NCBI GenBank assembly: GCA_037138755.1
Contig: JBAXHT010000002.1
Location: forward strand, 372,001-436,000
Direction: 5' to 3'
Length of the DNA: 64,000 nucleotides
DNA from: Armatimonadota bacterium
GTDB lineage: Bacteria; Armatimonadota; Fimbriimonadia; Fimbriimonadales; Fimbriimonadaceae
Shown here: piece by piece, positions 1 to 64,000 of the stretch
How the letters are laid out: each line of letters begins with the position of its first letter
Numbering within the stretch: the stretch's first letter is position 1
Made by a program: the position numbers and the translations under genes
The notes under the pieces: generated by a model
Told to the model about the DNA's origin: nothing
Database searches by the model: none
The model's input: only the letters and a program-made list of their open reading frames with translations

Positions 1-313
1 CGTAGTCGCCACTTCCCATTAAGGAGTTTGAATACATGTTCTCAGAAAGTCCAATCGGTACTTTGAGAATGTATTCATCCGTCTGCGGAACATAGCGGAG
101 AATCATCGACGCTACACGGCTTCGGGATCGCTGCCGACGAAGACGAATTTCGTCAAAGCGGACACCAGAATCCATCATTGAAGCGACTTGCTTGGGTCGA
201 ACGATGAGTTGGCCCGTGAACTCACGAACGCCAGCTACCTGGGTGAACTGACCGAAGCTAACCGAAGCCAGCCCGAAGACGACAAGCGAGACTGGAAATG
301 ATCTCTTAAACAT
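1..313 (-). CDS. N-terminal part of a secreted protein, possibly a subtilase propeptide (cut by window edge)
   Basis: An open frame starts at an ATG at 313 and runs off the left edge after 104 codons. It begins with a signal peptide (MFKRSFPVSLVVFGLASVSF then GQ). The mature part contains TGQLIVRP, a basic stretch (LRRQRSRSR) and ends in ENMYSNSLMGSGDY. That layout resembles the propeptide-like N-terminus of secreted S8 serine proteases in related genomes, but no catalytic residue lies inside the window, so the family is a guess. It is transcribed leftwards, downstream of the RtcB gene and 66 bp from it. Confidence 0.6.
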   Translation of the reverse strand, partial: MFKRSFPVSLVVFGLASVSFGQFTQVAGVREFTGQLIVRPKQVASMMDSGVRFDEIRLRRQRSRSRVASMILRYVPQTDEYILKVPIGLSENMYSNSLMGSGDY

Positions 314-379
314 ACAATAACCTCTCCCGAAGAAGACTAACCCGGATTATATCGCAGGTCAGCCTCCAATCGGGTGGAT

Positions 380-1537
380 TCAGTCCTTGAATGGGTCTTT
401 TACATCAGCGCCTGCCATTGCCACACCCAAAGGCTTGAGCGTATGACGGATCCGAATCGTGTTCGAGTGGTGCTCCAGAACCCGGTGCAGTCGCTTGTAG
501 ACATGCGGAGCTTCGTCCACATCGCCTCCACGCACAACAACTCCACGGTCCTTGACCCACTTCGACATCATCTCTTTGGTGACGCGCCCGGATTCGCCCC
601 GCTTACCCTTTGCGGCAGTGCGAGACATTACGCGGCCTGCGCCGTGAACAGTTGAGTACAAGGCTTCCTTCGATTCTGGAGAATCGACTCCTTCTAGGAT
701 GACTGAGTCATCGCCCATCGAGCCGCCCACGAATCCGAGCTGGCCGGGAAACGCCGGAGTTGCTCCCTTCCGGACAACCCAATACTCCTCGCCATCGTGA
801 GTTTCTTGCCACGCGAAGTTGTGGTGGTTGTGAACCTCTTCGACAATCGTTCCGCCGAGAATCTTGGCGACCCGGGCGCAAACCCAATCACGACCCGCAT
901 AGGCATACCGCCCCGCAAGCTCCATTGCTTCGACGTACTCGCGACCTGAATCCTTCTCGGTTGAGAGCCAGCTGATGCCATTACTCACTTGTCCCTCGCC
1001 AGCAGCAAGGTCCATGTAGTACTGGGCAATGCCGTGGCCGAGGCCACGCGAGCCAAAGTGCACTCCGATCCAGATACGATCAAGTTCATCGACGAAAACA
1101 TCGACGTAGTGATTTCCGCCGCCGATGGTGCCAAGCTGGTTCTGAGCCTTTTGCCTTCGGCTTTTCAGGGGTGGAAGCCGCCAAGCGTCGTGTTCGAAGA
1201 GTTCATGCTCCACAACTTCGTTGTTGTTCAGTCCCATTCCAAACGAGAGCTTTTTGAAGATCTCGTCCATTAAAGGGTTGATTTTGGCTTTGACTTTCCG
1301 CTCTTCGCAGTCAAGGCGAACAGCTTTGTTTCCGCAGGCAATATCGTAGCCGACGCCACTTGGAGAAATCCGATGACGGTAGGCGACAACTCCACCAATG
1401 GGAACGCCGTAGCCGACATGGTGGTCGGCCATGAGAGCGAGTCTTTCCGCGCCTGTCTCGCGGGCATTGTCGAGCTGTGTTAATGCTTCAGGGAAGACAG
1501 GATCTCCCCAGCATGGGATGTTTTCCAAATACTGCAT
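380..1537 (-). CDS. rtcB: RtcB-family RNA ligase
   Basis: RtcB enzymes join RNA 2',3'-cyclic phosphate (or 3'-phosphate) ends to 5'-OH ends using GTP and Mn2+, in RNA repair or tRNA splicing. The 385-residue protein carries the family hallmarks in order: GVGYDIACGNKAVR (metal-binding Cys), GTIGGGNHY, HFGSRGLGH, the HNHHN histidine cluster, VRKGATPAFPGQ, GGSMGDDS and near the end HGAGRVMSRTAAKG with the guanylylation-region His. Length fits the shorter bacterial RtcB form. The start is an ATG 42 bp upstream of the stop end of the cytochrome c peroxidase gene transcribed in the same direction. No RtcA or archease gene is adjacent. Confidence 0.93.
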   Translation of the reverse strand: MQYLENIPCWGDPVFPEALTQLDNARETGAERLALMADHHVGYGVPIGGVVAYRHRISPSGVGYDIACGNKAVRLDCEERKVKAKINPLMDEIFKKLSFGMGLNNNEVVEHELFEHDAWRLPPLKSRRQKAQNQLGTIGGGNHYVDVFVDELDRIWIGVHFGSRGLGHGIAQYYMDLAAGEGQVSNGISWLSTEKDSGREYVEAMELAGRYAYAGRDWVCARVAKILGGTIVEEVHNHHNFAWQETHDGEEYWVVRKGATPAFPGQLGFVGGSMGDDSVILEGVDSPESKEALYSTVHGAGRVMSRTAAKGKRGESGRVTKEMMSKWVKDRGVVVRGGDVDEAPHVYKRLHRVLEHHSNTIRIRHTLKPLGVAMAGADVKDPFKD

Positions 1538-1579
1538 GGGGGCACAAGGATAAGTAGACGCCCCCTGGCCCGCGAATGT

Positions 1580-2545
1580 TCACTCCCCTGTCAATCCGAC
1601 TTGCAAAAAATCCACCAGGGCGACTTTCTCTTGCTTCGTCAACTTCAGTTTTGGCAAAGCGCCCTCGTCTCCACCCCGGTCGTAGAATTCGACAACGTCT
1701 TCAAGCGACTCGAGCGTTCCGTTGTGCATGTACGGCGCCGTTCGCCCGATCCCTCGAAGGGATGGAATTCGCCAGAATCCTTTGTCCTTGGGGTTCTTGG
1801 TGAGGTCACCTCGACCATGATCCTCGCCGATAACGTACGACTGGGCGAGTCCAGTTTTGGCAAACGGATCCGCACCAGGAATTGTTGCCCTGGTGAAGTG
1901 TGGTCCCGAGTGGCAAGTCGTGCACTGCCCCTTGCCTTTGAAGATGGCGAGTCCCTGCTGAGCAACCAAAGAAAGCGCCTTTTTGTCCCCCTTGACGAAC
2001 CGATCGAATGGCGTTTCGTTTTCAGTTAGGGTCCTCACGTAGGTCGCAAGTGCCATGGCGACTCGTTCCTTCGTGATCTCTTTCGTTCCAAACGCCTGCT
2101 CAAACAGTGGTTCGTAATTTGCCTTTCGGAGCCTCTCGGGGACTTCCTTCAAGGAGAGATTCATCTCCATCGGGTGTTCAATCGGCATCAAAACTTGTTC
2201 TTCGAGAGTCTTCACCCGACCATCCCAGAACAATTGCGGCTGATATCCAGATCCTATTAAGCTAGGGCTGTGGCGAGTGAGAGCTTCTTTTGTGTCTCCG
2301 ATATTGACGGTTCGTCCATCGCTGAAGCCGGCGGGTTCATTGTGACACCAGGAGCAAGGAGTCTGCCGGGTTTTGCTCAGCGCGCGCTCTTCAAAGAGGC
2401 GTCGCCCAAGTTCGGCTTTTGCTGCGGTGTAAGGATTTGTCTTGGGAAACGGCACCGGCCCTGGTGTTCCCAGCGCATACGGATCAGCCGAGATTCCGGC
2501 GATTCCGATTGATGCGCAAGCAATTACCAAGAGTCCGCGAAGCAT
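1580..2545 (-). CDS. Di-haem cytochrome c peroxidase / MauG family protein
   Basis: Periplasmic di-haem peroxidases reduce H2O2 with electrons from small cytochromes; MauG relatives do oxidative protein modification. The 321-residue protein starts with a signal peptide (MLRGLLVIACASIGIAGIS) and has two c-type haem motifs, CSWCH and CTTCH, the usual spacing for the family, plus ELGRRLFEERALS before haem 1 and APYMHNGTLESLEDVVEFYDRGG near the C-terminus, both typical. An upstream in-frame ATG at 2560 would add five residues; I chose 2545 because the signal peptide starts there. The inverted repeat of the DUF559 cassette begins about 50 bp upstream, so the original promoter may have been displaced. 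Confidence 0.9.
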   Translation of the reverse strand: MLRGLLVIACASIGIAGISADPYALGTPGPVPFPKTNPYTAAKAELGRRLFEERALSKTRQTPCSWCHNEPAGFSDGRTVNIGDTKEALTRHSPSLIGSGYQPQLFWDGRVKTLEEQVLMPIEHPMEMNLSLKEVPERLRKANYEPLFEQAFGTKEITKERVAMALATYVRTLTENETPFDRFVKGDKKALSLVAQQGLAIFKGKGQCTTCHSGPHFTRATIPGADPFAKTGLAQSYVIGEDHGRGDLTKNPKDKGFWRIPSLRGIGRTAPYMHNGTLESLEDVVEFYDRGGDEGALPKLKLTKQEKVALVDFLQVGLTGE

Positions 2546-2593
2546 AGATTTATGATACACGCTAAATCCACCCCGGAGGGTTGACTCCGGCCT

Positions 2594-2636
2594 CCCTTGC
2601 CCCCTGAGGGGGAAAGGGGTTGGGGGTTAGGGGGTT
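2594..2636. repeat. Left inverted repeat of DUF559 cassette
   Basis: This 43-bp C/G-tract repeat matches the reverse complement of 3043-3085 with a single mismatch. It contains an internal palindrome CCCCCTGAGGGGG and a G-tract GGGGGTTAGGGGG. It is itself bracketed by GACTCCGG at 2583-2590 and CCGGAGTC at 2644-2651, so the end can fold into a larger hairpin. It lies just downstream of the DUF559 stop codon. Confidence 0.92.
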
Positions 2637-2649
2637 CCAGCTGCCGGAG

Positions 2650-3036
2650 TCAGTCGGCGGAAGCGCTCAGCTCCAAAGCACGAGCTTGACAGAACTTCTC
2701 CAGCTCCCGAATCCAGTCCGACTCAACCGGGCCGTACACTTCAAAAAACTCCACATTTGGAATCCGAAAGGTCACGATCCGCTTGGTTAACAGGTACGCA
2801 TCCCGCCGCGCATCTGCTACAGGGTCATGCTGCTCGCCGTCAAACTCGACGCAAAGCAACAACTCATGACAATAGAAGTCGAGCGTGTAAGGAGGCAAGG
2901 GATGCTGCCGACGAAATCTGTAGCCCAGGAAGGACTTCTTCAGAACTCTCCATGCCACTTCTTCTGCAACTGAAGGACTGTTGCGGAGTTCACGGGCACG
3001 TTCGATAGGCGGTCTTGCCTTTCGTTTTGGACGCAA
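2650..3036 (-). CDS. DUF559 (Vsr/REase-like fold) endonuclease-domain protein
   Basis: A 128-residue protein of the DUF559 family, a stand-alone domain related to the very-short-patch-repair/restriction endonuclease fold. Typical motifs are RARELRNSPSVAEEVAWRVL, the core RFRRQHPLPPYTLDFYC with the Asp, VEFDGEQHDP (acidic residue plus QH) and RRDAYL followed by the strand VTFRIPNVEF. These match the D...E-x-D/G-x-Q pattern expected of a nuclease core. The start is TTG at 3036, only 6 bp inside the right inverted repeat, with no visible ribosome-binding site. The gene fills the space between the two 43-bp repeats and little else, so gene and repeats behave as a unit. Biochemical activity of the family is not established. 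Confidence 0.9.
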   Translation of the reverse strand: MRPKRKARPPIERARELRNSPSVAEEVAWRVLKKSFLGYRFRRQHPLPPYTLDFYCHELLLCVEFDGEQHDPVADARRDAYLLTKRIVTFRIPNVEFFEVYGPVESDWIRELEKFCQARALELSASAD

Positions 3037-3042
3037 GTTTTA

Positions 3043-3085
3043 AACCCCCTAACCCCCAGCCCCTTTCCCCCTCAGGGGGCAAGGG
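3043..3085. repeat. Right inverted repeat of DUF559 cassette; encodes the nuoF C-terminus
   Basis: This is the 43-bp partner of 2594-2636 (42 of 43 positions match when reverse complemented). It overlaps the last 14 bases of nuoF: the final residues and the TGA stop of nuoF are read from the repeat itself (CCCCTTGCCCCCTGA on the minus strand). The element therefore ended in, or replaced, the 3' end of nuoF. Confidence 0.92.
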
Positions 3086-4394
3086 GAGCTAGCTCGCGAG
3101 CCTCTTTGGAGGTCACAGGACTCTTTCCGTGCTCGATCCAGTATTCAAACTCTTCAGGGAATTGTCGGATGAATGCTTTCATAGGCCAAGCCGCCGCATC
3201 TCCCAACGCGCAGAACGAGCGACCTTCGACGTTATTCGCCACTTCGGTCAAAAGATCCATATCGCCCTTCTGTCCTCCACCAGCGACGATGCGATCCATG
3301 ATCTGCACCATCCAACGGGTGCCTTCGCGGCAAGGCGTACATTTGCCGCACGATTCGTTGGCGTAGAAGTGCGCAGTTCGCCAGGCAAGCATAACAATGT
3401 CCGTGTGCTCGTTAAAGAACATGCATCCACCCGAGCCGACCATGGACTTGACTTCGCCCATTTCTTCGTAGCCGATGATTGCAACATCGACGGCGTCCGG
3501 CTTGATGACCGGCATCGAGGAACCACCTGGAATACACGCCTTCAGCTTGCCTCCGCGCACTCCACCCGCCATCTCTAAAAGTTCTTTGAGCGGAGTTCCA
3601 AACTCGATCTCGTAGTTCCCAGGCTTGTTGACATGCCCGCTCACCGAGAAGATCTTGGTTCCCCGCGAGTTCTTGGTTGAAGCACCCAGAGTCGCGTACC
3701 ACTCGCCACCGCGACCCACGATGTGAGGAACACAGGAATAACTCTCAACATTGTTAATCAACGTCGGTCGCTCCCAAACTCCGCTGACGGTTGGAAGCGG
3801 TGCGTGTGGGAACTTGAGTCGGGGCATACCCCTCTCGCCCATGAGCGACGACATCAACGCAGACTCTTCGCCGCACTCGTAAGATCCCGCGCCAAGGTGG
3901 ATGTGCAGGTCGTAGCAAAAATCAGTTCCAAGGATGTTCTTACCGAGCAAATTGTTCGCATAGGCCTCGTCGATTGCCTTGCGTAGCGCCTTGGCGGCAT
4001 CAATGAACTCGCCGCGAATGTAGATGTAGCCGACATCGCCCTGCACCGCGTAGCCCGCAATCGTCATGCCCTCAATGAGCTGAAAAGGAGCAGTCTCCAT
4101 CAGCATCTTGTCCTTAAACGTGCCGGGCTCACCCTCATCGGCATTGCAGACAACGTAGTGTGGCTTTGTCTTTTCTTTCGGAAGACCATTCCACTTGATC
4201 CAGCTTGGGAATCCTGCTCCACCGCGACCACGAAGCCCCGAAGTCTTGACCTCGTCGATGACAGCCTGTCGCTCCATCTTTAGCGCCTTCTCCAGCCCCG
4301 AATAGCCCCCAACTTTTTTGTATCCCGCAAGCGTTTGGGACGCAGGATCGTCGGAGTGCTTCAACAGGAGCTTGTACTCTGCCATATCTATCAA
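3072..4394 (-). CDS. nuoF: NADH-quinone oxidoreductase subunit F
   Basis: NuoF is the NADH- and FMN-binding subunit of respiratory complex I and carries iron-sulfur centre N3. The 440-residue protein has GLRGRGGAGFPSWIKW (NADH/FMN site), CNADEGEPGTFKD, the FMN-site GAGSYECGEESALMSSL, and the 4Fe-4S ligands ESCGKCTPCREGT plus a later SFCALGD. Length is normal. The extreme C-terminus (APLAP then stop) comes from the inverted repeat of the neighbouring DUF559 cassette. Its usual partner nuoE is 2.6 kb upstream, separated by two prepilin-lipoprotein pairs, instead of being directly adjacent. Confidence 0.96.
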   Translation of the reverse strand: MIDMAEYKLLLKHSDDPASQTLAGYKKVGGYSGLEKALKMERQAVIDEVKTSGLRGRGGAGFPSWIKWNGLPKEKTKPHYVVCNADEGEPGTFKDKMLMETAPFQLIEGMTIAGYAVQGDVGYIYIRGEFIDAAKALRKAIDEAYANNLLGKNILGTDFCYDLHIHLGAGSYECGEESALMSSLMGERGMPRLKFPHAPLPTVSGVWERPTLINNVESYSCVPHIVGRGGEWYATLGASTKNSRGTKIFSVSGHVNKPGNYEIEFGTPLKELLEMAGGVRGGKLKACIPGGSSMPVIKPDAVDVAIIGYEEMGEVKSMVGSGGCMFFNEHTDIVMLAWRTAHFYANESCGKCTPCREGTRWMVQIMDRIVAGGGQKGDMDLLTEVANNVEGRSFCALGDAAAWPMKAFIRQFPEEFEYWIEHGKSPVTSKEARELAPLAP

Positions 4395-4556
4395 TTTACC
4401 TCGCTTGTTTAACGTCCGTTAGCGCAAATGGCAGCACAATCCCGCGGTGTTGGGAACTCCAAACGCACCTTGACCAGTACTGAAACCAATCGCACACCGC
4501 AAGGCGCGATTATTTGTTGCATTAGAAACTTGAGATCGTGATTTTGGAAAGAAATC

Positions 4557-5504
4557 ATGAGACAACAAAACCGAGCATTCACGCTCATCGAACTTCTCGT
4601 TGTGATCGCGATCATCGCGATCCTCGCCGCGATCCTCTTCCCTGTGTTTGCGCAAGCAAAAGCCGCCGCGAAGAAGACCCAGGCCCTATCAAATGTAAAG
4701 CAAATGGGCACGGCGTTTGCGATTTACTCGTCTGACGCAGATGATCTTTATCCGATCTGTGGATATGACCCAGTTGCGGGCTGGTTACAAGGTTACAACA
4801 TGGATGCGCCAAGTAACTGGCGAACGAACAGCGCGACCTATATCGAAGCAGTCAGTACAGCTTGGGCAAACTCGACCGAGCCTTACAAAAAGAACTGGCA
4901 AATGCTGGAGACACCTGGCGGTGTCGACTACCGCCCCAGTTCGATCAACTATGCAGCAGGAATCCGCCCGTTTGCCAAGGTCGGCTTCACCTACAATGGC
5001 TTGCTCACGGGGTTCAGCGGTACGGCGGTCAACTCCCCTAGCCAGCTGATTCTTCTCAGCCAACTTCGAGGAAATCTGAACCAGAACGGTATCGCCTTTG
5101 AGAGTCCTTGGCTGAACTGCCCCCAGCGTGCGGCGAACTGCACCTATGTCCCCAGCTCTGCCACTTGTGGTGGTGCAACGAACGGGCAGTGGAGCGAGAC
5201 TTGGGCACCTGCCAGCGCTGCTAATCGCGTTCCAACCTTCTGGGTTCATGGACGAGGTATGGTCAACGTTTTCACCGACACTTCGGCGAAGATTCGTCGG
5301 ATGGGCGGCAATACGCGGGCTCCAGGAGTAACCACGGGTACGGTCCTGAGCGATTTCCGAACCGATCCGTTCTACAACTACTCGGCGACCGGTCAAGCGA
5401 ACGGAGAATGGCAAGATTCCAACTTCTGCCACTCACTTCTGTTTCAGCCTGACTTCGACTTCCAGAACTTCGGAACCCCTGTCAGGTACGGCAAGGCATT
5501 ATGA
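4557..5504 (+). CDS. Type II/IV prepilin-like protein with class III leader
   Basis: A 315-residue secreted or surface pseudopilin. The short basic leader MRQQNRA is followed by the prepilin peptidase site and hydrophobic helix FTLIELLVVIAIIAILAAI, with the methylated Phe and Glu+5 conserved, then LFPVFAQAKAAAKK and KQMGTAFAIYSSDADDLYP, typical of the large prepilin-like families of Armatimonadota and Planctomycetota. The C-terminal globular domain is not recognised. Its stop overlaps the start of a small lipoprotein gene (TGA inside ATGATG), implying translational coupling. A second, divergent copy of the same pair lies head-on at 5752-6902, with near-identical DNA over the leader and helix. 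Confidence 0.9.
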   Translation: MRQQNRAFTLIELLVVIAIIAILAAILFPVFAQAKAAAKKTQALSNVKQMGTAFAIYSSDADDLYPICGYDPVAGWLQGYNMDAPSNWRTNSATYIEAVSTAWANSTEPYKKNWQMLETPGGVDYRPSSINYAAGIRPFAKVGFTYNGLLTGFSGTAVNSPSQLILLSQLRGNLNQNGIAFESPWLNCPQRAANCTYVPSSATCGGATNGQWSETWAPASAANRVPTFWVHGRGMVNVFTDTSAKIRRMGGNTRAPGVTTGTVLSDFRTDPFYNYSATGQANGEWQDSNFCHSLLFQPDFDFQNFGTPVRYGKAL

Positions 5505-5707
5505 TGAAGCGGACGCTTGCTCTCGCCATCCTTGTCGGCAGCTCGGTACTAGTTGGCTGCTCTGGTAGTGACCCGGAACCCGTTGTTGGAAACGCACCGG
5601 GCATTTCCGACACATCAAAAGGCGAGGAATCCCCCGAGGTTCAAGCCAGAACAAAAGAAAAGCAAGCTACGCAACCGGGTTCAAACTCCCAGTTTGGACG
5701 CGACTAA
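5501..5707 (+). CDS. Small lipoprotein coupled to prepilin
   Basis: A 68-residue protein with a lipoprotein signal peptide: MMKRTLALAILVGSSVLVGC, where LVGC is the lipobox. The mature part is short, polar and low in hydrophobics, so probably unstructured. Start ATG at 5501 overlaps the prepilin stop; a second in-frame ATG follows at 5504. No family recognised. The same prepilin-then-small-lipoprotein arrangement recurs on the other strand at 5752-5970, suggesting the two products work together, for example as an assembly helper at the membrane; that is inference from context. Confidence 0.75.
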   Translation: MMKRTLALAILVGSSVLVGCSGSDPEPVVGNAPGISDTSKGEESPEVQARTKEKQATQPGSNSQFGRD

Positions 5708-5715
5708 AAGAAAGA

Positions 5716-5739
5716 GACCCCCAGCCGAAACTAGGGGTC
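5716..5739 (-). terminator. Intrinsic terminator between convergent lipoprotein genes
   Basis: GACCCC (5716-5721) pairs with GGGGTC (5734-5739). On the minus strand the hairpin is followed by a T-rich TCTCTTTCTTTT run, so it serves mainly the leftward lipoprotein gene. Confidence 0.65.
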
Positions 5740-5751
5740 AGCGCTAACGGG

Positions 5752-5966
5752 CTATTCGCCTTTGCTTGCTGGAGGTTCTCCAGCAGGCATGGGTGTTCCA
5801 GCACCTCCACCTCCACCACCAGCTCCAGGAGTAATTCCCTTTTCGATCTTTGGCTTTTCCGGCGGAGTGAGAGTGCTCGGGTTAATTTCGCCCGTCTTAG
5901 AGTCACTTTCGGCTGAAGAACACCCGATGAGTGCACAACCGACTGCAAGCAATAAAATCAGACTCC

Positions 5967-5970
<4 letters not shown>
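5752..5970 (-). CDS. Small lipoprotein with glycine-rich linker, coupled to prepilin
   Basis: A 72-residue lipoprotein: MRSLILLLAVGCALIGCSSA with the lipobox LIGC. The mature region is Pro/Gly/Ser rich with a run of six glycines (GAGGGGGGAGTP), probably flexible. I start it at the ATG at 5970 because it forms an ATGA overlap with the stop of the upstream prepilin gene; an in-frame ATG at 5991 would add seven residues and spoil the signal peptide. It mirrors the lipoprotein at 5501-5707 in position and design but the mature sequences are not obviously alike. Confidence 0.75.
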
Positions 5971-6902
<932 letters not shown>

Positions 6903-7033
6903 ATGAATGCCTTGAGAGAAGCGTTTCCCTCAGGGACATTCTAAGGCAAGTTCAACAAAATTGAAAGAGGAAAATCAAAAAAAGGGAACTGTATCGGGCA
7001 GGCCAAAGATTCCAATCCACAATAAGATTATCG

Positions 7034-7663
7034 CTACCGAATCGCACCGATGCGCTCCTCTGCCTTCAACTGAACCTGCACGATCTGGTCTGCCATTTTC
7101 ACAACCGTGCTTTCTTCGCTTGCACGTAATTCATCCAGCAAAGCGTCAATTGACTTCTCGTCCACTGGGCCGAAATACCTATCACCGACCTGAACAACCG
7201 GAGCTCGGTCGCAGGCATTCAAACACTCGACTTCTTCGAGCATAAACATGCCGTCGGCGGTCGTCTCGCCATTCTTGATTCCCAGCTTCTTGGTCACGTA
7301 ATCGCGAATCCGGTAAGCCGAGTTGAAATGGCAGGACAGGCATGTGCAAACCTCGATCTTGTGCCGACCAGGGTTGTGCACGGTGTTATACATCGAATAA
7401 AAGGTCGCGACACCCTGGACCTCTGCATAGCTCCGCTGCAAGCGATGAGCCACTTCAGCAATCGCATCACCATCCAAAAACCCGCCGTACTCGCGTTGAG
7501 CAATCCAAAGTCCAGGCAAGATGCAAGCCTTCTGGTTCGGATAGTGGGTCTTTAGGGCATCCAGCTCCTTGATCCCTTGCTCCGAAAACCGCAGATTCAA
7601 CTCATCGGCCGATGGCGGCATCGGGCGCTCATTATGGGCTCCCAGCTGTATCAATTCGCTCAT
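7034..7663 (-). CDS. nuoE: NADH-quinone oxidoreductase subunit E
   Basis: NuoE is the thioredoxin-fold [2Fe-2S] (N1a) subunit of complex I and sits against NuoF. In the 209-residue protein the four cysteine ligands are seen as VCTCLSC and ECLNAC, with EVQGVATFYSMY and ADGMFMLEEV in typical places. A C-terminal tail of about 30 residues (EESTVVKMADQIVQVQLKAE) extends past the usual end. ATG start at 7663 is divergent from the zinc-ribbon gene. Downstream, nuoF lies beyond an interval with the two prepilin pairs, so a classical nuoEF operon has been split here. Confidence 0.95.
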   Translation of the reverse strand: MSELIQLGAHNERPMPPSADELNLRFSEQGIKELDALKTHYPNQKACILPGLWIAQREYGGFLDGDAIAEVAHRLQRSYAEVQGVATFYSMYNTVHNPGRHKIEVCTCLSCHFNSAYRIRDYVTKKLGIKNGETTADGMFMLEEVECLNACDRAPVVQVGDRYFGPVDEKSIDALLDELRASEESTVVKMADQIVQVQLKAEERIGAIR

Positions 7664-7717
7664 GCCAAAAGCGTACCTTTTGGAGCCGAGCTAGGGCATA
7701 ATCACGATCAAATCATC

Positions 7718-8146
7718 ATGCAAGTCTGTCCACGTTGCGCCCGAGAAAACGAAGACGATATCCGCTTCTGCGGTCGCTGCGGACTCGACTTTGCCGAATA
7801 CGCCCGTCACCAACAGAGGCCGACGACCGACGAAACCCGATTTTGCTACAAGCACCCCAAAGAAGCCACCAACCTCAGTTGCGGTCGTTGCGACAAACCG
7901 CTCTGCACCAAGTGCGCCCAAATTGGCTCGGCAGGTCCGCGCTGCCCGGAGTGCGCGAAGCACAACATCGAATTCCGCCCCGCTGCAGTGCTTCACCAGG
8001 CCAAGAGCAACGTCAAGGGACTCGCCCGAATGGGCCCCTGGGGAATCTACATCCTAGTCTTCTGCGTCATCTCAATCCTCGGATTTATCCGCAGCGGCTG
8101 CAACTCAACTCCGTCAGAGCCGCCTGCGGTCGAGCAACGCAACTAG
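7718..8146 (+). CDS. Zinc-ribbon / B-box zinc-finger protein with one membrane segment
   Basis: A 142-residue protein with an N-terminal zinc ribbon (CPRCARENEDDIRFCGRCG), then a B-box-like finger (CYKHP...LSCGRCDKPLCTKC followed by PRCPEC), and one C-terminal transmembrane helix (GPWGIYILVFCVISILGFI). Such proteins are common small membrane-anchored zinc fingers of unknown job, often N-terminal to rhomboid-like or TM modules. I start at ATG 7718, where the first CxxC begins; in-frame codons upstream lack finger motifs and would run antisense into the nuoE start. The last four bases overlap the convergent TlpA-like gene. Confidence 0.8.
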   Translation: MQVCPRCARENEDDIRFCGRCGLDFAEYARHQQRPTTDETRFCYKHPKEATNLSCGRCDKPLCTKCAQIGSAGPRCPECAKHNIEFRPAAVLHQAKSNVKGLARMGPWGIYILVFCVISILGFIRSGCNSTPSEPPAVEQRN

Positions 8147-9222
8147 CCCCCAAACTCGCGGAGTCGGCCTTCCATCTCACCTCGAGTCTGGTCGTCCACT
8201 CGCTTGTCCGTCTTGGCAAGCTCAAGCGCCTTTTTCTGGGTCGTGATTGCTTTGGCTTTATCACCCGAGCGCCACAGTGCGAGCGCATAGGTGTCCATGT
8301 TCATCGCGTTCGTCGGGTCGAGCTTCATCATCTTCTCACCGAGCTTAACGGCCGCCTTATAGCCCGCCGCGTCCGTTACACCTGGATTCTCCACAACGTC
8401 CCAGATCACTTGGTTGATCATCATCGGGTCGTTCATCTCGGGCAGACCAGCCATTTTGTTCAGAAGCTTATCAACACCACCAAGCTTGCCCATGTTTCGG
8501 GCCGCTAGTTCCATGCTCCCCAGCATCACGCGCATTTTCGGTTCCTTGGCCCATACTTTCTCGATTTCGGCAAGAGCTCCCTTGAAGTCTTGCTTCGCGA
8601 AGAGCTTTTGAATCGGATCGAACTTCTTCTGCATTTCCGCTTGCATCTGCATCTCGGCAGCCTCCGCTTTCTTTGCATCCTCGCGAGCCTTCTTTGCCTT
8701 AGCTAAATCATATTTTCCGGTCAGAACTTGATCGACAGCTTCTTCAAGCCCCGCCATTGGGTGCCCGATCCAAGCAACCGTTCCGCTGCCATCAATCACA
8801 AAAGCCGTCGGAATTCCGTTCTCGCCCGCCGCCTTCATCCAGTTGGTCGCCATGAACATCTCGGCGCCTTCGGTGGCAACGTTGTAGTCCATCTTCGCCC
8901 CGAAGTCCTTCACAAACGCCGGAACCTTAGTCTTGTAGTCGCCCGGCTGGCTCTCCCAAATTGAGACTCCGACAAAGTCGACCTTGCTACCGTACTTCTT
9001 CGCCATCTCGGTGAGGTGAGGAATCGTCTGTCGGCAAGGGCCACACCAAGTTGCCCAAAACTCAACAACAACCGGCTTCCCTTTGCCAAGCTCAACCGGC
9101 GATCCCTTCACCCAGTCGGTGACTTTGAGTTCAGGTGCCTTGTCTCCCACAGTCAGCGCGGCTTGAGCCGACACAGCGATGGAAAGAACGGCAAGAAGTG
9201 GAAGGAACCGCAACGGTTTCAT
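8143..9222 (-). CDS. TlpA-like thioredoxin with long helical/TPR-like tail
   Basis: A 359-residue exported thiol-disulfide protein. Signal peptide MKPLRFLPLLAVLSIAVSA; thioredoxin domain at about residues 25-165 with VVEFWATWCGPCRQTIPHL (active site CGPC), GIPTAFVIDGSGTVAWIGHP (cis-Pro loop). A charged Lys/Ala-rich helix (KAKKAREDAKKAEAAE) links to a repeat-like helical region ending ALALWRSGDKAKAITTQKKA, like a TPR. Start at 9222 gives exactly the same length as the paralogue at 57816-58895, which supports it; an upstream ATG at 9249 (preceded by AGGGA) would add nine residues and overlap the upstream gene. It follows that gene by 7 bp, so the two are probably co-transcribed. Confidence 0.88.
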   Translation of the reverse strand: MKPLRFLPLLAVLSIAVSAQAALTVGDKAPELKVTDWVKGSPVELGKGKPVVVEFWATWCGPCRQTIPHLTEMAKKYGSKVDFVGVSIWESQPGDYKTKVPAFVKDFGAKMDYNVATEGAEMFMATNWMKAAGENGIPTAFVIDGSGTVAWIGHPMAGLEEAVDQVLTGKYDLAKAKKAREDAKKAEAAEMQMQAEMQKKFDPIQKLFAKQDFKGALAEIEKVWAKEPKMRVMLGSMELAARNMGKLGGVDKLLNKMAGLPEMNDPMMINQVIWDVVENPGVTDAAGYKAAVKLGEKMMKLDPTNAMNMDTYALALWRSGDKAKAITTQKKALELAKTDKRVDDQTRGEMEGRLREFGG

Positions 9223-9229
9223 GTTCAAG

Positions 9230-10234
9230 TTATACATTCTTTTCGTCATCTTTCGTTCCCTGTTGAGAGTCAAAGAGAGAGCCATTTGACTTTCCGAACA
9301 GCTTGTGAGCCTGGTGCCCCAGCCCTCCGAGAACGAGCAAAGTGACTGCCCCCATTCCAGCCCAAGATAGATACTCGCTGGTGCGATCCGGCTGCCTCTT
9401 GCTCTTGACCAGTTTGCCGCCGACCACGTCGTAATACACGTTGTTTTCGATCCAGAGCATGCCGCCAACTTTTTTCGGAGCGAAGTCCTTGGCAGTCAGG
9501 CCAGCCACGGGCTTGTACGTTACGGTACATATGATATCCATTCCACCCCGAGTTTCTTTGATCTCCTCGGGAAGCCAATACGTATCTACTTTGATCAATT
9601 TCGTGATCTCGACCGAGGAGGGGCCGTAAGTTCTCTTCAAGCAGTTCCAATCCCTCTCCTTCGCAAACTCATACTCCCCGCTCGGACTGTTATAGATCAG
9701 GACGACTCCGTAGGCTGGGTCAACTCGGGAACGCTTGAGCGACATTTCTCTCCCCAGGGGATCACCCAATGGTTCCCAAACATCGGTAAACAGCCCGTCA
9801 CTCATTTGGCGACCGCTTTGATCAACTTGCACTGTACTGCGTCCTTTACCGCTCTTATCGAAAAGATGCCAGTATCCGACCTTACCATCGAACATCAGAT
9901 GTTGAGATTCTGTACTTCCCGACATCGTTGGCATGTCTATGTCATACATTACGCCATGAACTCTCCCGGAAAGTGCTTGATACACACCAAGCTCTGGCCA
10001 ACTGACCGACGTAGTCCCTACTCCGGTGAGGGTGCTTCCATGTTTTATAGTAACAGGGTCGCCATATCGTATCGTGGCTTTGCTCGCCGGAGACCCTGCT
10101 GGGACTGCGCTCTTCACTGCTTCGAACTGAAACCCTGGATAAGCTGCAAGGACTTTTCTACGCTCGGCAATCGGATCTTGCCCCAGTCCGAATGCGGTCA
10201 AAAACAAAATCCCAAACAGGTGGCAGAGCTTCAC
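9230..10234 (-). CDS. Exported protein of unknown function with C-terminal membrane anchor
   Basis: A 334-residue protein with a signal peptide (MKLCHLFGILFLTAFGLGQ) and a single hydrophobic segment near the end (YLSWAGMGAVTLLVLGGLG) followed by a polar tail. The middle contains beta-rich segments such as DGKVGYWHLFDKSGKGR and EEIKETRGGMDIICTVTYKP, reminiscent of LolA/LppX-type outer-membrane lipoprotein handling folds or of predicted 'outer membrane lipoprotein-sorting' proteins, but I cannot assign a family. It is upstream of, and 7 bp from, a TlpA-like thioredoxin gene. Two Cys residues in the mature part could be thioredoxin substrates; that is speculation. Confidence 0.65.
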   Translation of the reverse strand: MKLCHLFGILFLTAFGLGQDPIAERRKVLAAYPGFQFEAVKSAVPAGSPASKATIRYGDPVTIKHGSTLTGVGTTSVSWPELGVYQALSGRVHGVMYDIDMPTMSGSTESQHLMFDGKVGYWHLFDKSGKGRSTVQVDQSGRQMSDGLFTDVWEPLGDPLGREMSLKRSRVDPAYGVVLIYNSPSGEYEFAKERDWNCLKRTYGPSSVEITKLIKVDTYWLPEEIKETRGGMDIICTVTYKPVAGLTAKDFAPKKVGGMLWIENNVYYDVVGGKLVKSKRQPDRTSEYLSWAGMGAVTLLVLGGLGHQAHKLFGKSNGSLFDSQQGTKDDEKNV

Positions 10235-10351
10235 GAACCCATAGACGGGGCTTAGCTAATCAAAAGTTCAAAACAAATGAAACTCTTTTGCGTCCTGTGC
10301 ATCTGATACATGGACGTAACTTTCTTGGATTCGTTCTCCCACAATAAACAA

Positions 10352-10383
10352 AGCCCGACCTTGAACAAGTCGGGCTACTTTTT
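10352..10383. terminator. Terminator-like hairpin in a divergent intergenic region
   Basis: AGCCCGAC (10352-10359) pairs perfectly with GTCGGGCT (10369-10376), followed on the plus strand by ACTTTTTG and on the minus strand by TTTGTTT. It sits between two genes that diverge, only 22 nt before the GTG of the downstream gene, where no terminator should be needed; it may end a small unannotated transcript or act as an attenuator. Confidence 0.75.
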
Positions 10384-10404
10384 GCCTCCTGGTCGCGTAT
10401 TGTA

Positions 10405-11766
10405 GTGGCAGTGCTGACAACTCTCCTCATCACAGCGATGCTCGGGCAAGAGCTTGTTTTGAACCCGGCGCCTTCGCCGGTTGGCAATCCGCTCAAAGGG
10501 CTTGTTCCTTATGCTAGTGATCGGCAGGATGGCTTCCCGCACTCAATGGAGTTCAGCTACCTCCCGCTCAATTCGGTCGTGAAAGCTAAGAATCAGTATG
10601 ACTGGGCTGCGCTTGAAAACCTTCTTAACGACGTCGCCAGCCGCGGGCACCAAACAATCGTGCGCTTCTACCTGGAATATCCCAAGGAGCCAACCGGGAT
10701 TCCACAATATCTTCTGGACGGAGGGCTAAAAGTCACTCGATGGAACTCGGAATCTGCCGCGAGTGACCCGGCCCAGGGGCTGGGAGACAATATCACTCCG
10801 GACTACAAGGATGAAAATCTGCGCCAGTGCCTTATCAACTTCATCGGCACCTTGGGCCGCAAGTATGATGGCGATCCCCGCCTTGCCTACCTTACGATGG
10901 GAATCCTGGGAGCGTGGGGGGAATGGCACAACTGGCCCCGCGATGAACTCTTTGCACCCGTCGCTGTACAGAACGAAGTCATGACCGCCTTTCAACGAGC
11001 ATTCACACGGACACCCGTCCTCATGCGCTACCCTCGCGGCGCAGGCGACCCAAGCAAAGCTGAGAACGCATCACGGCCGTTTGGCTACCACGATGATTCT
11101 TTTGCCTGGGCGACACTGGACACCGGAAAGCCCCAAGATGACTGGTACTTCATGCCTGCGATGAAGAAGGCTGGTACCCTTTTTCGCTGGCGCAGCCAGC
11201 CGATTGGCGGAGAGATTCGCCCCGAAGCCTGGGGCAAATGCTTCGACCCTAAACCGGACCGCCCCGAGATTCAAGACTTCGAAAAGTGCGTGCGCACGAC
11301 TCACGCAACGTGGCTCATGGATAGCGGAATGTTTAGCGAGGACATCCCCCGAACCGCTGAGCGCAAAAAGCGAGCCGAGGAAATGGTTCGGCTTATGGGC
11401 TACGACTTCTACGTCTCCAAAGCCCGGCTCCAGGCGGGAGCCGGATTCCTGGTGGTTACCACCACCATCAAGAATCAGGGCGTCGCGCCGTTTTACGCGA
11501 AGTGGCCGCTACGGATGGCTCTGTTGGATGCAAACCAGAAAGTGGTGCGGGAAGCGAAGGCCGATCAGGGACTCGACGGGATCCTCCCCGGCGAACCTGC
11601 CGACCGATTCTTCTCGTCGTCTCTTTCGGGCCTAGCCAAAGGGAAATACACCGTCGTGATTTCTTGCCCAAATCCGCTTCCCAACGGTCGTCCAGTAGGA
11701 TTTGCCAACGAATCTTACGCAAAAGACGCGAAAGGTTGGCTTACCGTCGGCTCGATCAATCTCTGA
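10405..11766 (+). CDS. DUF4832-type exported protein (glycosidase-like fold)
   Basis: A 453-residue protein beginning GTG with a short hydrophobic leader (MAVLTTLLITAMLGQ). The segments NPLKGLVPYAS, YDWAALENLLNDVASRGHQ and DPRLAYLTMGILGAWGEWHN are the pattern of DUF4832/DUF4874 proteins, which look like TIM-barrel glycoside hydrolases followed by a beta-sandwich (here from about residue 345, with GAGFLVVTTTIKNQGVAPFY). GEWHN supplies a candidate catalytic Glu, but activity in the family is unproven. A terminator-like hairpin lies 22 nt upstream of the start. Confidence 0.8.
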   Translation: MAVLTTLLITAMLGQELVLNPAPSPVGNPLKGLVPYASDRQDGFPHSMEFSYLPLNSVVKAKNQYDWAALENLLNDVASRGHQTIVRFYLEYPKEPTGIPQYLLDGGLKVTRWNSESAASDPAQGLGDNITPDYKDENLRQCLINFIGTLGRKYDGDPRLAYLTMGILGAWGEWHNWPRDELFAPVAVQNEVMTAFQRAFTRTPVLMRYPRGAGDPSKAENASRPFGYHDDSFAWATLDTGKPQDDWYFMPAMKKAGTLFRWRSQPIGGEIRPEAWGKCFDPKPDRPEIQDFEKCVRTTHATWLMDSGMFSEDIPRTAERKKRAEEMVRLMGYDFYVSKARLQAGAGFLVVTTTIKNQGVAPFYAKWPLRMALLDANQKVVREAKADQGLDGILPGEPADRFFSSSLSGLAKGKYTVVISCPNPLPNGRPVGFANESYAKDAKGWLTVGSINL

Positions 11767-11810
11767 TGAAACAATCCGCCTCCAGGTAACTTAGAAGTAT
11801 TGCGCCCCCG

Positions 11811-12998
11811 ATGAAGCAAGACTTTCCGCTGTTTACCTATAACCCAGATTTGGTGTATCTGGACTACGCTAACACCGCTCCGAAGCCGCAATCAGTGATC
11901 TCGGCGGTTTGTGATTACTACACGCAGTACTCCGGAAACGTCCACCGGGCGAACCACGATATTGGGAGCCGTGCGGACCATGCTTACGAATCTGCCCGGG
12001 AGCGGATTGCCACATATGTTGGCGCTCAGCGGAACGAAGTCGTTTTTCAAAAGAACACCACCGAGGCGATCAACCTTGTCGCTCAGTCCTTCGTCTCAAA
12101 GCTCCTTGAGCCCGGCGACAAGATTCTGCTCACCGGCTTGGAGCACCACGCAAACCTGGTTTCTTGGCAACTGCTAGCCGCCCGCACCGGTGCAGAGCTC
12201 GTCTTCTCCCATGTCGACGAAGAAGGTTGTTTCGACGAGCAGCACTGGCTCAAACTTCTGATCTCAGGCGTTCGATTTGCGGCCCTTACTGCCGTCTCCA
12301 ACGTCACTGGCGAGCGGTTCCCAATCGAGCAAATGCTCGCGGCAGCACGCGGACTCGGCGTTCCAACTCTCATTGATGCGGCCCAGCTGATGCCTCACGA
12401 GCGAATCAACTTCGATAAGTTGGGAGCCGATTTCTTAGTCTTTTCTGGTCATAAGGTCTATGGACCCACCGGGGTCGGAATCCTCATCGGCCGGTACGAA
12501 CTCCTCGAACAAATGGACCCCTGGATTGGCGGAGGAGACATGATCGACACCGTTCATCTCTCGGGATCAACTTTCCAAGAACCGCCATTACGGTTCGAGG
12601 CGGGAACTCCGCCGATTGCCAGCGTCATCGGACTAGGAGCCGCCATTGACTATCTCGACCAGCACTTCACCCAAGACCAACACGACCATGAGTCGTGCAT
12701 GATGCAAGGTGTCCTGAACGCCCTCAGCCAAGTCGACGGAGTCCACTTCCTTGGCGAACCCACCTACGACGCTCGCCTCGCGTCGTTCGTGATCGAAGGC
12801 GTCCACTCCGCTGACCTCGGAGCGTATCTCAATGAGAAAAATGTTGCCGTCCGCGTCGGAAAAATGTGCGCCCACCCACTGCTGGAGCAGTGTGGAGTTG
12901 ATTCTGCCGTCCGAGCTTCGATCGGCCTTTGCACCGATCAGAGCGACATCGACAAGTTCTCAGACGCCCTGACCAAAGCCGTCAAACGCCTCCGATGA
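11811..12998 (+). CDS. sufS: Cysteine desulfurase SufS
   Basis: A PLP enzyme that removes sulfur from cysteine as a persulfide for Fe-S cluster assembly. The 395-residue protein has the group II pattern: YLDYANTAPKPQSV, HHANLVSWQ, TLIDAAQL, the PLP lysine at K215 in FSGHKVYGPTG, and catalytic C353 in VRVGKMCAHPLLEQ. Length is normal. It overlaps sufE by an ATGA, so the sulfurtransfer pair is translationally coupled. No sufBCD genes are in the window. A -10-like AAGTAT lies about 10 nt before the ATG. Confidence 0.96.
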   Translation: MKQDFPLFTYNPDLVYLDYANTAPKPQSVISAVCDYYTQYSGNVHRANHDIGSRADHAYESARERIATYVGAQRNEVVFQKNTTEAINLVAQSFVSKLLEPGDKILLTGLEHHANLVSWQLLAARTGAELVFSHVDEEGCFDEQHWLKLLISGVRFAALTAVSNVTGERFPIEQMLAAARGLGVPTLIDAAQLMPHERINFDKLGADFLVFSGHKVYGPTGVGILIGRYELLEQMDPWIGGGDMIDTVHLSGSTFQEPPLRFEAGTPPIASVIGLGAAIDYLDQHFTQDQHDHESCMMQGVLNALSQVDGVHFLGEPTYDARLASFVIEGVHSADLGAYLNEKNVAVRVGKMCAHPLLEQCGVDSAVRASIGLCTDQSDIDKFSDALTKAVKRLR

Positions 12999-13378
12999 GC
13001 ACACTTCAACAACGCGCTGATGAGATTGCCGAGGAACTGGCTTACCTCGACCGGGAAGAGCGATTCGAATGGATTATCGACACCGGGAAGGAGCTAAAAA
13101 CTCTCGAAGACTTTAGGAATGACGAACTGGTTAAAGGCTGCCAAAGCAAAGTCTGGCTCCGAGTCTGGCATGAGGGCAACCAGCTTCGCCTCACCGGCAC
13201 CTCAGACGCGCTGCTCGTCAAAGGGATCGTCTCGCTTCTGATTTCAATCTACGACACAGCTACGCCCGAAGAAGCCAAATCCTTCGACTTCATCGCCTGG
13301 ATGAACACCCTTCAAATCAGCCTTTCGATGCAGCGTATGCAGGGCCTTGAAGGCATGCTTCGCAGAATTCGATCATGA
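12995..13378 (+). CDS. sufE: Sulfur acceptor protein SufE
   Basis: SufE accepts the persulfide from SufS and passes it to the SufBCD scaffold. The 127-residue protein contains the acceptor cysteine C49 in ELVKGCQSKVWL, the family signature, and the C-terminal half GTSDALLVKGIVSLLISIY. I start it at the ATG at 12995, which overlaps the sufS stop as ATGA; upstream in-frame codons lie inside sufS. Confidence 0.95.
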   Translation: MSTLQQRADEIAEELAYLDREERFEWIIDTGKELKTLEDFRNDELVKGCQSKVWLRVWHEGNQLRLTGTSDALLVKGIVSLLISIYDTATPEEAKSFDFIAWMNTLQISLSMQRMQGLEGMLRRIRS

Positions 13379-13408
13379 CGCTCAAAAAGTAGGCTAACAT
13401 CTGCCATC

Positions 13409-14731
13409 GTGCGTGCGAACAGAGTTGTTGCGCTAGACCTCCTCCGCGGGATCGCTGTCCTGGGGATGTTGTTCTCTGGGATCGTCCCGTGGGAAGGGCT
13501 TCCCGGGTGGATGTATCACTGTCAGGAGCCGCCTCCCAGTCACGAGCATAACCCGCTGAATTTTGGGATCACGTGGGTCGATCTCGTCTTCCCAGTCTTC
13601 CTATTCTGTCTTGGAGCGGCCATCCCGCTCGCACTCGGGCCAAAGCTCGAACGCGGGATTCCTAAGGAATCCCTTCTTTGGGGTGCGTTCTCGCGTTACC
13701 TCAAACTCGCATGGTTTGCCGTCTTTACTTGGCAGACCCGGCCCTGGCAACTTTCGTCTTCTCCAGGACTTCGCGAATGGGGGATTGCGCTCATAGGGTT
13801 GCTCTGCGTGCTCGGTATGTTTGCAAACCTCCCTAAGGCGTGGCCCTCTCAAGTGATTCGGATTGTCAGCCTTGCTGCCTCATTTGCCCTCTTCAAACTT
13901 GCCGGATCAGCGCCAAACAAGCTCGGCGACACCGACTACATCATTCTCATCCTTGGAATGTGCTCGTTCGTTAGCGCCGCCGTCTGGATCGCAACTCAGA
14001 ACTCCTGGAAGATGCGCTTGCTCCCCTGGTTCTTCGTCCTCGCCGTCAAAGTCGGCCACGACTACAAGGTCCCCCTCGCTGAGACTCTCTGGAACTTCGA
14101 CCCTTTACCCAACATATACGGCGGGAACTTGCTTCCCTATCTCCTTTTGGTGATTCCCGCCACTCTTGTTGGCGATTGGCTGCGCACTGGCAATGACGGA
14201 GCCACCCACAAACTCGTGGCCTGGGTGGGGCTTTTCTCTTGCCTTCTCGTCACCGCTGGACTCTACTCGCGCATGATTCTCCCCACTGCAGTCCCTTGTC
14301 TGCTCGCCACCATCTACGCCTATTTTGCTCTTAAGAATCAAGGCAAGATCGCCAAGTTCGGCTTTGCAATGATCATGCTTGGACTCGCAACCGATTGGGT
14401 CGGCGGAGGTATCCGAAAAGACCCCAACACAATCAGCTACTTCTTTATTGGCGCAGGTATCGCGAGCCTACTCCTTTACTGGCTGATGACCTTCTCTGCT
14501 CCAAAGACTCAGCCGACTAAAGGCATCCTCGTCTGTGGGGAAAACCCCCTGCTTGCGTACGCCCTCATCACGCACTTTGCCGCCGGAGCTTGGGCACTTA
14601 CCCTTGGCCCCATCCTCAACAACGTCCTCACCGGACCCTACTTGGGGCTCGTTCGAGCCGTGATCCAAACTGCGGTTTTCGTCGCATGGGTCTGCCTCTT
14701 CCGGCGAGTTGGCATCAGGCTAAATGCATAA
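13409..14731 (+). CDS. DUF5009 / heparan-alpha-glucosaminide N-acetyltransferase-like membrane protein
   Basis: A 440-residue polytopic membrane protein with about 11-12 predicted helices. The N-terminus RVVALDLLRGIAVLGMLFSG and WVDLVFPVFLFCLGAAIPLAL match the acyltransferase family that includes NagX, YeiB-like proteins and lysosomal HGSNAT (DUF5009/DUF1624), which move acetyl groups across a membrane onto sugars. A CGENPLLAYALITH motif near residue 380 is also typical. Start GTG at 13409 has a -10-like TAACAT 8 nt upstream. The substrate cannot be told. It follows sufE by 30 bp but probably has its own promoter. Confidence 0.82.
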   Translation: MRANRVVALDLLRGIAVLGMLFSGIVPWEGLPGWMYHCQEPPPSHEHNPLNFGITWVDLVFPVFLFCLGAAIPLALGPKLERGIPKESLLWGAFSRYLKLAWFAVFTWQTRPWQLSSSPGLREWGIALIGLLCVLGMFANLPKAWPSQVIRIVSLAASFALFKLAGSAPNKLGDTDYIILILGMCSFVSAAVWIATQNSWKMRLLPWFFVLAVKVGHDYKVPLAETLWNFDPLPNIYGGNLLPYLLLVIPATLVGDWLRTGNDGATHKLVAWVGLFSCLLVTAGLYSRMILPTAVPCLLATIYAYFALKNQGKIAKFGFAMIMLGLATDWVGGGIRKDPNTISYFFIGAGIASLLLYWLMTFSAPKTQPTKGILVCGENPLLAYALITHFAAGAWALTLGPILNNVLTGPYLGLVRAVIQTAVFVAWVCLFRRVGIRLNA

Positions 14732-14735
14732 AAAT

Positions 14736-14763
14736 GCCACCCTGAGAAGTTAATCCGGGTGGC
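14736..14763 (-). terminator. Terminator for tRNA-Lys
   Basis: GCCACCC (14736-14742) pairs with GGGTGGC (14757-14763). On the minus strand the hairpin is followed by ATTTTTA, placing it 10 bp after the tRNA-Lys 3' end; it can also serve the convergent membrane-protein gene. Confidence 0.75.
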
Positions 14764-14772
14764 TTGAAATCT

Positions 14773-14848
14773 TGGTGGACCGACTGGGACTCGAACCCAG
14801 GACCAAGTGATTAAGAGTCACTTGCTCTACCAACTGAGCTATCGATCC
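14773..14848 (-). tRNA. tRNA-Lys (CTT)
   Basis: The minus strand folds as a 76-nt cloverleaf: acceptor GGATCGA/TCGGTCC (one G-U), D-arm AGCTCAGTTGGTAGAGC, anticodon loop CTCTTAA giving anticodon CTT, T-arm with GGTTCGAGTCC, and an encoded CCA end. A single tRNA without cluster, terminated at 14736-14763. Confidence 0.96.
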
Positions 14849-14891
14849 AAGACAAACAGGATACCTCAAGCCGAAAAAGGTGTCAACCCAG

Positions 14892-14897
14892 TAAACT
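14892..14897 (+). promoter_or_regulatory. -10-like TAAACT before GNAT gene
   Basis: TAAACT ends 6 nt before the GTG start codon, leaving no room for a leader or ribosome-binding site, as expected for a leaderless mRNA. The same GTAAACT string precedes nadE, recG and the glycosyltransferase. No convincing -35. Confidence 0.5.
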
Positions 14898-14903
14898 CCT
14901 CGC

Positions 14904-15422
14904 GTGCAAATCCGACTCGCCACTCGCGCCGACGAGCCCGCTATTCAACACGTCATCCGCACCTGCTACGAAATCCTCGATTGGGGATGGTTTCCGGAGG
15001 GATACCACGAGGATTTGTACAATATCCAAGCCTTCTACTTTGATCGAAGCAACCTTTTTTATGTCGCGGAACTCGATGGAGCCATCGTCGGAACTGTCGC
15101 CGTCGACTTCATGCCCGCCCTCCCCGATGGCGATGGAACGACCGTTCACAATGGTGTCATCCGAGTCGCCAATGCCGACTGCTCACTCGAACGTCTCTAC
15201 GTCCTGCCAGAAGCAAGGGGCAAGGGGGTTGGGATGGCACTCTGGCAGGTAACCATCGACGCCGCTAGAGAAAGAAACTGCAAAGTCATGGAAATATGGA
15301 GCGACAAACTCCTTGAAGACGCCCACCGACTGTACGAGAGACGAGGTGCAACCCGAGTCGGCGAACGCCTCTGCCACGACCCAAGTCAAAGCCCTGAATG
15401 GGGAATGTCGTTCCCTCTTTAA
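14904..15422 (+). CDS. GNAT-family N-acetyltransferase
   Basis: A 172-residue cytosolic acetyl-CoA-dependent acetyltransferase. MQIRLATRADEPAIQHVI starts the fold, YVAELDGAIVGTVAVDF is the central strand, and LERLYVLPEARGKGVGMAL contains the R-x-x-G-x-G acetyl-CoA pyrophosphate loop. The C-terminal YERRGATRVGE closes the domain. Substrate unknown. The GTG start with adjacent -10-like TAAACT suggests leaderless translation. Confidence 0.88.
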   Translation: MQIRLATRADEPAIQHVIRTCYEILDWGWFPEGYHEDLYNIQAFYFDRSNLFYVAELDGAIVGTVAVDFMPALPDGDGTTVHNGVIRVANADCSLERLYVLPEARGKGVGMALWQVTIDAARERNCKVMEIWSDKLLEDAHRLYERRGATRVGERLCHDPSQSPEWGMSFPL

Positions 15423-15456
15423 CCCTTCCATAACCAACAACAAGTAAGGTCGAAAC

Positions 15457-16188
15457 GTGCTGATTCCCCTCATCAATGCCCACGCCCACAACGACTATGC
15501 TCAGCCAAACCCGCTCAAGGGCGCGTTGGAGAGAGGCTTTTGCAGCATCGAAGCCGATGTTTTCCTCGTTAATGGAATCCTACTCGTTGGCCACGACCGC
15601 AAGGACCTGAACCCGGATCGAACCCTGACCGAGATGTACCTGAAGCCGCTCGCCGACCGGGTGAAGACCAGTGGTGGCACGGTCTACGGAAAAAAGCAAG
15701 AGCTCATCCTGCTCGTTGACATCAAAGCCGACGGAGCCGCTGCCTACGAGCAACTCCAAAAGGACCTCAAACCCTTCCAAAGCTTTCTCACCGGATTCAG
15801 CCGGGGCAGAACCGTGAAACGGGCAGTCAAGGTGATTCTCTCCGGCGATCGACCGATCACCCAAGTTGCTGCTCAAAAGCAACGCTGGGTCTTTATCGAC
15901 GGTCGCAAAGAGGACCTAGGCGGCGATCCAAACCTCTTTCCCCTTGTCAGCGAGTCCTTTCTTTCGATCTTCAAATACATGGGTCGCGGAGACTTCGGGC
16001 AATCCAACTCCGAGGCGATGACCGGCTTTGTTACCAAAGCCCACCAAGCGAAGCAAATCGTCCGGTTCTGGGCGACCCCGGAGACCCCGACCATGTGGTC
16101 GATCCTGACGGACCACAAGGTCGACCTCATCGGGACCGACAAGCAAGCCGACCTTGCCGCCTTCCTAACCAAGAAGCTACAGCGGTAA
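15457..16188 (+). CDS. PI-PLC/glycerophosphodiester phosphodiesterase-like protein
   Basis: A 243-residue TIM-barrel phosphodiesterase-like protein. The start LINAHAHNDYAQPNPLKGAL, then GFCSIEADVFLVNGILLVGHD, carry the metal/catalytic His, Glu and Asp of the PI-PLC/GDPD superfamily (AIM6-like branch); LVDIKADG and RFWATPETPTMW follow at the usual places. No signal peptide is seen at this start, although related proteins are often exported. GTG start with -10-like TAAGGT ending 6 nt upstream. The end overlaps the convergent M1 peptidase gene by 12 bp. Substrate unknown. Confidence 0.85.
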   Translation: MLIPLINAHAHNDYAQPNPLKGALERGFCSIEADVFLVNGILLVGHDRKDLNPDRTLTEMYLKPLADRVKTSGGTVYGKKQELILLVDIKADGAAAYEQLQKDLKPFQSFLTGFSRGRTVKRAVKVILSGDRPITQVAAQKQRWVFIDGRKEDLGGDPNLFPLVSESFLSIFKYMGRGDFGQSNSEAMTGFVTKAHQAKQIVRFWATPETPTMWSILTDHKVDLIGTDKQADLAAFLTKKLQR

Positions 16189-18345
16189 CGCCGCTGCATT
16201 GAGAGGAAATCGCGTCGCTCCGCGAAGCATTCGCCCAAGGTCGTCAACTAAGCCAGTGTGAGCCTTGCCCAGTTTGGGAGACAGGTCACACTTGCCCAGG
16301 GCAATGCCACATCGCTTTCCGTCGCCAAGGTCAACTATCGCTACCGCCCCCGTTTTCGTCAGGTCGATGGTCGTGCCCCGGTAAGTCAAATTCTGGCCTT
16401 TTACCGAGAAGCCAGCTTTGACGCAAAGTTCCTTCATCTGAGGAGTCGTGTCGGGATGACCCACGATGAGCACCTTATCCAGGTCGCCCAGTTCCTTTAT
16501 CGAAGTTTCGTAGGTCTTCATATACAAAGGCGTCGCTGAATCGCGATACACCTTCATCCCTGGCGCAAGGTCAGCAAATGAGTTGAATCTAGGTGCGGCC
16601 CCTTCGCGTAGTGCCCGTCTGTATGGATCAAAGTAAATCTTCTTCGGCGTGAATCCTAGCAGCGAAATCGTAAACGACCCGTCTTCGGCGCACTCCTTGG
16701 TGTCCAGCGTCACGCTCTGCCGAACGCCCGCACCGTTCTCCATCCAAATCTCCAACGGCATCCGGAACTTAGACCCGGTCCATTTCAGCCGTCCGCTCAG
16801 CTTGCCCGGAGAATAACTCAACGCCGTGACCGAAACCTGGGCATAGCCGGGGCGGCGGAACCAGTCATCAAAGAAGTCCTTGAGGGCCAACGACTGGTTG
16901 CGCCGAAGGATGATTGCCTCAAACTCCTCCCACTCAGCCGGAGTTCCCTTCGGGTGAATCCGTACCCATTCCTTGATGGCATCGAGCATATTTGAAGTAC
17001 CGATCAACTGTTCAAGCATAGAGAGAACGTCGCCGCTCTTGCCATAACCCAAGGAAGAGGCCGCACCGCCAATCGAAACTCCGCTCGCCATCAGAGGAGC
17101 GTCGTTATGATCAGGAGTCGGATTACAAACCTTTACAAATGCTGCCCGTCGATCCTCAGTAGAACCCAAAGCACACTCGCGCTCATAAAGCCCTTCGCTC
17201 CAAACCGCGAAACCTTCGTTCCAGAAAGAGCGCAGGTAGGTGTTAGGCAGAATCCCACCGAACCAAGTGTGAGAAGGCTCGTGCGGATCGGCGTCTGGCA
17301 ACCAGCCTTCGCCGTACGTGGCAAAAGAATAGGCTTCCAAAGCTCCGCCACCATAAGTCGGCGAGTCCAGCGATCCCCACTGCTTAAACGGATACGCCCC
17401 GAAAGAGCGAGAGAAGAACCCGAGGATGTGGGAGTTGAAGCGAGGCTGATACCGCATCTTGTCCTCGGTCAGGTTCGTGCTCCAAACGTGGTGCTTCAGT
17501 CCCTCAACATCCGTTTCGATATGCCGCATCTTGCCGACCGTAAAGCTCCAATATATGGATGGAAGGTCCATCCTGTACTTGGTGATCTGACCGCTTTTGC
17601 CAGCCGTTGATTCGATCATGTTTCCCTGGGCGATCACTTCCCAGTCTGCCGGGTGTTCGACTTGAAGCTCGTACGTCGTGGGCCAGCGGTTGACGAGCGG
17701 GTACCAGTAGTCGTTGGTCAGCGAAACATTGTTGGGAAGTATCGACCCAGCGTACTGCGGCAAGTTGACCGTTCCACGGTAGGTGATGGAATACTTGGTA
17801 TCCTTCGTCGGGCGAGGAACCATCACGATTCCCCCGACCTGCTGAAAGGTCACCGGAGCCACACCGTCGGTGATCGACGTCACCCGATAGCAGGGGGAGA
17901 AGCGAAAACTAGCAACATTTGCTTTGACCTGAGGTTGAACCTGAGTCGTCACTTCATCCAGGATGCCGACCTCCTTCTTCTCCACCTTCAGGGTCATGTC
18001 TAGCTTGTGGTGAACAAGCCGAATCGGCTCAGGATCAAGCTCCGAAACATACTTCAGCTTTCCACCAACCCGCTCGAATAGGAGTTCTCCGGTATCTTCC
18101 GAAGTGAGCGGAGTTGTAAAAACGACGTACTTGGACTTGGAAAACTTCGGTTCAAGCGCCTCGACTTTCCAGCCAAACCGCCCCACGTCATACGCTCCAC
18201 CCTTAAGAATCTTGAACTCTGACCCATCACCAGTCGAGTAGTTCGCCAAACTCTTTGAATCACGCTTCTTGGCAAGTTCGTTCAGAGTGTCCAACGACGG
18301 TCCTGCCTGGAGCCAAATGGCGAGCGAAAGAGATAACATTGCCAT
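16177..18345 (-). CDS. M1-family zinc metallopeptidase, exported
   Basis: A 722-residue protein with a short signal peptide (MAMLSLSLAIWLQAG). The peptidase domain shows the M1 signatures: exopeptidase motif variant GGALEAY near residue 335, HEPSHTWFGG (HExxH zinc site) near 355-360 and the third ligand in NEGFAVWSEG near 378. The N-terminal ~280 residues are the beta domain; the C-terminal ~200 residues are an extra domain. The GGALEAY replaces the GAMEN consensus, so substrate preference may differ. Possible starts are TTG 18348, ATG 18345 and ATG 18339; the last has AGGA at good spacing. The gene diverges from tRNA-Met. Confidence 0.86.
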   Translation of the reverse strand: MAMLSLSLAIWLQAGPSLDTLNELAKKRDSKSLANYSTGDGSEFKILKGGAYDVGRFGWKVEALEPKFSKSKYVVFTTPLTSEDTGELLFERVGGKLKYVSELDPEPIRLVHHKLDMTLKVEKKEVGILDEVTTQVQPQVKANVASFRFSPCYRVTSITDGVAPVTFQQVGGIVMVPRPTKDTKYSITYRGTVNLPQYAGSILPNNVSLTNDYWYPLVNRWPTTYELQVEHPADWEVIAQGNMIESTAGKSGQITKYRMDLPSIYWSFTVGKMRHIETDVEGLKHHVWSTNLTEDKMRYQPRFNSHILGFFSRSFGAYPFKQWGSLDSPTYGGGALEAYSFATYGEGWLPDADPHEPSHTWFGGILPNTYLRSFWNEGFAVWSEGLYERECALGSTEDRRAAFVKVCNPTPDHNDAPLMASGVSIGGAASSLGYGKSGDVLSMLEQLIGTSNMLDAIKEWVRIHPKGTPAEWEEFEAIILRRNQSLALKDFFDDWFRRPGYAQVSVTALSYSPGKLSGRLKWTGSKFRMPLEIWMENGAGVRQSVTLDTKECAEDGSFTISLLGFTPKKIYFDPYRRALREGAAPRFNSFADLAPGMKVYRDSATPLYMKTYETSIKELGDLDKVLIVGHPDTTPQMKELCVKAGFSVKGQNLTYRGTTIDLTKTGAVAIVDLGDGKRCGIALGKCDLSPKLGKAHTGLVDDLGRMLRGATRFPLNAAALPL

Positions 18346-18424
18346 CAATCCTACCGTGCAGACGCGCCACAGGTTCCGGCGTTGCGCCGAAACTCGCTCG
18401 CCGGGTATCTTAGATGACTCGCGT

Positions 18425-18501
18425 GGCGGCGTAGCTCAGTTGGTTAGAGCGAACGGTTCATACCCGTTAGGTCAGCAGTTCAAGTCTGCTCGCCGCTACC
18501 A
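18425..18501 (+). tRNA. tRNA-Met (CAT), probably elongator
   Basis: A 77-nt cloverleaf with acceptor GGCGGCG/CGCCGCT, D-arm AGCTCAGTTGGTTAGAGC, anticodon stem AACGG/CCGTT around loop TTCATAC (anticodon CAT), T-arm CAGCAGTTCAAGTCTGCTC-like, and encoded CCA. It lacks the three G-C anticodon-stem pairs of initiator tRNA, so elongator Met is most likely; an Ile2 (lysidine) identity cannot be fully excluded by eye. Confidence 0.93.
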
Positions 18502-18608
18502 TCCTCTTCTTTGGACTGCAGACGCCCTGTTCGCTCCAGTGCCGAACGAAGTGAGGCCACTGATCGATCCCTTCATAAAATCGCGTACCGACTCCGACAC
18601 ACCACTCG

Positions 18609-18614
18609 TATAGT
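18609..18614 (+). promoter_or_regulatory. -10-like TATAGT before lipoprotein gene
   Basis: TATAGT ends 7 nt before the ATG at 18622, fitting a leaderless transcript. No clear -35. Confidence 0.5.
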
Positions 18615-18621
18615 ATCTACC

Positions 18622-19143
18622 ATGCGATGTAAGCTCGCCAATCGGCTCCTCCTTACTGCCGGAATCCTGACTGTCCTCAGTTGTGGCGGAATCGGACAGA
18701 GCTTTCGAGAAGGCGACCTTTTCGAGGTCACGCTCACCACAACGGACGGTAGCCAAGACTGCGAAGACTTCGAGATCATGGCCGTGCCCGCCAACAAGAC
18801 GTTCTATATTTACGATGACGACACCAATGTGAGCAGTAACAACCGGCCAGATTGGGCAATTGATTACACCGCCTCCCGGACCAGGAACAAAATCACGTTC
18901 ACATTTCGCCCTCGGGAAGACCAGGTTCCCTTTACGCTTTACACCAACTCTCCCCGAACTAAGTGGGCGTACGAAACGATGGCGTTTCGAATCACGCAGA
19001 TCACCGAGTCAGATGAAGATTTCGACGAAGACGGCCAGAATGATCTGATTCGGGAGGAAGGCGCCGAGGTACGTTTCGACCTCCCAGAGGGAATCAGAAA
19101 GATCCCCAATGGAGTTATTCATCTTGATCGGTCGAACTACTAG
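18622..19143 (+). CDS. Lipoprotein of unknown function
   Basis: A 173-residue protein with a lipoprotein signal peptide (MRCKLANRLLLTAGILTVL then SCGG, lipobox LSC). The mature part is beta-rich and polar with a DEDFDEDGQND acidic loop that resembles a calcium-binding D-x-D-x-D-G turn. No family recognised. I start at ATG 18622; in-frame codons upstream are in the tRNA-Met 3' flank. The last 29 bp overlap the convergent antiporter gene. Confidence 0.72.
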   Translation: MRCKLANRLLLTAGILTVLSCGGIGQSFREGDLFEVTLTTTDGSQDCEDFEIMAVPANKTFYIYDDDTNVSSNNRPDWAIDYTASRTRNKITFTFRPREDQVPFTLYTNSPRTKWAYETMAFRITQITESDEDFDEDGQNDLIREEGAEVRFDLPEGIRKIPNGVIHLDRSNY

Positions 19144-20287
19144 GCACCCGTTTCACCAACGCTGCAAGGACCGGTGCCGCCACAACCGAAGTCAACAAGG
19201 ACATCGCAACCAGTAGAGAGTAAGTCGATGCGCTCAGCACGCCAAACGCCTTGCCAAGGCTGGCGACGATAACACCAACCTCTCCGCGAGGCACCATTCC
19301 AATCCCAATGATCGCCCGATGCTCCTTCGCCCCTAGCCAACCACCAAGTAGTTTGCCAACCGTTGCCAAGGCGGTGATGAACAGAAGGGTACCGACCATC
19401 GGCCAGGAGCCAAAAGCTCTTATGTCAACGCTCATGCCAACAACAACAAAGAAAAACGGCACGATGAACTCGTTCAGGTCGACCAGCTTCTCGTGAATCC
19501 AGTCCTGGTACTCCGTCTCCGCCAGGATCATTCCGACCAAGAAGGCGCCAATGATCGCAGCAAGCCCCATGTAGCTCGCCAAAACCGCGACTCCAATACA
19601 CATCGCAATACTCAGCGACCAAGGAGACAGCGGGCTCAGGGGCTTGCCGAGCAACTTCCCGCCGCGCCGAGCGGCCTTTCGCCCGAGCGTCATGAGCACA
19701 AAAATGAAACCTACGGCTTGGACCAGCACCAGGAAGATCGACCAGAGATCGACGCCGCCGCCCTTAGCCAGAGATGAAACAACGGTAAGAATCAGCATCG
19801 CCAGGACGTCGTCGATTACCGCAGCACCCAAAATCACTTGGGCAAATCGCTTGTCGATAACCCCAAGGTCAGACAAGACCTTAGCGGTAATCCCTGCACT
19901 GGTCGCCACAAACGCCGCCGCGACAAAGGCTGCCTCAGGCGCTTTGGACCCACTCCAAAATGCCCAGCCAAAGCCAAGAATAAACGGGACAATAACACCA
20001 AGCAAGGCGACTCGAAACGCTTCGGCCCCCACTTTGCCAATCTTCTCAAACGGAGTCTCGATGCCAACCGAGAAAAGTAAAAAGACCGCACCAAGCTCCG
20101 CCAAAACGTTCAGAACCGGCATCGAATCCGAAGGCACCCAGTTAAAACCCGATGCACCAATCACTACTCCGGCCAGAATCTGGCCGACCACCGCGGGCAT
20201 CCGCAGCCGCATTGCCACCTCGCCCCCAACAATGGAGGCGAAGAAAACAACGAACAGGGCCAGCAGACCGCCAGAAGCGTGTTCCAT
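19115..20287 (-). CDS. Na+/H+ (or K+/H+) antiporter, CPA2 family
   Basis: A 390-residue integral membrane protein with about 12-13 helices. RLRMPAVVGQILAGVVIG and VLNVLAELGAVFLLFSVGIE are the CPA2/Kef-type N-terminus; AAVIDDVLAMLIL carries the adjacent Asp-Asp ion-binding pair typical of electrogenic Na+/H+ exchangers such as NapA; VPRGEVGVIVASLG is the conserved late helix. No C-terminal TrkA-N regulatory domain is present, so it is the short form. It ends inside the end of the convergent lipoprotein gene and follows the ABC permease by 11 bp. Confidence 0.92.
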   Translation of the reverse strand: MEHASGGLLALFVVFFASIVGGEVAMRLRMPAVVGQILAGVVIGASGFNWVPSDSMPVLNVLAELGAVFLLFSVGIETPFEKIGKVGAEAFRVALLGVIVPFILGFGWAFWSGSKAPEAAFVAAAFVATSAGITAKVLSDLGVIDKRFAQVILGAAVIDDVLAMLILTVVSSLAKGGGVDLWSIFLVLVQAVGFIFVLMTLGRKAARRGGKLLGKPLSPLSPWSLSIAMCIGVAVLASYMGLAAIIGAFLVGMILAETEYQDWIHEKLVDLNEFIVPFFFVVVGMSVDIRAFGSWPMVGTLLFITALATVGKLLGGWLGAKEHRAIIGIGMVPRGEVGVIVASLGKAFGVLSASTYSLLVAMSLLTSVVAAPVLAALVKRVPSSSTDQDE

Positions 20288-20298
20288 CTGCCCCTAGC

Positions 20299-21528
20299 CT
20301 ACTCTCTGCGGAGGGCGACGATTGGATCAAGCCGAGCCGCACTCATCGCGGGATAGAAGCCGAACACCATCCCGATGATTGCCGAGAATCCAGAAGCGAA
20401 CAGAGCTGCGGTGATTGGGAACGGAGTGGCGAGACCGCCCTCGTTAGGCCATGACCTAGCGGCGGTAACAAGGGTGACAAGTGAACCTAACCCGTAGGCG
20501 ATGCCCATTCCGATCAATCCGCCGACCAACGATAGGGTTGCCGCTTCAACAACAAACTGGAACAGAATCACACCCTTTTTCGCACCCAGGGCTTTTCTCA
20601 ATCCTATTTCCCGAGTTCGCTCAGTGACCGAAACGAGCATGATATTCATGATCCCGATTCCACCCACCAGCAGTGAGAGCGCCGCAATCGCCGACAGAAG
20701 CGCACCAGCACTCGCGATGAGCGTATTGAAGACTCCGAGGATCGACTCTGCCGAGTCAACTCGATAGACCTTCTTGTTTCCGCTCTTCAGCATCAAAGCC
20801 TGCCAGATGTCGTCCATCGCGGTCTCCGGCTTGACGCCAGCCTTAGGAGTCGCCTGGATGTAGGCGATCTTATCACCCCCAACCCACTTGCTTTGGGCAG
20901 TCGAGATCGGCATCATCATGTCCTTGCCGTTACTGTTGCCAAAAATTGTCTGCTCTTTGGCGACTCCGATGACCTCAACATTGACGCCTGCCAAAGTCAC
21001 GAGCTTGCCGATGGCCGGGCCTTTGGCAAACAGCTGGTCGCGAATATCCTTGCCGATAATTGCCACCGAAGCTCTGTTATCAACTTCCTCCTGCGTGTAA
21101 ACCCGACCCTCGACTACTTCGGTTGCATTGAGCTTGAGGGCATCAACAGTCCCGCCGTAAACGCGCGGGCTATCCAAAGTCTTGTCGCCAAAGATGACCT
21201 TCTGTGCAGGCACCTGAACACTCGGAACGACATATTCAAGACTTGAACACCGAGCCTTGAGGTAATCAACGTCCGCCATGGTGAGATTCCCAGTGGCACC
21301 CATTCCCTCTCCCCGGCGTCTGAATCCAGAATCAAAAACCACAGTAATCGTCTTCGCGCCGATCTTGCTGAACTGGTTGGTCATGTAGGATTGAAAGCCG
21401 TTCGAGATCATCACAGTCATGGTGACCGCCATGACCCCGATGATGACGCCGAACATGGTAAGGAACGCTCGCAACTTATGCAGCCGCAGCATGTCGAGCG
21501 CGACCAGAAAACTCTGGATCAGGCTCAT
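20299..21528 (-). CDS. MacB-like ABC transporter permease (FtsX fold), no ATPase domain
   Basis: A 409-residue inner-membrane permease: first helix LRAFLTMFGVIIGVMAVTMT, a large periplasmic MacB_PCD domain (about 45-250), and three C-terminal FtsX-type helices with SLLVGGIGIMNIMLVSVTERTREIG turned as GGIGIMNIMLVSVTERTREI. The nucleotide-binding domain fused in E. coli MacB is absent, and no separate ABC ATPase gene is adjacent. It shares an ATGA overlap with the upstream MacA-like adaptor, so both are made together. Likely exports lipophilic peptides, siderophores or drugs to the outer membrane exit; substrate unknown. Confidence 0.9.
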   Translation of the reverse strand: MSLIQSFLVALDMLRLHKLRAFLTMFGVIIGVMAVTMTVMISNGFQSYMTNQFSKIGAKTITVVFDSGFRRRGEGMGATGNLTMADVDYLKARCSSLEYVVPSVQVPAQKVIFGDKTLDSPRVYGGTVDALKLNATEVVEGRVYTQEEVDNRASVAIIGKDIRDQLFAKGPAIGKLVTLAGVNVEVIGVAKEQTIFGNSNGKDMMMPISTAQSKWVGGDKIAYIQATPKAGVKPETAMDDIWQALMLKSGNKKVYRVDSAESILGVFNTLIASAGALLSAIAALSLLVGGIGIMNIMLVSVTERTREIGLRKALGAKKGVILFQFVVEAATLSLVGGLIGMGIAYGLGSLVTLVTAARSWPNEGGLATPFPITAALFASGFSAIIGMVFGFYPAMSAARLDPIVALRRE

Positions 21529-23204
21529 TTCTTCGCATCCTTAGCCGCCGCATCATTTCCAACCTTGTCATCAGGATCTCCACCGTCGTCATCAGGACCC
21601 ATGCTCATAAAGCCTTTTCGAGCGGGTCCGCTAAACGCTGGCTTCACTACATTGTCGCCAGCCTTTACGCCGCTCAAAATCTCGTAGCGACTGTTCGAGA
21701 TCACCCCAACTTTGATCTTCTGCTTGGTGGGTTTTGCAACCTCACCTTTCTTGACAGCAACCCCTGGGAAGTAAACAAAGAACTCGTTGTCTTTCTTCTC
21801 GACGTACTCGACCGGCAAGAAAACCACGTTCTTGCTACTCGCAACGTTCATCGTACACTTCGCAGACATTCCCGAGCGCAGAGCGGGAACGGTCTTGTCG
21901 AGAACGATTTCGACTTCGTACTTCACAACCGCGTCGGTACCCACTTGCACCTCTGTACCGGCCGCAGTGAGCTGCCGTGCTGGCGCCATTTTTGAAATCT
22001 TGCCCGTGATTTTTTCATTCGGGACGGCGTCGACCGTGACTTCCGAGGGCATCCCAACATTGAGCTTTGCAATGTCGATCTCGTTCACTGCGAGTTTCAC
22101 GCGCATCTTGGTGCGATCCTCGATCTTAAAGATCGTCGAACCCGCCGAGAATGAGCTGAGCCCGCTCGCCATCTCACCGATCTGTAGCAGTTTCTTGGAA
22201 ACCGTTCCGGTCAGTGGAGACTTGATCGAGGTCTCATTTAGCTTTCGGTTGCTTTCTTGCAAAGCCGACCGAAGCTGGGCAACACTTGCTTCTCCTTGTT
22301 GTCGACTCTTCTCCAGCAAAGCTGGGTCCGATAGGCCGGCCCTTGCCCGCAGAACTTCCGCGCGAGCAGAATTGAGTTCTGCTTTCTTGGAGGGAATTGT
22401 ATAGAGATTCGTTTTCGCCCGGCGAACCGTTGTCTCCGCAGCCGCGACCGCCTCGTCAGCGCGCTTCATATCCGCCTCAAGCCCGGCTTCCTGGCGGTTC
22501 ATTGCCACTCGAGAGTTCTCCAACCTGGTCTGTGCTAATTGAACATTGAGCTGCGCATTTTGAACATTTTTCAGCGCAGAGTAGCCCTGTTTCTCTAGTT
22601 CAACTTGGCGGTCATACTCAAATTTGGCATTGCGAAGATTCTGCTCAGCTTCTTGCAAGGTGGCTTTGGTGGCGGCAATCTGCGTCGGCTGAGTCGAGTT
22701 CTTGATTCGATCTCGATCAGCCTTCGCCGATCTTAGATTTGCTTCAGCAGAAGCGATTTCTGCATTCAAAAGGGCAGGGGTGTTTTTGACTTCCAGTTCA
22801 AGTTGAGTTACTCTCGCCTCCGCTTGAGCCAGAGCGACTGCCGCCGTCTTTCGACGCTGAGCAATTTCAATGGTTGAGCGCGCAACTCCGGCCTCGGCCC
22901 CGACGAGTTGAGCATTGGTTTGGTCATAGCTCAGCCGAGTCTCCTGCGGGTCGATCACCGCGAGCAGTTGTCCCTGCACAACCTGATCGCCCTCGTCGAC
23001 TAAAAGGCGAGATATCCGACCAGTGACCTGTGGCTTAACTTCAACGGAGCGGATCGCATCCACTGTCCCCGATTCGATGATCGAAACCGACACATCCCCC
23101 TTCGTCACGGTGTACGGTTTTTCAACAACAACTTCTTCGCGCTTGCCGCAACCGACCAAAGCGATGGCGACCAGCGCCATAGAACCAAACTGAACTCTTT
23201 TCAT
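21525..23204 (-). CDS. MacA/HlyD-type periplasmic adaptor lipoprotein
   Basis: A 559-residue membrane-fusion protein. Lipoprotein signal MKRVQFGSMALVAIALVGC (lipobox LVGC), first barrel/lipoyl half VKPQVTGRISRLLVDEGDQV, a very long coiled coil (about 95-330, Ala/Glu/Arg-rich) and the second half LNETSIKSPLTGTVSKKLL, then the beta-barrel. The hairpin is longer than usual for MacA (which has about 370 residues in all). It ends in an acidic Asp/Lys tail. Start at ATG 23204, after GGGGAA; in-frame upstream codons overlap the C39-like gene. ATGA-coupled to the permease. Confidence 0.9.
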   Translation of the reverse strand: MKRVQFGSMALVAIALVGCGKREEVVVEKPYTVTKGDVSVSIIESGTVDAIRSVEVKPQVTGRISRLLVDEGDQVVQGQLLAVIDPQETRLSYDQTNAQLVGAEAGVARSTIEIAQRRKTAAVALAQAEARVTQLELEVKNTPALLNAEIASAEANLRSAKADRDRIKNSTQPTQIAATKATLQEAEQNLRNAKFEYDRQVELEKQGYSALKNVQNAQLNVQLAQTRLENSRVAMNRQEAGLEADMKRADEAVAAAETTVRRAKTNLYTIPSKKAELNSARAEVLRARAGLSDPALLEKSRQQGEASVAQLRSALQESNRKLNETSIKSPLTGTVSKKLLQIGEMASGLSSFSAGSTIFKIEDRTKMRVKLAVNEIDIAKLNVGMPSEVTVDAVPNEKITGKISKMAPARQLTAAGTEVQVGTDAVVKYEVEIVLDKTVPALRSGMSAKCTMNVASSKNVVFLPVEYVEKKDNEFFVYFPGVAVKKGEVAKPTKQKIKVGVISNSRYEILSGVKAGDNVVKPAFSGPARKGFMSMGPDDDGGDPDDKVGNDAAAKDAKK

Positions 23205-23275
23205 TTCCCCAATTCCCCTACTGCGAATAACGCCGATCCGTTGCCAATCAGACCGAAGTCCTATAAAAGTTACGT

Positions 23276-24316
23276 CTAACGAAAAGTGTACACGCGGTGC
23301 GGGTCGTCGGGAGTCTTCACTCCATCCGGGATCATCAGATAGACCGTGCGACTTGAGTAACACCACGCCTTTTCAAAATCGGCTCTCGGATAGGTCTTTC
23401 TCACTCGCTCCTTGAAAGCCGGGTCATTGATGATCGGCGTGCCATCTTCCTTAAACCCAACGCACAGCACAAGGTGGCCGCTTTCCGTCTTGCTCAGCTC
23501 TTGTCCTCGAAGATAGCTAAAGCTCACGGAGCACGCGACTGGAATACCAGCTTTGGTCAGCCGCTCTAAATCTTCCATCGAGGTCAGTCGCGAAACGCAC
23601 CCTTTCATGCCCTCCATCGACCCGACGTAAGCCGTATTGAACGGCCAGTTCCCGGCTCCATCATAAACCGGATCCCAAACCGCCGCCTCAACCTCCGGCA
23701 CATCCTTATTCATGGACGGTCGATCCAACACTTTCGACCAATGCCAAAGAAGCATCGAGGTCGAAGTCGCCGAACAGAGCACGCTCCCATTCGGATAATT
23801 CCCTTGGGCCCGCTCCGGAACGTCCACCAAGCTCCCCCAAAACGGCGAAGGAGCCCACTCTTTCGAAACCTGAGTCGTCTTTGTGTTCGCAAAGCAGAGT
23901 GTCAACAACTTAAGCCGAACCGGCTTCAAATACTCCGGATTCTGCGTCAGCGTGATCTTCAAATCAACCCGCTCAACCAAACTCTTCGACCGAAAAGTAT
24001 CTGTGGCGACCGAGGCAAACTCGTCCTTCTGCCCTTTCACGCTTGAGCGAGGCATCCAGCCGGCATCACCCGACCATTCTCCGACGCACAACCAGCCGCT
24101 CTTTTCGGTTTTCAGCTCAATTTTTATAGCCCCACCCGCAGCGCCGTCGATGTTCCAAGATGGAATCACCTCATCAAATGCAAACCCCGGCTTGATCCCC
24201 TGGAACACCCTGCTCACAGTCTTCCCCGACTCAAAGTTCACCCGCAGAGGAATCCGAATCAGCCTCGCCTGGCTCGGTTGCCACAGCACCGTCGAAGCCA
24301 CAATCGCAGAAATCAT
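23276..24316 (-). CDS. C39-like cysteine peptidase, exported
   Basis: A 346-residue protein with a hydrophobic N-terminus (MISAIVASTVLWQPSQA). The C-terminal half matches the Peptidase_C39_2 fold: catalytic Cys in GSVLCSATSTSMLLWHW, His in SGHLVLCVGFKEDGTPI, and the polar INDPAF that completes the triad. The N-terminal ~150 residues are a beta-rich domain of unknown type. Such stand-alone proteins are predicted secreted peptidases rather than bacteriocin-exporter proteases, as no ABC domain is fused. It precedes the MacA/MacB-like pair by 71 bp; whether they cooperate is unknown. Confidence 0.82.
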   Translation of the reverse strand: MISAIVASTVLWQPSQARLIRIPLRVNFESGKTVSRVFQGIKPGFAFDEVIPSWNIDGAAGGAIKIELKTEKSGWLCVGEWSGDAGWMPRSSVKGQKDEFASVATDTFRSKSLVERVDLKITLTQNPEYLKPVRLKLLTLCFANTKTTQVSKEWAPSPFWGSLVDVPERAQGNYPNGSVLCSATSTSMLLWHWSKVLDRPSMNKDVPEVEAAVWDPVYDGAGNWPFNTAYVGSMEGMKGCVSRLTSMEDLERLTKAGIPVACSVSFSYLRGQELSKTESGHLVLCVGFKEDGTPIINDPAFKERVRKTYPRADFEKAWCYSSRTVYLMIPDGVKTPDDPHRVYTFR

Positions 24317-24375
24317 AACTACCTTTTACCCGCCCTGAATCCCCGGCGTTCCCGCTGACGTAACATAACTCACAA

Positions 24376-24870
24376 GTGGAAACCGTTCGCTACAAACCCG
24401 GCCAAGCAATGCGCTGGCTCCATACCGAAGCCGACCGCCTTAAGGAAGACGCTAAAGCAAGCGGCCGCGCCGCCACCGAACCCGCGTCTGGCGACTTCGC
24501 CGGATTCACCGAATCCGTAAGAAACGTCGCCGGAGCCGTCTTCAATCTCGGAAAATCCGCTTACGCCGAACTGGCCCACATCCGCTCCACTAGCAGCGAA
24601 TTTGTCCTTCTCGACGACCGAATGGACGTCGTTTCCGGCAGCTCAATCAAAGCAATCCCTTACAGCTCAATCAAAAAGATCTCACTGGTCAAAGATAAAG
24701 CCACCCTCACGCTGGAGAAAGGCACCTTCACCATCAAGCCATTCGCCCACGTCGTCGCCGGCCCTCTCAAAGTCCCGATCGGCTGGGAGCGCAACGGCCT
24801 CGAAGCCCCGTACCTACTGATCGTCGAAGAAATTGCCGCGAGAGCTGGCGTCGAAGTAGAAGTCGGCTAA
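24376..24870 (+). CDS. Hypothetical cytosolic protein with possible PH-like domain
   Basis: A 164-residue protein with no signal or membrane segment, starting GTG at 24376 with TAACAT ending 9 nt upstream. The N-terminal third is helical (MRWLHTEADRLKEDAKAS); the rest is strand-rich, with VVSGSSIKAIPYSSIKKISL and KATLTLEKGTFTIKPF, a pattern like bacterial PH or GRAM domains. No family recognised with confidence. It diverges from the C39-like peptidase gene. Confidence 0.65.
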   Translation: METVRYKPGQAMRWLHTEADRLKEDAKASGRAATEPASGDFAGFTESVRNVAGAVFNLGKSAYAELAHIRSTSSEFVLLDDRMDVVSGSSIKAIPYSSIKKISLVKDKATLTLEKGTFTIKPFAHVVAGPLKVPIGWERNGLEAPYLLIVEEIAARAGVEVEVG

Positions 24871-24956
24871 TCCGGGAAGGCCCCTGCCCCACTCGGAATG
24901 GGTGGGGAAGCCGAAGCACTCCAACCAACTTTGCGCTCAAAATCGCAAGAAATCCC

Positions 24957-24985
24957 TTGCATAACCGTGCCAAGAGGGATATAGT
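24957..24985 (+). promoter_or_regulatory. Sigma-70-type promoter for the HTH gene
   Basis: TTGCAT (24957-24962), a 17-bp spacer and TATAGT (24980-24985). A leader of about 38 nt would precede the ATG at 25031, with GGAG at 25020-25023 as ribosome-binding site. Confidence 0.7.
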
Positions 24986-25030
24986 TGGGTTTCATCGCCT
25001 AAACTTAACCACAACCCAGCGGAGCACCCA

Positions 25031-25537
25031 ATGAAGAAGAAGCCGCTCGACCCCTACACTTACATTGAGAACGCATTCCTCGATCGTCCACGGGACGAAG
25101 AGGAGGCCCTGCCCAAAATCTCTTCCTATCTAACCGGCAAGAAGAAACGAACGGGCAAATACCAGAAGACCGAGATGCGCGCGCCGCGCCCCCGCGTCGC
25201 CGAGCACGACAGCACCCTCAACCCCAAACTGACCCAGGTGCTCGAACAGCTCCCTAAAACTGTCACCTTCCTCAGTAGCGTCTTCGACGATGAAGTCACC
25301 GCTCACTACTATCGAGGTGACTTCAAAGAGACCCGCGAGGAGATGATCGAGCGCCTCCTCGACCCCCAGCTCAGCCTGGAAGAAACCAGCCGCCTCCTCG
25401 GAGTCTGCCCCGCTACCGTCCGCCGCTATACCAATCGAGGCTGGCTCAACCACCATCGCACCTCTGGCGGCCAACGACGCTTCAAACTAAGCGATATTGT
25501 CCTCTTCGTCGACAGACACGGCCGATTCCCGAAGTAA
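25031..25537 (+). CDS. MerR/BldC-like helix-turn-helix DNA-binding protein
   Basis: A 168-residue protein with a C-terminal MerR-type winged HTH: LSLEETSRLLGVCPATVRRY (helix-turn-helix), then TNRGWLNHHRTSGGQRRFKL (wing with GGQRRF) and SDIVLFVDRHGRF. The N-terminal ~100 residues are charged and lack a recognised ligand domain. It resembles BldC/excisionase-like single-HTH regulators. It has a good promoter (24957-24985) and ribosome-binding site (AGCGGAG), unlike the leaderless-looking neighbours. The targets are unknown. Confidence 0.85.
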   Translation: MKKKPLDPYTYIENAFLDRPRDEEEALPKISSYLTGKKKRTGKYQKTEMRAPRPRVAEHDSTLNPKLTQVLEQLPKTVTFLSSVFDDEVTAHYYRGDFKETREEMIERLLDPQLSLEETSRLLGVCPATVRRYTNRGWLNHHRTSGGQRRFKLSDIVLFVDRHGRFPK

Positions 25538-25587
25538 ACGTAGATGGGGTGTCCACCTCGCACATCACGGCACTTACCCCGTCGCAG

Positions 25588-25593
25588 TAAACT
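25588..25593 (+). promoter_or_regulatory. -10-like TAAACT before glycosyltransferase gene
   Basis: TAAACT within GCAGTAAACTACG ends 9 nt before the ATG at 25603, fitting a leaderless or near-leaderless mRNA. Confidence 0.5.
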
Positions 25594-25602
25594 ACGCCCA
25601 CG

Positions 25603-26808
25603 ATGCCCGAAAGCTCCAAACCCCAACGGACCCTTCGGATCGCAATGTTCTCCGAGTCCGTGTTGCCTGTCCTCAACGGAGTCAGTATCAGCATCGACAC
25701 CATCGTCCAAGAGCTTCGGAACCGCGGGCACAGTGTCCACATTTTCGCGCCCAACTACATCCGCCACCGCGAAAAAGACCCGAACACCCACCGGTTCCGA
25801 GCCATCGAAACGCCCTGGGCCAAGGGCTACCCTTTCGCCTACCCACCGTTCTGGCGAATGCTTAACACTTTTCGGAAGTACGAGTTCGACGTGATCCACA
25901 CCCACACCCCCTGGATCGTCGGCTTCGTGGGAATGCGTTGGGCCGAGAGCCACGAGATCCCACTTGTCAGTACCTATCACACCCTTTACGACCGGTACGC
26001 CCACTATCTTTGGATGTTCCCTCGCCGCTACATCCGGTTCCGAATCGCCAAGCACACCAACTTCTATTACAACTCCTGCGAGCAAGTGATCGCTCCCACC
26101 GCCGCCGCCCACCGCTGGCTCGAACGCCATGGAATCCGCCGCCCCGTCCATGTCATTCCCACCGGAATTCCGCGACCGCACCCCATCGACCGCGCCGACG
26201 CACGCGCAAGTTTGGGAATTCCACCTGACCACCAAGTGTTGCTTTATGTAGGTCGCCTCGCTAAAGAAAAGAACCTGGAAACTCTCATCCAAATGGTCGC
26301 CAACATCGCCCCCACCCACCCCAGAGCCCGCCTCTGGATGGTCGGCGACGGACCGTACCGCGAGGACATGCGCCTCCTCGCCGCCCGACTCGGAGTCGGC
26401 GACCGGGTGAAGTTTGTCGGAGCAGTGCCGCGCAACGAAGTCGAACAATACTACGCCAGTGCCGACCTTTTCACCTTCGCCAGCGTCACCGAAACCCAGG
26501 GCCTCGTCGTCCAAGAAGCCATGCAGCACGGCCTCCCCGCCGTAGCAATCTCCGGCGGAGGGGCTAGCGACTCGATCGAAGACGGAGTGAACGGACTGGT
26601 CACGAAGAACATTCAAGATGAGTTCAACAGCGCTGTCGCCAGGTTATTGGCTTCGCCCGAAGAACTCGAAAAACTCGCTCTCGGAGCGCACCGAAAAGCC
26701 CGCGAAAGCAGTATTGAACTGATGGCCGATAGGATTCTCGAAGTTTACGAACTCGCCATCGCCGGACACGCAACGGAGCAAACCATTGGAACCCGAAATC
26801 TCCTATAA
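25603..26808 (+). CDS. GT4-family glycosyltransferase
   Basis: A 401-residue GT-B glycosyltransferase. The acceptor domain shows IAMFSESVLPVLNGVSISI and DVIHTHTPWIVGFVGMRWA; the donor domain has VIPTGIPRP, LLYVGRLAKEKNLETLIQM, LWMVGDGPYREDM, FVGAVPRNEVEQYYASADLF and the E-x7-E motif TETQGLVVQEAMQHGLP. This set resembles diacylglycerol glucosyltransferases and phosphatidylinositol mannosyltransferases, so a glycolipid product is plausible but unproven. The 3' end overlaps the next gene's TTG start by 23 bp, suggesting coupling. Confidence 0.92.
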   Translation: MPESSKPQRTLRIAMFSESVLPVLNGVSISIDTIVQELRNRGHSVHIFAPNYIRHREKDPNTHRFRAIETPWAKGYPFAYPPFWRMLNTFRKYEFDVIHTHTPWIVGFVGMRWAESHEIPLVSTYHTLYDRYAHYLWMFPRRYIRFRIAKHTNFYYNSCEQVIAPTAAAHRWLERHGIRRPVHVIPTGIPRPHPIDRADARASLGIPPDHQVLLYVGRLAKEKNLETLIQMVANIAPTHPRARLWMVGDGPYREDMRLLAARLGVGDRVKFVGAVPRNEVEQYYASADLFTFASVTETQGLVVQEAMQHGLPAVAISGGGASDSIEDGVNGLVTKNIQDEFNSAVARLLASPEELEKLALGAHRKARESSIELMADRILEVYELAIAGHATEQTIGTRNLL

Positions 26809-27775
26809 ACGCTCCGGCTACGCCGACTTCGCCCTAATCCTCGGGGCTCTAGCTCTGGTCCGATTTTTGCTGCCGCGAGTGCCCGTGCCGTTTTCGGTAA
26901 AGCCAATTGTTGATGTTTTACTTACTGTCGTCTTTCTGGCATTCCCGCTAATCGCGATTTACAGGGCAATGTCCGAGCAGCCTAAACCCAAACAGGCACT
27001 GTATATCTTTCTAGCCGGAGCTCTAATTCATGGCGGATTAGTTGCTTTGGATTTATTGGTCTTCAAGGGCCAAGGCGTTGTCTCGTCTTTCCTGGCTCCA
27101 CTTAAGCCCGCTGGACTCCAGATCTGGTGCATTGGTTTGGGCGCCCTAGTCGCGGCCCTCATCTCCGACAGAAACATCCTGATCCCCATAGGAATCTTCC
27201 TCATCGCCTACGACATCTTCCTAGTTCTCACCCCGCTCGGCTTCACCCAGAAGCTGATGCAAGCCGCTCCAGATATCTTGAAGCAAGGCGGAATGCCAAT
27301 CCCGGCCTCATCAACAGCTACTCCGCTTAGCGGAAAAGCTGAAATCTCCGGCGTGGTGGGTCCCGCCGACCTGGTGTTCCTCGGAACCTTCTTCCTCGCA
27401 ATGTTTCGCTTCGACATGAAGCCCTACACCACCCTGCGAGTGATGATCCCGGTCTTGCTTTGCTACCTGTTGTTCGTCATGCTCACCGGCATCGCCCTTC
27501 CCGCCCTCGTGCCGATCGGAATCGTCACGCTGGTGGTGAATTGGAAGATGTTCAACATGACCAAAGACGAAAAGCTCTCAACCTTGGTTGTTGCGATTCT
27601 TGCGGTGGTGATTCTCGGCTACTCGGCTACTCGGCCAAGGCCGCAAGCTGCGCCTTCGCGGTCGGAGGTCGGTTCAGAATCTCAAAAATCGGGAGTGTTG
27701 CCTGGCTCAGCTTTGGAAGGTCAACCCCGGTCGAAAGCCCCTCGCGATGGGCAAAGTAAACCAGGTCCTCAGTAG
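26786..27775 (+). CDS. Polytopic membrane protein of unknown function
   Basis: A 329-residue protein with about eight hydrophobic helices (for example FALILGALALVRFLLPRV, IWCIGLGALVAALI, VILLCYLLFVMLTG-like stretch) and a long polar tail of about 50 residues. Start TTG at 26786 is supported by GGAG at 26775-26778, seven bases upstream, within the end of the glycosyltransferase gene. The polar tail is encoded antisense to the last 49 codons of the convergent HMG-CoA lyase gene (149-bp overlap), so the tail may be an accidental read-through product. No family recognised. Confidence 0.7.
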   Translation: MEPEISYKRSGYADFALILGALALVRFLLPRVPVPFSVKPIVDVLLTVVFLAFPLIAIYRAMSEQPKPKQALYIFLAGALIHGGLVALDLLVFKGQGVVSSFLAPLKPAGLQIWCIGLGALVAALISDRNILIPIGIFLIAYDIFLVLTPLGFTQKLMQAAPDILKQGGMPIPASSTATPLSGKAEISGVVGPADLVFLGTFFLAMFRFDMKPYTTLRVMIPVLLCYLLFVMLTGIALPALVPIGIVTLVVNWKMFNMTKDEKLSTLVVAILAVVILGYSATRPRPQAAPSRSEVGSESQKSGVLPGSALEGQPRSKAPRDGQSKPGPQ

Positions 27776-28499
27776 CCAGGTTCCCGCCCGCGCCTTTGGC
27801 ATAGGGGCACCCGCCGAGGCCCCCAGCACTGGAGTCGAAGCCACGGTAGCCGAGTTCGAGTGACTTTGCCACGTTGGCTATCGCAGTTCCACGTGTGTCG
27901 TGGAAATGCCAGACGATTTTGTTTTGGTCAAGATGCTTGATAGCCTCATGCAACGCCACGACCTCTTTGGGAGTTCCGACCCCGATGGTGTCGCCAAGCG
28001 AGATTTCATCAGCTCCCATTTCGAGGAGGGTTTCAGTGAGTTCGGCTACTTTCGACGGTTCGATGCGACCCGCATACGGGCATTCGAAGATGGTCGAAAC
28101 GTACGCTCTCTTGAACCCCGTGTGTTCTTGCAGAATTGGTCGAAAACCCTCCAGGGAGTCAGCAACCGTCATGTTGATGTTCTTCTGGGTGAATGCATCA
28201 CTCGCTGCAGTGAAAACCGCAATCCGCTGAACACCAAGTGCCTTCGCGTTCTCGTAACCCTTGGCGTTCGGCACAAGGGCTGAGTAAAGGCCGCCTTTTG
28301 GCAGTTGTGTCCATAAATCTGCGACGTCGCCCAATTGCGGAACCCACTTAGGCGAGACGAAGCTACTGACCTCGATCTCGTTCAGTCCGCTTGCTCGAAG
28401 CGCGGAAATCAACTCAGCTTTGTTGGGAGTCGGAATGGGCGTCTTCTCGTTCTGAAGACCATCTCTGGGCGAAACCTCAACGATTCGGATCGAATCCAT
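27627..28499 (-). CDS. mvaB: Hydroxymethylglutaryl-CoA lyase
   Basis: Cleaves HMG-CoA to acetoacetate and acetyl-CoA, the last step of leucine breakdown. The 290-residue DRE-TIM enzyme starts RIVEVSPRDGLQNEK, has VSSFVSPKWVPQL, the metal-site HFHDTRGTAIANV and the signature SSAGGLGGCPYAKGAGGN with the active-site Cys. ATG at 28499 shares one base with the stop of the upstream biotin-carrier gene (TGATG). It is the last gene of a four-gene operon (E2, amidotransferase, biotin carrier, lyase). Its 3' end overlaps the convergent membrane-protein gene by 149 bp. Confidence 0.95.
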   Translation of the reverse strand: MDSIRIVEVSPRDGLQNEKTPIPTPNKAELISALRASGLNEIEVSSFVSPKWVPQLGDVADLWTQLPKGGLYSALVPNAKGYENAKALGVQRIAVFTAASDAFTQKNINMTVADSLEGFRPILQEHTGFKRAYVSTIFECPYAGRIEPSKVAELTETLLEMGADEISLGDTIGVGTPKEVVALHEAIKHLDQNKIVWHFHDTRGTAIANVAKSLELGYRGFDSSAGGLGGCPYAKGAGGNLATEDLVYFAHREGLSTGVDLPKLSQATLPIFEILNRPPTAKAQLAALAE

Positions 28500-28933
28500 C
28501 AAGCCTCTTCTACGACAACCAGCAACTCGCCATCCTTCACCTGCGCGCCTTTGGTTGCGTTAAGCGTCGTGACAGTTCCACCGAATGGAGCGTTGAACGG
28601 CTGCTGAGTTTTCATCGCTTCAAGGACAATCAGTTTTTGTCCTTTGCTCACTTTGTCGCCAACTGAAACGAGGACGTCAACGATTTGTCCCGGCATCGGA
28701 GCACGATACTCGCCACTCGCCGTTGCACCCTGCGAGCCGGCCCTTGGCCGTCTCGTTTCTAGCCGATACTGATGCCCCTGGTACGAGACGAGGATCGCGT
28801 CCCCATCCCGCACGGCTAGAGCTGAAAACAATCCGCTCGGAGTCCGAACAATCAAGCGATCTGTTCCTGCAATTACTTCGGCGCCAGATTCTACAGATGC
28901 TTCGATCTCCGAACCATTTAGAAAGAGTTTCAT
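28499..28933 (-). CDS. Stand-alone biotin carboxyl carrier protein
   Basis: A 144-residue biotinyl protein, carrying carboxyl groups for an acyl-CoA carboxylase. N-terminal half resembles the BT-like linker domain of 3-methylcrotonyl-/propionyl-CoA carboxylase alpha chains (GHQYRLETRRPR); the C-terminal 75 residues are the biotinyl domain, APMPGQIVDVLVSVGDKV and LIVLEAMKTQQPFNAP, with the biotinylated Lys in EAMKT (consensus EAMKM). The biotin carboxylase and carboxyltransferase subunits are not in the window. Start at ATG 28933 overlaps the upstream gene by 4 bp; upstream in-frame codons lie inside that gene. Confidence 0.9.
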   Translation of the reverse strand: MKLFLNGSEIEASVESGAEVIAGTDRLIVRTPSGLFSALAVRDGDAILVSYQGHQYRLETRRPRAGSQGATASGEYRAPMPGQIVDVLVSVGDKVSKGQKLIVLEAMKTQQPFNAPFGGTVTTLNATKGAQVKDGELLVVVEEA

Positions 28934-29616
28934 TTTCGTTCCTCTCGATACTTGATTGCTGCCCCAATGAATGCTTTGAACAAGTTCTGGGTCGCCGCAT
29001 CTTCCGGCGTACGCTCCGGATGCCATTGCACTCCGATACAAAAAGGTCGTGATGGATCTTCGACAGCCTCCACAGTGCCGTCCTCACTGTGAGCAGTAAT
29101 GACCAGCCCGTCGCCCAACCGATCAACCGACTGGTGGTGATAACTCTTGCCGGAAATCTTCAAGGACTGAGAGGCAGTTGCAAGTCTGCTTTGTTCGGAA
29201 ACCATATAATCTTGCATCGTTCCCCCACTGTGTTCTTCGTGACCAACGACATCGGGCACGTGCTGGTGCAGCGAGCCTCCGCGGATCACATTCAGGAACT
29301 GACAACCGCCGCAGATCCCCAGTATTGGTAGATCTTGGTCAGTCAGCGAGTACATCCGCTCTTCCATTTTCCACCTCTCTGGATGCTGCAGCTCGGCCTT
29401 TGGATGAAGTTCTTGACCATAGTGGGCCGAGTCAAAATCCGCACCGCCCGGGATCAGCCATCCATCGAACATGCCAACGATCTCCTTCAAGTCAGTGAGT
29501 GGTGAGACGATGACGGGATTTCCGCCAGCTTTCGCGACCTGTTCAGCATAGTTCCAGTTAAGCGTCAGCTTCGAGTCCGCCTGAATATCCGATGTGATCG
29601 CGATCAGCGGCTTCAA
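28930..29616 (-). CDS. Class I glutamine amidotransferase-like hydrolase (PuuD / gamma-Glu-GABA hydrolase family)
   Basis: A 228-residue cytosolic hydrolase. MKPLIAITSDIQ opens the fold; DGWLIPGGADFDSAHYG, catalytic Cys in PILGICGGCQFLNVIRGG, and GVQWHPERTPED with the catalytic His-x-Glu match the peptidase C26/PuuD family, which hydrolyses gamma-glutamyl bonds. Four-bp overlaps on both sides put it in the operon with the E2 and biotin carrier. Its role next to acyl-CoA catabolism genes is not obvious. Confidence 0.9.
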   Translation of the reverse strand: MKPLIAITSDIQADSKLTLNWNYAEQVAKAGGNPVIVSPLTDLKEIVGMFDGWLIPGGADFDSAHYGQELHPKAELQHPERWKMEERMYSLTDQDLPILGICGGCQFLNVIRGGSLHQHVPDVVGHEEHSGGTMQDYMVSEQSRLATASQSLKISGKSYHHQSVDRLGDGLVITAHSEDGTVEAVEDPSRPFCIGVQWHPERTPEDAATQNLFKAFIGAAIKYREERK

Positions 29617-31088
29617 GCAAGCACATCCTTTATCGACTCCACATTAGCTTTCACTTTGTTGATAAACAACGAGGCACCCACGCCGTTTGCGATGCGGTGA
29701 TCAAATGTCATCGAGATGTTTACAAACCGTTTCACCCGAATCATATTCGGTGTCGAGTCGAGCCCGTTAAACACTTCGCCCAAGAAGATAGTTGCCATTG
29801 ATGGGGCAACCACCACCGGAACGGCGTCTCGGAGTCCAAATGCTTGCATGTTAGTCAGAGAAACGGTTACTCCAGCGTGCGCTTGGTCTTTACCGCTTCG
29901 AGCAAGCTCGATCTGAGCTCGTGCCGCCGCCGCAAATTCTGTCCAAGACATGGTGTCCGCATTATCCACCACCGCGGTCACCAATTCATCTCCTGGCAAG
30001 GAAACGGCGATGCCGAGCGAGACATGGTCATAGGTTCGTAACTTGTCATCCCCTGCTAGGGCTGATCGAAAGGTTGGGAACTCCGCCATTGCTCGAACCA
30101 CTGCGTAAGCAAACATCGTAAACGCCGATGGCTGGAAACCACGCATCTCTTGCTTCGCCAACGCTCGCTCGGCTTCGATGGCGCTCCACTCGGTAGCAAC
30201 CGTAATCGTCCCAGGAACGACCAATGAGTTCGAGCGAACCATTCGCGAATTCAACACCCGCTGTTTCGAAGGCAACGCGACCTCTGTATAGCCAGTCCCA
30301 CTCGACACCGTCGATGCGGAACCTCCGGCTAGAAAAGCGTCAATATCCGCAGGCATCAGCTTCGATCCGCTAAAGGGAATTCCTACCAAAACATCCTCGG
30401 AAACTCCCTTCTCCTTTGCATAAGCTCGCGAGCGAGGCGGGATTCCCCGGACATCACCAGAGGACTTCGTCGGAGCTGAGGCGACTTTAGTAGCAGGTGC
30501 TACTACCGGAGCCCCGTGCGATGGAGCTGCTGCAACTTCTACGCCAGCCGAAACTGACATTCGGCCAACCTCGAATCCAATTGGAACCACGTCATCCACA
30601 GCCGCCAACCATTCGACCAAAGTTCCTTCATAGGGAGACTCGACATCCATAACTGCCTTGTCGGTCTCCATCTGATAGATCGGTTCGTCGCGCTTTACCG
30701 CGTCGCCCGCTTGCTTTAGGAAGGCAACAATGCGAGCCTCTTGGAGACCTTCACCGATCTGCGGAATGTAAAGAGCAGCCGCGCTGGGCGATGCCGCAAC
30801 CGGTGCCGGTGCCCCGTGCGACGGCGCTGCCGGAGCCGCTACCCCGTCCGAAACTGAAACTTCACCGATTGCAAACCCGATTGGAACAATGTCGTCTACC
30901 GCTGCCGACCACGAGGCCAACACTCCATCCACCGGCGACTCGACATCCATGACGGCCTTATCGGTCTCCATCTGGTAGATCGGCTCGTCTCGCCGGATCG
31001 TGTCGCCAGGTTGCTTCAAAAACGCCACAACGCGCGCTTCTTGAAGCCCTTCACCAATCTGAGGAATGAATATTGAAACGTTCGGCAT
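29613..31088 (-). CDS. 2-oxoacid dehydrogenase E2 (dihydrolipoyl acyltransferase), two lipoyl domains
   Basis: Core acyltransferase of a pyruvate or branched-chain 2-oxoacid dehydrogenase complex. The 491-residue protein has two tandem lipoyl domains (each with YQMETDKAVMDVESP, lipoyl-Lys in DKA; about 1-80 and 108-185), Ala/Pro linkers, a peripheral-subunit-binding domain (GIPPRSRAYAKEKGVSEDVL, about 225-260) and the C-terminal catalytic domain. The active-site motif reads FDHRIANGVGA: His464 is present but the usual Asp of HxxxDG is Asn468. With the downstream HMG-CoA lyase a branched-chain substrate is plausible. E1 and E3 are not in the window. Confidence 0.92.
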   Translation of the reverse strand: MPNVSIFIPQIGEGLQEARVVAFLKQPGDTIRRDEPIYQMETDKAVMDVESPVDGVLASWSAAVDDIVPIGFAIGEVSVSDGVAAPAAPSHGAPAPVAASPSAAALYIPQIGEGLQEARIVAFLKQAGDAVKRDEPIYQMETDKAVMDVESPYEGTLVEWLAAVDDVVPIGFEVGRMSVSAGVEVAAAPSHGAPVVAPATKVASAPTKSSGDVRGIPPRSRAYAKEKGVSEDVLVGIPFSGSKLMPADIDAFLAGGSASTVSSGTGYTEVALPSKQRVLNSRMVRSNSLVVPGTITVATEWSAIEAERALAKQEMRGFQPSAFTMFAYAVVRAMAEFPTFRSALAGDDKLRTYDHVSLGIAVSLPGDELVTAVVDNADTMSWTEFAAAARAQIELARSGKDQAHAGVTVSLTNMQAFGLRDAVPVVVAPSMATIFLGEVFNGLDSTPNMIRVKRFVNISMTFDHRIANGVGASLFINKVKANVESIKDVLA

Positions 31089-31206
31089 ACCTTCTCTCGC
31101 GCTTCATTGCGCCTACTCTGTAGTTTGACATAGCCCGTAGTGGCACGGTTGCAAACTTCCGCAGAATCATGCTTACCCCGCAACCGAACGGCTGGTATCG
31201 CGTAAG

Positions 31207-31212
31207 TACAAT
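31207..31212 (+). promoter_or_regulatory. -10-like TACAAT before membrane-protein gene
   Basis: TACAAT ends 9 nt before the ATG at 31222, without a ribosome-binding site between, as expected of a leaderless transcript. Confidence 0.5.
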
Positions 31213-31221
31213 GACCGCACT

Positions 31222-31959
31222 ATGTCCGAGAAGCTCTTTTCTGAATCCGAAGTCGCGGAGATCATTCGCCGTGCGGGAGAGCTTCAAGAGGAGAAGTCTG
31301 TTGAGGGCTATGTACCGGGAGTCGCCGCTCACGAGCTGATGCAACTGGCCCAAGAAGTTGGGATCCGCCCCGAGTATCTTGAGTTAGCGTTGCGAGAACG
31401 CCAGGAGAAAGCCGCTCCGGCCACAAAAAACGCTGATCGGATTGAGCGAGTTATTCCGGTTGAGATCGATCCAGACGATTATGATGTGATTACCGATGGG
31501 CTTCGACTGATCCCGGCTTCCAGCGTAAACGGAACCACTTCAGGTGGCATCTCGCAGTTTGGCCGAACCATGCTGGGACAAGTCAGGGAGTCGTGGGATA
31601 ATCCGCACTTCAAGCTGAGCTCGCGTGGGGGCCGAACCAAGATCGAGGTTTGGACTGACAAAAGTGCAGCTCTGGGCATATCCTTCCTCTGGATGATGCC
31701 CCTCATCTTCTCTGCTGGTGCGTTCAAAGTCGGCGGCATTGTCGCAGGATTCGTAGCTCTATTTCTCGTGATCGGTGCAGCCGTAGCGACTTACAGAGGG
31801 ATGCTTCAGAAGTCGGCTCAGGCGGTCTTGAAGGTGGCTGATCGGCTGGAACAATCTATTCTTGAGTACGGAGAAGGCAGCGACCTACGTGCCAACCTTA
31901 GTTCGAGCATCCAGATCATCGCAGAACCAAGCGAACAACGAGATGCGACAAGCGAGTAG
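31222..31959 (+). CDS. Conserved membrane protein with N-terminal helical domain
   Basis: A 245-residue protein. The N-terminal 70 residues (FSESEVAEIIRRAGELQEEK, HELMQLAQEVGIRPEYLELA) are a short helical module often found at the start of bacterial membrane proteins and kinases of unknown role. A central region of about 80 residues is strand-rich, then two transmembrane helices (ALGISFLWMMPLIFSAGAF and GGIVAGFVALFLVIGAAVA) and a cytosolic helical tail. Divergent from the E2 operon. No function assigned. Confidence 0.7.
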   Translation: MSEKLFSESEVAEIIRRAGELQEEKSVEGYVPGVAAHELMQLAQEVGIRPEYLELALRERQEKAAPATKNADRIERVIPVEIDPDDYDVITDGLRLIPASSVNGTTSGGISQFGRTMLGQVRESWDNPHFKLSSRGGRTKIEVWTDKSAALGISFLWMMPLIFSAGAFKVGGIVAGFVALFLVIGAAVATYRGMLQKSAQAVLKVADRLEQSILEYGEGSDLRANLSSSIQIIAEPSEQRDATSE

Positions 31960-31961
31960 CC

Positions 31962-31993
31962 AAAAAAGAGCCCCACGCAACGATACGTGAGGC
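31962..31993 (-). terminator. ftsZ terminator
   Basis: On the minus strand GCCTCACG and CGTGGGGC (31986-31993 and 31970-31977, one G-U) form a hairpin followed by TCTTTTTT, 33 bp after the ftsZ stop. Confidence 0.85.
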
Positions 31994-32025
31994 CCAATGG
32001 CTGGAGAATGGTTTACAAGTTGTGG

Positions 32026-33261
32026 TTATTCGCCCAAGCGCTGCCGGCGCAGGAACGAAGGGATGTCGAGGTCAATGTCGTCGAGATCTGGCTCGACCAA
32101 GGTCGGAGCTGAGCTGACCGGCTTAGCCTGAGCATAGATCGATTCCGATGTGATCGGCTCGACCGCTTTTGGCTGGATGAAAATTCTCTCTGGCTGTGTC
32201 GGTGCCACATAAGAAGCTTCCACTCGAGCGACTGGCTCGTCCATGACAGACTGAATGAAGACCGCCTTATCAAATGCTCGATTCACTGTTGGCGTCGCAA
32301 CGTCCATACCTGCCGCAAGAAGGGTGATCTGAACTTCATGATCTGGAGTCTCGCGAAGGACGTGGCCCATGATGATGTCGGCATTCTCAAGGTCCGTGAA
32401 CCCGAGGATGTATTCCATCGCCTCGTGAGCTTCGCCAATGGTGAAGTCCGAACCGGCGGTGATATTGACGAGCACTCTTCGAGCGCCTTGGATGTTGGTT
32501 TCCAGGAGCGGCGAGTGTGCCGCCGCCTCGGCCGCCAGCCGAGCTCGCTGCTCACCGACGCCTCGACCGAGGCCCATCAAAGCGACCCCGGCGTCTTTCA
32601 TAATCGAGCGAACGTCAGCGAAGTCAACGTTGATCATTCCTGGAAGAAGAATAATGTCGCTGATTCCCTGAACGCCCTGTCTCAGAACGTCGTCCGCAGC
32701 CGCAAAGGCCGCCGACATCGAGGTCTTCTTTTCAACAACATCAAGAAGGCGGTCGTTAGGAACCGTAATCAACGTGTCAACAACTTCTCGAAGTCGCTCG
32801 GCACCTTCGGCGGCGAGTTTTCGTCTTCGAGGGCCCTCGAAACCGAATGGCTTGGTAACGACGCCGACGGTCAGGATTCCCATCCGTCGAGCGATGTCGG
32901 CGATCATCGGAGCGGCGCCGGTCCCAGTTCCACCGCCCATTCCGGCGGTGATGAAGACCATATCCACATCTTGCAATTCCTCTTCGATGATTGCTTGCGA
33001 CTCCTTTGCCGAAGCTTGGCCGACCTCAGGGTCTCCCCCAGCCCCGAGGCCACGAGTGATGTCGGTTCCGAGCTGAATCTTCTTAGGCGCCAACGAACTC
33101 TGAAGTGCTTGGGCATCGGTGTTCATCGCAATGAAATGAACGCCCATCACGCCTTCGCGGATCATTCGGTTCACGGCGTTGCTACCCGCTCCGCCGACCC
33201 CGATCACCTTGATCGTCGCCTGGTTCTCAAACAAATTCTCCGGTCGCATCGTATCTTCCAT
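32026..33261 (-). CDS. ftsZ: Cell division protein FtsZ
   Basis: Tubulin-like GTPase that forms the division ring. The 411-residue protein has [18 protein letters not shown], the tubulin signature [10 protein letters not shown], the T7-loop region [15 protein letters not shown], a linker of about 70 residues and the C-terminal peptide [15 protein letters not shown] that binds FtsA/ZipA-type partners. Start chosen at ATG 33261 because GGAGGT lies seven bases upstream. The gene is not within a dcw-type cluster here; it is alone, terminated at 31962-31993, and diverges from nadE across a region with DnaA-box-like sites. Confidence 0.97.
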
Positions 33262-33380
33262 TTTGTTGACCTCCATTTCGCCGTGCCATCGAGCAATCCC
33301 GCGCACGTCATTCCGTTGTTGGCTGTATGGACGGAAGGGCGATTCAAAAAGATTCACATGAAGAGATTCGCTAGTGCAAA

Positions 33381-33427
33381 TGTGGATAAATGCGCTCTTT
33401 GGGGATAATTGCCCAGAGTTATCCACA
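33381..33427. promoter_or_regulatory. Three evenly spaced DnaA-box-like sites
   Basis: TGTGGATAA at 33381-33389 and TTATCCACA at 33419-33427 are perfect matches to the DnaA box (TTATNCACA) in opposite orientations; TGGGGATAA at 33400-33408 differs at one position. Start-to-start distance is 19 bp both times. A region rich in A and T (33430-33468) lies next to them. They sit between divergent ftsZ and nadE. Confidence 0.65.
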
Positions 33428-33439
33428 CACTGATAAATG

Positions 33440-33468
33440 TTAACGGATATATGAGTTAGCTGTAAACT
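33440..33468 (+). promoter_or_regulatory. nadE promoter
   Basis: TTAACG (33440-33445), 17-bp spacer, TGTAAACT with hexamer TAAACT at 33463-33468; transcription would start at about the ATG at 33475, giving a leaderless mRNA. The 16-mer GCTGTAAACTAGCTTC here recurs exactly before recG (48440-48455). Confidence 0.6.
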
Positions 33469-33474
33469 AGCTTC

Positions 33475-34338
33475 ATGTCGTTCACGCTGATCCGGGCTGC
33501 CAAGTTGGCCGAACTCAACGCTAACCCACTTAGCATCAACGCTGAACAGGTATCGGATTGGCTGATCGAGTTTCTAAAGGCCGAAGTCATCAAACGGCGC
33601 GGCATGAACAAGGTCGTGCTCGGCCTTTCGGGCGGGGTCGATTCTGCCGTTGTCGCGTATCTCTGCGCTCGTGCGTTCGGACCGGAGAACACGTTTGCCT
33701 TCCGGATGCCCTACAAAATCAGCAGCCAAGAGAGCTTGGATCATGCTCAGCTAGTGATCGACGATCTTGGCATCCAGGTGCGAACGATTGAGATTACGGG
33801 GATGGTTGATGGGTACGTATCGCAATATGAGGATGGGATTTCTTCCCAGCGCCTAGGAAACGTCTGCGCCCGCTCGCGAATGATCGTGCTCTTCGACCAA
33901 TCTGCCGAAGTCGGGGGAGTCCCCATTGGCACCGGGAACAAGTCCGAACGACTCTTTGGCTACTATACTTGGCACGCCGATGACGCTCCCCCGATCAACC
34001 CGCTAGGTGACCTGTTCAAGTCCCAAGTGTGGGAAGTCGCCCGCGCCCTTGGGGTCCCCGAAGTCATCATCGACAAACCCGCCACCGCCGACCTCGTGAA
34101 GGGCCAAACCGACGAGGGCGACTTTGGAATCAGCTATGCCAAGGCCGACCGCATTCTGCACTACGTCGTCCAAGGCTACGGCCGCGAGCGCCTGGTCGCC
34201 ATGGGCTTCCCTTCGGCGGACGTTGATATCGTCTGGAAACGAGTCAGCGGCACCCACTGGAAGCGGAAGCTTCCGACGGTCGCGATGCTGAGCAACACCG
34301 CCATCAATGAGTACTACCTACGGCCTGTGGATTTCTGA
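33475..34338 (+). CDS. nadE: NAD+ synthase (ammonia-type)
   Basis: Amidates nicotinic acid adenine dinucleotide to NAD+. The 287-residue protein contains the PP-loop [53 protein letters not shown] and the lid region [20 protein letters not shown]. There is no N-terminal glutaminase (nitrilase) domain, so it uses free ammonia or an external donor. Likely leaderless (see 33440-33468). The 3' end overlaps the convergent cytochrome gene by 25 bp. Confidence 0.95.
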
Positions 34339-34985
34339 CTTTGGGGCGCGCTAAACTTGTAGTCCCTCAGCAGTTGCATCCCTGCGGGCGAAATGCTGTA
34401 AGTCGCCGCGTACTCTTGGTGACAATGGGCGCAGCTTCCCAATGTTGCCTTCGACGAGTTGGCCCCACCTCTGCTGTGGAGAATCCCCCCTCCGTACTTG
34501 CGAAAATACTCCTTCATCACTTTTCGAGTTCTCAAATCTATCAGCATGTAGTGCCACTTGTCGGCCCCCGATCCTGGGCGAACCTTTTTCATCGTGGTGA
34601 TGAAATCAGGGGGACCGTACTTCTCCGGCAGGGGGTTTGGGACGGGCTCATAAAAATTGAACGGCTTGGAGAATTTTTCTTTGATGAAGACCGAACCTAC
34701 TGGCAGCTCACCGTTCAGATTATGGGATAGAGCAACATCGTTTGCGTAGGTTCGAATCCCGCCTTGAACATGCGGACCACGACTCAAGTCCGGCCCTATG
34801 CACAGAACCATGAGTCCGTCATCGCCATCTCGTGGCACCTCATTGAGCCTCGTCAGTTTTTGGTAATCAAGTGCCTCTTCTAGAGTCAGCGGAGCCTTGG
34901 GGTCGGATACCGGGCGCTTCGGCACCAGAGCCGCGGCGAAGAGACCGACTCCGGCACTGGCTGCGATCATTAACCAGGGCTTCAT
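34314..34985 (-). CDS. Exported mono-haem protein, cytochrome P460-like
   Basis: A 223-residue protein with a hydrophobic N-terminus (MKPWLMIAASAGVGLFAAAL). TYANDVALSH and GELPVGSVFIKEKFSKPF resemble the P460/cytochrome c'-beta fold (PF16694-like), and one c-type haem motif CAHCH lies near residue 190. In true P460 enzymes a Lys crosslinks the haem and oxidises hydroxylamine; whether that Lys is present cannot be judged by eye, so it may simply be a c'-beta-like NO-binding protein or a distant relative. Convergent overlap with nadE. Confidence 0.7.
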   Translation of the reverse strand: MKPWLMIAASAGVGLFAAALVPKRPVSDPKAPLTLEEALDYQKLTRLNEVPRDGDDGLMVLCIGPDLSRGPHVQGGIRTYANDVALSHNLNGELPVGSVFIKEKFSKPFNFYEPVPNPLPEKYGPPDFITTMKKVRPGSGADKWHYMLIDLRTRKVMKEYFRKYGGGILHSRGGANSSKATLGSCAHCHQEYAATYSISPAGMQLLRDYKFSAPQSQKSTGRR

Positions 34986-35044
34986 TCTTCACATTGTAAC
35001 AAGAAAGCGTCGGTAAGGTGTCCCCCAAAGTACTCTATGAGACG

Positions 35045-35071
35045 GAAAACAAAGCGCGGTTAGCACCGCGC
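35045..35071 (-). terminator. Terminator of the flagellar operon
   Basis: GCGCGGT (35054-35060) pairs with ACCGCGC (35065-35071) around TAGC; on the minus strand it is followed by TTTGTTTTCC. It lies 9 bp after the fliI stop. Confidence 0.85.
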
Positions 35072-35079
35072 ACTCCACA

Positions 35080-36411
35080 CTAGCTTACGGCAGACGTCAG
35101 CCCGGTCACGGCATCCTCAAAACTTGAACCCTCCGCTTTTGCTTGGCGAAGGAATTTGTTGATGCCATCGATCGATTCGATTGCTTTGTCGGTCAGGGGG
35201 CGGGCGCCTTTTTTATAGGCCCCAATCGAGACCAGGTCCTCTACGTCGTTGTAAGCCGCCATCAATTCCCGAACATCGGTGGCCGCCTGAATCTGTTCGG
35301 GTCCAACCACAAAAGGCATCGTTCGGGAAAGACTATTCAAGATGTCAATCGGCGGATAGTGCCCTCGCGAGGTGAGTTTGCGGTTCAGGACGATGTGGCC
35401 GTCCAAGATACCGCGAGTGGCGTCGGCGATTGGCTCGTTGGTGTCGTCTCCGTCGACAAGAACTGTATACAGAGCCGTAATCGCACCCTTCGGTCCCATT
35501 CCGGCTCGCTCCATCAAGCGGGGCAGCAGAGCAAACACCGACGGCGTGTAGCCCTTCGTCGAAGGCGGCTCGCCGATAGCAAGACCAACTTCCCTTTGCG
35601 CCATGGCGAATCTGGTCACTGAGTCCATCATCAGAAGAACTGACTTGCCTTGATCTCTAAACCCCTCGGCCAGAGCGGTCGCGGTCAGCGCGGCTTTAAT
35701 ACGGACCAAAGCAGGCTGCTCGCCCGTAGCACAAACGATAATCGACCGTTTCAGACCCTCTTCACCCAGGTCGTTCTCCATGAACTCGCGGACTTCCCTA
35801 CCACGCTCACCAACCAGGCAGATAATGTTAATCTCCGCCTCACAGTTCCGCGCAATCATGCCCAGCAGTGTCGACTTTCCAACGCCCGAGCCCGCGAAGA
35901 TGCCCATCCTCTGGCCCTCGCCTAGCGTCAACATTCCATCAATCGCCCTCACGCCTGTCGCCAATGGCTTTTCAATCATGCGCCGAGTCATGGCGTTCGG
36001 AGGGTTTGCGGTCACGGGATAGTAAACATCCGCCTCGATCGCCGGCCCTCCATCCATCGGCTGACCCAAACCATCCAAAACGCGTCCCAACATCGACTCG
36101 GAGATTGGTACGGATAAGCACTGCCCGGTAGATTCCACCAAGTCTCCCGCCCGGATGCCATCGAGGTCACCCAAGGGCATCAGCAAGACTGTGTTGTCTC
36201 GAAAGCCAACCACCTCAACGGGGACATTGCGAGTCTCGCCGTTCATGCCGTCGGTTTTGATGTGGCACAGGTCGCCCACCCTGGCAATCGGTCCGTTGGA
36301 CTCAATTACCAACCCAACCACCTTGCTGACTCGGCCCGAAAGACGATAGGAAGGAGCGTTCATCGCGGCAAATTTCAGCCGAGTGAATCGAGGTTCACGA
36401 ATCTGAATCAT
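35080..36411 (-). CDS. fliI: Flagellum-specific ATPase FliI
   Basis: Hexameric ATPase that energises the flagellar type III export apparatus. The 443-residue protein has the F1-beta-like core: Walker A GIFAGSGVGKSTLLGMI, VCLVGERGREVREFMENDLG-type loop (residues about 195-215), Walker B LLMMDSVTRFAMAQRE and GEPPSTKGYTPSVFALLPRL. Seventh and last gene of the operon; its ATG overlaps the fliH stop by 4 bp. FliJ does not follow; a hairpin terminator does. Confidence 0.96.
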   Translation of the reverse strand: MIQIREPRFTRLKFAAMNAPSYRLSGRVSKVVGLVIESNGPIARVGDLCHIKTDGMNGETRNVPVEVVGFRDNTVLLMPLGDLDGIRAGDLVESTGQCLSVPISESMLGRVLDGLGQPMDGGPAIEADVYYPVTANPPNAMTRRMIEKPLATGVRAIDGMLTLGEGQRMGIFAGSGVGKSTLLGMIARNCEAEINIICLVGERGREVREFMENDLGEEGLKRSIIVCATGEQPALVRIKAALTATALAEGFRDQGKSVLLMMDSVTRFAMAQREVGLAIGEPPSTKGYTPSVFALLPRLMERAGMGPKGAITALYTVLVDGDDTNEPIADATRGILDGHIVLNRKLTSRGHYPPIDILNSLSRTMPFVVGPEQIQAATDVRELMAAYNDVEDLVSIGAYKKGARPLTDKAIESIDGINKFLRQAKAEGSSFEDAVTGLTSAVS

Positions 36412-37082
36412 GCTGCGTTCCGAAACTCGTTATCGATCAACTCAAGCCGGGTCTGCACGGTGGCGTCGATGATGCCAGCATCCGTCTCAACGACTACTCC
36501 GCTCCGAATCGAGTGATCCTGGACGATCTCGATGTTCTCAAGCTGACGGGACTGCATCACCAGCGCCTCGCGATGGCTCTCGAAAAGCGCAAAGTCGGAG
36601 GGGTTGATCATAATCCTAGCCCGACGCGCGTGGGTCACATGCTCCAAAACGTCTTTCGCAATCTCGAGCGCGTAATGCTTGTTAATTTCTAGCTCTGCCG
36701 CAAGGATCTGTCGGACGACCTCCATCGACATTTCGGTCAAGACTTCTTCCGATTGCTCGAACCAGGAAATCACGGCTTGCTCGAACTCCTGTCGCAATGT
36801 TTCCCAATCAGCAAAAAATTGCCTCGCTTCGATTTTCCGGTCGGCTTCCGCCTGATTTTGGGCCATGATCAATCCCGCGCTTCGCCCTTCGTTGCTCCCT
36901 GCCTTGAGGCCGTTTTCGTAGCCAGCGTTGTAGCCGTCTTCGTAGCCCTTTTCCTTTAGGAGATCAACTTGATCTGAAAGGCGATTCGAGACGCGCTTTA
37001 GATCGGCAGATAAACGAGGAATCTGACCAAACAGTTGGTCCTGGTTCAGGCTTTGAAACCCGCTCGTGACGACGTTAGACAA
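36408..37082 (-). CDS. fliH: Flagellar export ATPase regulator FliH
   Basis: A 224-residue FliH-type stator protein that binds FliI. It has the Gly-zipper-like region YEDGYNAGYENGLKAGSNEG (GxxxG repeats), a coiled coil, and the C-terminal V-ATPase-E-like domain (MEVVRQILAAELEINKHYAL). Identification rests on these plus its place between fliG and fliI with overlapping ends (8 bp with fliG, 4 bp with fliI). Confidence 0.9.
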   Translation of the reverse strand: MSNVVTSGFQSLNQDQLFGQIPRLSADLKRVSNRLSDQVDLLKEKGYEDGYNAGYENGLKAGSNEGRSAGLIMAQNQAEADRKIEARQFFADWETLRQEFEQAVISWFEQSEEVLTEMSMEVVRQILAAELEINKHYALEIAKDVLEHVTHARRARIMINPSDFALFESHREALVMQSRQLENIEIVQDHSIRSGVVVETDAGIIDATVQTRLELIDNEFRNAA

Positions 37083-38094
37083 TCATCTCCTCCTCGCCGC
37101 CTCGGCTCAGAACAATTTCGCCTGACTCTTCGAGCTTACGGATAATCGCCACAACTTTCTGTTGGCCCTCTTCGACAACCTTTGTTCGCACCGGCCCCAT
37201 GAACTCCATGTCTTCCTTCAGCATTGCAACCGCACGGTCTGACATGTTGGTGAAGATTTTCTGGGCAACTTCTGGCTTACTACCCTTGAGAGCCGTCGCC
37301 AAATCCTTCATATCAACTTCACGCATCACCGCCTGAATCGCGCGGTCGTCGAGCTGAATAATGTCCTCAAAGACAAACATCATGCCCTTGATGACATCGG
37401 CAAGCTCAGGTTCGTTCGCCTCCAACATCTCGATAATCGTTCGCTCAGTAGTTCTATCCACTCGGTTCAGGAGGTCGACCAGTGCTTTGGGACCACCAGC
37501 TTGAGTCATCTCCTGCGAGAGAACGCTTGAAATCTTCTTCTCCAGAACTTGCTCGACCTTCTTGATCACTTCAGGAGGCGTTTGCTCCATCATGGCAATC
37601 CGGCCGGCGACGTCTCCCCGAAGTTCCTGGGGGAGCTTTCCGATAATTACCGCTGCGCTCTGCATCGGCATGTAGCTCAGAACCAACGCAATGGTCTGTG
37701 GATGCTCATCTTGGATGAAGCTGATCACCTGGTGGGGATCTGCTTTCTTAAGGAATTCGAACGGCAAGACCTGCATCGCTGACATGATCTTGCTAAGAAT
37801 CTCATTTGCCCGATTGGCACCGAACGCTGACTCAAGAACTGCTCGAGCGTTGGCAATACCACCCTCTGCGATAAAGTCTTGAGCAATTGCAAGCTCATAG
37901 AACTCACTTATAACCGCCTCTCGAATTTCGGGGAACACCTTTTCCATTCGAGCGACTTCTAGCGCAAGGAGCTCGATTTCCGCTTCCGAGAGATGCTTGA
38001 CGATATCGCCCGCGATCTCGGGACCCAAGACCATCATCAGCACTGCAGCCTTGGTCTTATTCGGCAACTCTTTCATTTTTGCTGTCGTAGACAT
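37075..38094 (-). CDS. fliG: Flagellar motor switch protein FliG
   Basis: C-ring protein that takes torque from MotA and attaches to FliF. The 339-residue protein contains KTKAAVLMMVLGPEIAGDIV, the middle EHPQTIALVLSYMPMQSAAV (EHPQT motif), and the C-terminal domain MFVFEDIIQLDDRAIQAVMR with the charged torque helix. Length normal. It ends 8 bp inside fliH and starts 4 bp after the fliF stop. Confidence 0.97.
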   Translation of the reverse strand: MSTTAKMKELPNKTKAAVLMMVLGPEIAGDIVKHLSEAEIELLALEVARMEKVFPEIREAVISEFYELAIAQDFIAEGGIANARAVLESAFGANRANEILSKIMSAMQVLPFEFLKKADPHQVISFIQDEHPQTIALVLSYMPMQSAAVIIGKLPQELRGDVAGRIAMMEQTPPEVIKKVEQVLEKKISSVLSQEMTQAGGPKALVDLLNRVDRTTERTIIEMLEANEPELADVIKGMMFVFEDIIQLDDRAIQAVMREVDMKDLATALKGSKPEVAQKIFTNMSDRAVAMLKEDMEFMGPVRTKVVEEGQQKVVAIIRKLEESGEIVLSRGGEEEMIV

Positions 38095-38098
38095 CTTC

Positions 38099-39799
38099 TT
38101 AAACCTCCGCTAGCCAAGTTTTGATGAGCATGGCCGTAGGCTCAGGTCGGTCCTTTGCCATCTGTTTGATGGCGGCAAGGTGAACAGATTTCTTCTCTGC
38201 AATCTTTTCGACTTCCATGACCGCGCCATTGTCCCGATAGATGATTCCGCCCTCAGCAAGCTGGGCTAGCTCCTCCTCGGTGTACTTGGCCAAGTTGTTT
38301 TGCAGGTCCTGAGCGTGTTGCTCAGCCGGAACCAAGCCAGGCTGCTGTCCGATCATCGCGTAGTTCGCCGGAATCTGGCCGTTAACTAACGGAACGCTGA
38401 TCGTCTGACCGTCAGCTAGGACGATTGAGGTCGATTGAGCAACTGGCTTCATCTTGCCGAGCTGCTTCACGACCATCACACCGATGACCAGGAGGGCTGC
38501 GATTGGCAAGAGAGCCATCATCTGCTGCAACTTTGCCCCGGACTCGGCTTGAGCAACCGATTTCTCAACGGCCGACTTGACCGTCTCGTCGAACTTAACT
38601 GGCGTCACCTTAGTCTCAAGGATCGTATCACCGGTTTTCTTTTCTGAGTCCACAAACTGCTTCACCTGGGCGACAAACTCGTCCGCCTTAGCCTCTTGCC
38701 CTTCTGGGAATCCGGAGGTGTTGGCGGCAACGTTGATCACCATTGACTGGATGCTGCCTACCGCCTTGTTCGAGTGAGTCTCAATCTGAGTGGTGTTCGG
38801 CTGCAGTTGCTCGACCTTTGAAGAATAGGCACCTTCTTTGTCCCCCGTGTCTGAATTTGCAGGTGCTCCAATGTTTGCAGCGGAACCTGCGGCACCACCG
38901 GCGGGCTTCTTGCCAGCACCCATCTTTTCTTCCATCGACTTAAGCGCAACACCCTTCTTGACGATGTTCTCAGTCTTTCGAACCTCGTTTTCATCCAGGT
39001 TCACCGTCGCCCGCACACTGACCCGAGTCTTGCCAGGTCCAAAAATCGCGTCCAGATTATTCTGAATCCGCTGCTCCTCCTTGCGTGCCACAGACTGCTC
39101 AAGCTCAATCTTGGAAGAAGCTAGAGCATCCGAAGAACTGCTATCGCTACCACTAAACAGCGGGATGGACTTCTCATCCAAAACCACGACATTCTTCATG
39201 TCCATCCCGTCAACCGAGTGAGACACCAACATCGCGATCCCCCGGGCCTGATCTCGAGTGATCGAGCCGGTCCCGTTGGTGACGAGGTTAACGCTCGCGG
39301 AAGGCGGTCGCTGCTGATCGCCAAATGGTGATGGATCGCCTAAAGTGATGTGGACTCGTGCCGAACGGACGCCAGGGTTTGTCTCAACAGATCGGGCCAG
39401 CTCACCTTCGGCAATCGCCTTCAATCGCTCACGCTCCTTCGCCGGAGTGTCCGATAAGCTCATGTCGGCCAAATTTTCGTAACCCATGTGAGCGGACTTC
39501 GGAACCTTCCCAGCCGCCGTTAAGTTCATTCGCAGCTGAGCAACCTTATCCGATGGCACTTCGACCGCACCAGGCATGTCGTACTTTACATTGATTCCCT
39601 GAGCCTGAAGCTCGGTGACCATAGCGGCCTTATCGACCTCCGACAAGCCGCCGTACAACATGTCGTACTTGGGCCGCGAGGCGAACGAGAATACTCCGCC
39701 AAGCAAAAGGACAAAGAGCATCACTCCGCCCAGCGTCGTATAACGCTGAGTCGGACTCGACTCCGTCCACCAATTCTTCAACCGATCAATAAGTGCCAT
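38099..39799 (-). CDS. fliF: Flagellar MS-ring protein FliF
   Basis: Forms the MS ring in the inner membrane. The 566-residue protein has two membrane helices (YTTLGGVMLFVLLLGGVFSF near residue 20 and MMALLPIAALLVIGVMVV near 435), the ring-building motifs (MLYGGLSEVDKAAMVTELQA; RSVETNPGVRSARVHITLGD) and the cytosolic C-terminal tail that binds FliG. The periplasmic linker between rings (about residues 270-330) is Gly/Ala-rich. Confidence 0.96.
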   Translation of the reverse strand: MALIDRLKNWWTESSPTQRYTTLGGVMLFVLLLGGVFSFASRPKYDMLYGGLSEVDKAAMVTELQAQGINVKYDMPGAVEVPSDKVAQLRMNLTAAGKVPKSAHMGYENLADMSLSDTPAKERERLKAIAEGELARSVETNPGVRSARVHITLGDPSPFGDQQRPPSASVNLVTNGTGSITRDQARGIAMLVSHSVDGMDMKNVVVLDEKSIPLFSGSDSSSSDALASSKIELEQSVARKEEQRIQNNLDAIFGPGKTRVSVRATVNLDENEVRKTENIVKKGVALKSMEEKMGAGKKPAGGAAGSAANIGAPANSDTGDKEGAYSSKVEQLQPNTTQIETHSNKAVGSIQSMVINVAANTSGFPEGQEAKADEFVAQVKQFVDSEKKTGDTILETKVTPVKFDETVKSAVEKSVAQAESGAKLQQMMALLPIAALLVIGVMVVKQLGKMKPVAQSTSIVLADGQTISVPLVNGQIPANYAMIGQQPGLVPAEQHAQDLQNNLAKYTEEELAQLAEGGIIYRDNGAVMEVEKIAEKKSVHLAAIKQMAKDRPEPTAMLIKTWLAEV

Positions 39800-39840
39800 T
39801 GTTGGGTCCTAAACAGGAAGCCAACGCCGCATAGAAATAA

Positions 39841-40152
39841 CTAGACCTGCATTCTTGAAAGCTCTTGATAAGCCTCAAGAACCTTATTCCTAACCGCCAT
39901 GGTGAGCTGCAGCGAAGTGCCAGCTTTCTCCATCGCGACCATAACGTCCTGAATTTCTATACCGCGTCGACCCGTCATGAAGCCCTCACGTATGTCGCCC
40001 GCTTTCGCTTGCGAATCGTTCACTTCTCCAATGACGTCCATCAACATCTGGGCAAAATCACTGCCCTGGCTCTTCCCCGCTGACTGAGTCGCAGTCCCAA
40101 GCGAACCCTTATCTAGGGCCTGCTCGATTGCGGGGTTAGACGAAATCCTCAT
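39841..40152 (-). CDS. fliE: Flagellar hook-basal body complex protein FliE
   Basis: A 103-residue rod-base adaptor between the MS ring and the rod. DFAQMLMDVIGEVNDSQAKA and the C-terminal MVAMEKAGTSLQLTMAVRNK then VLEAYQELSRMQV are the family signature. Spacing to flgC is 19 bp and to fliF 41 bp. Confidence 0.95.
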   Translation of the reverse strand: MRISSNPAIEQALDKGSLGTATQSAGKSQGSDFAQMLMDVIGEVNDSQAKAGDIREGFMTGRRGIEIQDVMVAMEKAGTSLQLTMAVRNKVLEAYQELSRMQV

Positions 40153-40171
40153 GTGCTACTTTAGGTTTCGG

Positions 40172-40573
40172 TTAGGCTTTGCCAATCTGGAGGGCGGAAT
40201 TCATCATTCCTTTCGCGCTGTTAAAAGCCGCGATGTTCGCCTCATAAGCTCGGCTCGCTCCGATCATATCGACCATTTCACTGATCGGATCGATATTGCT
40301 CATCGTGACCATGCCTTTTTCGTTGGCAAACGGGTGACCTGGTTCGTACTTCATCTGGAAGTCGTGCTCCATGTCGTTCTCCACGCCATCGATCTTCACA
40401 CCATTTTCAGAGGCGGTTAAGACAACTGCCCGACGCCGATATCCCTCTTCACCGGGTCGAGCGACCGAGTTAGCGTTTGCCAAGTTGCTCGAAATAGTGT
40501 CCATACGAAACCGCTCGGCGGTGAGTCCGGTGGTGCTGTAGCGCATTGCGTCGGCAAGTGATCCTATTCTCAT
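40172..40573 (-). CDS. flgC: Flagellar basal-body rod protein FlgC
   Basis: A 133-residue proximal rod protein. The N-terminus TGLTAERFRMDTISSNLANA has the conserved rod/hook motif (SSNLANA), and the C-terminus ISEMVDMIGASRAYEANIAA the matching coiled-coil half. Seven bp after flgB. Confidence 0.96.
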   Translation of the reverse strand: MRIGSLADAMRYSTTGLTAERFRMDTISSNLANANSVARPGEEGYRRRAVVLTASENGVKIDGVENDMEHDFQMKYEPGHPFANEKGMVTMSNIDPISEMVDMIGASRAYEANIAAFNSAKGMMNSALQIGKA

Positions 40574-40580
40574 CTAATCG

Positions 40581-40961
40581 TTACCTTCCTTCCCTGATGA
40601 CGGATTTGAGCCCGGTGAAATAACGGCTCGTGAGTTCTGTGAGGGCATTAAATCGGTGCTCCGTCTCGGCGATCGACATGACCTCGCGCTCGACATCCAC
40701 GTTGTTGCCATCAAGCCGGAGCGAGCTGTCATTCTCCGAGTTTCGGGCCTTCCCGCGCTGAAATGCCATGTCAATCTCGTCACCATCTCCGCCCATTGCT
40801 TCTTTGAGCTGGAGATTGAAATCCATGTCCTCGCGCTTGTAGTTGGGCACGTTGACGTTTGCCAAGTTCTTCATCAGCATCCCCTGACGTTCTGTTGCCA
40901 GGTTCATCGCCTTGTTCAGGCGATCCGATGTCGGTCCAAAAATATTATCCAGATAAGCCAC
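40581..40961 (-). CDS. flgB: Flagellar basal-body rod protein FlgB
   Basis: A 126-residue proximal rod protein and first gene of the flgBC-fliEFGHI operon. It shows LNKAMNLATERQGMLMKNLA then NVNVPNYKREDMDF, and MSIAETEHRFNALTELTSRY. Start is GTG at 40961, with GGAAGGGAA upstream as a ribosome-binding site. Confidence 0.95.
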   Translation of the reverse strand: MAYLDNIFGPTSDRLNKAMNLATERQGMLMKNLANVNVPNYKREDMDFNLQLKEAMGGDGDEIDMAFQRGKARNSENDSSLRLDGNNVDVEREVMSIAETEHRFNALTELTSRYFTGLKSVIREGR

Positions 40962-41251
40962 GGCTGTTCCCTTCCGTGCATCCCTGCTGGTTCAACGCCC
41001 ACCCATCCGTAGGTGCGCTACTTTGGTTATCGGAGAGGTTTCGATTTTCTGGAGTGGGTGGAGTGCGCGATGCAAGCCGCGAATTCACTTTGGTCTCCGA
41101 TTGACTCGTTTCTGGGCACCACATCCTCTGGCCCTCGCCAATCAAACTCCGAAACCGAACTGTAAAAGTCCACCGAGCGAAGCGAGCCCAGCTATCCAAG
41201 CAAGCCGCAAACCCCGAAACACCACCAAACCGGGGCGGGTGGGTGGGAACG
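40962..41251. other. Upstream region of the flagellar operon, no gene
   Basis: About 290 bp without a plausible gene. On the minus strand TCCGATAA (41026-41033) resembles the sigma-28 -10 (GCCGATAA), but the expected TAAA -35 is not at the right distance, so no promoter is called. The segment is rich in short G/C tracts. Confidence 0.4.
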
Positions 41252-41274
41252 GGCGCGATCAGAATGATCGCGCC
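41252..41274 (-). terminator. Hairpin after small membrane-protein gene
   Basis: GGCGCGATCA (41252-41261) and TGATCGCGCC (41265-41274) form a perfect 10-bp stem with a 3-nt loop, 11 bp after the stop of the gene at 41286-41576. The following T content is weak, so it could be a processing or factor-independent terminator of low strength. Confidence 0.6.
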
Positions 41275-41285
41275 AGTTCTTCAAC

Positions 41286-41576
41286 TTAAAGCTTTCGCCC
41301 CGCCTTCTTCACGAACACCCAGCAAAGCGCCCCTGGCGCTAGCATGCAGCCCAGAGCCGACGTGATCACAAAATACGGATACTTACCAACCAACAGCCCG
41401 ATTCCGCCACCTACAATTGCCGACAAAATGCAGCCAAAACCCAGGAAACAACCATCCGTCTCGCTCTGGGCCGCTCGACCGAGTTTCTGAGCATAGATGT
41501 AGAACCCGATGGCACTGCTCAGCCAGCTAAAGCCGAGCAGGAAGTACGCGCCGCCGGTGCTGAGGAATCCGTTCAA
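41286..41576 (-). CDS. Small membrane protein of unknown function
   Basis: A 96-residue protein with three hydrophobic segments (YFLLGFSWLSSAIGFYIYA; CFLGFGCILSAIVGGGIGLL; YFVITSALGCMLAPGALCWV) and a basic C-terminus. TTG start at 41576 directly after the stop of the M20 peptidase gene, so the two are probably co-transcribed. No family recognised; homologues, if any, would decide whether it is real. Confidence 0.55.
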   Translation of the reverse strand: MNGFLSTGGAYFLLGFSWLSSAIGFYIYAQKLGRAAQSETDGCFLGFGCILSAIVGGGIGLLVGKYPYFVITSALGCMLAPGALCWVFVKKAGRKL

Positions 41577-41577
41577 T

Positions 41578-42966
41578 CTACACCGTTGCCAGCCGATAAA
41601 GAATCGCCGCGTAAATCCGGCTCATCTTGTAAAGCGACTCAATCGCTAGCCGCTCATCGGTCTGGTGCGCTTCTCCGTCGCCGAGCCAGCCAGTGCCAAT
41701 CGAAATCGTATTCGGAACAGCTCGCGCATAGGTTCCACCGCCCATCGTCTGCGGCTCCTTCATATCGCCGGTTTGCTCACGATACACGTCCACAATTGTC
41801 TGAACCATCGGATGATCCTTGGGGAAGTACAGCGAAGGAGAATCTCGTTCTACTGCCACGGACCAAGCTGAACCCAGTTTCACCATTTTCGCCTCAGCCA
41901 ACGCCAACAACTCTGATCCCTTCCAAGTGGCCGGATAGCGAACGTTTGCTAGCAAGTGCGCTGCGCCGTCGGAGAACGATACAACTCCAATGTTGCAAGT
42001 GAGATCGCCCGTCGCGTCGTCCCGGCCATGGATGCCGAGCCCAACGCCGCTAGGATGGAACGCCTCAAGGAAGTCATCAAAGAACTGCTGATGACTCAGA
42101 GGGCAGATCGCTAGAAGCAACCGGGCGACCCGAGTCGCCGCATTATCGCCGTAAAACGGTGTCGACCCATGCGCTGCCTTACCAAAGGCGTCGAGGATCA
42201 GCTCATTTCCGGACCAGGCAAAGGTGATATTTTGATCCCAGTTATCCGCCAGTTTCGACTCAACATGCGCCCGGACCTCTGTGCCAACCTCAACAACGGC
42301 CCGGCAAGAGTCGATCACAATATTGGGCCGCTGTCCGCCCTCAAACGCAGTCAGCTCAAACGGCCCACCGGGCACTTTGATCGAGACGAGCAGATCTCCT
42401 ATTCCCTTCTCACCGTGATAACAGGGCCAACCCGAGTCGGGGGCAATCCCGTACGTCGGAGCCTCTTCGGTCTTCACATACCGCTCGACGCATCCGAACC
42501 CGCTCTCCTCATCACAGCCAAACGCCGCTCGGAAGCGAACACCAAGATCGGGGAAACACTCTTTGATCGCACGAAGGGCAAAGTATGAAGCAATCGTCGG
42601 GCCTTTGTCATCCACGGCGCCACGAGCATAGATGTAGCCGCCGTCGATCTCCGCTCCAAAAGGCTCGTGCTTCCAGCCCGGCCCAACCGGCACCACATCG
42701 ATATGACCCAACGTCATCACCAACCGATCGCCCGACCCAAAATCGGCGTAGCCCAAATGACCTTCCAAGTCCGTCGTCTTCATGCCATGGCTCTGCGCTA
42801 GGTTGAGCATGAAGTCTAGAGCTTCGCGATTGCCTTTTCCGTAAGGTGCATTTGGCTCGGCAGGACCCTCAATCGTATTGAACCGAAGTATCGACTGAGT
42901 TGTCTCAAGAAGTTCTTGTTCATGATCTTTCAACCATGCATGCAGTGTCTCAACGGGAGTGGACAT
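41578..42966 (-). CDS. M20-family metallodipeptidase (PepV-like)
   Basis: A 462-residue di-zinc aminodipeptidase. Zinc and catalytic motifs are in order: MTLGHIDVVPVGPGW (His ligand, catalytic Asp), YARGAVDDKGPTIAS (bridging Asp), FGCDEESGFGCVE (general-base Glu and ligand Glu), APDSGWPCYHGEKG (Asp ligand) and GGGTYARAVPNTISIG near the C-terminus (where the last His-ligand region lies in WLGDGEAHQTDER). The lid domain inserted at about 190-310 fits PepV/carnosinase-like enzymes. Cytosolic; hydrolyses dipeptides. Confidence 0.92.
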   Translation of the reverse strand: MSTPVETLHAWLKDHEQELLETTQSILRFNTIEGPAEPNAPYGKGNREALDFMLNLAQSHGMKTTDLEGHLGYADFGSGDRLVMTLGHIDVVPVGPGWKHEPFGAEIDGGYIYARGAVDDKGPTIASYFALRAIKECFPDLGVRFRAAFGCDEESGFGCVERYVKTEEAPTYGIAPDSGWPCYHGEKGIGDLLVSIKVPGGPFELTAFEGGQRPNIVIDSCRAVVEVGTEVRAHVESKLADNWDQNITFAWSGNELILDAFGKAAHGSTPFYGDNAATRVARLLLAICPLSHQQFFDDFLEAFHPSGVGLGIHGRDDATGDLTCNIGVVSFSDGAAHLLANVRYPATWKGSELLALAEAKMVKLGSAWSVAVERDSPSLYFPKDHPMVQTIVDVYREQTGDMKEPQTMGGGTYARAVPNTISIGTGWLGDGEAHQTDERLAIESLYKMSRIYAAILYRLATV

Positions 42967-43126
42967 CTCCGGAGTTTACTTTGGATGGAGGACGGCACTG
43001 GGCGCAGGCGGTTGAATTCGCACCCGCACCGTCCGAACCTATCATTCCGAGTTCGCCACCAGTACCACCCGGTAAGGATGACAGGTCAAGCGTGACAACC
43101 CCAGAACCTGGTATCTACTACAGGAT

Positions 43127-44260
43127 ATGTCATTCGAGCGGGCTCTAACTCTGCATCGCAACTACTTCGGAGTTGAACCTAAAGCGGCAGTGTTTGCACC
43201 CGGACGAATCAACCTCATTGGCGAGCATACGGACTACAACGGCGGATTCGTAATGCCTTGCGCCATCGATCGAGGCATCTGGGTAGTCGGCAGAATCGTT
43301 GACGGCGAGTCTAAATTGATGTCCGATTCCGCTGGTCCCGGAAAGCCATTCGACTCCGCGAACCCGGATCGAAAGCCCACCGGCTGGGCAAAATATCCTG
43401 CAGGAATGGCAAGTGTGCTGACCGAGCCATTTGGCATAATGCCTAACATCGAGGCAACCGTCGTGAGCAACCTCCCCATGGGGAGTGGCGTCAGTAGCAG
43501 CGCCGCGATGGAACTTGCCTTCGCCAAGCTTTACCAAGCTCTTACCGGTTTTGAAGCGAGCGCAAAGCAGCTTGCCCTCTTGGGTCAGAAGTGCGAGAAC
43601 CAGTATGTTGGGGTCAACTGCGGAATCATGGATCAGATGGCATCTGCCTGTGGGAAAAAGAACCACGCCATCTGCATTGACACGCGGTCTTTGGAAATTG
43701 AATACGCACCCGTCGATCCATCGCTCGCCGTCGTTCTGCTCGATACAAAAAAGCCAAGAGCACTCACGGACTCCGCATACAACGAACGACGATCTCAGTG
43801 TGAGGCAGCCGCAGCGGCAATTGGAGTCCCACAGCTGCGAGACGCAAACTTGGAAATGCTCCTTGCCAAAAAGAGCGAGCTGAACCACGTCACTTTCCGC
43901 CGTGCCCGCCATGTCGTCACCGAAGACGCACGTTCAATTGCCTTCAAGTCGGCCCTTGCCACCCGGGACCGCAACGGCATTTTCGCGTTGATGAAAGGCT
44001 CCCACGACTCGCTTCGGGACGACTATGAAGTCTCTTGCGCCGAACTTGATGCAATGGTCAACGCCGCCTGGCTAGCACCGGGCGTCTTTGGGGCTCGGAT
44101 GACCGGAGCCGGGTTCGGCGGGGCTTGCGTCGCCTTGGTGGCCCGCGATGAAGTCGAAGACTTCTGCATTTCAGTGCTCCCGATCTACAAGAAGAACACG
44201 GGCAAGGACGGAGAGGCAATCGTCTGCGGAATCGATGACGGGGCCCGGGTCTTGTCATAG
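43127..44260 (+). CDS. galK: Galactokinase
   Basis: GHMP kinase that phosphorylates galactose at C1. The 377-residue protein has the galactokinase signature GRINLIGEHTDYNGGFVMP, the ATP loop LPMGSGVSSSAAMELA, CGIMDQMASACG with the catalytic Asp, and ARMTGAGFGGACVALV. Length normal. No galT or galE is adjacent, so the Leloir genes are scattered. Start ATG at 43127 lies a few bases after TACTAC, again with no ribosome-binding site. Confidence 0.95.
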   Translation: MSFERALTLHRNYFGVEPKAAVFAPGRINLIGEHTDYNGGFVMPCAIDRGIWVVGRIVDGESKLMSDSAGPGKPFDSANPDRKPTGWAKYPAGMASVLTEPFGIMPNIEATVVSNLPMGSGVSSSAAMELAFAKLYQALTGFEASAKQLALLGQKCENQYVGVNCGIMDQMASACGKKNHAICIDTRSLEIEYAPVDPSLAVVLLDTKKPRALTDSAYNERRSQCEAAAAAIGVPQLRDANLEMLLAKKSELNHVTFRRARHVVTEDARSIAFKSALATRDRNGIFALMKGSHDSLRDDYEVSCAELDAMVNAAWLAPGVFGARMTGAGFGGACVALVARDEVEDFCISVLPIYKKNTGKDGEAIVCGIDDGARVLS

Positions 44261-44351
44261 TTTCTCATGACAGGAAGCTAAAGATTTCTACCGAGCTGGT
44301 GAAAGTGATGGGTCTGACCAATGATTGAGGAAACTAGGAGTCTCTTTAACG

Positions 44352-45899
44352 ATGAAGTCACAGGTAACTCTGCTACCCCTCGCCAAGATTCAAGCAACCC
44401 TTGATGCCTACCGCATCTCAAATGGGGACCTCGACGCCCTCAAAACGTACGGTCCGAAGCTCTTCGCGGCGATGGATCAGATTGTCGACGAGTTCTACGC
44501 TCACGTGCTCTCACTTCCCGGTGCCGTCGAAATCATCGAGGGAGCCGGCTCAAGTGTCGCAACGCTGAGGAAGTCCAACCCGGACTACTTCAAACACATG
44601 GTTGCTGGCGAGCTCAGTTCGGATTACTTTGAAAGTCGTCGCATGATCGGTGCGATCCACGCGAGAATCGGTCTTGCACCCGACCTGTTCTTTGCCGGTA
44701 TGAGCACCTACGTACAAGTTCTCTATCCAAAGATCATTGCGGATCATCGGTTCAAACCAGCGCAAGGCGTCAAAGTCCTGGTTGCACTCGGAAAACTGTT
44801 CAACCTAGACCAGTCACTGATTCTAGAGTCCTATATTGAGAATGGATTCAAAGCACAGATATCGAAGGTCGCGGAGGACACCTCCGGCGTCCTGTACCAA
44901 ATCAGCGATGACTTGGTGGCAAAGTGCGACGACATTTCGATGAATGTCTCTGGTCTTGCCGGTGTGGTCGATCAAGTCAAACTTGCAACGGATTCACAAG
45001 CCAATGCCGCACAAGAAGTCTCAATCAAAACCGAGTACTTCGAGAGTGAGCTCGTTGGATTTGACGAGAAGTTCCGCGAGCAGATGAATGCGGTGGAAAC
45101 CGCTCATCAATTGATCATGGACACTGCGGAGTCGATGTCCTTCATGGAAGTTCTTTCTTCCGAGGGATCAAGTATGCGGACTCAGCTGAAAATCATTGAT
45201 AGCGTGGTGCAATCCGCTCAGCTAACCGCTGAGAAAGCGTCGGAAATGGATAGTCGGGCAAGGGAGATCGGAACCATCACCCAAACCATCGAGGCGATTT
45301 CTGCACAAACAAACCTTCTCGCACTCAACGCCGCAATTGAAGCAGCGCGAGCCGGAGAAGCCGGTCGTGGATTTGCGGTCGTCGCGGACGAAGTTCGCAA
45401 ACTGGCTGAGAACTCGAAGGAGGCTGCAAACACGATTTCCCGCCTCGTACGGGCGGTTCAGCTCAGTAGCGTCGAAGTCGATGGCGCGATGAAGACAATG
45501 GTTGAAACGCTTGGTGAAACGATTGAGATTACAAATAAGAGTTCCCAGCTGTTTGAAGACATCCGCTCAAAGACGGTTGAGGTCAGTGGGAAGCAAGATG
45601 AGCTTTCTGCGAACATGACTCATGTGCTCTCGGTTGCGGACGACACGACGGCACGGTTGAGTACGATGAAAACCGAATCTGAGGGAATCACGTTGCAGAT
45701 GTCCACGGTGGCAGCAGCTGCGGAAGAAAACTCGGCAGCTGCTGGTGAGATGAGCAACACTGCTGTTCAAATGCAGCGTGAACTGTCTAAGTTTGTCGAT
45801 GAAATCGGCTCCTTGAAAGAGACCATTTCTATGCTCGAACAGGAGATCAAAGGAGCAGACTTACGAAAGGCTCAGAAGAAAGTTGCGAAAGCCGCTTAG
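44352..45899 (+). CDS. Globin-coupled methyl-accepting chemotaxis protein (HemAT-like)
   Basis: A soluble aerotaxis-type sensor of 515 residues without membrane helices. The N-terminal protoglobin domain (about 10-165) has the haem-ligand His103 in [20 protein letters not shown], matching the F-helix of HemAT. A helical linker follows, then the MCP signalling domain with the hairpin tip [20 protein letters not shown] and [20 protein letters not shown] (about 315-365). Start at ATG 44352 after AGGAG (11-nt spacing); a TTG at 44325 is less likely. No chemotaxis kinase genes are in the window. The stop overlaps the convergent reductase gene by 4 bp. Confidence 0.93.
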
Positions 45900-46957
45900 G
45901 CTGGTTTCAGGCCGCGCGCAGCTCGCGCGCGGTCGATCGCTTGTTGCGGAACCGCCTTCTCGAACGACCGGAACCCTGCTAGTTCGAAGCCGTGTTTGTC
46001 AGCCCACGTCATTGTCTCTTCCACCTGCGCTACGCTAACTTCTTTGCCAAGCGTAAAGCTCTCGATCCGACCCTCGAGAGCTAGCATCATCGTTTCGCTC
46101 ATGCAGGCGTAAGCGGTGCCTTCTGGAAATCCAAACTGAATTCTGAAGTTCGGGTTGCCGGGGACTTTCACGACTCCGCCTTCTATAACCAGTACATCGG
46201 GGCGTTCGGCCGCGACTTTTCCGCTGACATCGCGTGGCCGCGAAACATCGCAGACCACTGCACCCTGTTTAAGATGCTCAGGATAGATCAGATCGGCCCC
46301 CGCGGAAGTGACAGTGATGATTACATCCGCATCTTGGATATCGGCGACCTGCACGGTAGCTCGTGCGCGATCCAGTTCATCAGCGATCTGCTGAGTTCGT
46401 TCCTCATCCCGGCCGACCACGATGGTTGATCCAAACTGAGGGGCAAGCATTCGGGCGCAAGTCTTGCCGATCGAGCCCGTTGCTCCGACAACCCCTAGAG
46501 TAGCGTTTTTGGGATCGACCCCTACGAGGCTTGCTGCCTTGAGCGCACCTTGAACCGCGGTCGCGATCGTGTAACTGTTTCCTGTGGTGATAGGGAAACC
46601 GGTTCGCTTCTGAACGGTCACTCCACCATCCCCTACTACCGAAGTAAACGCGCCTAGACCCATCACTTCGGCACCTTCGGCTTTGGCGAGTTCGGCGCAC
46701 TGTTCAAGCCTTTCGTAAACTCTCTCCAGCGGCAGTTCCTTCATCATCATGTCCGGCGTCAGCGGGCAGATGATGAACCAGCCTTCGGTTTTTGCCCCAG
46801 TTGTGGATTCAATTCCATCTACAAATGAGCCGATGAATGGCTTACGTGAGCCATAGACCTTCTTGATCACCCATTCCGGAAAATACTTAGCGATGGGGAA
46901 TTTTCGTGCGGCGTCTTTCGCCTTGAGCGGATGGATGACGAATGCGAATCGGTGCAA
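45896..46957 (-). CDS. Acyl-ACP reductase (AAR)-like NAD(P)-dependent oxidoreductase
   Basis: A 353-residue protein whose layout matches cyanobacterial long-chain acyl-ACP reductase, which makes fatty aldehydes: GLGAFTSVV near 100 (AAR: ALGGFSSIV), [12 protein letters not shown] near 124, Rossmann loop [17 protein letters not shown] at 155-171, and the catalytic-Cys region [16 protein letters not shown] with C285 where AAR has its thioester-forming Cys. N-terminal part [19 protein letters not shown] is not cyanobacterial-like. Start is TTG at 46957 with AGGAG five bases upstream. No aldehyde-deformylating oxygenase is nearby. Some genomes label such genes shikimate or saccharopine dehydrogenase; I consider the AAR relation better supported. 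Confidence 0.78.
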
Positions 46958-46991
46958 TGTGGCTCCTAAGGTACCTTACGTCGCAGAATTG

Positions 46992-47897
46992 CTAGGCGTT
47001 GAGGGTGATCACGTTCGGCTTCCAGTTCAGCTGATCGAGAACGGCAAGGTATTCCTGTTCCGAAATCTGGTCGGGATGCTTGCCGAGGTGGGCGACAATC
47101 ACGCCTTGCATCACGTTGGTCGCAAAGGTCTCGCCGTTGATGACCGGAGTTGTGGTGATCGCTTGCTTCACCCCGGCCGCCTTAAGCAATTCTAGATCCG
47201 CTGCTCGAAGGGTTTGGGTCAGGATGGTTTTTCCGGGTAGCTGGTCGGGCATGAACCGTCGAATGTAGTGCCAATCGCCACAGATGAGATCGGCATCTAG
47301 GAAGTACTTCGGGAATTTCGGAGTCCGCTTTTCTTGCTTTTCTCCCGTGGGATAAAACCACTTGAACGGAAGGTTCGTGATGATCGGAAGAAGAATTCTG
47401 CCAAGGATTTTGACCGCGCGGTAGCTCCGAACCGGAATCGGAAGGCCGATTCCAAACAGGAAGTCGCCGTAAACCACACTAGCTCCCGACTGATCCAATG
47501 CTTGAGCCATTCCGAAGCGGTCCACCGCGCTGACGATCAGCGCTTTCTTGCCCTTCAATGGAAAGATTCCTTCTGTGGTCAGCTGCTCGATCGCCTTCCT
47601 TTCAAGGGTGTGTTTGAGGCCACCGCCGTCCACAACGGGAGTTGTCTTTGCGCCAGTGATCAGAGCCTTGATCTCGCGAAAAGCGAACTTTTGATTTTCG
47701 ACCTGAAGGTAGATGTCTGCCCCGCCGACCCCAAGGCAGTCGACCTTTCCATCCAGCTCAGTAAACAGTTCGCCAAACCGCTTCATGTCTCCGTCAGTTC
47801 CTCGGCGTTCAAGGCTGAAGGTCTCGCCAAGCATCTCAACTTCCGCGATTTTGTCGCGTTTGCTGGTTCCGAGGCTGATGGAGATGATGCGTTTCAA
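46992..47897 (-). CDS. Conserved partner of AAR-like reductase (often mislabelled quinate 5-dehydrogenase)
   Basis: A 301-residue cytosolic protein. It opens RIISISLGTSKRDKIAEVE, has KVDCLGVGGADIYLQVE and TTPVVDGGGLKHTLERKAIE, then KALIVSAVDRFGMAQAL and a distal TLRAADLELLKAAGVKQA. No classic dinucleotide-binding GxGxxG was found, so a dehydrogenase label is doubtful. I recall that genes of this kind occur beside AAR-like reductases in several deep-branching bacteria and are sometimes named quinate 5-dehydrogenase, but the function is not known. It lies 34 bp upstream of the reductase gene, same strand. Start appears to be TTG. Confidence 0.65.
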   Translation of the reverse strand: MKRIISISLGTSKRDKIAEVEMLGETFSLERRGTDGDMKRFGELFTELDGKVDCLGVGGADIYLQVENQKFAFREIKALITGAKTTPVVDGGGLKHTLERKAIEQLTTEGIFPLKGKKALIVSAVDRFGMAQALDQSGASVVYGDFLFGIGLPIPVRSYRAVKILGRILLPIITNLPFKWFYPTGEKQEKRTPKFPKYFLDADLICGDWHYIRRFMPDQLPGKTILTQTLRAADLELLKAAGVKQAITTTPVINGETFATNVMQGVIVAHLGKHPDQISEQEYLAVLDQLNWKPNVITLNA

Positions 47898-47959
47898 TGG
47901 TGGCTTTTCGCTTTGGGCATTTCGCTGTTCGCTGCGGGGAACGATTGGCGAACTGCTTA

Positions 47960-48340
47960 CTAGAAGACTGCGATGGCTTCGATTTCGACATCGACTCCAC
48001 GGGGGAGTTTAAGGACGGCGACGGTTGAGCGAGCGGGCGGGTTCTCGGGGAACTTCTTGCCATAGTGCTCATTCACGACCGCGAAGTGATCCATGGAGGA
48101 GAGGAAGATTGTGGTCTTGACGATATTGCTCCAGCCGAGTCCGGCCTCGGTGAGGATGGCCTCCATGTTGGCAAGAACTTGCTCGGTCTGAGCCGCGACG
48201 TCCCCTTCCACCTGCGTTCCGTCTGACCGAAGCGGAATTGACCCGCTCATAAAGAGGAAGTTGCCGGAGGCTTTGATTGCCTGGCTATACGGCCCGATGG
48301 CGGCGGGTGCGTTCGACGTTGAGACGATCTCGCGTATCAT
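47960..48340 (-). CDS. RidA-family reactive intermediate deaminase
   Basis: A 126-residue trimeric deaminase that hydrolyses reactive enamines/imines released by PLP enzymes. NAPAAIGPYSQAIKASG opens the fold, NIVKTTIFLSSMDHFAVVN is conserved, and the substrate-binding Arg104 in PPARSTVAVLKLPRG with Glu in VDVEIEAIAV complete the active site. Same strand as, and 62 bp upstream of, the AAR-partner gene; diverges from recG. Confidence 0.94.
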   Translation of the reverse strand: MIREIVSTSNAPAAIGPYSQAIKASGNFLFMSGSIPLRSDGTQVEGDVAAQTEQVLANMEAILTEAGLGWSNIVKTTIFLSSMDHFAVVNEHYGKKFPENPPARSTVAVLKLPRGVDVEIEAIAVF

Positions 48341-48443
48341 GCCTTGAGATTACCGCCTCTTCACTTGGAGCTTTTCCCTGTTCGCTGCTCGCTCTTCGCG
48401 CGGATGGTTGATCCACGGCGTACCAGCGCAACTTCTCTCGCTG

Positions 48444-48449
48444 TAAACT
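48444..48449 (+). promoter_or_regulatory. -10-like TAAACT before recG
   Basis: TAAACT ends 9 nt before the ATG at 48459; the surrounding 16-mer GCTGTAAACTAGCTTC is identical to the one before nadE. Confidence 0.55.
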
Positions 48450-48458
48450 AGCTTCCAT

Positions 48459-50642
48459 ATGCCGAGCGGGCTTGAGACTGAGGTGCAGTTTGTGAAGGGG
48501 GTGGGGCCTCGGGTGGCGAAGCTGTATACCAAGCTCGGGGTGGTGACGGTGGATGATTTGCTGTTTCATCTGCCGCGCAAGTATCAAGATCGGCGGAACA
48601 TCCCGCCGATTTCGCAGGCAAAGCCGGGTGAAGTTGTCACAGTAAGGGGCAAGTTGCGGCGGGTCGAGTCGCGGCCGATCAGCGGCGGACGCGTGATTCT
48701 GAAGGCGATTATCGAGGATGCGAGCGGGGCGATTAACCTCACTTGGTTCAACCAGCCGTGGGTTCGCAAGCAGCTTGAGGAATCGAGCGGGGATATTATT
48801 GCTTATGGGTTGGTCAAGGCGGGATCTCACCTGGAGGAAATGGCGGCTCCGGAGTGGGAGTCGGTTGAGGATGAGGACGGGATCGATGGGTTTGCGCGGA
48901 TTGTTCCGCTGTACCCGTTGACCGAAGGGTTGCCTCAGAAGCTGGCGCGGCGAGCCGCGCAGTCGGCGGTTGACACGTTTGTTTCGCTGGTTGAGGAGCC
49001 TTTGCCGCAGTTTTTGCTTGAAAGCCAGAAGCTGAAGGGGGTTCAGTGGTGCCTGCGGCAGATCCATAACCCGGAGAACGAGGAGTCGCGGATTCAGGCG
49101 AGGCGGCGGCTGGTTTTCGAGGAGTTTTTGTATTTACAGTTGGAGCTCGCCTTGCGGCGGGCGGAGACTCAGCAGGAGTTGGGGATAGCGTTTCCGGTTG
49201 CGGAACTTATTGCGGGAGAGGATCCGGCGCCACCGGCTCCGGCGAAGTCGGATCGGAAGGTCGAGGCGGCGGAGAATCTGTTTAACTTGATCGAGGAAGA
49301 AAAACGGAAGGGCGAACCGCTATGGGAGCAGATTGATCGGATGCTTCCCTTCTCGCTGACGGGGGCACAACGGCGGGTGATTGGCGAGGTTTTTGGAGAT
49401 ATGGAGCGGCCGTTTCCGATGAACCGTTTGGTTCAGGGCGACGTTGGATCGGGAAAGACGGCGGTGGCGGCGGCCTGTATGTTTGCGGCGGTGCGGAGCG
49501 GGTACCAGGCGGCGCTGATGGCTCCGACGGAGATTTTGGCGGAGCAGCACGCGAAGGGCTTGCGTCGCCTATTGGAACCACTCGGTATCCAGATCGATCT
49601 CCTGGTCGGCAAGATGAACTCGAAGGAACGGAAGCACGCTTATCAGAACGTGCGGGATGGCTCTTGCCAGGTCGCAGTTGGAACTCATGCGCTCATCCAG
49701 GAAGGGGTTGAGTTCAAAAGCCTCGGTTTCGTGGTTGTGGACGAGCAGCACAAATTCGGAGTTCTTCAACGCAAGGCGTTGCGGGATAAGGGGTTGGGAA
49801 ATCCGGACGTGCTCGTTTTGACCGCGACTCCGATTCCGCGGACTTTGACGATGACCCTGTACGGCGATTTGGATGTCAGTGTGATCGACGAGCTTCCTCC
49901 AGGTCGAAAGCCGATCAAGACTCACTTTAAGCGGAAGGGGGATCGGCGTTCGGTCTATGAGAATGTTCGATTGCTACTCGACCAAGGGCGGCAGGCTTAC
50001 GTGGTTTGCCCAATGGTGAGCGAGAGCGAGAAAATGATGGCTCAGGCGGCGGAAGAGCTATTTCTTGAGTTGTCTCAATCGACTTTCTCGGATAAGCGGG
50101 TGGGGTTGTTGCACGGGCAGATGAAGCCGGCGGAGAAGGACGCGGTGATGGATGCGTTTCGGCGGCATGAGCTGGACGTGTTGGTGGCGACGACGGTGAT
50201 TGAAGTTGGCGTGGACGTTCCGAATGCGTCGGTGATGGTGGTGGAGGACGCGAACCGGTTTGGGCTTTCGCAGCTTCACCAGCTAAGGGGCCGGGTTGGA
50301 CGGGGCGAGCATCAGTCGTTTTGCATTTTGGTAGCGGATGCTAAATCTGAGGACGCGATGGCTCGGATGGACATCATGGTTGCTACGACAGATGGGTTTA
50401 AGATCGCTGAGGAGGATTTGGTCCTGCGGGGTCCGGGGAACTTGGCGGGGACGGAGCAGAGTGGGCAGATGGATTTTAAGGTCGCGGATCTGATTCAAGA
50501 CTCAAAACTGCTCGAGGTCGCGCGGCAATGCGCCTTGCGGATCATCGAAGAGAATCCTCGGCTGGAAGGGGCCGAATGGGCGAAAGTGCGCGAAAGATTG
50601 TCAAAACGTCGGTCGGATGTAGCCCTTGTGACGGTTTCTTAG
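48459..50642 (+). CDS. recG: ATP-dependent DNA helicase RecG
   Basis: Branch-migration helicase that reverses stalled forks and processes recombination junctions. The 727-residue protein has the N-terminal wedge/OB region (VQFVKGVGPRVAKLYTKLG; VVTVRGKLRRVESRP), then the helicase motifs Q/I VQGDVGSGKTAVAAACMF, Ia MAPTEILAEQHAKGL, II VVVDEQHKFGVLQRK, III VLVLTATPIPRTLTMTLYG, and IV-VI ending HQLRGRVGRGEHQSFC. Third-position G is much higher than in neighbouring plus-strand genes such as galK. It is followed 17 bp later by the rhodanese gene. Confidence 0.97.
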   Translation: MPSGLETEVQFVKGVGPRVAKLYTKLGVVTVDDLLFHLPRKYQDRRNIPPISQAKPGEVVTVRGKLRRVESRPISGGRVILKAIIEDASGAINLTWFNQPWVRKQLEESSGDIIAYGLVKAGSHLEEMAAPEWESVEDEDGIDGFARIVPLYPLTEGLPQKLARRAAQSAVDTFVSLVEEPLPQFLLESQKLKGVQWCLRQIHNPENEESRIQARRRLVFEEFLYLQLELALRRAETQQELGIAFPVAELIAGEDPAPPAPAKSDRKVEAAENLFNLIEEEKRKGEPLWEQIDRMLPFSLTGAQRRVIGEVFGDMERPFPMNRLVQGDVGSGKTAVAAACMFAAVRSGYQAALMAPTEILAEQHAKGLRRLLEPLGIQIDLLVGKMNSKERKHAYQNVRDGSCQVAVGTHALIQEGVEFKSLGFVVVDEQHKFGVLQRKALRDKGLGNPDVLVLTATPIPRTLTMTLYGDLDVSVIDELPPGRKPIKTHFKRKGDRRSVYENVRLLLDQGRQAYVVCPMVSESEKMMAQAAEELFLELSQSTFSDKRVGLLHGQMKPAEKDAVMDAFRRHELDVLVATTVIEVGVDVPNASVMVVEDANRFGLSQLHQLRGRVGRGEHQSFCILVADAKSEDAMARMDIMVATTDGFKIAEEDLVLRGPGNLAGTEQSGQMDFKVADLIQDSKLLEVARQCALRIIEENPRLEGAEWAKVRERLSKRRSDVALVTVS

Positions 50643-50659
50643 TGGACAATCTAGATGTT

Positions 50660-50986
50660 ATGAGCAGCATCGCCGAAGTCACTCCTGTCGAACTTTCCGC
50701 CGAGATGGAAGGAGGGGCAACACCGTTCCTGCTTGATGTTCGCGAGGCCGATGAGCTTGAAGTGATCGCCCTGCCCGGAATCCATCACATTCCGCTCGGG
50801 GAAGTTGAAGCGCGATTTGCGGAGGTTCCTATGGATCAGGACGTGGTTGTGATTTGCCGTTCCGGGGGACGGAGTGGAAAGGCGACGGCGTTTTTGATGT
50901 CGCAAGGCTACACTCGGGTTCGCAACATGGTCACGGGCATGAACGGCTGGGCGACTACGGTTGACACAACAATGACTCCGTATTGA
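50660..50986 (+). CDS. Rhodanese-domain sulfurtransferase
   Basis: A 108-residue single rhodanese domain: [40 protein letters not shown] and the active-site loop [18 protein letters not shown], with the persulfide Cys in CRSGGRS. Start at ATG 50660, 17 bp after recG; longer in-frame readings run into recG. Probably co-transcribed with recG. Substrate unknown. Confidence 0.92.
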
Positions 50987-51015
50987 GTTTTGTGCCATAA
51001 TATTGGTTCGACTGC

Positions 51016-51034
51016 TCGGGGCATTTGCCCCCGA
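51016..51034 (+). promoter_or_regulatory. Hairpin in the rpsR leader
   Basis: TCGGGGC (51016-51022) pairs with GCCCC-C-GA (51027-51034) leaving one bulged C, 17 bp before the rpsR start codon. S6:S18 complexes of other bacteria bind leader stems with a C-rich bulge; this could be a related autoregulatory site, but similarity is slight. Confidence 0.35.
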
Positions 51035-51050
51035 ATTGGAGACCACGAGC

Positions 51051-51419
51051 ATGAGTGAAGAACTAAAAGCCGGCCTCGGAGCCGTTATGGACAAGGATGC
51101 GGATGCTGCCGCGCGCCCTCGCAAAACGCGAAAGCGCAAGATCAGCTACCTCACCACCAACAAGATTTACGTCGTTGACTACAAGGACACTGCCCTTCTG
51201 CGAAAGTTCATTAACGATCGCGGCAAAATGGTTTCGAGCCGACAGTCTGGTACGACTGCAAAGCAGCAACGACAGGTCGCCAAGGCGATTAAGCTCGCGC
51301 GAGAAATGGCTTTGTTGCCGTTCGTTGTGACCGAAATGAACACCGAGCGACGCGAGCGACGCAACGTGGAAGCCCCATCTGCCGAGCGAGCACCAGCTCC
51401 AGCAGCAGCAGCTGAGTAA
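51051..51419 (+). CDS. rpsR: 30S ribosomal protein S18
   Basis: A 122-residue bS18 with the core [40 protein letters not shown] and [19 protein letters not shown]. The N-terminal 30 residues and an Ala/Pro-rich C-terminal tail of about 20 residues extend beyond the usual ~75-residue protein. Start ATG at 51051 after GGAG (nine-base spacing). Usually rpsF and ssb precede rpsR; here it stands alone between the rhodanese gene and hemW, with its own strong terminator. Confidence 0.95.
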
Positions 51420-51437
51420 GATCAGACAAAGATAGAT

Positions 51438-51472
51438 GTCCTAGATGTCCCGTAGGGCATCTAGGACTTTTT
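51438..51472 (+). terminator. Strong intrinsic terminator after rpsR
   Basis: GTCCTAGATG-T-CCC (51438-51451) pairs with GGGCATCTAGGAC (51455-51467), a 13-bp stem with one bulge, followed by TTTTTAATTTT. The hemW start codon lies only 5 nt after the T-run. Confidence 0.92.
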
Positions 51473-51476
51473 AATT

Positions 51477-52583
51477 TTGAAGCCAATCGCCGTCTACGTT
51501 CACACCCCGTTCTGCCCATCGAAGTGTGGGTATTGCGACTTCAATAGCTATGCCATGGACGGTGAGATTGTGGATCGTACGGTTCGGGCGATCTGTTCCG
51601 AGATTTTGCGCTCGCCTCTGCGGGGTGCTCCGGCGAAGACGATTTTCTTCGGCGGTGGAACGCCGACGTTTCTTTCCGGTTTGCAGTTGGATTCGTTACT
51701 GAAAGCGGTCTTTGAGGTTCATCCTCCGATTGAAGGGTGCGAGATTACAAGCGAAGCGAATCCGGGGACGGTGGATGCCACCAAGTTTGCTTCGATGAGG
51801 GAGTCAGGTTGGAACCGGATTTCGCTTGGGGCACAGAGTTTTTTGGATTCCGATCTTCTGCGCCTCGAGAGAGTTCACAAGGCCGGAGAGATTGAACGGG
51901 CGGTTTTAGCGGCTCGGGAAGCCGGGTTTGATAATGTCAACCTCGACCTGATGTTTGCTTTGCCGGATCAGAGTCGTCACGCTTGGCGGGCGAATCTGGA
52001 GCGGGCGCTGGCTTTATCGCCTGAGCATCTTTCGTTGTACTGCTTGACGATTGAACAGAACACAGCCTTCTACAAGAAGAATCTACGCGGCGAATTGAAC
52101 CTGCCGGATGATGATTCGCAGCGAGAGATGTATGAGGACTGTCTTCGGATTTGTGCGGAGCGGGGGTACGAGCAATACGAGATCTCCAATTTTTCGAAGC
52201 CGTCTATGGAGTGTCGGCATAACCTTTGCTACTGGTACGGCGAACCGTACGCGGGGTACGGGCCCGGAGCAGTAGGGTGTTTACCCGGTGGTTCGGATCT
52301 TATCAGGTACACCAATCTTAAGCACCCTGAACGTTACTGCGCCGCCGTCGAAAACAACGACCCTATCCCCTTTGAGAGCGAAATCATTGATGCCGCCACG
52401 CAAAGGGTGGAGCGAATTATGCTTGGGCTTCGTCTGAATAAGGGAGTGAGCCACGAAGGGATGCCCGAAGGCACCCTGGCGAAGCTTGAACAACGAGGGT
52501 GGATCGGACGGGACGACCGGCGGGTCTGGTTGACGGCGGAGGGGCGACATTTTTGCTCCGAAGTCGCGCTAGAACTGATATGA
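51477..52583 (+). CDS. hemW: Radical SAM haem chaperone HemW / coproporphyrinogen III oxidase-like
   Basis: A 368-residue radical SAM protein. YVHTPFCPSKCGYCDFNSYA has the CxxxCxxC cluster motif; KTIFFGGGTPTFLS, EITSEANPGTVD, GWNRISLGAQSF and NVNLDLMFALPDQS follow in order; the C-terminal HemN_C-like region begins about 300 (RVERIMLGLRLNKGV). HemW proteins bind haem for delivery; without the extra N-terminal residues of oxygen-independent HemN the HemW role is more likely. The start appears to be TTG at 51477, right against the rpsR terminator, with no ribosome-binding site. Confidence 0.9.
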   Translation: MKPIAVYVHTPFCPSKCGYCDFNSYAMDGEIVDRTVRAICSEILRSPLRGAPAKTIFFGGGTPTFLSGLQLDSLLKAVFEVHPPIEGCEITSEANPGTVDATKFASMRESGWNRISLGAQSFLDSDLLRLERVHKAGEIERAVLAAREAGFDNVNLDLMFALPDQSRHAWRANLERALALSPEHLSLYCLTIEQNTAFYKKNLRGELNLPDDDSQREMYEDCLRICAERGYEQYEISNFSKPSMECRHNLCYWYGEPYAGYGPGAVGCLPGGSDLIRYTNLKHPERYCAAVENNDPIPFESEIIDAATQRVERIMLGLRLNKGVSHEGMPEGTLAKLEQRGWIGRDDRRVWLTAEGRHFCSEVALELI

Positions 52584-52663
52584 TGTCTCTATAGATTTGC
52601 CGGGTTTTGGACTTGGTTTAGGTTCTAGGTGTGAAAACTTTACAAAAAGTGTGAGGTTTTCTC

Positions 52664-52690
52664 TAAAGAAATCTGATGAGGTGCCGATAA
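52664..52690 (+). promoter_or_regulatory. Sigma-28 (FliA) promoter for flgM
   Basis: TAAAGAAA (52664-52671), 11 bp, GCCGATAA (52683-52690). The consensus is TAAAGTTT-N11-GCCGATAA, so the -10 is perfect, the spacing exact and the -35 core TAAAG intact. Transcription would start near 52697. Confidence 0.88.
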
Positions 52691-52724
52691 CCGTAGCGTG
52701 GGAGAAATCTCACAGAAAATTTGG

Positions 52725-52815
52725 GACAGAAAACGGCACGACGGGGGAGACCCCGATCACGCAAAGCCTAAGGGTCTGTTTGTTGTATGACGAACAGAAA
52801 GCCGGGTTACCTGTC
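52725..52815 (+). ncRNA. Candidate cyclic-di-GMP-I (GEMM) riboswitch
   Basis: A leader RNA with the GEMM-I hallmarks: closing stem GACAG (52725-52729) with CTGTC (52811-52815); AAAACGGCA just inside; a hairpin CGGGG/CCCCG (52742-52755) with a GAGA tetraloop of the GNRA type; the invariant ACGCAAAGCC (52759-52768) followed by TAAG; a second hairpin TCTGTTTGT/ACGAACAGA (52775-52798); and the invariant AAGCCGGGTTACC (52799-52811). The classic GGCAAACC reads GGCACGAC here, so it is a variant. It starts about 28 nt after the sigma-28 start site and ends 22 nt before the flgM ATG, with no terminator after it, so control would be translational. Confidence 0.82.
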
Positions 52816-52837
52816 TGAGATCATTGGAGCAATAAAC

Positions 52838-53131
52838 ATGCGGATTTCAGATGCGGAAGTAAAAAAGGCCCTCAGTGGATTCACTGCGGTTGATCATGCG
52901 GCGGAAGTCGAAGCCCTCAAGCAAGTTCTTGGGGTCGAGTCGGAAGCAGAGGCCGCCGAGCGCGACGCGCTCATGGTTCGGGATCTCACCCGAAAAGTCC
53001 TAGACGCCCCCGATCGCGAGGACATGATTGAGTCCCTGAAGGAACGGATTGCGGCAGGAACCTACAACCCCTCGGCGGAGGACATCGTGGATACGATGGT
53101 TCGACGCGCGATTGCTGATCGGATGCGCTGA
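52838..53131 (+). CDS. flgM: Anti-sigma-28 factor FlgM
   Basis: FlgM binds the flagellar sigma factor FliA and holds it inactive until the hook is finished and FlgM is exported. The 97-residue protein has a disordered, acidic N-terminal half and the sigma-binding C-terminus MIESLKERIAAGTYNPSAED followed by IVDTMVRRAIADRM. Start at ATG 52838 with GGAG eight bases upstream. It is preceded by a sigma-28 promoter and a GEMM-like riboswitch. It is a lone gene, far from flgB-fliI (12 kb) and motAB (3 kb). Confidence 0.88.
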   Translation: MRISDAEVKKALSGFTAVDHAAEVEALKQVLGVESEAEAAERDALMVRDLTRKVLDAPDREDMIESLKERIAAGTYNPSAEDIVDTMVRRAIADRMR

Positions 53132-53135
53132 TCCA

Positions 53136-53169
53136 GTTAGCAGTGGGAGGTTAACTGCTCACTGCTAAC
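53136..53169. repeat. Inverted repeat between flgM and the nuclease gene (possible empty cassette site)
   Basis: GTTAGCAGTG (53136-53145) pairs perfectly with CACTGCTAAC (53160-53169). The interior is built of the same short unit (minus strand reads AGTTAGCAGTGAGCAGTTAA). The nuclease stop codon TAA (53151-53153) lies inside. It can act as a bidirectional terminator, but the tandem 7-mer structure resembles the ends of the motA-motB cassette. Confidence 0.75.
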
Positions 53170-53867
53170 TCTGCAACCACTGGATAGTGGTCGCTTGGCC
53201 AAAAGCCGTCGACTTGCGCCCGGATCACTTCAAGTTTTGTACAGCGAAAGTCGATCGAGCTAACCACGTGGTCGATCTTCTCTCCTTCGGTGCCGCCTCT
53301 AAAGTCGTGGAAGGTTCCGCCTTCGAGTCCAGCGGTGTGCAAGATTCCGGGGAGGGCGAGGACTTCGGGCCAGTCGGGCTCGGCGTTGAGGTCTCCGACG
53401 ACAATCCAGGGAGTGAGTGGCAAGTGGCGGTGGATCAGGTTTGCGCTCTTCTGTCTTGCTTCTTTCGATTCGTGATCCCAGTGGGTGTTGAAAAGGGCAA
53501 AGGTTCCAAAATCGACCCAGCTACAGATTCGGGTGATGTTGTTCCCCCAGCTTTTGCTTCCCGGTTCGTTCGGCGTATCGCTGAGCCAAAAGGTGCCTTG
53601 GTCGAGCGGAGCGAAGCGGCTCTTGCGCCAGAGGATGCTGCAGGCTTCGCCTTGGTTTTTTCCGTCATCGCGGCCGACGGAGTAGGCGGCGTAGTCGGGG
53701 AGTTGTTCGAGAAGATACTGGAGCTGGAAGTCGAGGTCTTCTTGAAGGCAGACGATGTCGGCGTTGGCTTCGCGGATTGTTTGGGCAGTGGCGTGGCGGC
53801 GCAGCGGCCAGGAGTGGTTGCCGTCATCGGCGAGGCCGTAGCGAATGTTGAAGGTGAGGATTGTCAT
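53151..53867 (-). CDS. Endonuclease/exonuclease/phosphatase (EEP) family protein
   Basis: A 238-residue metal-dependent phosphodiesterase fold: TILTFNIRYG (Asn of the active site), ADIVCLQEDLDFQLQYL (metal Glu), LFNTHWDH, WIVVGDLNAEPD (catalytic Asp/Asn) and KIDHVVSS with WPSDHYPVVAEL (catalytic His). No signal peptide, so cytosolic. Substrates in the family range from DNA to sphingomyelin and sugar phosphates; unknown here. Four-bp overlap (ATGA) with the upstream Pif1-like helicase gene, hence an operon. The last three codons come from the inverted repeat at 53136-53169. Confidence 0.9.
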   Translation of the reverse strand: MTILTFNIRYGLADDGNHSWPLRRHATAQTIREANADIVCLQEDLDFQLQYLLEQLPDYAAYSVGRDDGKNQGEACSILWRKSRFAPLDQGTFWLSDTPNEPGSKSWGNNITRICSWVDFGTFALFNTHWDHESKEARQKSANLIHRHLPLTPWIVVGDLNAEPDWPEVLALPGILHTAGLEGGTFHDFRGGTEGEKIDHVVSSIDFRCTKLEVIRAQVDGFWPSDHYPVVAELAVSS

Positions 53868-55096
53868 TTTGGCTGAAACTCTCGAAGCCTACTCATGAAC
53901 GACTCAATCGCACCATCAAACTTGACGTCGCTCTCACGAATACTCCTTGACAAAGACACTCCTTCCAGGGTCGTCGCTCGGCTTAACGCTACGTAAAGTT
54001 GCCCAGTTGAAAACAGACTACTACCGAGATCAATGTGTACCCGTTCAAGAGTTTGCCCTTGACTCTTGTGTATCGTCGTCGCCCACGCAGGCATGAGTGG
54101 AAACTGTTCGAAGGTCCCCACCAACTTACTCTTCAGAACATCCGCGTTCGCATCGTAATCTACTTCAAAGTTCTCCCAACACTCACGGAGGACGGTTTCA
54201 GTTCTCCCAGAGTTATCGATCTTCACTTTGATTTCGTCATCGTCTAATTTTCGAATTGTACCGACCGTGCCGTTAACCCATTTAGATCCGTTGTTCTTCG
54301 TAAACATCACTCTAGCGCCAACTTTAAGTTCCAGCACCTGGGGTGCTGGCAGCTTGTCCGGTTGTTTGTCTTTTGCTATTCCAATGTACTTTCTTAAGTT
54401 GCTGTTGATCAATGAGAGCCGAGTCTGATTGATTTGAGCGGCGTCTCTGTTCGTAGGGCAGAGCACTAAGAGATTATCCTTTTCAGCCCCATTCTTATCA
54501 ACAAGCGTATTCAGCATCGCAACATGAGTTTTTGACAGCTTTCCAATCCGCAAAGCATTTAGCAATGAAGTGAAAACAAGGTCAGACTGTCTTTTCACAT
54601 CAAGCAACTCGTGCAATCGAATAGGCAAATTCTTGAATGCAGGCGCCGAGAAAAAGTGCTCTGAGCCGTATCTCTTCCTCAACATTTCTAACTCAGGCTT
54701 CTCAACCACGACAGGTGGCAACTGGTACAAATCCCCGACTAAAAGAAGATTAACACCACCGAACGGCGCGTCCGGTTGCTCTCTATATTTCCGAAGTGAA
54801 AAATCAATATTGTCCATGACATCGGCTCGAACCATCGATATCTCATCAATAACTAGAGTCTCAATGCGCCTGAAAAGCAACGAGTTTTTGCTTAACTGAA
54901 GGGCATCTTTGTCTACTGAGCGAGCTGGAAAGCCAAAAAACTTGTGGATTGTCTGACCACCACAATTTAACGCTGCGATGCCCGTCGGTGCAACGACCGC
55001 CGTTCCGCCTGGATATTTTTCAACAAATTGTTTGAGCAGCGTGGTCTTTCCAGTACCTGCTCCGCCAGTCACGAAGACACAAGAATACTTTTCCAC
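53864..55096 (-). CDS. Pif1/RecD-like SF1B DNA helicase
   Basis: A 410-residue 5'-3' helicase. Motif I FVTGGAGTGKTTLLKQFVEK, Ia TAVVAPTGIAALNCGGQTIH, II LVIDEISMVRADVMD, III LLLVGDLYQLPPVV, V/VI region AWATTIHKSQGQTLERVHID and GQLYVALSRATTLEGVSL match the Pif1 group. It is shorter than eukaryotic Pif1 and lacks other domains. GTG start. Coding sequence is visibly more AT-rich than its neighbours (for example 54570-54900), a sign of possible transfer. Operon with an EEP-family phosphodiesterase. Role in G-quadruplex or R-loop unwinding is only inferred. Confidence 0.92.
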   Translation of the reverse strand: MEKYSCVFVTGGAGTGKTTLLKQFVEKYPGGTAVVAPTGIAALNCGGQTIHKFFGFPARSVDKDALQLSKNSLLFRRIETLVIDEISMVRADVMDNIDFSLRKYREQPDAPFGGVNLLLVGDLYQLPPVVVEKPELEMLRKRYGSEHFFSAPAFKNLPIRLHELLDVKRQSDLVFTSLLNALRIGKLSKTHVAMLNTLVDKNGAEKDNLLVLCPTNRDAAQINQTRLSLINSNLRKYIGIAKDKQPDKLPAPQVLELKVGARVMFTKNNGSKWVNGTVGTIRKLDDDEIKVKIDNSGRTETVLRECWENFEVDYDANADVLKSKLVGTFEQFPLMPAWATTIHKSQGQTLERVHIDLGSSLFSTGQLYVALSRATTLEGVSLSRSIRESDVKFDGAIESFMSRLREFQPK

Positions 55097-55113
55097 ACCT
55101 AAGTCTAGCTAAA

Positions 55114-55410
55114 TCACGCGCTGATTGTCTTCGACAACAGTTCGTTCGCCAGAGCTTCCTGAACCACGCCGACGTACCAGACATCCCCCTCTACCGGCGG
55201 AGATTCGTGCCAGTCGTACAGGTAGCCGGTCACCAGCTCCTCGCCCGGCAAGCGGTCGATTAGCCGATACGTCGGCAGGTAGGTCTCCCGAAGGATCGGG
55301 TAGAAGTCGGAGGGCAGGGGGGGTTGCATCAGTCGATAGTCATCCGTGACATCGACCACTACCACCCTGGCCATATTGTATTCCCAGAGGTTTCCGGCGA
55401 GATTTGCCAT
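55114..55410 (-). CDS. Small hypothetical protein
   Basis: A 98-residue soluble protein with no signal or motif I recognise. Core ARVVVVDVTDDYRLMQPPLP, then YRLIDRLPGEELVTGYLYDW and EGDVWYVGVVQEALANELL. An alternative ATG at 55374 would drop the first 12 residues. It lies upstream of the helicase gene (17 bp) and downstream of motB, same strand, so it may share either transcript. Confidence 0.5.
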   Translation of the reverse strand: MANLAGNLWEYNMARVVVVDVTDDYRLMQPPLPSDFYPILRETYLPTYRLIDRLPGEELVTGYLYDWHESPPVEGDVWYVGVVQEALANELLSKTISA

Positions 55411-55466
55411 GTTGTGAGTCCGTTCGATAGGTACAGACGGTATCGAGTGTTAAAACGAAGCGCGAG

Positions 55467-56372
55467 TTAGTCACCACGGTGAAGATCGGGCTGGATGGCA
55501 GGCACCTTGTCGACGGGTGCTGGGGCTATATTTGCCTTGATCGCGTTGTTCGCTTCCTTGGTTTGACTGACATTCAGCGACTTATCCCACGGCAGCAGCA
55601 GTGAAACGCGACGATTCTTTGGGCTCAGCGGTTTGAGTGGGTATTTGAGCTTGGTATCGGCAAACCCTGTCACACCACGAAATCGCGAAGTTGGAACCCC
55701 CGAATAGGCAAGAACCTGCCGCACGGAGATCGCGCGTTCGCCCGAAAGCTCCCAGTTGGTCATGATATTGCCCGAGTAAGGCTGGGCGTCCGTGTGACCT
55801 TCAACCGCAATATTTCGTTGGGTATTGATCAATACCGGAGCGAGCTTCTTCAGAAGCTGACGTCCGACCGGGCTGACAACTGACTGACCCGATTGGAAGA
55901 AGACGCTTCCCTTGTCTTCGAGAAGCTCGATGCGAATACCATCGGTGCCGACCGTCACCTCGATGTGATCCAGCATCTTCTTGAGGTCGGGAATTCCTTG
56001 GATCTGCTTTTGAATTTGAGTCTGGATTAACTGTCCTTCGCTCGCGGTTGTCACGCTTAGTCCTTGGAAATCTCCAAGTCCTTGGCCCTTGGAACTCGTC
56101 TGATCCGAAGCAGATTTCGCTTTGTTGACGCCATTAATTGCCGTGATGACGTTCTTTGAACGAGGCGGATTTTTCATGAATCCGTTTGGGTCGTTAAAGT
56201 AGCCACTGATGCTCATTTTAGTCTCATCGCTGAGACCCATAATCCACATGACCATGAAGAACGCCATCATGGCGGTAACGAAGTCAGCATACGCAACCTT
56301 CCATGACCCGCCATGATGACCTCCGTGCCCAGAGACCTTTTTCTTTTTGATGATGATGGAGTCGTTGGCCAT
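55467..56372 (-). CDS. motB: Flagellar motor stator protein MotB
   Basis: A 301-residue stator subunit. The basic N-terminus (KKKKVSGHGGHHGG) precedes the single membrane helix with the proton-accepting Asp30 in WKVAYADFVTAMMAFFMVMW. The plug and linker follow, then the OmpA-like peptidoglycan-binding domain (GSVFFQSGQSVVSPVGRQLL; VEGHTDAQPY; NWELSGERAISVRQVL). motA lies upstream, but a 0.43-kb four-helix-bundle cassette separates the two. The ATG is only 9 bp from the cassette's inverted repeat. Confidence 0.95.
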   Translation of the reverse strand: MANDSIIIKKKKVSGHGGHHGGSWKVAYADFVTAMMAFFMVMWIMGLSDETKMSISGYFNDPNGFMKNPPRSKNVITAINGVNKAKSASDQTSSKGQGLGDFQGLSVTTASEGQLIQTQIQKQIQGIPDLKKMLDHIEVTVGTDGIRIELLEDKGSVFFQSGQSVVSPVGRQLLKKLAPVLINTQRNIAVEGHTDAQPYSGNIMTNWELSGERAISVRQVLAYSGVPTSRFRGVTGFADTKLKYPLKPLSPKNRRVSLLLPWDKSLNVSQTKEANNAIKANIAPAPVDKVPAIQPDLHRGD

Positions 56373-56380
56373 GTCTTTCA

Positions 56381-56411
56381 GAGTCTTGAGTCTTGGGTCT
56401 TGAGTCTTGAG
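56381..56411. repeat. Left inverted repeat of four-helix-bundle cassette
   Basis: A 31-bp repeat of a 7-bp unit GTCTTGA (GAGTCTTGAGTCTTGGGTCT then TGAGTCTTGAG). It matches the reverse complement of 56774-56804 at 28 of 31 positions. It starts 9 bp upstream of motB. Confidence 0.9.
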
Positions 56412-56431
56412 TTGGGGGCTACAATGAACTG

Positions 56432-56791
56432 GTGCAACGATCCGACTTCAAGGATTTGAAGGTGTGGCAGAAGGGCATGAGCCTGACTGAGGATATCTAC
56501 GACATAACAGGAGCATTTCCAGAGTCTGAGCGATTTGGAATGACCTCCCAGATTCGGCGTTCGAGCGTTTCGATTCCAACAAACATTGCCGAGGGCCACG
56601 GTCGCGGATCGAAGGATGATTTTGCGAGGTTTCTTTACATCGCGCTTGGTTCTGCCCGTGAGCTTGAAACACTGTTGTTGCTTTCCCAGCGCATCGGCCT
56701 CATCGGCTACGATGCGCCCCACATTCAGCAAGTTCAAGAAATTAGTCGAATGCTGACCGCACTCATCCGAACGCTCAAGACTAAAGACTAA
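56432..56791 (+). CDS. Four-helix-bundle (S23 / 23S-rRNA IVS-type) protein
   Basis: A 119-residue protein of the TIGR02436/S23 four-helix family: FKDLKVWQKGMSLTEDIYDI (DLxVWQ signature), FGMTSQIRRSSVSIPTNIAE then GHGR, FARFLYIALGSARELETLLL. Members were first found in 23S rRNA intervening sequences, but most are free-standing genes of unknown function. Here it is inserted between motA and motB, reading against them. GTG start. Its last residues and TAA stop are read from the right inverted repeat. Confidence 0.9.
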   Translation: MQRSDFKDLKVWQKGMSLTEDIYDITGAFPESERFGMTSQIRRSSVSIPTNIAEGHGRGSKDDFARFLYIALGSARELETLLLLSQRIGLIGYDAPHIQQVQEISRMLTALIRTLKTKD

Positions 56792-56804
56792 AGACTCAAG
56801 ACTC
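56774..56804. repeat. Right inverted repeat of four-helix-bundle cassette
   Basis: CTCAAGACTAAAGACTAAAG then ACTCAAGACTC, the 31-bp partner of 56381-56411. It codes the C-terminus and stop of the four-helix protein and lies 4 bp from the motA stop codon, so both ends of the cassette fall exactly in the former motA-motB spacer. Confidence 0.9.
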
Positions 56805-56808
56805 TTCA

Positions 56809-57669
56809 TCATGCCGCCTTTGCTTCCTTAACTCCAGCTTCCATTTCGGCGAAGCCGGGGCGGACAGCGGGGTCGATGTTGCGGCGGGCGAACTCGACGC
56901 AGGTAATTGGAGCTTCGCCTCGGGCGAAGCTGAAGAGGGCGTGTCGCATGCAATTCATGAACATGCCTTCATCGGCGAGCCTAAGTTCCATCGCCTTCGC
57001 AAGCGGCGCCATGATGCCGTAGGCGAGAAGAATTCCAAGGAACGTTCCGACGAGAGCAGCCGCAACCGACTGACCAATTGCCGCCGCGTCGCCGCCGATC
57101 TTACCCATCGTGATGATAACGCCGAGAACCGCAGCAACGATTCCGAATCCGGGCATCGCGTCGCCAGCGGTTTGGACTGCCTGGCTGGGGAGCAAAGCGG
57201 CGTGGTGGGCGACCTCAAGGTCGAGCTCCATCATCTCGCTGAGGTCATGAGGACCGACCGAGCCGGAAAGAATGACCTTCAAGGTGTCGCAGAAGAAGTC
57301 GCTGGCATGGTGATTGTTTATGAACGCTGGATATTTGCCAAGAATTTCGGATTCAGCCGGATTCTCAATGTGTTTTTCCAATCCCAGCAGCCCCTCTTTA
57401 CGAGCGACGTTGAAGAGCTGGTACATCATCTTCAACAGGTCGTTGTAAGCGTCTTTGGTGTAAGGGTTAGGCTTCAGCAAGCCCATCGTTCCGGTGATCG
57501 CGCCTTTCACGCCGGCCATTCCGTGACCTGCCATGAGCGAGCCAAAGCCCGCTCCAAAAAGGATGACAAACTCGTTCGGCTGGATGAGAACGGCGAGGTT
57601 GCCGTGGTGCATCACATAGCCAACGATAACCGCCGCCAAAACCACAACAATACCGATGATCGTAAACAT
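56809..57669 (-). CDS. motA: Flagellar motor stator protein MotA
   Basis: A 286-residue inner-membrane stator subunit with four helices (FTIIGIVVVLAAVIVGYVMH; FVILFGAGFGSLMAG; MPGFGIVAAVLGVIITMG; SVAAALVGTFLGILLAYGIM). The cytosolic loop (about 60-165) and the conserved PG(I)VAAVLGVI and ALVGTFLGILLAYG proline/glycine segments identify MotA; charged residues of the loop contact FliG. Start at ATG 57669; a TTG-type extension to 57702 is less likely. Followed by the four-helix cassette, then motB. Confidence 0.95.
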   Translation of the reverse strand: MFTIIGIVVVLAAVIVGYVMHHGNLAVLIQPNEFVILFGAGFGSLMAGHGMAGVKGAITGTMGLLKPNPYTKDAYNDLLKMMYQLFNVARKEGLLGLEKHIENPAESEILGKYPAFINNHHASDFFCDTLKVILSGSVGPHDLSEMMELDLEVAHHAALLPSQAVQTAGDAMPGFGIVAAVLGVIITMGKIGGDAAAIGQSVAAALVGTFLGILLAYGIMAPLAKAMELRLADEGMFMNCMRHALFSFARGEAPITCVEFARRNIDPAVRPGFAEMEAGVKEAKAA

Positions 57670-57760
57670 AACCCGAGACTCTTCCCGGGCTAGTTGTTCC
57701 ACTGGGCGGTGAGTTTGCTGGCTGGTGTTTTTGCTAGGTTACTCTGCCTTTCGCAGACAC

Positions 57761-57795
57761 AAAAAGTGCCGAGATTGAATACAATTCTCGGCACT
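57761..57795 (-). terminator. Terminator of the second TlpA-like gene
   Basis: AGTGCCGAGA (57765-57774) and TCTCGGCACT (57786-57795) form a perfect 10-bp stem; the minus strand continues CACTTTTTGTG. It lies 21 bp after the stop of the TlpA-like gene and upstream of motA. Confidence 0.9.
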
Positions 57796-57815
57796 ATTGC
57801 GGGGCTAAGTTAGCC

Positions 57816-58895
57816 TTACTTGAAGCTAGCGATCTGTTGATCGATGAACTTTGTGACGCTATCTCGACCGGTTTCTGGGTAATCCTTCACGGCTCCCTTT
57901 GCCTTGTCGGCCCAAGCCAGCGCGCCCTCTTTGTTGCCTGAGTTGTAGAGAACTCCGGCGTGGTAGATGTAGGCAATCGCGGCGAGGTCCGGTTTGGACA
58001 TGTTCGCACACTCTTCGCTCATCTTCACGGCTTGAGCCTGATCGTCGCCCTTGAGTCCCTTGACGAGCATTCGAGCGGCTCCACACCAGTTGTAAGCGTC
58101 GACGCCGTCGACCTTTCCAACGTACGTCTTGAAGTAGTCGAACGCCATGGTTAGGTTTGAGCTTGAAGACATTTGGATGACCTGCATAACTCGGCCTCCC
58201 TTGGCTTGAGCTGGTCCGGTAGCGATGAACTTGTCGATCGCTTCCTTGTTGCCGGCTTTCATGTCAGCCATGAGCTTCTTCTGAGCTTCTTGCGCGGCTT
58301 TGGCGGCGGCAGCTTTCTTCTCGAAATCGACCTTGAATGCTTCGACGTCAAAGGTTCCGTTGACGATCTCTTCCAGCGGCTTGTCCATCGTCATGGGGTG
58401 GCCGATCCAATTGATCGCGCCGTCTTTGACGATGAAAGCGCAAGGGATTCCGTTTTGTCCGGCGGCTCGCATCCAGGTATTGGCAATCGTGTCTTTATCG
58501 TCGTCGAATGCGATGTTGTAGCGCATCTTCTCATCGTTCTTTGCGACCCAATCCTTGACGCGTGACTTGTGCTCATCGCCCGACTCCTTAGCGTCGCCTT
58601 TCTTGGCGTAATCCCAGGTGTTGACGCTAATGAAGTCAGCCTTGCCTTGGTACTTGTCGGCCATGTCGCTGAGGTGGGGCATCGACGAGATGCAAGGTCC
58701 GCACCAAGTTGCCCAAAACTCGACGACGTAGACTTTGCCGGGTTCAAAATTGGTGATGTTCTTCCCCTTGACGTAACCATCAACTGGGAATGCGGGAGCC
58801 TTGTTCCCGATAGTGAGCGGCTTGGGGTCTTCGGCAAGCGCCGTTGCTCCGACCAATACCGCAGAAATGATTGCAAGTGCGTTTCTGAGTCGCAT
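57816..58895 (-). CDS. TlpA-like thioredoxin with helical tail (paralogue of 8143-9222)
   Basis: A 359-residue exported thiol-disulfide protein. Signal peptide MRLRNALAIISAVLVGATAL; thioredoxin domain with VYVVEFWATWCGPCISSMPH (active site CGPC) and GIPCAFIVKDGAINWIGHPM. A Lys/Ala-rich helix (FEKKAAAAKAAQEAQKKL) leads to a TPR-like C-terminal half (LAAIAYIYHAGVLYNSGNKE, GALAWADKAK). Exactly the same length and design as the copy at 8143-9222, so they arose by duplication. Divergent from mutL. Confidence 0.9.
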   Translation of the reverse strand: MRLRNALAIISAVLVGATALAEDPKPLTIGNKAPAFPVDGYVKGKNITNFEPGKVYVVEFWATWCGPCISSMPHLSDMADKYQGKADFISVNTWDYAKKGDAKESGDEHKSRVKDWVAKNDEKMRYNIAFDDDKDTIANTWMRAAGQNGIPCAFIVKDGAINWIGHPMTMDKPLEEIVNGTFDVEAFKVDFEKKAAAAKAAQEAQKKLMADMKAGNKEAIDKFIATGPAQAKGGRVMQVIQMSSSSNLTMAFDYFKTYVGKVDGVDAYNWCGAARMLVKGLKGDDQAQAVKMSEECANMSKPDLAAIAYIYHAGVLYNSGNKEGALAWADKAKGAVKDYPETGRDSVTKFIDQQIASFK

Positions 58896-58945
58896 GACAC
58901 CATCTTACGCCCTTTTGCGATTTATTGGTGCCCAGTGGCGTCAAA

Positions 58946-60763
58946 ATGTTAAGCATTAGCACTTCCCTGTCCTCCCGAATTCAGCTCTTGGACCCGACGA
59001 CAATCAACCAGATCGCGGCGGGTGAGGTGGTGGAGCGTCCGGCGGCGGCGGTTAAAGAGTTGGTGGAGAATTCCCTCGATGCCGGGGCAACTCGGGTTGA
59101 AATTGAGCTTCGAGGGGCAGGGCGGGAGCTGATCCGGATCAGCGATAACGGGTGCGGGATGACTGCTGAGGAAGCTCGGATGTCGCTGCTTCGCCACGCG
59201 ACATCGAAGATTCGATCCTTGGACGATCTGAATGGGGTTTTGTCGTTGGGCTTTCGTGGTGAGGCGGTGCCATCGATTGGGTCCGTTTCAAGAATGACGA
59301 TTTCTTCCGCGACTGAGGATGGGATGCGGACTGTTGTTCGCGTCGAAGGAGGGGAACTCCTCTCTGACACCGCCGAGGCGGGTCCGAAAGGCACGACGTT
59401 GACTGTCGAGGACCTGTTTTACAACACTCCGGCGCGGCTCAAATTCTTGAAGTCCGACACCACGGAAGTTGGACAAATCGTCGAGGCGATCATGAAGTAT
59501 TCGATCGCCTACCCGGGCGTTGCGTTTACATTGACTCACAACGATCAGAAGGTTTTGCAGACCAGCGGGAGTGGTGATCAGCTCGAGGCAATCAGCGACG
59601 TCTGGGGTCGCGATACGGCTCGGTCGCTAGTCCCGGTTGAAGCTTCTCTGGGCGCCTTGAAGCTCAGCGGCTACGTCTCACCGCCCCACATCACCAAGCC
59701 AACACGCTCGCTCCAGTACCTGTACGTCAACGGACGCCCGATGAAATCTCGAACGCTGACCGTCGCGTTGGATCAGGCTTTCCGTGACCTGACCCCAGAA
59801 CGCCGGTATCCGCTGGTGGCTCTCAACATCGAAATCGACCCCGAGCAGATCGATGTCAACGTCTCGCCCACCAAAAGCGAAGTTAAGTTCCAAAAGGAGG
59901 GGATCGCTTTTGAAGCTCTTCGCGTTTGTATTCGCGAAGCCCTGCTCGCGCACGGCATGATGCCTTCGGCGGCCCAGATTGCGCTAGCGAACCAGGCTCT
60001 TCGCGAAGCCCAGGCTCCGACTTCGACTCTGAACGAAATGTCGTTCTGGGCGCAGTCGCCGCTCGGCGGTCCAGTGACCCCGATGAGCGATAACGCGGTG
60101 GTCGACCAGGCCCGGATTGAGATGCCAGCGGTTTTTGGCGCGGCGCCCGAGCTGGCGCAAGGGGCGATGCCTTACATCCGGCTGCTTGACGATCTAAGGG
60201 TTATCGGGCAGGCGATGAACACGTTTATCATCGCGGAGACTCGCCACGGGCTGATTGTAGTGGATCAGCATGTTGCCCATGAGCGCATCATTTACGAGTA
60301 CCTGTGTGGTCTGAAGCGTTCGACAATCATCGAAAAGCAGCCGCTTCTGGTTCCCCAGACTCTGCACATTGACCACCGGGCGGCTCTGATGCTCTCGGAG
60401 AGATTGGACGAGATTCACTCGGTTGGGTTTGATCTGGAGCCGTTTGGCGGGGACGCCTACGTCATCCGTGCAGTTCCGGCGGCGCTGCGCTCGAAGGACC
60501 CGGTGAAGTATCTGAAGGATTTGATCGATGAGTTGGTCGAGTCCTCGGTGACTCGAAAACTGGTTCCGACCCGCGAGCAGATTTGGATCATGTCGTCGTG
60601 CAAAATGGCGGTGAAGGCGGGCGATCCGCTTAGCAACGCAGAGATGGAGAAGTTGCTCGTCGATTTGGCAACCACGGAGAATCCGTATCATTGCCCACAC
60701 GGTCGGCCGATCACGGCGACGCTGACGCATGACGATTTGCTCCGTCTGTTCAAACGTATCTGA
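58946..60763 (+). CDS. mutL: DNA mismatch repair protein MutL
   Basis: A 605-residue GHKL ATPase that links MutS recognition to strand incision. N-terminal motifs: NQIAAGEVVERPAAAVKELV and ENSLDAGA, ISDNGCGMTAEEARMSLLRH, LGFRGEAVPSIGSVSR, and GTTLTVEDLFYNTPARLKFL. The C-terminal domain has QHVAHERIIYEYL and PCK-like CPHGRPI. A DQHAxxER-like motif appears as VDQHVAHERI, so the endonuclease site of MutL proteins without MutH is probably present. Start at ATG 58946; a TTG at 58925 is possible. Confidence 0.96.
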   Translation: MLSISTSLSSRIQLLDPTTINQIAAGEVVERPAAAVKELVENSLDAGATRVEIELRGAGRELIRISDNGCGMTAEEARMSLLRHATSKIRSLDDLNGVLSLGFRGEAVPSIGSVSRMTISSATEDGMRTVVRVEGGELLSDTAEAGPKGTTLTVEDLFYNTPARLKFLKSDTTEVGQIVEAIMKYSIAYPGVAFTLTHNDQKVLQTSGSGDQLEAISDVWGRDTARSLVPVEASLGALKLSGYVSPPHITKPTRSLQYLYVNGRPMKSRTLTVALDQAFRDLTPERRYPLVALNIEIDPEQIDVNVSPTKSEVKFQKEGIAFEALRVCIREALLAHGMMPSAAQIALANQALREAQAPTSTLNEMSFWAQSPLGGPVTPMSDNAVVDQARIEMPAVFGAAPELAQGAMPYIRLLDDLRVIGQAMNTFIIAETRHGLIVVDQHVAHERIIYEYLCGLKRSTIIEKQPLLVPQTLHIDHRAALMLSERLDEIHSVGFDLEPFGGDAYVIRAVPAALRSKDPVKYLKDLIDELVESSVTRKLVPTREQIWIMSSCKMAVKAGDPLSNAEMEKLLVDLATTENPYHCPHGRPITATLTHDDLLRLFKRI

Positions 60764-60856
60764 CCGACGAATCGCACAGAAGTGTAGATCCGTCGATCCT
60801 CCCAGGTTAAACTTTCCCGAAGTGCGGCCTGATCCTATTCAGATGGAGAAGAAAAA

Positions 60857-62248
60857 TTGCTAAAGAGCCACGTTCGAGTAACCATCCGAACAGTGTTGCT
60901 CTCGGTGCTCACCCTCGTCACTCTTCAGGCGGTCACAATCGGATTCACCGTCTACCAACTCCTCTATTCAGAGGAGATGCTTACGGAGTTCCAAACATCG
61001 GTTAACCGTGGAACCGACGAGGCACGAGTTTTTGTGCTCAATGGAGAGCTTCAGTCGAGAATACTGGAGAAATGGTTCTTGGCCAAAACCAGCCTCGAAT
61101 CACTTAACCCCGGTGGATTGTTTGAAGAGACTGAACTGCAAACACCATTCGACATATGGCTCACTGATCCGGCCGGGAGAATCTTGCTCAAAAGTGGACC
61201 GAACGCAAACGTCAGCGCGATGCGTGACTACGAGCGACAAGCCCTGGCGGACGCCGCACAAGGTCAATTGAAGACCAAGCGAATCGACAACCGATTGGTA
61301 TCATCGGCAGCCATACGAGATGGAGACAAGCTGATCGCGATCGCGTCAATCTCAAGCCCCAGACTCCTCCGGCCCTCGAACCTCATTTTGCGCGGATTAG
61401 GGGTTCTCGCCCTTCAAGGCTTTGCCATTCTTGTGCTCACCGCAGGAATCGGCTTTCTTGCGTCTGTCTCGTCTTATCGAGCCACGCGAGCAAAACTGAA
61501 ACAGGTCGAGAACATCTTGGATGATTGGGGGAACGGCAATTTCTCGCAGTCGATCGACGAACACTCCTCAGAGATGTTTTCAGATATCGCGAAGCATCTC
61601 AATCAAATGTCTGCAACCCTTCAGCAAACGATCTCGCTACAAAAGCAGTTAGGCACCCAACAAGAGCGAAACAAAATGATTCTACAATTGCACGATGGGG
61701 TCAAGCAGAGGTTGTTCGCTCTCAACCTGACCATCTCGGCAATAGCCGAACAAGCCAATTCTAGTGCCTCGAAGCCAGTAGAGACGTATATCGAGAACCT
61801 CGTTGATCAAGGTCAACAGCTTCAACATGAAGTGAACAGAGTCGTCCAAGATGAGTCAGGGGATCTAACGGAATTCGTGACCGACAATGTCAACTCGGTG
61901 ATTGATCGCTGGAAGCTCGTGACCAAGCTCCCCTTTGAAGTCGAGATCGATCCCGCGGCGTCGGACATTGACCGTCGATTGAGAATTCACCTCTGCTACA
62001 TCTTGGAAGAAGCGATTTCGAACGTGGTCCGACACGCAGGGGCATCGAAGATCAACGTCAGCTTGCGTCGCGTTGAGGGCACTTGGAGTTTACTGGTACA
62101 GGACAACGGTCTCGGGCTTCATGGCGGTAACCCATCCGGCCTCGGCACATACACGATGAATACTCGGGCAACTTTCTTTCCCGGCGGAGTTTTTGATCTT
62201 AGCTCCAGTGAAACTGGCACTCAAGCGAGCTTGAGGTGGGACGCATGA
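60857..62248 (+). CDS. NarL-type sensor histidine kinase
   Basis: A 463-residue membrane sensor kinase. First helix RTVLLSVLTLVTLQAVTIGF, an extracytoplasmic domain of about 130 residues, second helix LQGFAILVLTAGIGFLASV, a HAMP-like stretch, HisKA_3 with the phospho-His in ILQLHDGVKQRLFALNL, and the HATPase with N box YILEEAISNVVRHAG, G1 QDNGLGL and G2 GLGTYTMNTRA. Start TTG at 60857 with GGAG eight bases upstream. ATGA overlap with the response regulator. Signal unknown. Confidence 0.92.
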   Translation: MLKSHVRVTIRTVLLSVLTLVTLQAVTIGFTVYQLLYSEEMLTEFQTSVNRGTDEARVFVLNGELQSRILEKWFLAKTSLESLNPGGLFEETELQTPFDIWLTDPAGRILLKSGPNANVSAMRDYERQALADAAQGQLKTKRIDNRLVSSAAIRDGDKLIAIASISSPRLLRPSNLILRGLGVLALQGFAILVLTAGIGFLASVSSYRATRAKLKQVENILDDWGNGNFSQSIDEHSSEMFSDIAKHLNQMSATLQQTISLQKQLGTQQERNKMILQLHDGVKQRLFALNLTISAIAEQANSSASKPVETYIENLVDQGQQLQHEVNRVVQDESGDLTEFVTDNVNSVIDRWKLVTKLPFEVEIDPAASDIDRRLRIHLCYILEEAISNVVRHAGASKINVSLRRVEGTWSLLVQDNGLGLHGGNPSGLGTYTMNTRATFFPGGVFDLSSSETGTQASLRWDA

Positions 62249-62862
62249 GAATTCGTCTGATCTGCTTCGACGATCATCCCATCGTCAGAGAAGGTCTCGT
62301 CGCCTATCTCTGTCAACAACCAGAACTCCTCGTCTTAGGAGCATACGAGGGCTTCCAAGATTTCTTAAATTCGGATGTCACTCACCAAGGATTCGATGTC
62401 GCCCTGGTGGACGTTCTCAATCCGAGTAGCCCTGGTCCTCAGCTCGTTAAACAACTCATTGCGTTCAATCCTACGTGCCGCGTCATTGCCCTTTCTAGCT
62501 CCGACGACCCGATTCACAAATCGGAGATGCTGCGACGCGGCGCTTCCGAATACCTCCTGAAATCTACCACCGGGAGAACTCTTCTCAAGACCATCATCGA
62601 AACCATGGCCGCGCCACCGGTTGGCCTCCGAGAACAAGCACCCGATCTGAAGTCAATCGGCGAGAAGCTCCAGCTATCCGCGAAGGAACTCGAAGTTTTC
62701 AGCCTCATCTCAGAGGGGCTTTCCAACGCAGAAATCTCCAAGCTTCTCTTTATCAGTGAGTCGACTGTGAAGACTCATGTCTCAAACTTGCTTGCAAAAG
62801 TTGGAGTGGAATCGCGCAGTCAGCTCGTTGTTTTTGCTTGGAAAACCGGCTTTGAGCGGTGA
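62245..62862 (+). CDS. NarL/FixJ-type response regulator
   Basis: A 205-residue regulator. Receiver domain (about 1-120): FDDHPIVREGLVAYL with the acidic pocket, VALVDVLNPSS with the phospho-Asp, and SEYLLKSTTGRTLL with the conserved Lys. C-terminal LuxR-type HTH (about 140-200): LSAKELEVFSLISEGLSNAE and ISKLLFISESTVKTHVSNLL. Start at ATG 62245 overlapping the kinase stop as ATGA. Partner of the kinase before it; target genes unknown. Confidence 0.94.
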   Translation: MRIRLICFDDHPIVREGLVAYLCQQPELLVLGAYEGFQDFLNSDVTHQGFDVALVDVLNPSSPGPQLVKQLIAFNPTCRVIALSSSDDPIHKSEMLRRGASEYLLKSTTGRTLLKTIIETMAAPPVGLREQAPDLKSIGEKLQLSAKELEVFSLISEGLSNAEISKLLFISESTVKTHVSNLLAKVGVESRSQLVVFAWKTGFER

Positions 62863-62962
62863 AATCCTACTTTAGGCGGAGCTTGTCTCGTTCTTTGGTC
62901 TGAAGGATTGTCGGAGCCTCACTCGTAGTCTCTTCGGTGTGGATAGCCACATCGGAACAACT

Positions 62963-64000
62963 ATGAACTCTCAATACCTTCTCATCAAGACCACCGTAGC
63001 TCTGCTTTTGGGCGCGGTGGCGATGGGCTGCGGTGGCATTGACACCGCTGGCCATCCTACTACCAATGATGCGCGACTAGCAAGCGCAACAAGTGATCTC
63101 ATTTCTAAATACAAACTCCCCGCGATGGCCGGTGCCGTAGTTACACCCACTTCCATCCGCGTGGGTGTCTCCGGCGTACAGAAGGTCGGCGGGAGCCTTC
63201 GCGTCTCCACCGATTCCCTGTGGCACCTAGGCTCGAACGCAAAGGCTCTCAACAGTGCCCTCGTCGCCAAGCTTGTTGAGCGAGGAACCATCAAGTGGTC
63301 AACGACGCTGGGATCGGTGTTTCCGGAGCTGAGCTCGACCGCCCGACCCCAAACTCTTGCCCTCACCGTTGAGCAGCTACTCCTCATGAGGGCTGGCCTC
63401 CCTGCACTTCAGGTTCAGACCGAAATTCTGCTCGTACCGAAGTTTCAGGGCAGTGAACGACAGCAAAGATTCGAATTCGTCAAATGGGCGACACAACAGG
63501 CTCCCGAAGCTAACCCAGGGGAGTTCCTCTACTCTAACTCGAACAACCCGGTTGTGGCTGCGATGTTGGAAAAGGTCACCGGTGAAGACTGGTTCAAGCT
63601 GCTCAAAAGAGAAATCCTCGCTCCGATGGGGATGAACAACGTGGTGTACGGCTGGCCAGCCCAAAGTGGGAGCGATCAGCCTTGGGGGCACCTGTATGAA
63701 ACAACTGCTGGAATCCACGTCCCGCTCAACCCCGATATTCCAGAGAACCAGTTGCCTGCCTATCTGGTTCCATCGGGTGGACTGAGCATGACCGCAACCG
63801 ACTACGCTCGCTTCCTCCAAGAGTCGCTGAACGGGCTGAAGGGCAAGAATGGAGTTCTGCTCGCATCAAGCGTCCAGAGGATTTTCTCACCAAGTCTGGG
63901 CGGTACCTATGCGATGGGATGGGAAGCGGTGGAGTTCGAAGGGCGACGAGTCTACAGCTTTACTGGCTCTCTAGAACTGTTCAACTCACAAGCGGCAATC
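62963..64000 (+). CDS. Serine hydrolase, class C beta-lactamase-like lipoprotein (cut by window edge)
   Basis: The frame is open from ATG 62963 to the window end (346 codons). A lipoprotein signal peptide (YLLIKTTVALLLGAVAMGC, lipobox AMGC) leads to the serine-hydrolase fold: HLGSNAKALNSALVAKLVER with the catalytic SxxK in SNAK, and EFLYSNSNNPVVAAMLEKVT with YSN as the second motif. PSGGLSMTATDYARFLQ and GMGWEAVEF-like text follow, as in beta-lactamase/esterase relatives. The third motif (HTG/KTG) would be beyond the edge, so penicillin-recognising activity cannot be judged; esterase or peptidase roles are equally possible. Confidence 0.85.
   Translation, partial: MNSQYLLIKTTVALLLGAVAMGCGGIDTAGHPTTNDARLASATSDLISKYKLPAMAGAVVTPTSIRVGVSGVQKVGGSLRVSTDSLWHLGSNAKALNSALVAKLVERGTIKWSTTLGSVFPELSSTARPQTLALTVEQLLLMRAGLPALQVQTEILLVPKFQGSERQQRFEFVKWATQQAPEANPGEFLYSNSNNPVVAAMLEKVTGEDWFKLLKREILAPMGMNNVVYGWPAQSGSDQPWGHLYETTAGIHVPLNPDIPENQLPAYLVPSGGLSMTATDYARFLQESLNGLKGKNGVLLASSVQRIFSPSLGGTYAMGWEAVEFEGRRVYSFTGSLELFNSQAAI

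Follow-up and report, generated by a model that had tools for sequence, protein, structure and literature searches.

What lies between the promoter and the start codon of flgM, the gene of the anti-sigma-28 factor, in this Armatimonadota bacterium, and could it allow c-di-GMP to decide how much FlgM is made? We examined this question in the window, meaning the whole stretch of 64,000 nucleotides that was analyzed, and in the genomes of its relatives. A sequence-only reading of the window had placed a sigma-28 promoter, a c-di-GMP-I-type riboswitch, and flgM one after another at this locus. The elements that we recognize there are as follows.

52664-52690, + strand: predicted sigma-28 (FliA-type) promoter, TAAAGAAA-N11-GCCGATAA, 0 mismatches
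52698-52713, + strand: hairpin GUGGGA-GAAA-UCUCAC at the inferred start of the mRNA, present in every predicted leader fold
52725-52815, + strand: predicted c-di-GMP-I (GEMM-I) riboswitch aptamer, RF01051, with P1 formed by 52725-52729 and 52811-52815
52813-52822, + strand: predicted 5' arm of a hairpin blocking the ribosome-binding site (RBS), GUCUGAGAUC, i.e., P1 3' strand plus linker, from covariation (n=39)
52826-52829, + strand: Shine-Dalgarno GGAG, inferred from sequence and spacing to the ATG, in the hairpin loop
52838-53131, + strand: flgM, anti-sigma-28 factor, 97 aa (PF04316, E 7e-10, 39.4 bits versus a cut-off of 25)
52843-52852, + strand: predicted 3' arm of the RBS-blocking hairpin, GAUUUCAGAU, flgM codons 2-5, pairing with 52813-52822

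The promoter is the single zero-mismatch match to the sigma-28 pattern in the window, agreeing with the consensus at 13/13 positions (-35 TAAAG, -10 GCCGATAA, sigma-28 spacing), while matches with up to 2 mismatches number 9 against 2.4 expected. Genome-wide, it is one of 2 exact matches, and the reversed control likewise gives 2; its PWM score reaches 26.4, compared with a 95th percentile of 9.2 among random 300-nt stretches. In the order, 69 leaders also have a sigma-28-like box (10/13 matches or more) 15 to 60 nt 5' of their aptamer, with the consensus TAAAGAAA, 11-12 nt, GCCGATAA. Transcription would start near 52695-52698, and relatives show 5' hairpins similar to that of the window, as judged by eye. 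FliA itself is encoded in the genome (237.9 bits versus a cut-off of 189.6). The sigma-28 motif precedes 2/5 flagellin genes of this genome (PWM 21.1 and 17.5) and a flagellin gene in G098 (PWM 25.2); the PWM scan found no sigma-28 site at motA, so the reach of FliA in this genome is uncertain.

The start of flgM at 52838 was chosen by the conserved MRIS/MKIS/MQIS N terminus together with the Shine-Dalgarno sequence. An in-frame ATG at 52787 (+), inside P3 of the aptamer, opens a 114-aa ORF to 53131, and a gene caller may set the flgM start there rather than at the conserved 52838. Because the upstream neighbor is a HemN-like gene and the downstream neighbor is convergent, flgM looks monocistronic. 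A long inverted repeat, GTTAGCAGTG...CACTGCTAAC at 53137-53170, directly 3' of flgM, is possibly a bidirectional terminator. Elsewhere in the window, a gene at 56432-56791 (+) for a 23S rRNA intervening-sequence protein (PF05635, E 1e-36) separates motB from motA and is read from the strand opposite to theirs.

By Rfam cmscan, the leader passes the RF01051 gathering score marginally, 35.3 versus 35 bits, over 52725-52814; the E value is 0.0034 when the whole window is scanned and 3.7e-5 when the scan covers 701 bases, and this is the sole match over the cut-off in the 3.27-Mb genome. The match covers positions 1-87 of the 87 in the model, with the layout P1-P2-P3 and a GAGA (GNRA) loop on P2. 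The aptamer motifs ACGCAAAGCC at 52759-52768 and AAGCCGGGTTACC at 52799-52811, the GNRA hairpin at 52742-52755, and P1, formed by GACAG (52725-52729) and CTGTC (52811-52815), lie at every coordinate that the sequence-only reading had given for them; its promoter is the exact match described above, with a box of this kind before the aptamer in most relatives, and its flgM is confirmed by PF04316. The P2 internal loop reads ACG/CAC, departing from the consensus AAA/GAC, and this change lowers the RF01051 score of the window. The same loop is common to most of the leader family f1, whereas family f3 and other classes are canonical, and the altered loop is not itself a ligand-contact position.

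A score so close to the cut-off could be a chance match, and the linkage to flgM among relatives rules this out. The order sample comprised 113 genomes searched with RF01051, with matches accepted to an E value of 1, and 97/113 gave a match, mostly one apiece. Among 100 aptamer matches of at least 22 bits, 89 (in 88 genomes) lie 120 to 205 nt upstream of a same-strand FlgM HMM match, and 6 further aptamers precede ORFs matched by a profile of the linked FlgMs with E values of 1e-12 to 1e-18. The leaders of G023 and G071 contain aptamers missed by cmsearch and recognized by eye. The former additionally matches RF03167 below threshold; in the latter (L122), P3 apparently contains some 100 extra nt of a repeat-like character, which would be why covariance models miss it. 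Overall, the aptamer stands directly 5' of flgM in about 96/113 genomes, mostly behind a sigma-28 box. The remaining matches in the order are 2 weak ones and 3 canonical aptamers before S8 subtilases. These S8 subtilase-like (secreted) genes stand behind c-di-GMP-I aptamers of 67-80 bits (L006, L007, and L010, at G040:C5:746206, G010:C166:389, and G042:C15:29084).

Outside the order, we examined 80 Armatimonadota genomes with RF01051 matches; FlgM was found in 69, and an aptamer over the Rfam cut-off lies directly upstream in 58 (57-90 bits). Some flgM aptamers of the phylum match RF03167 best. Two groups of flagellate relatives, G053-G055 and G067-G068, keep FlgM with the aptamer absent, and FlgM and FlhA occur with no aptamer in genera g15 and g24, so the aptamer is not essential. 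With about 96 genomes in the order and 58 others showing the linkage, the Rfam and Pfam matches and the conservation across order and phylum support the identification of the promoter-aptamer-flgM unit.

How might this aptamer act on flgM? The helix GUCUGAGAUC:GAUUUCAGAU is predicted to loop out the Shine-Dalgarno sequence and the AUG. We compared 39 leaders of the window type over the P1 5' strand, the P1 3' strand plus linker, and flgM codons 1-7, all ungapped. The nine-pair helix between the P1 3' strand/linker and the early codons shows 96.0% standard pairs, versus 92.5% in shuffled and 27-46% in slid controls, and 11 double-change cells versus 1.9 in shuffled ones; its covariation score was matched by 0/500 shuffles, a statistic that kinship among the leaders inflates. 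The core helix has 264/273 standard pairs, while the maximum among 2000 permutations was 257. The best pair joins linker position 52816 to 52849, the third position in the Ser4 codon (U-A 32, C-G 5, G-C 1, G-U 1), and it is unbroken in 39/39 leaders despite 7 double changes. Changes at this codon position are synonymous, so constraint on the protein does not account for the covariation. P1 in the same 39 leaders is 98.5% paired, and because 52813-52815 belong to both P1 and the hairpin, the two helices are mutually exclusive.

Folding predictions make the P1 and hairpin folds of the window isoenergetic (-52.0 kcal/mol each). For the 164-nt leader, the minimum-energy fold has the hairpin and the centroid has P1, and the leader is predicted to be more stable than 200/200 shuffles (z -2.96). 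The predicted cost of opening the initiation region is 13.7 kcal/mol when the P1 strand is free and 4.3 when it is blocked, with 8.4 when that strand is shuffled. A narrow test over the Shine-Dalgarno to AUG segment alone shows no effect in the window, whereas the whole-footprint test shows one; the narrow test is blind here because both elements sit in the hairpin loop, not the stem. By the shared strand, the covariation, and the equal energies, the predicted RBS-sequestering structure excludes the ligand-bound aptamer, as in a translational ON switch, and the GUCUGAGAUC:GAUUUCAGAU hairpin is likely the expression platform.

We consider it likely that this leader, transcribed by sigma-28, is a c-di-GMP-I riboswitch acting on flgM as a translational ON switch. 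At the sequence level, sequence comparison shows the parts, the order in which they stand, how they are conserved, and that the hairpin covaries; from this we infer c-di-GMP binding, the direction of switching, and the effect on FliA and motility. Without ligand, the P1 3' strand and linker would pair with flgM codons 2-5 and close a loop around the Shine-Dalgarno sequence and AUG, and little FlgM would be synthesized as a result. Bound c-di-GMP would lock P1 and dissolve the hairpin, and flgM would be translated. FlgM would then bind FliA, and the late flagellar genes would fall at high c-di-GMP. FlgM switched ON by c-di-GMP would thus mean inhibition of sigma-28, and c-di-GMP usually opposes motility. 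Because transcription of flgM depends on FliA, c-di-GMP would tune the strength of a negative feedback loop and would not be a separate on-off control. The sequence-only reading had advanced this outcome conditionally, supposing that c-di-GMP raises flgM translation, and the predicted covarying platform and the same ON logic in other clades support that supposition.

The platforms of the other clades bear on the direction as well. An extra opening cost above that of the shuffled control is predicted in 43/43 window-type leaders, 7/7 of family f2, and 14/15 of f3, where the partner of the P1 3' strand is the Shine-Dalgarno sequence or its surroundings. For the 28 f1 leaders whose P1 sequences differ, pairing by the P1 3' strand does not hold (7/28); their Shine-Dalgarno sequence pairs with the P1 5' strand, with a mean of -12.4 versus -7.7 kcal/mol for shuffled sequence (23/28), a pairing that was not found in window-type leaders. 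Among leaders from outside the order, 38 seem to act on translation (31/38 above the control), and another 20 have a GUUUGCC-U-type element whose would-be 5' partner is the aptamer strand GGCAAAC, predicted to form a terminator that would be precluded once the aptamer is bound. Expression would be blocked in each clade only with the aptamer unfolded, which is why ON is predicted for all of them.

These platforms also weigh on the opposite arrangement, an OFF switch in which the c-di-GMP sensor lowers FlgM and high c-di-GMP would free FliA. The direction cannot be assumed from the riboswitch class, since in Clostridioides difficile every class I c-di-GMP riboswitch is an OFF switch (PMC6366702). 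Nevertheless, in every platform found, the blocker uses an aptamer strand, so that the folded aptamer excludes it. An OFF switch would also run against the usual opposition of c-di-GMP to motility, and we regard it as unlikely.

Another reading takes the leader of the window for a degenerate, nonresponsive relic, with the promoter alone controlling flgM. The score at the cut-off and the loss of the aptamer in some relatives are in line with it, but scores of about 28-45 bits are typical across family f1, and the window retains its contact bases, its P1, and the hairpin that covaries, which makes decay of this leader highly improbable. In Vc2 numbering, which we take to map G20 to 52735, A47 to 52763, and C92 to 52810, the ligand-contact bases G20, A47, and C92 are all present in the window. 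Leaders of the order have G at position 20 in 92/95, A at 47 in 95/95, and C at 92 in 94/95, and G20 is G in 58/58 aptamers outside it. The sequence-only reading had noted an altered region and left the ligand specificity open; the alteration stands, as the P2 internal loop, and the doubt about the ligand is reduced by contact bases kept in nearly all relatives, which favor c-di-GMP over cGAMP.

The flgM leaders L090 (G027), L015 (G048), and L014 (G049) have A20 in place of G20, the base of cGAMP-type GEMM-Ib riboswitches, and ligand preference may have shifted in these three genomes. The genome of the window encodes 10 GGDEF domains, and the flagella-less relatives G016, G017, and G024, of one genus, are without FlgM, FlhA, the aptamer, and any GGDEF domain; these three retain a FliA/WhiG-type sigma factor barely above the cut-off (190-192 bits). 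That the window's aptamer senses another ligand, such as 3',3'-cGAMP, as the off-consensus P2 loop and the A20 of those three leaders might hint, is hardly credible given its own G20, the near-constant G20 of its relatives, and GGDEF domains that are present with the aptamer and lost along with it.

Taken over the phylum, we also think it likely that Armatimonadota possess a dedicated c-di-GMP riboswitch dosing FlgM, so that c-di-GMP would control flagellar sigma activity through an mRNA leader. This device would have been rebuilt with several unrelated platforms (a codon-pairing hairpin, Shine-Dalgarno pairing by either P1 strand, and a terminator from the P2 strand), with ON kept throughout and a synonymous flgM codon position placed under constraint. 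Such platform swaps between clades at a constant predicted direction offer a natural experiment on the evolution of riboswitch output.

The aptamer family is already known. The sequence-only reading knew of no riboswitch-controlled flgM, and our search of titles, abstracts, and passages in one literature collection likewise found none on flgM, nor a paper joining riboswitches with Armatimonadetes/Armatimonadota. As far as this literature shows, the leader would be the first case of a riboswitch acting on the flagellar cascade's anti-sigma factor, and it would connect c-di-GMP to the FlgM-FliA checkpoint directly through RNA. In the predicted circuit, FliA makes the mRNA of its own inhibitor, and c-di-GMP decides the amount translated.

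Several known systems share features with this design. The aptamer matches RF01051 and not c-di-GMP-I-GGC (RF03167), which is of the same clan. Synthesis of FlgM is also set posttranscriptionally by the OmrA/OmrB sRNAs of Escherichia coli, which pair with the early coding region of flgM and block translation (PMC12692685), and by CJnc230/FlmE of Campylobacter jejuni, which pairs with the flgM RBS to the same effect (PMC11187230); those are trans-acting sRNAs lowering FlgM, whereas the window has a predicted ligand-sensing leader. The flgM promoters are sigma-28/sigma-D dependent in C. jejuni (PMC11187230) and C. difficile (PMC5386303), so that there, too, a FliA-type sigma factor transcribes the gene of its own inhibitor; these sources describe no riboswitch between promoter and gene, where the window has a predicted one. 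Riboswitch control of flagella is known from Cd1 of C. difficile, a c-di-GMP-I riboswitch that precedes the flgB operon and acts as an OFF switch through transcription termination, with c-di-GMP lowering flagellar expression including sigma-D and its late genes (PMC5386303, PMC6366702). The aptamer class is identical, and c-di-GMP lowers flagellar genes in C. difficile as it is predicted to do here. Cd1, however, controls an early flagellar operon from a sigma-A promoter and works by termination, with flgM as merely an indirect, sigma-D-dependent target, whereas in the window the switch, predicted to be translational and ON, sits directly on the anti-sigma gene and follows a sigma-28 promoter.
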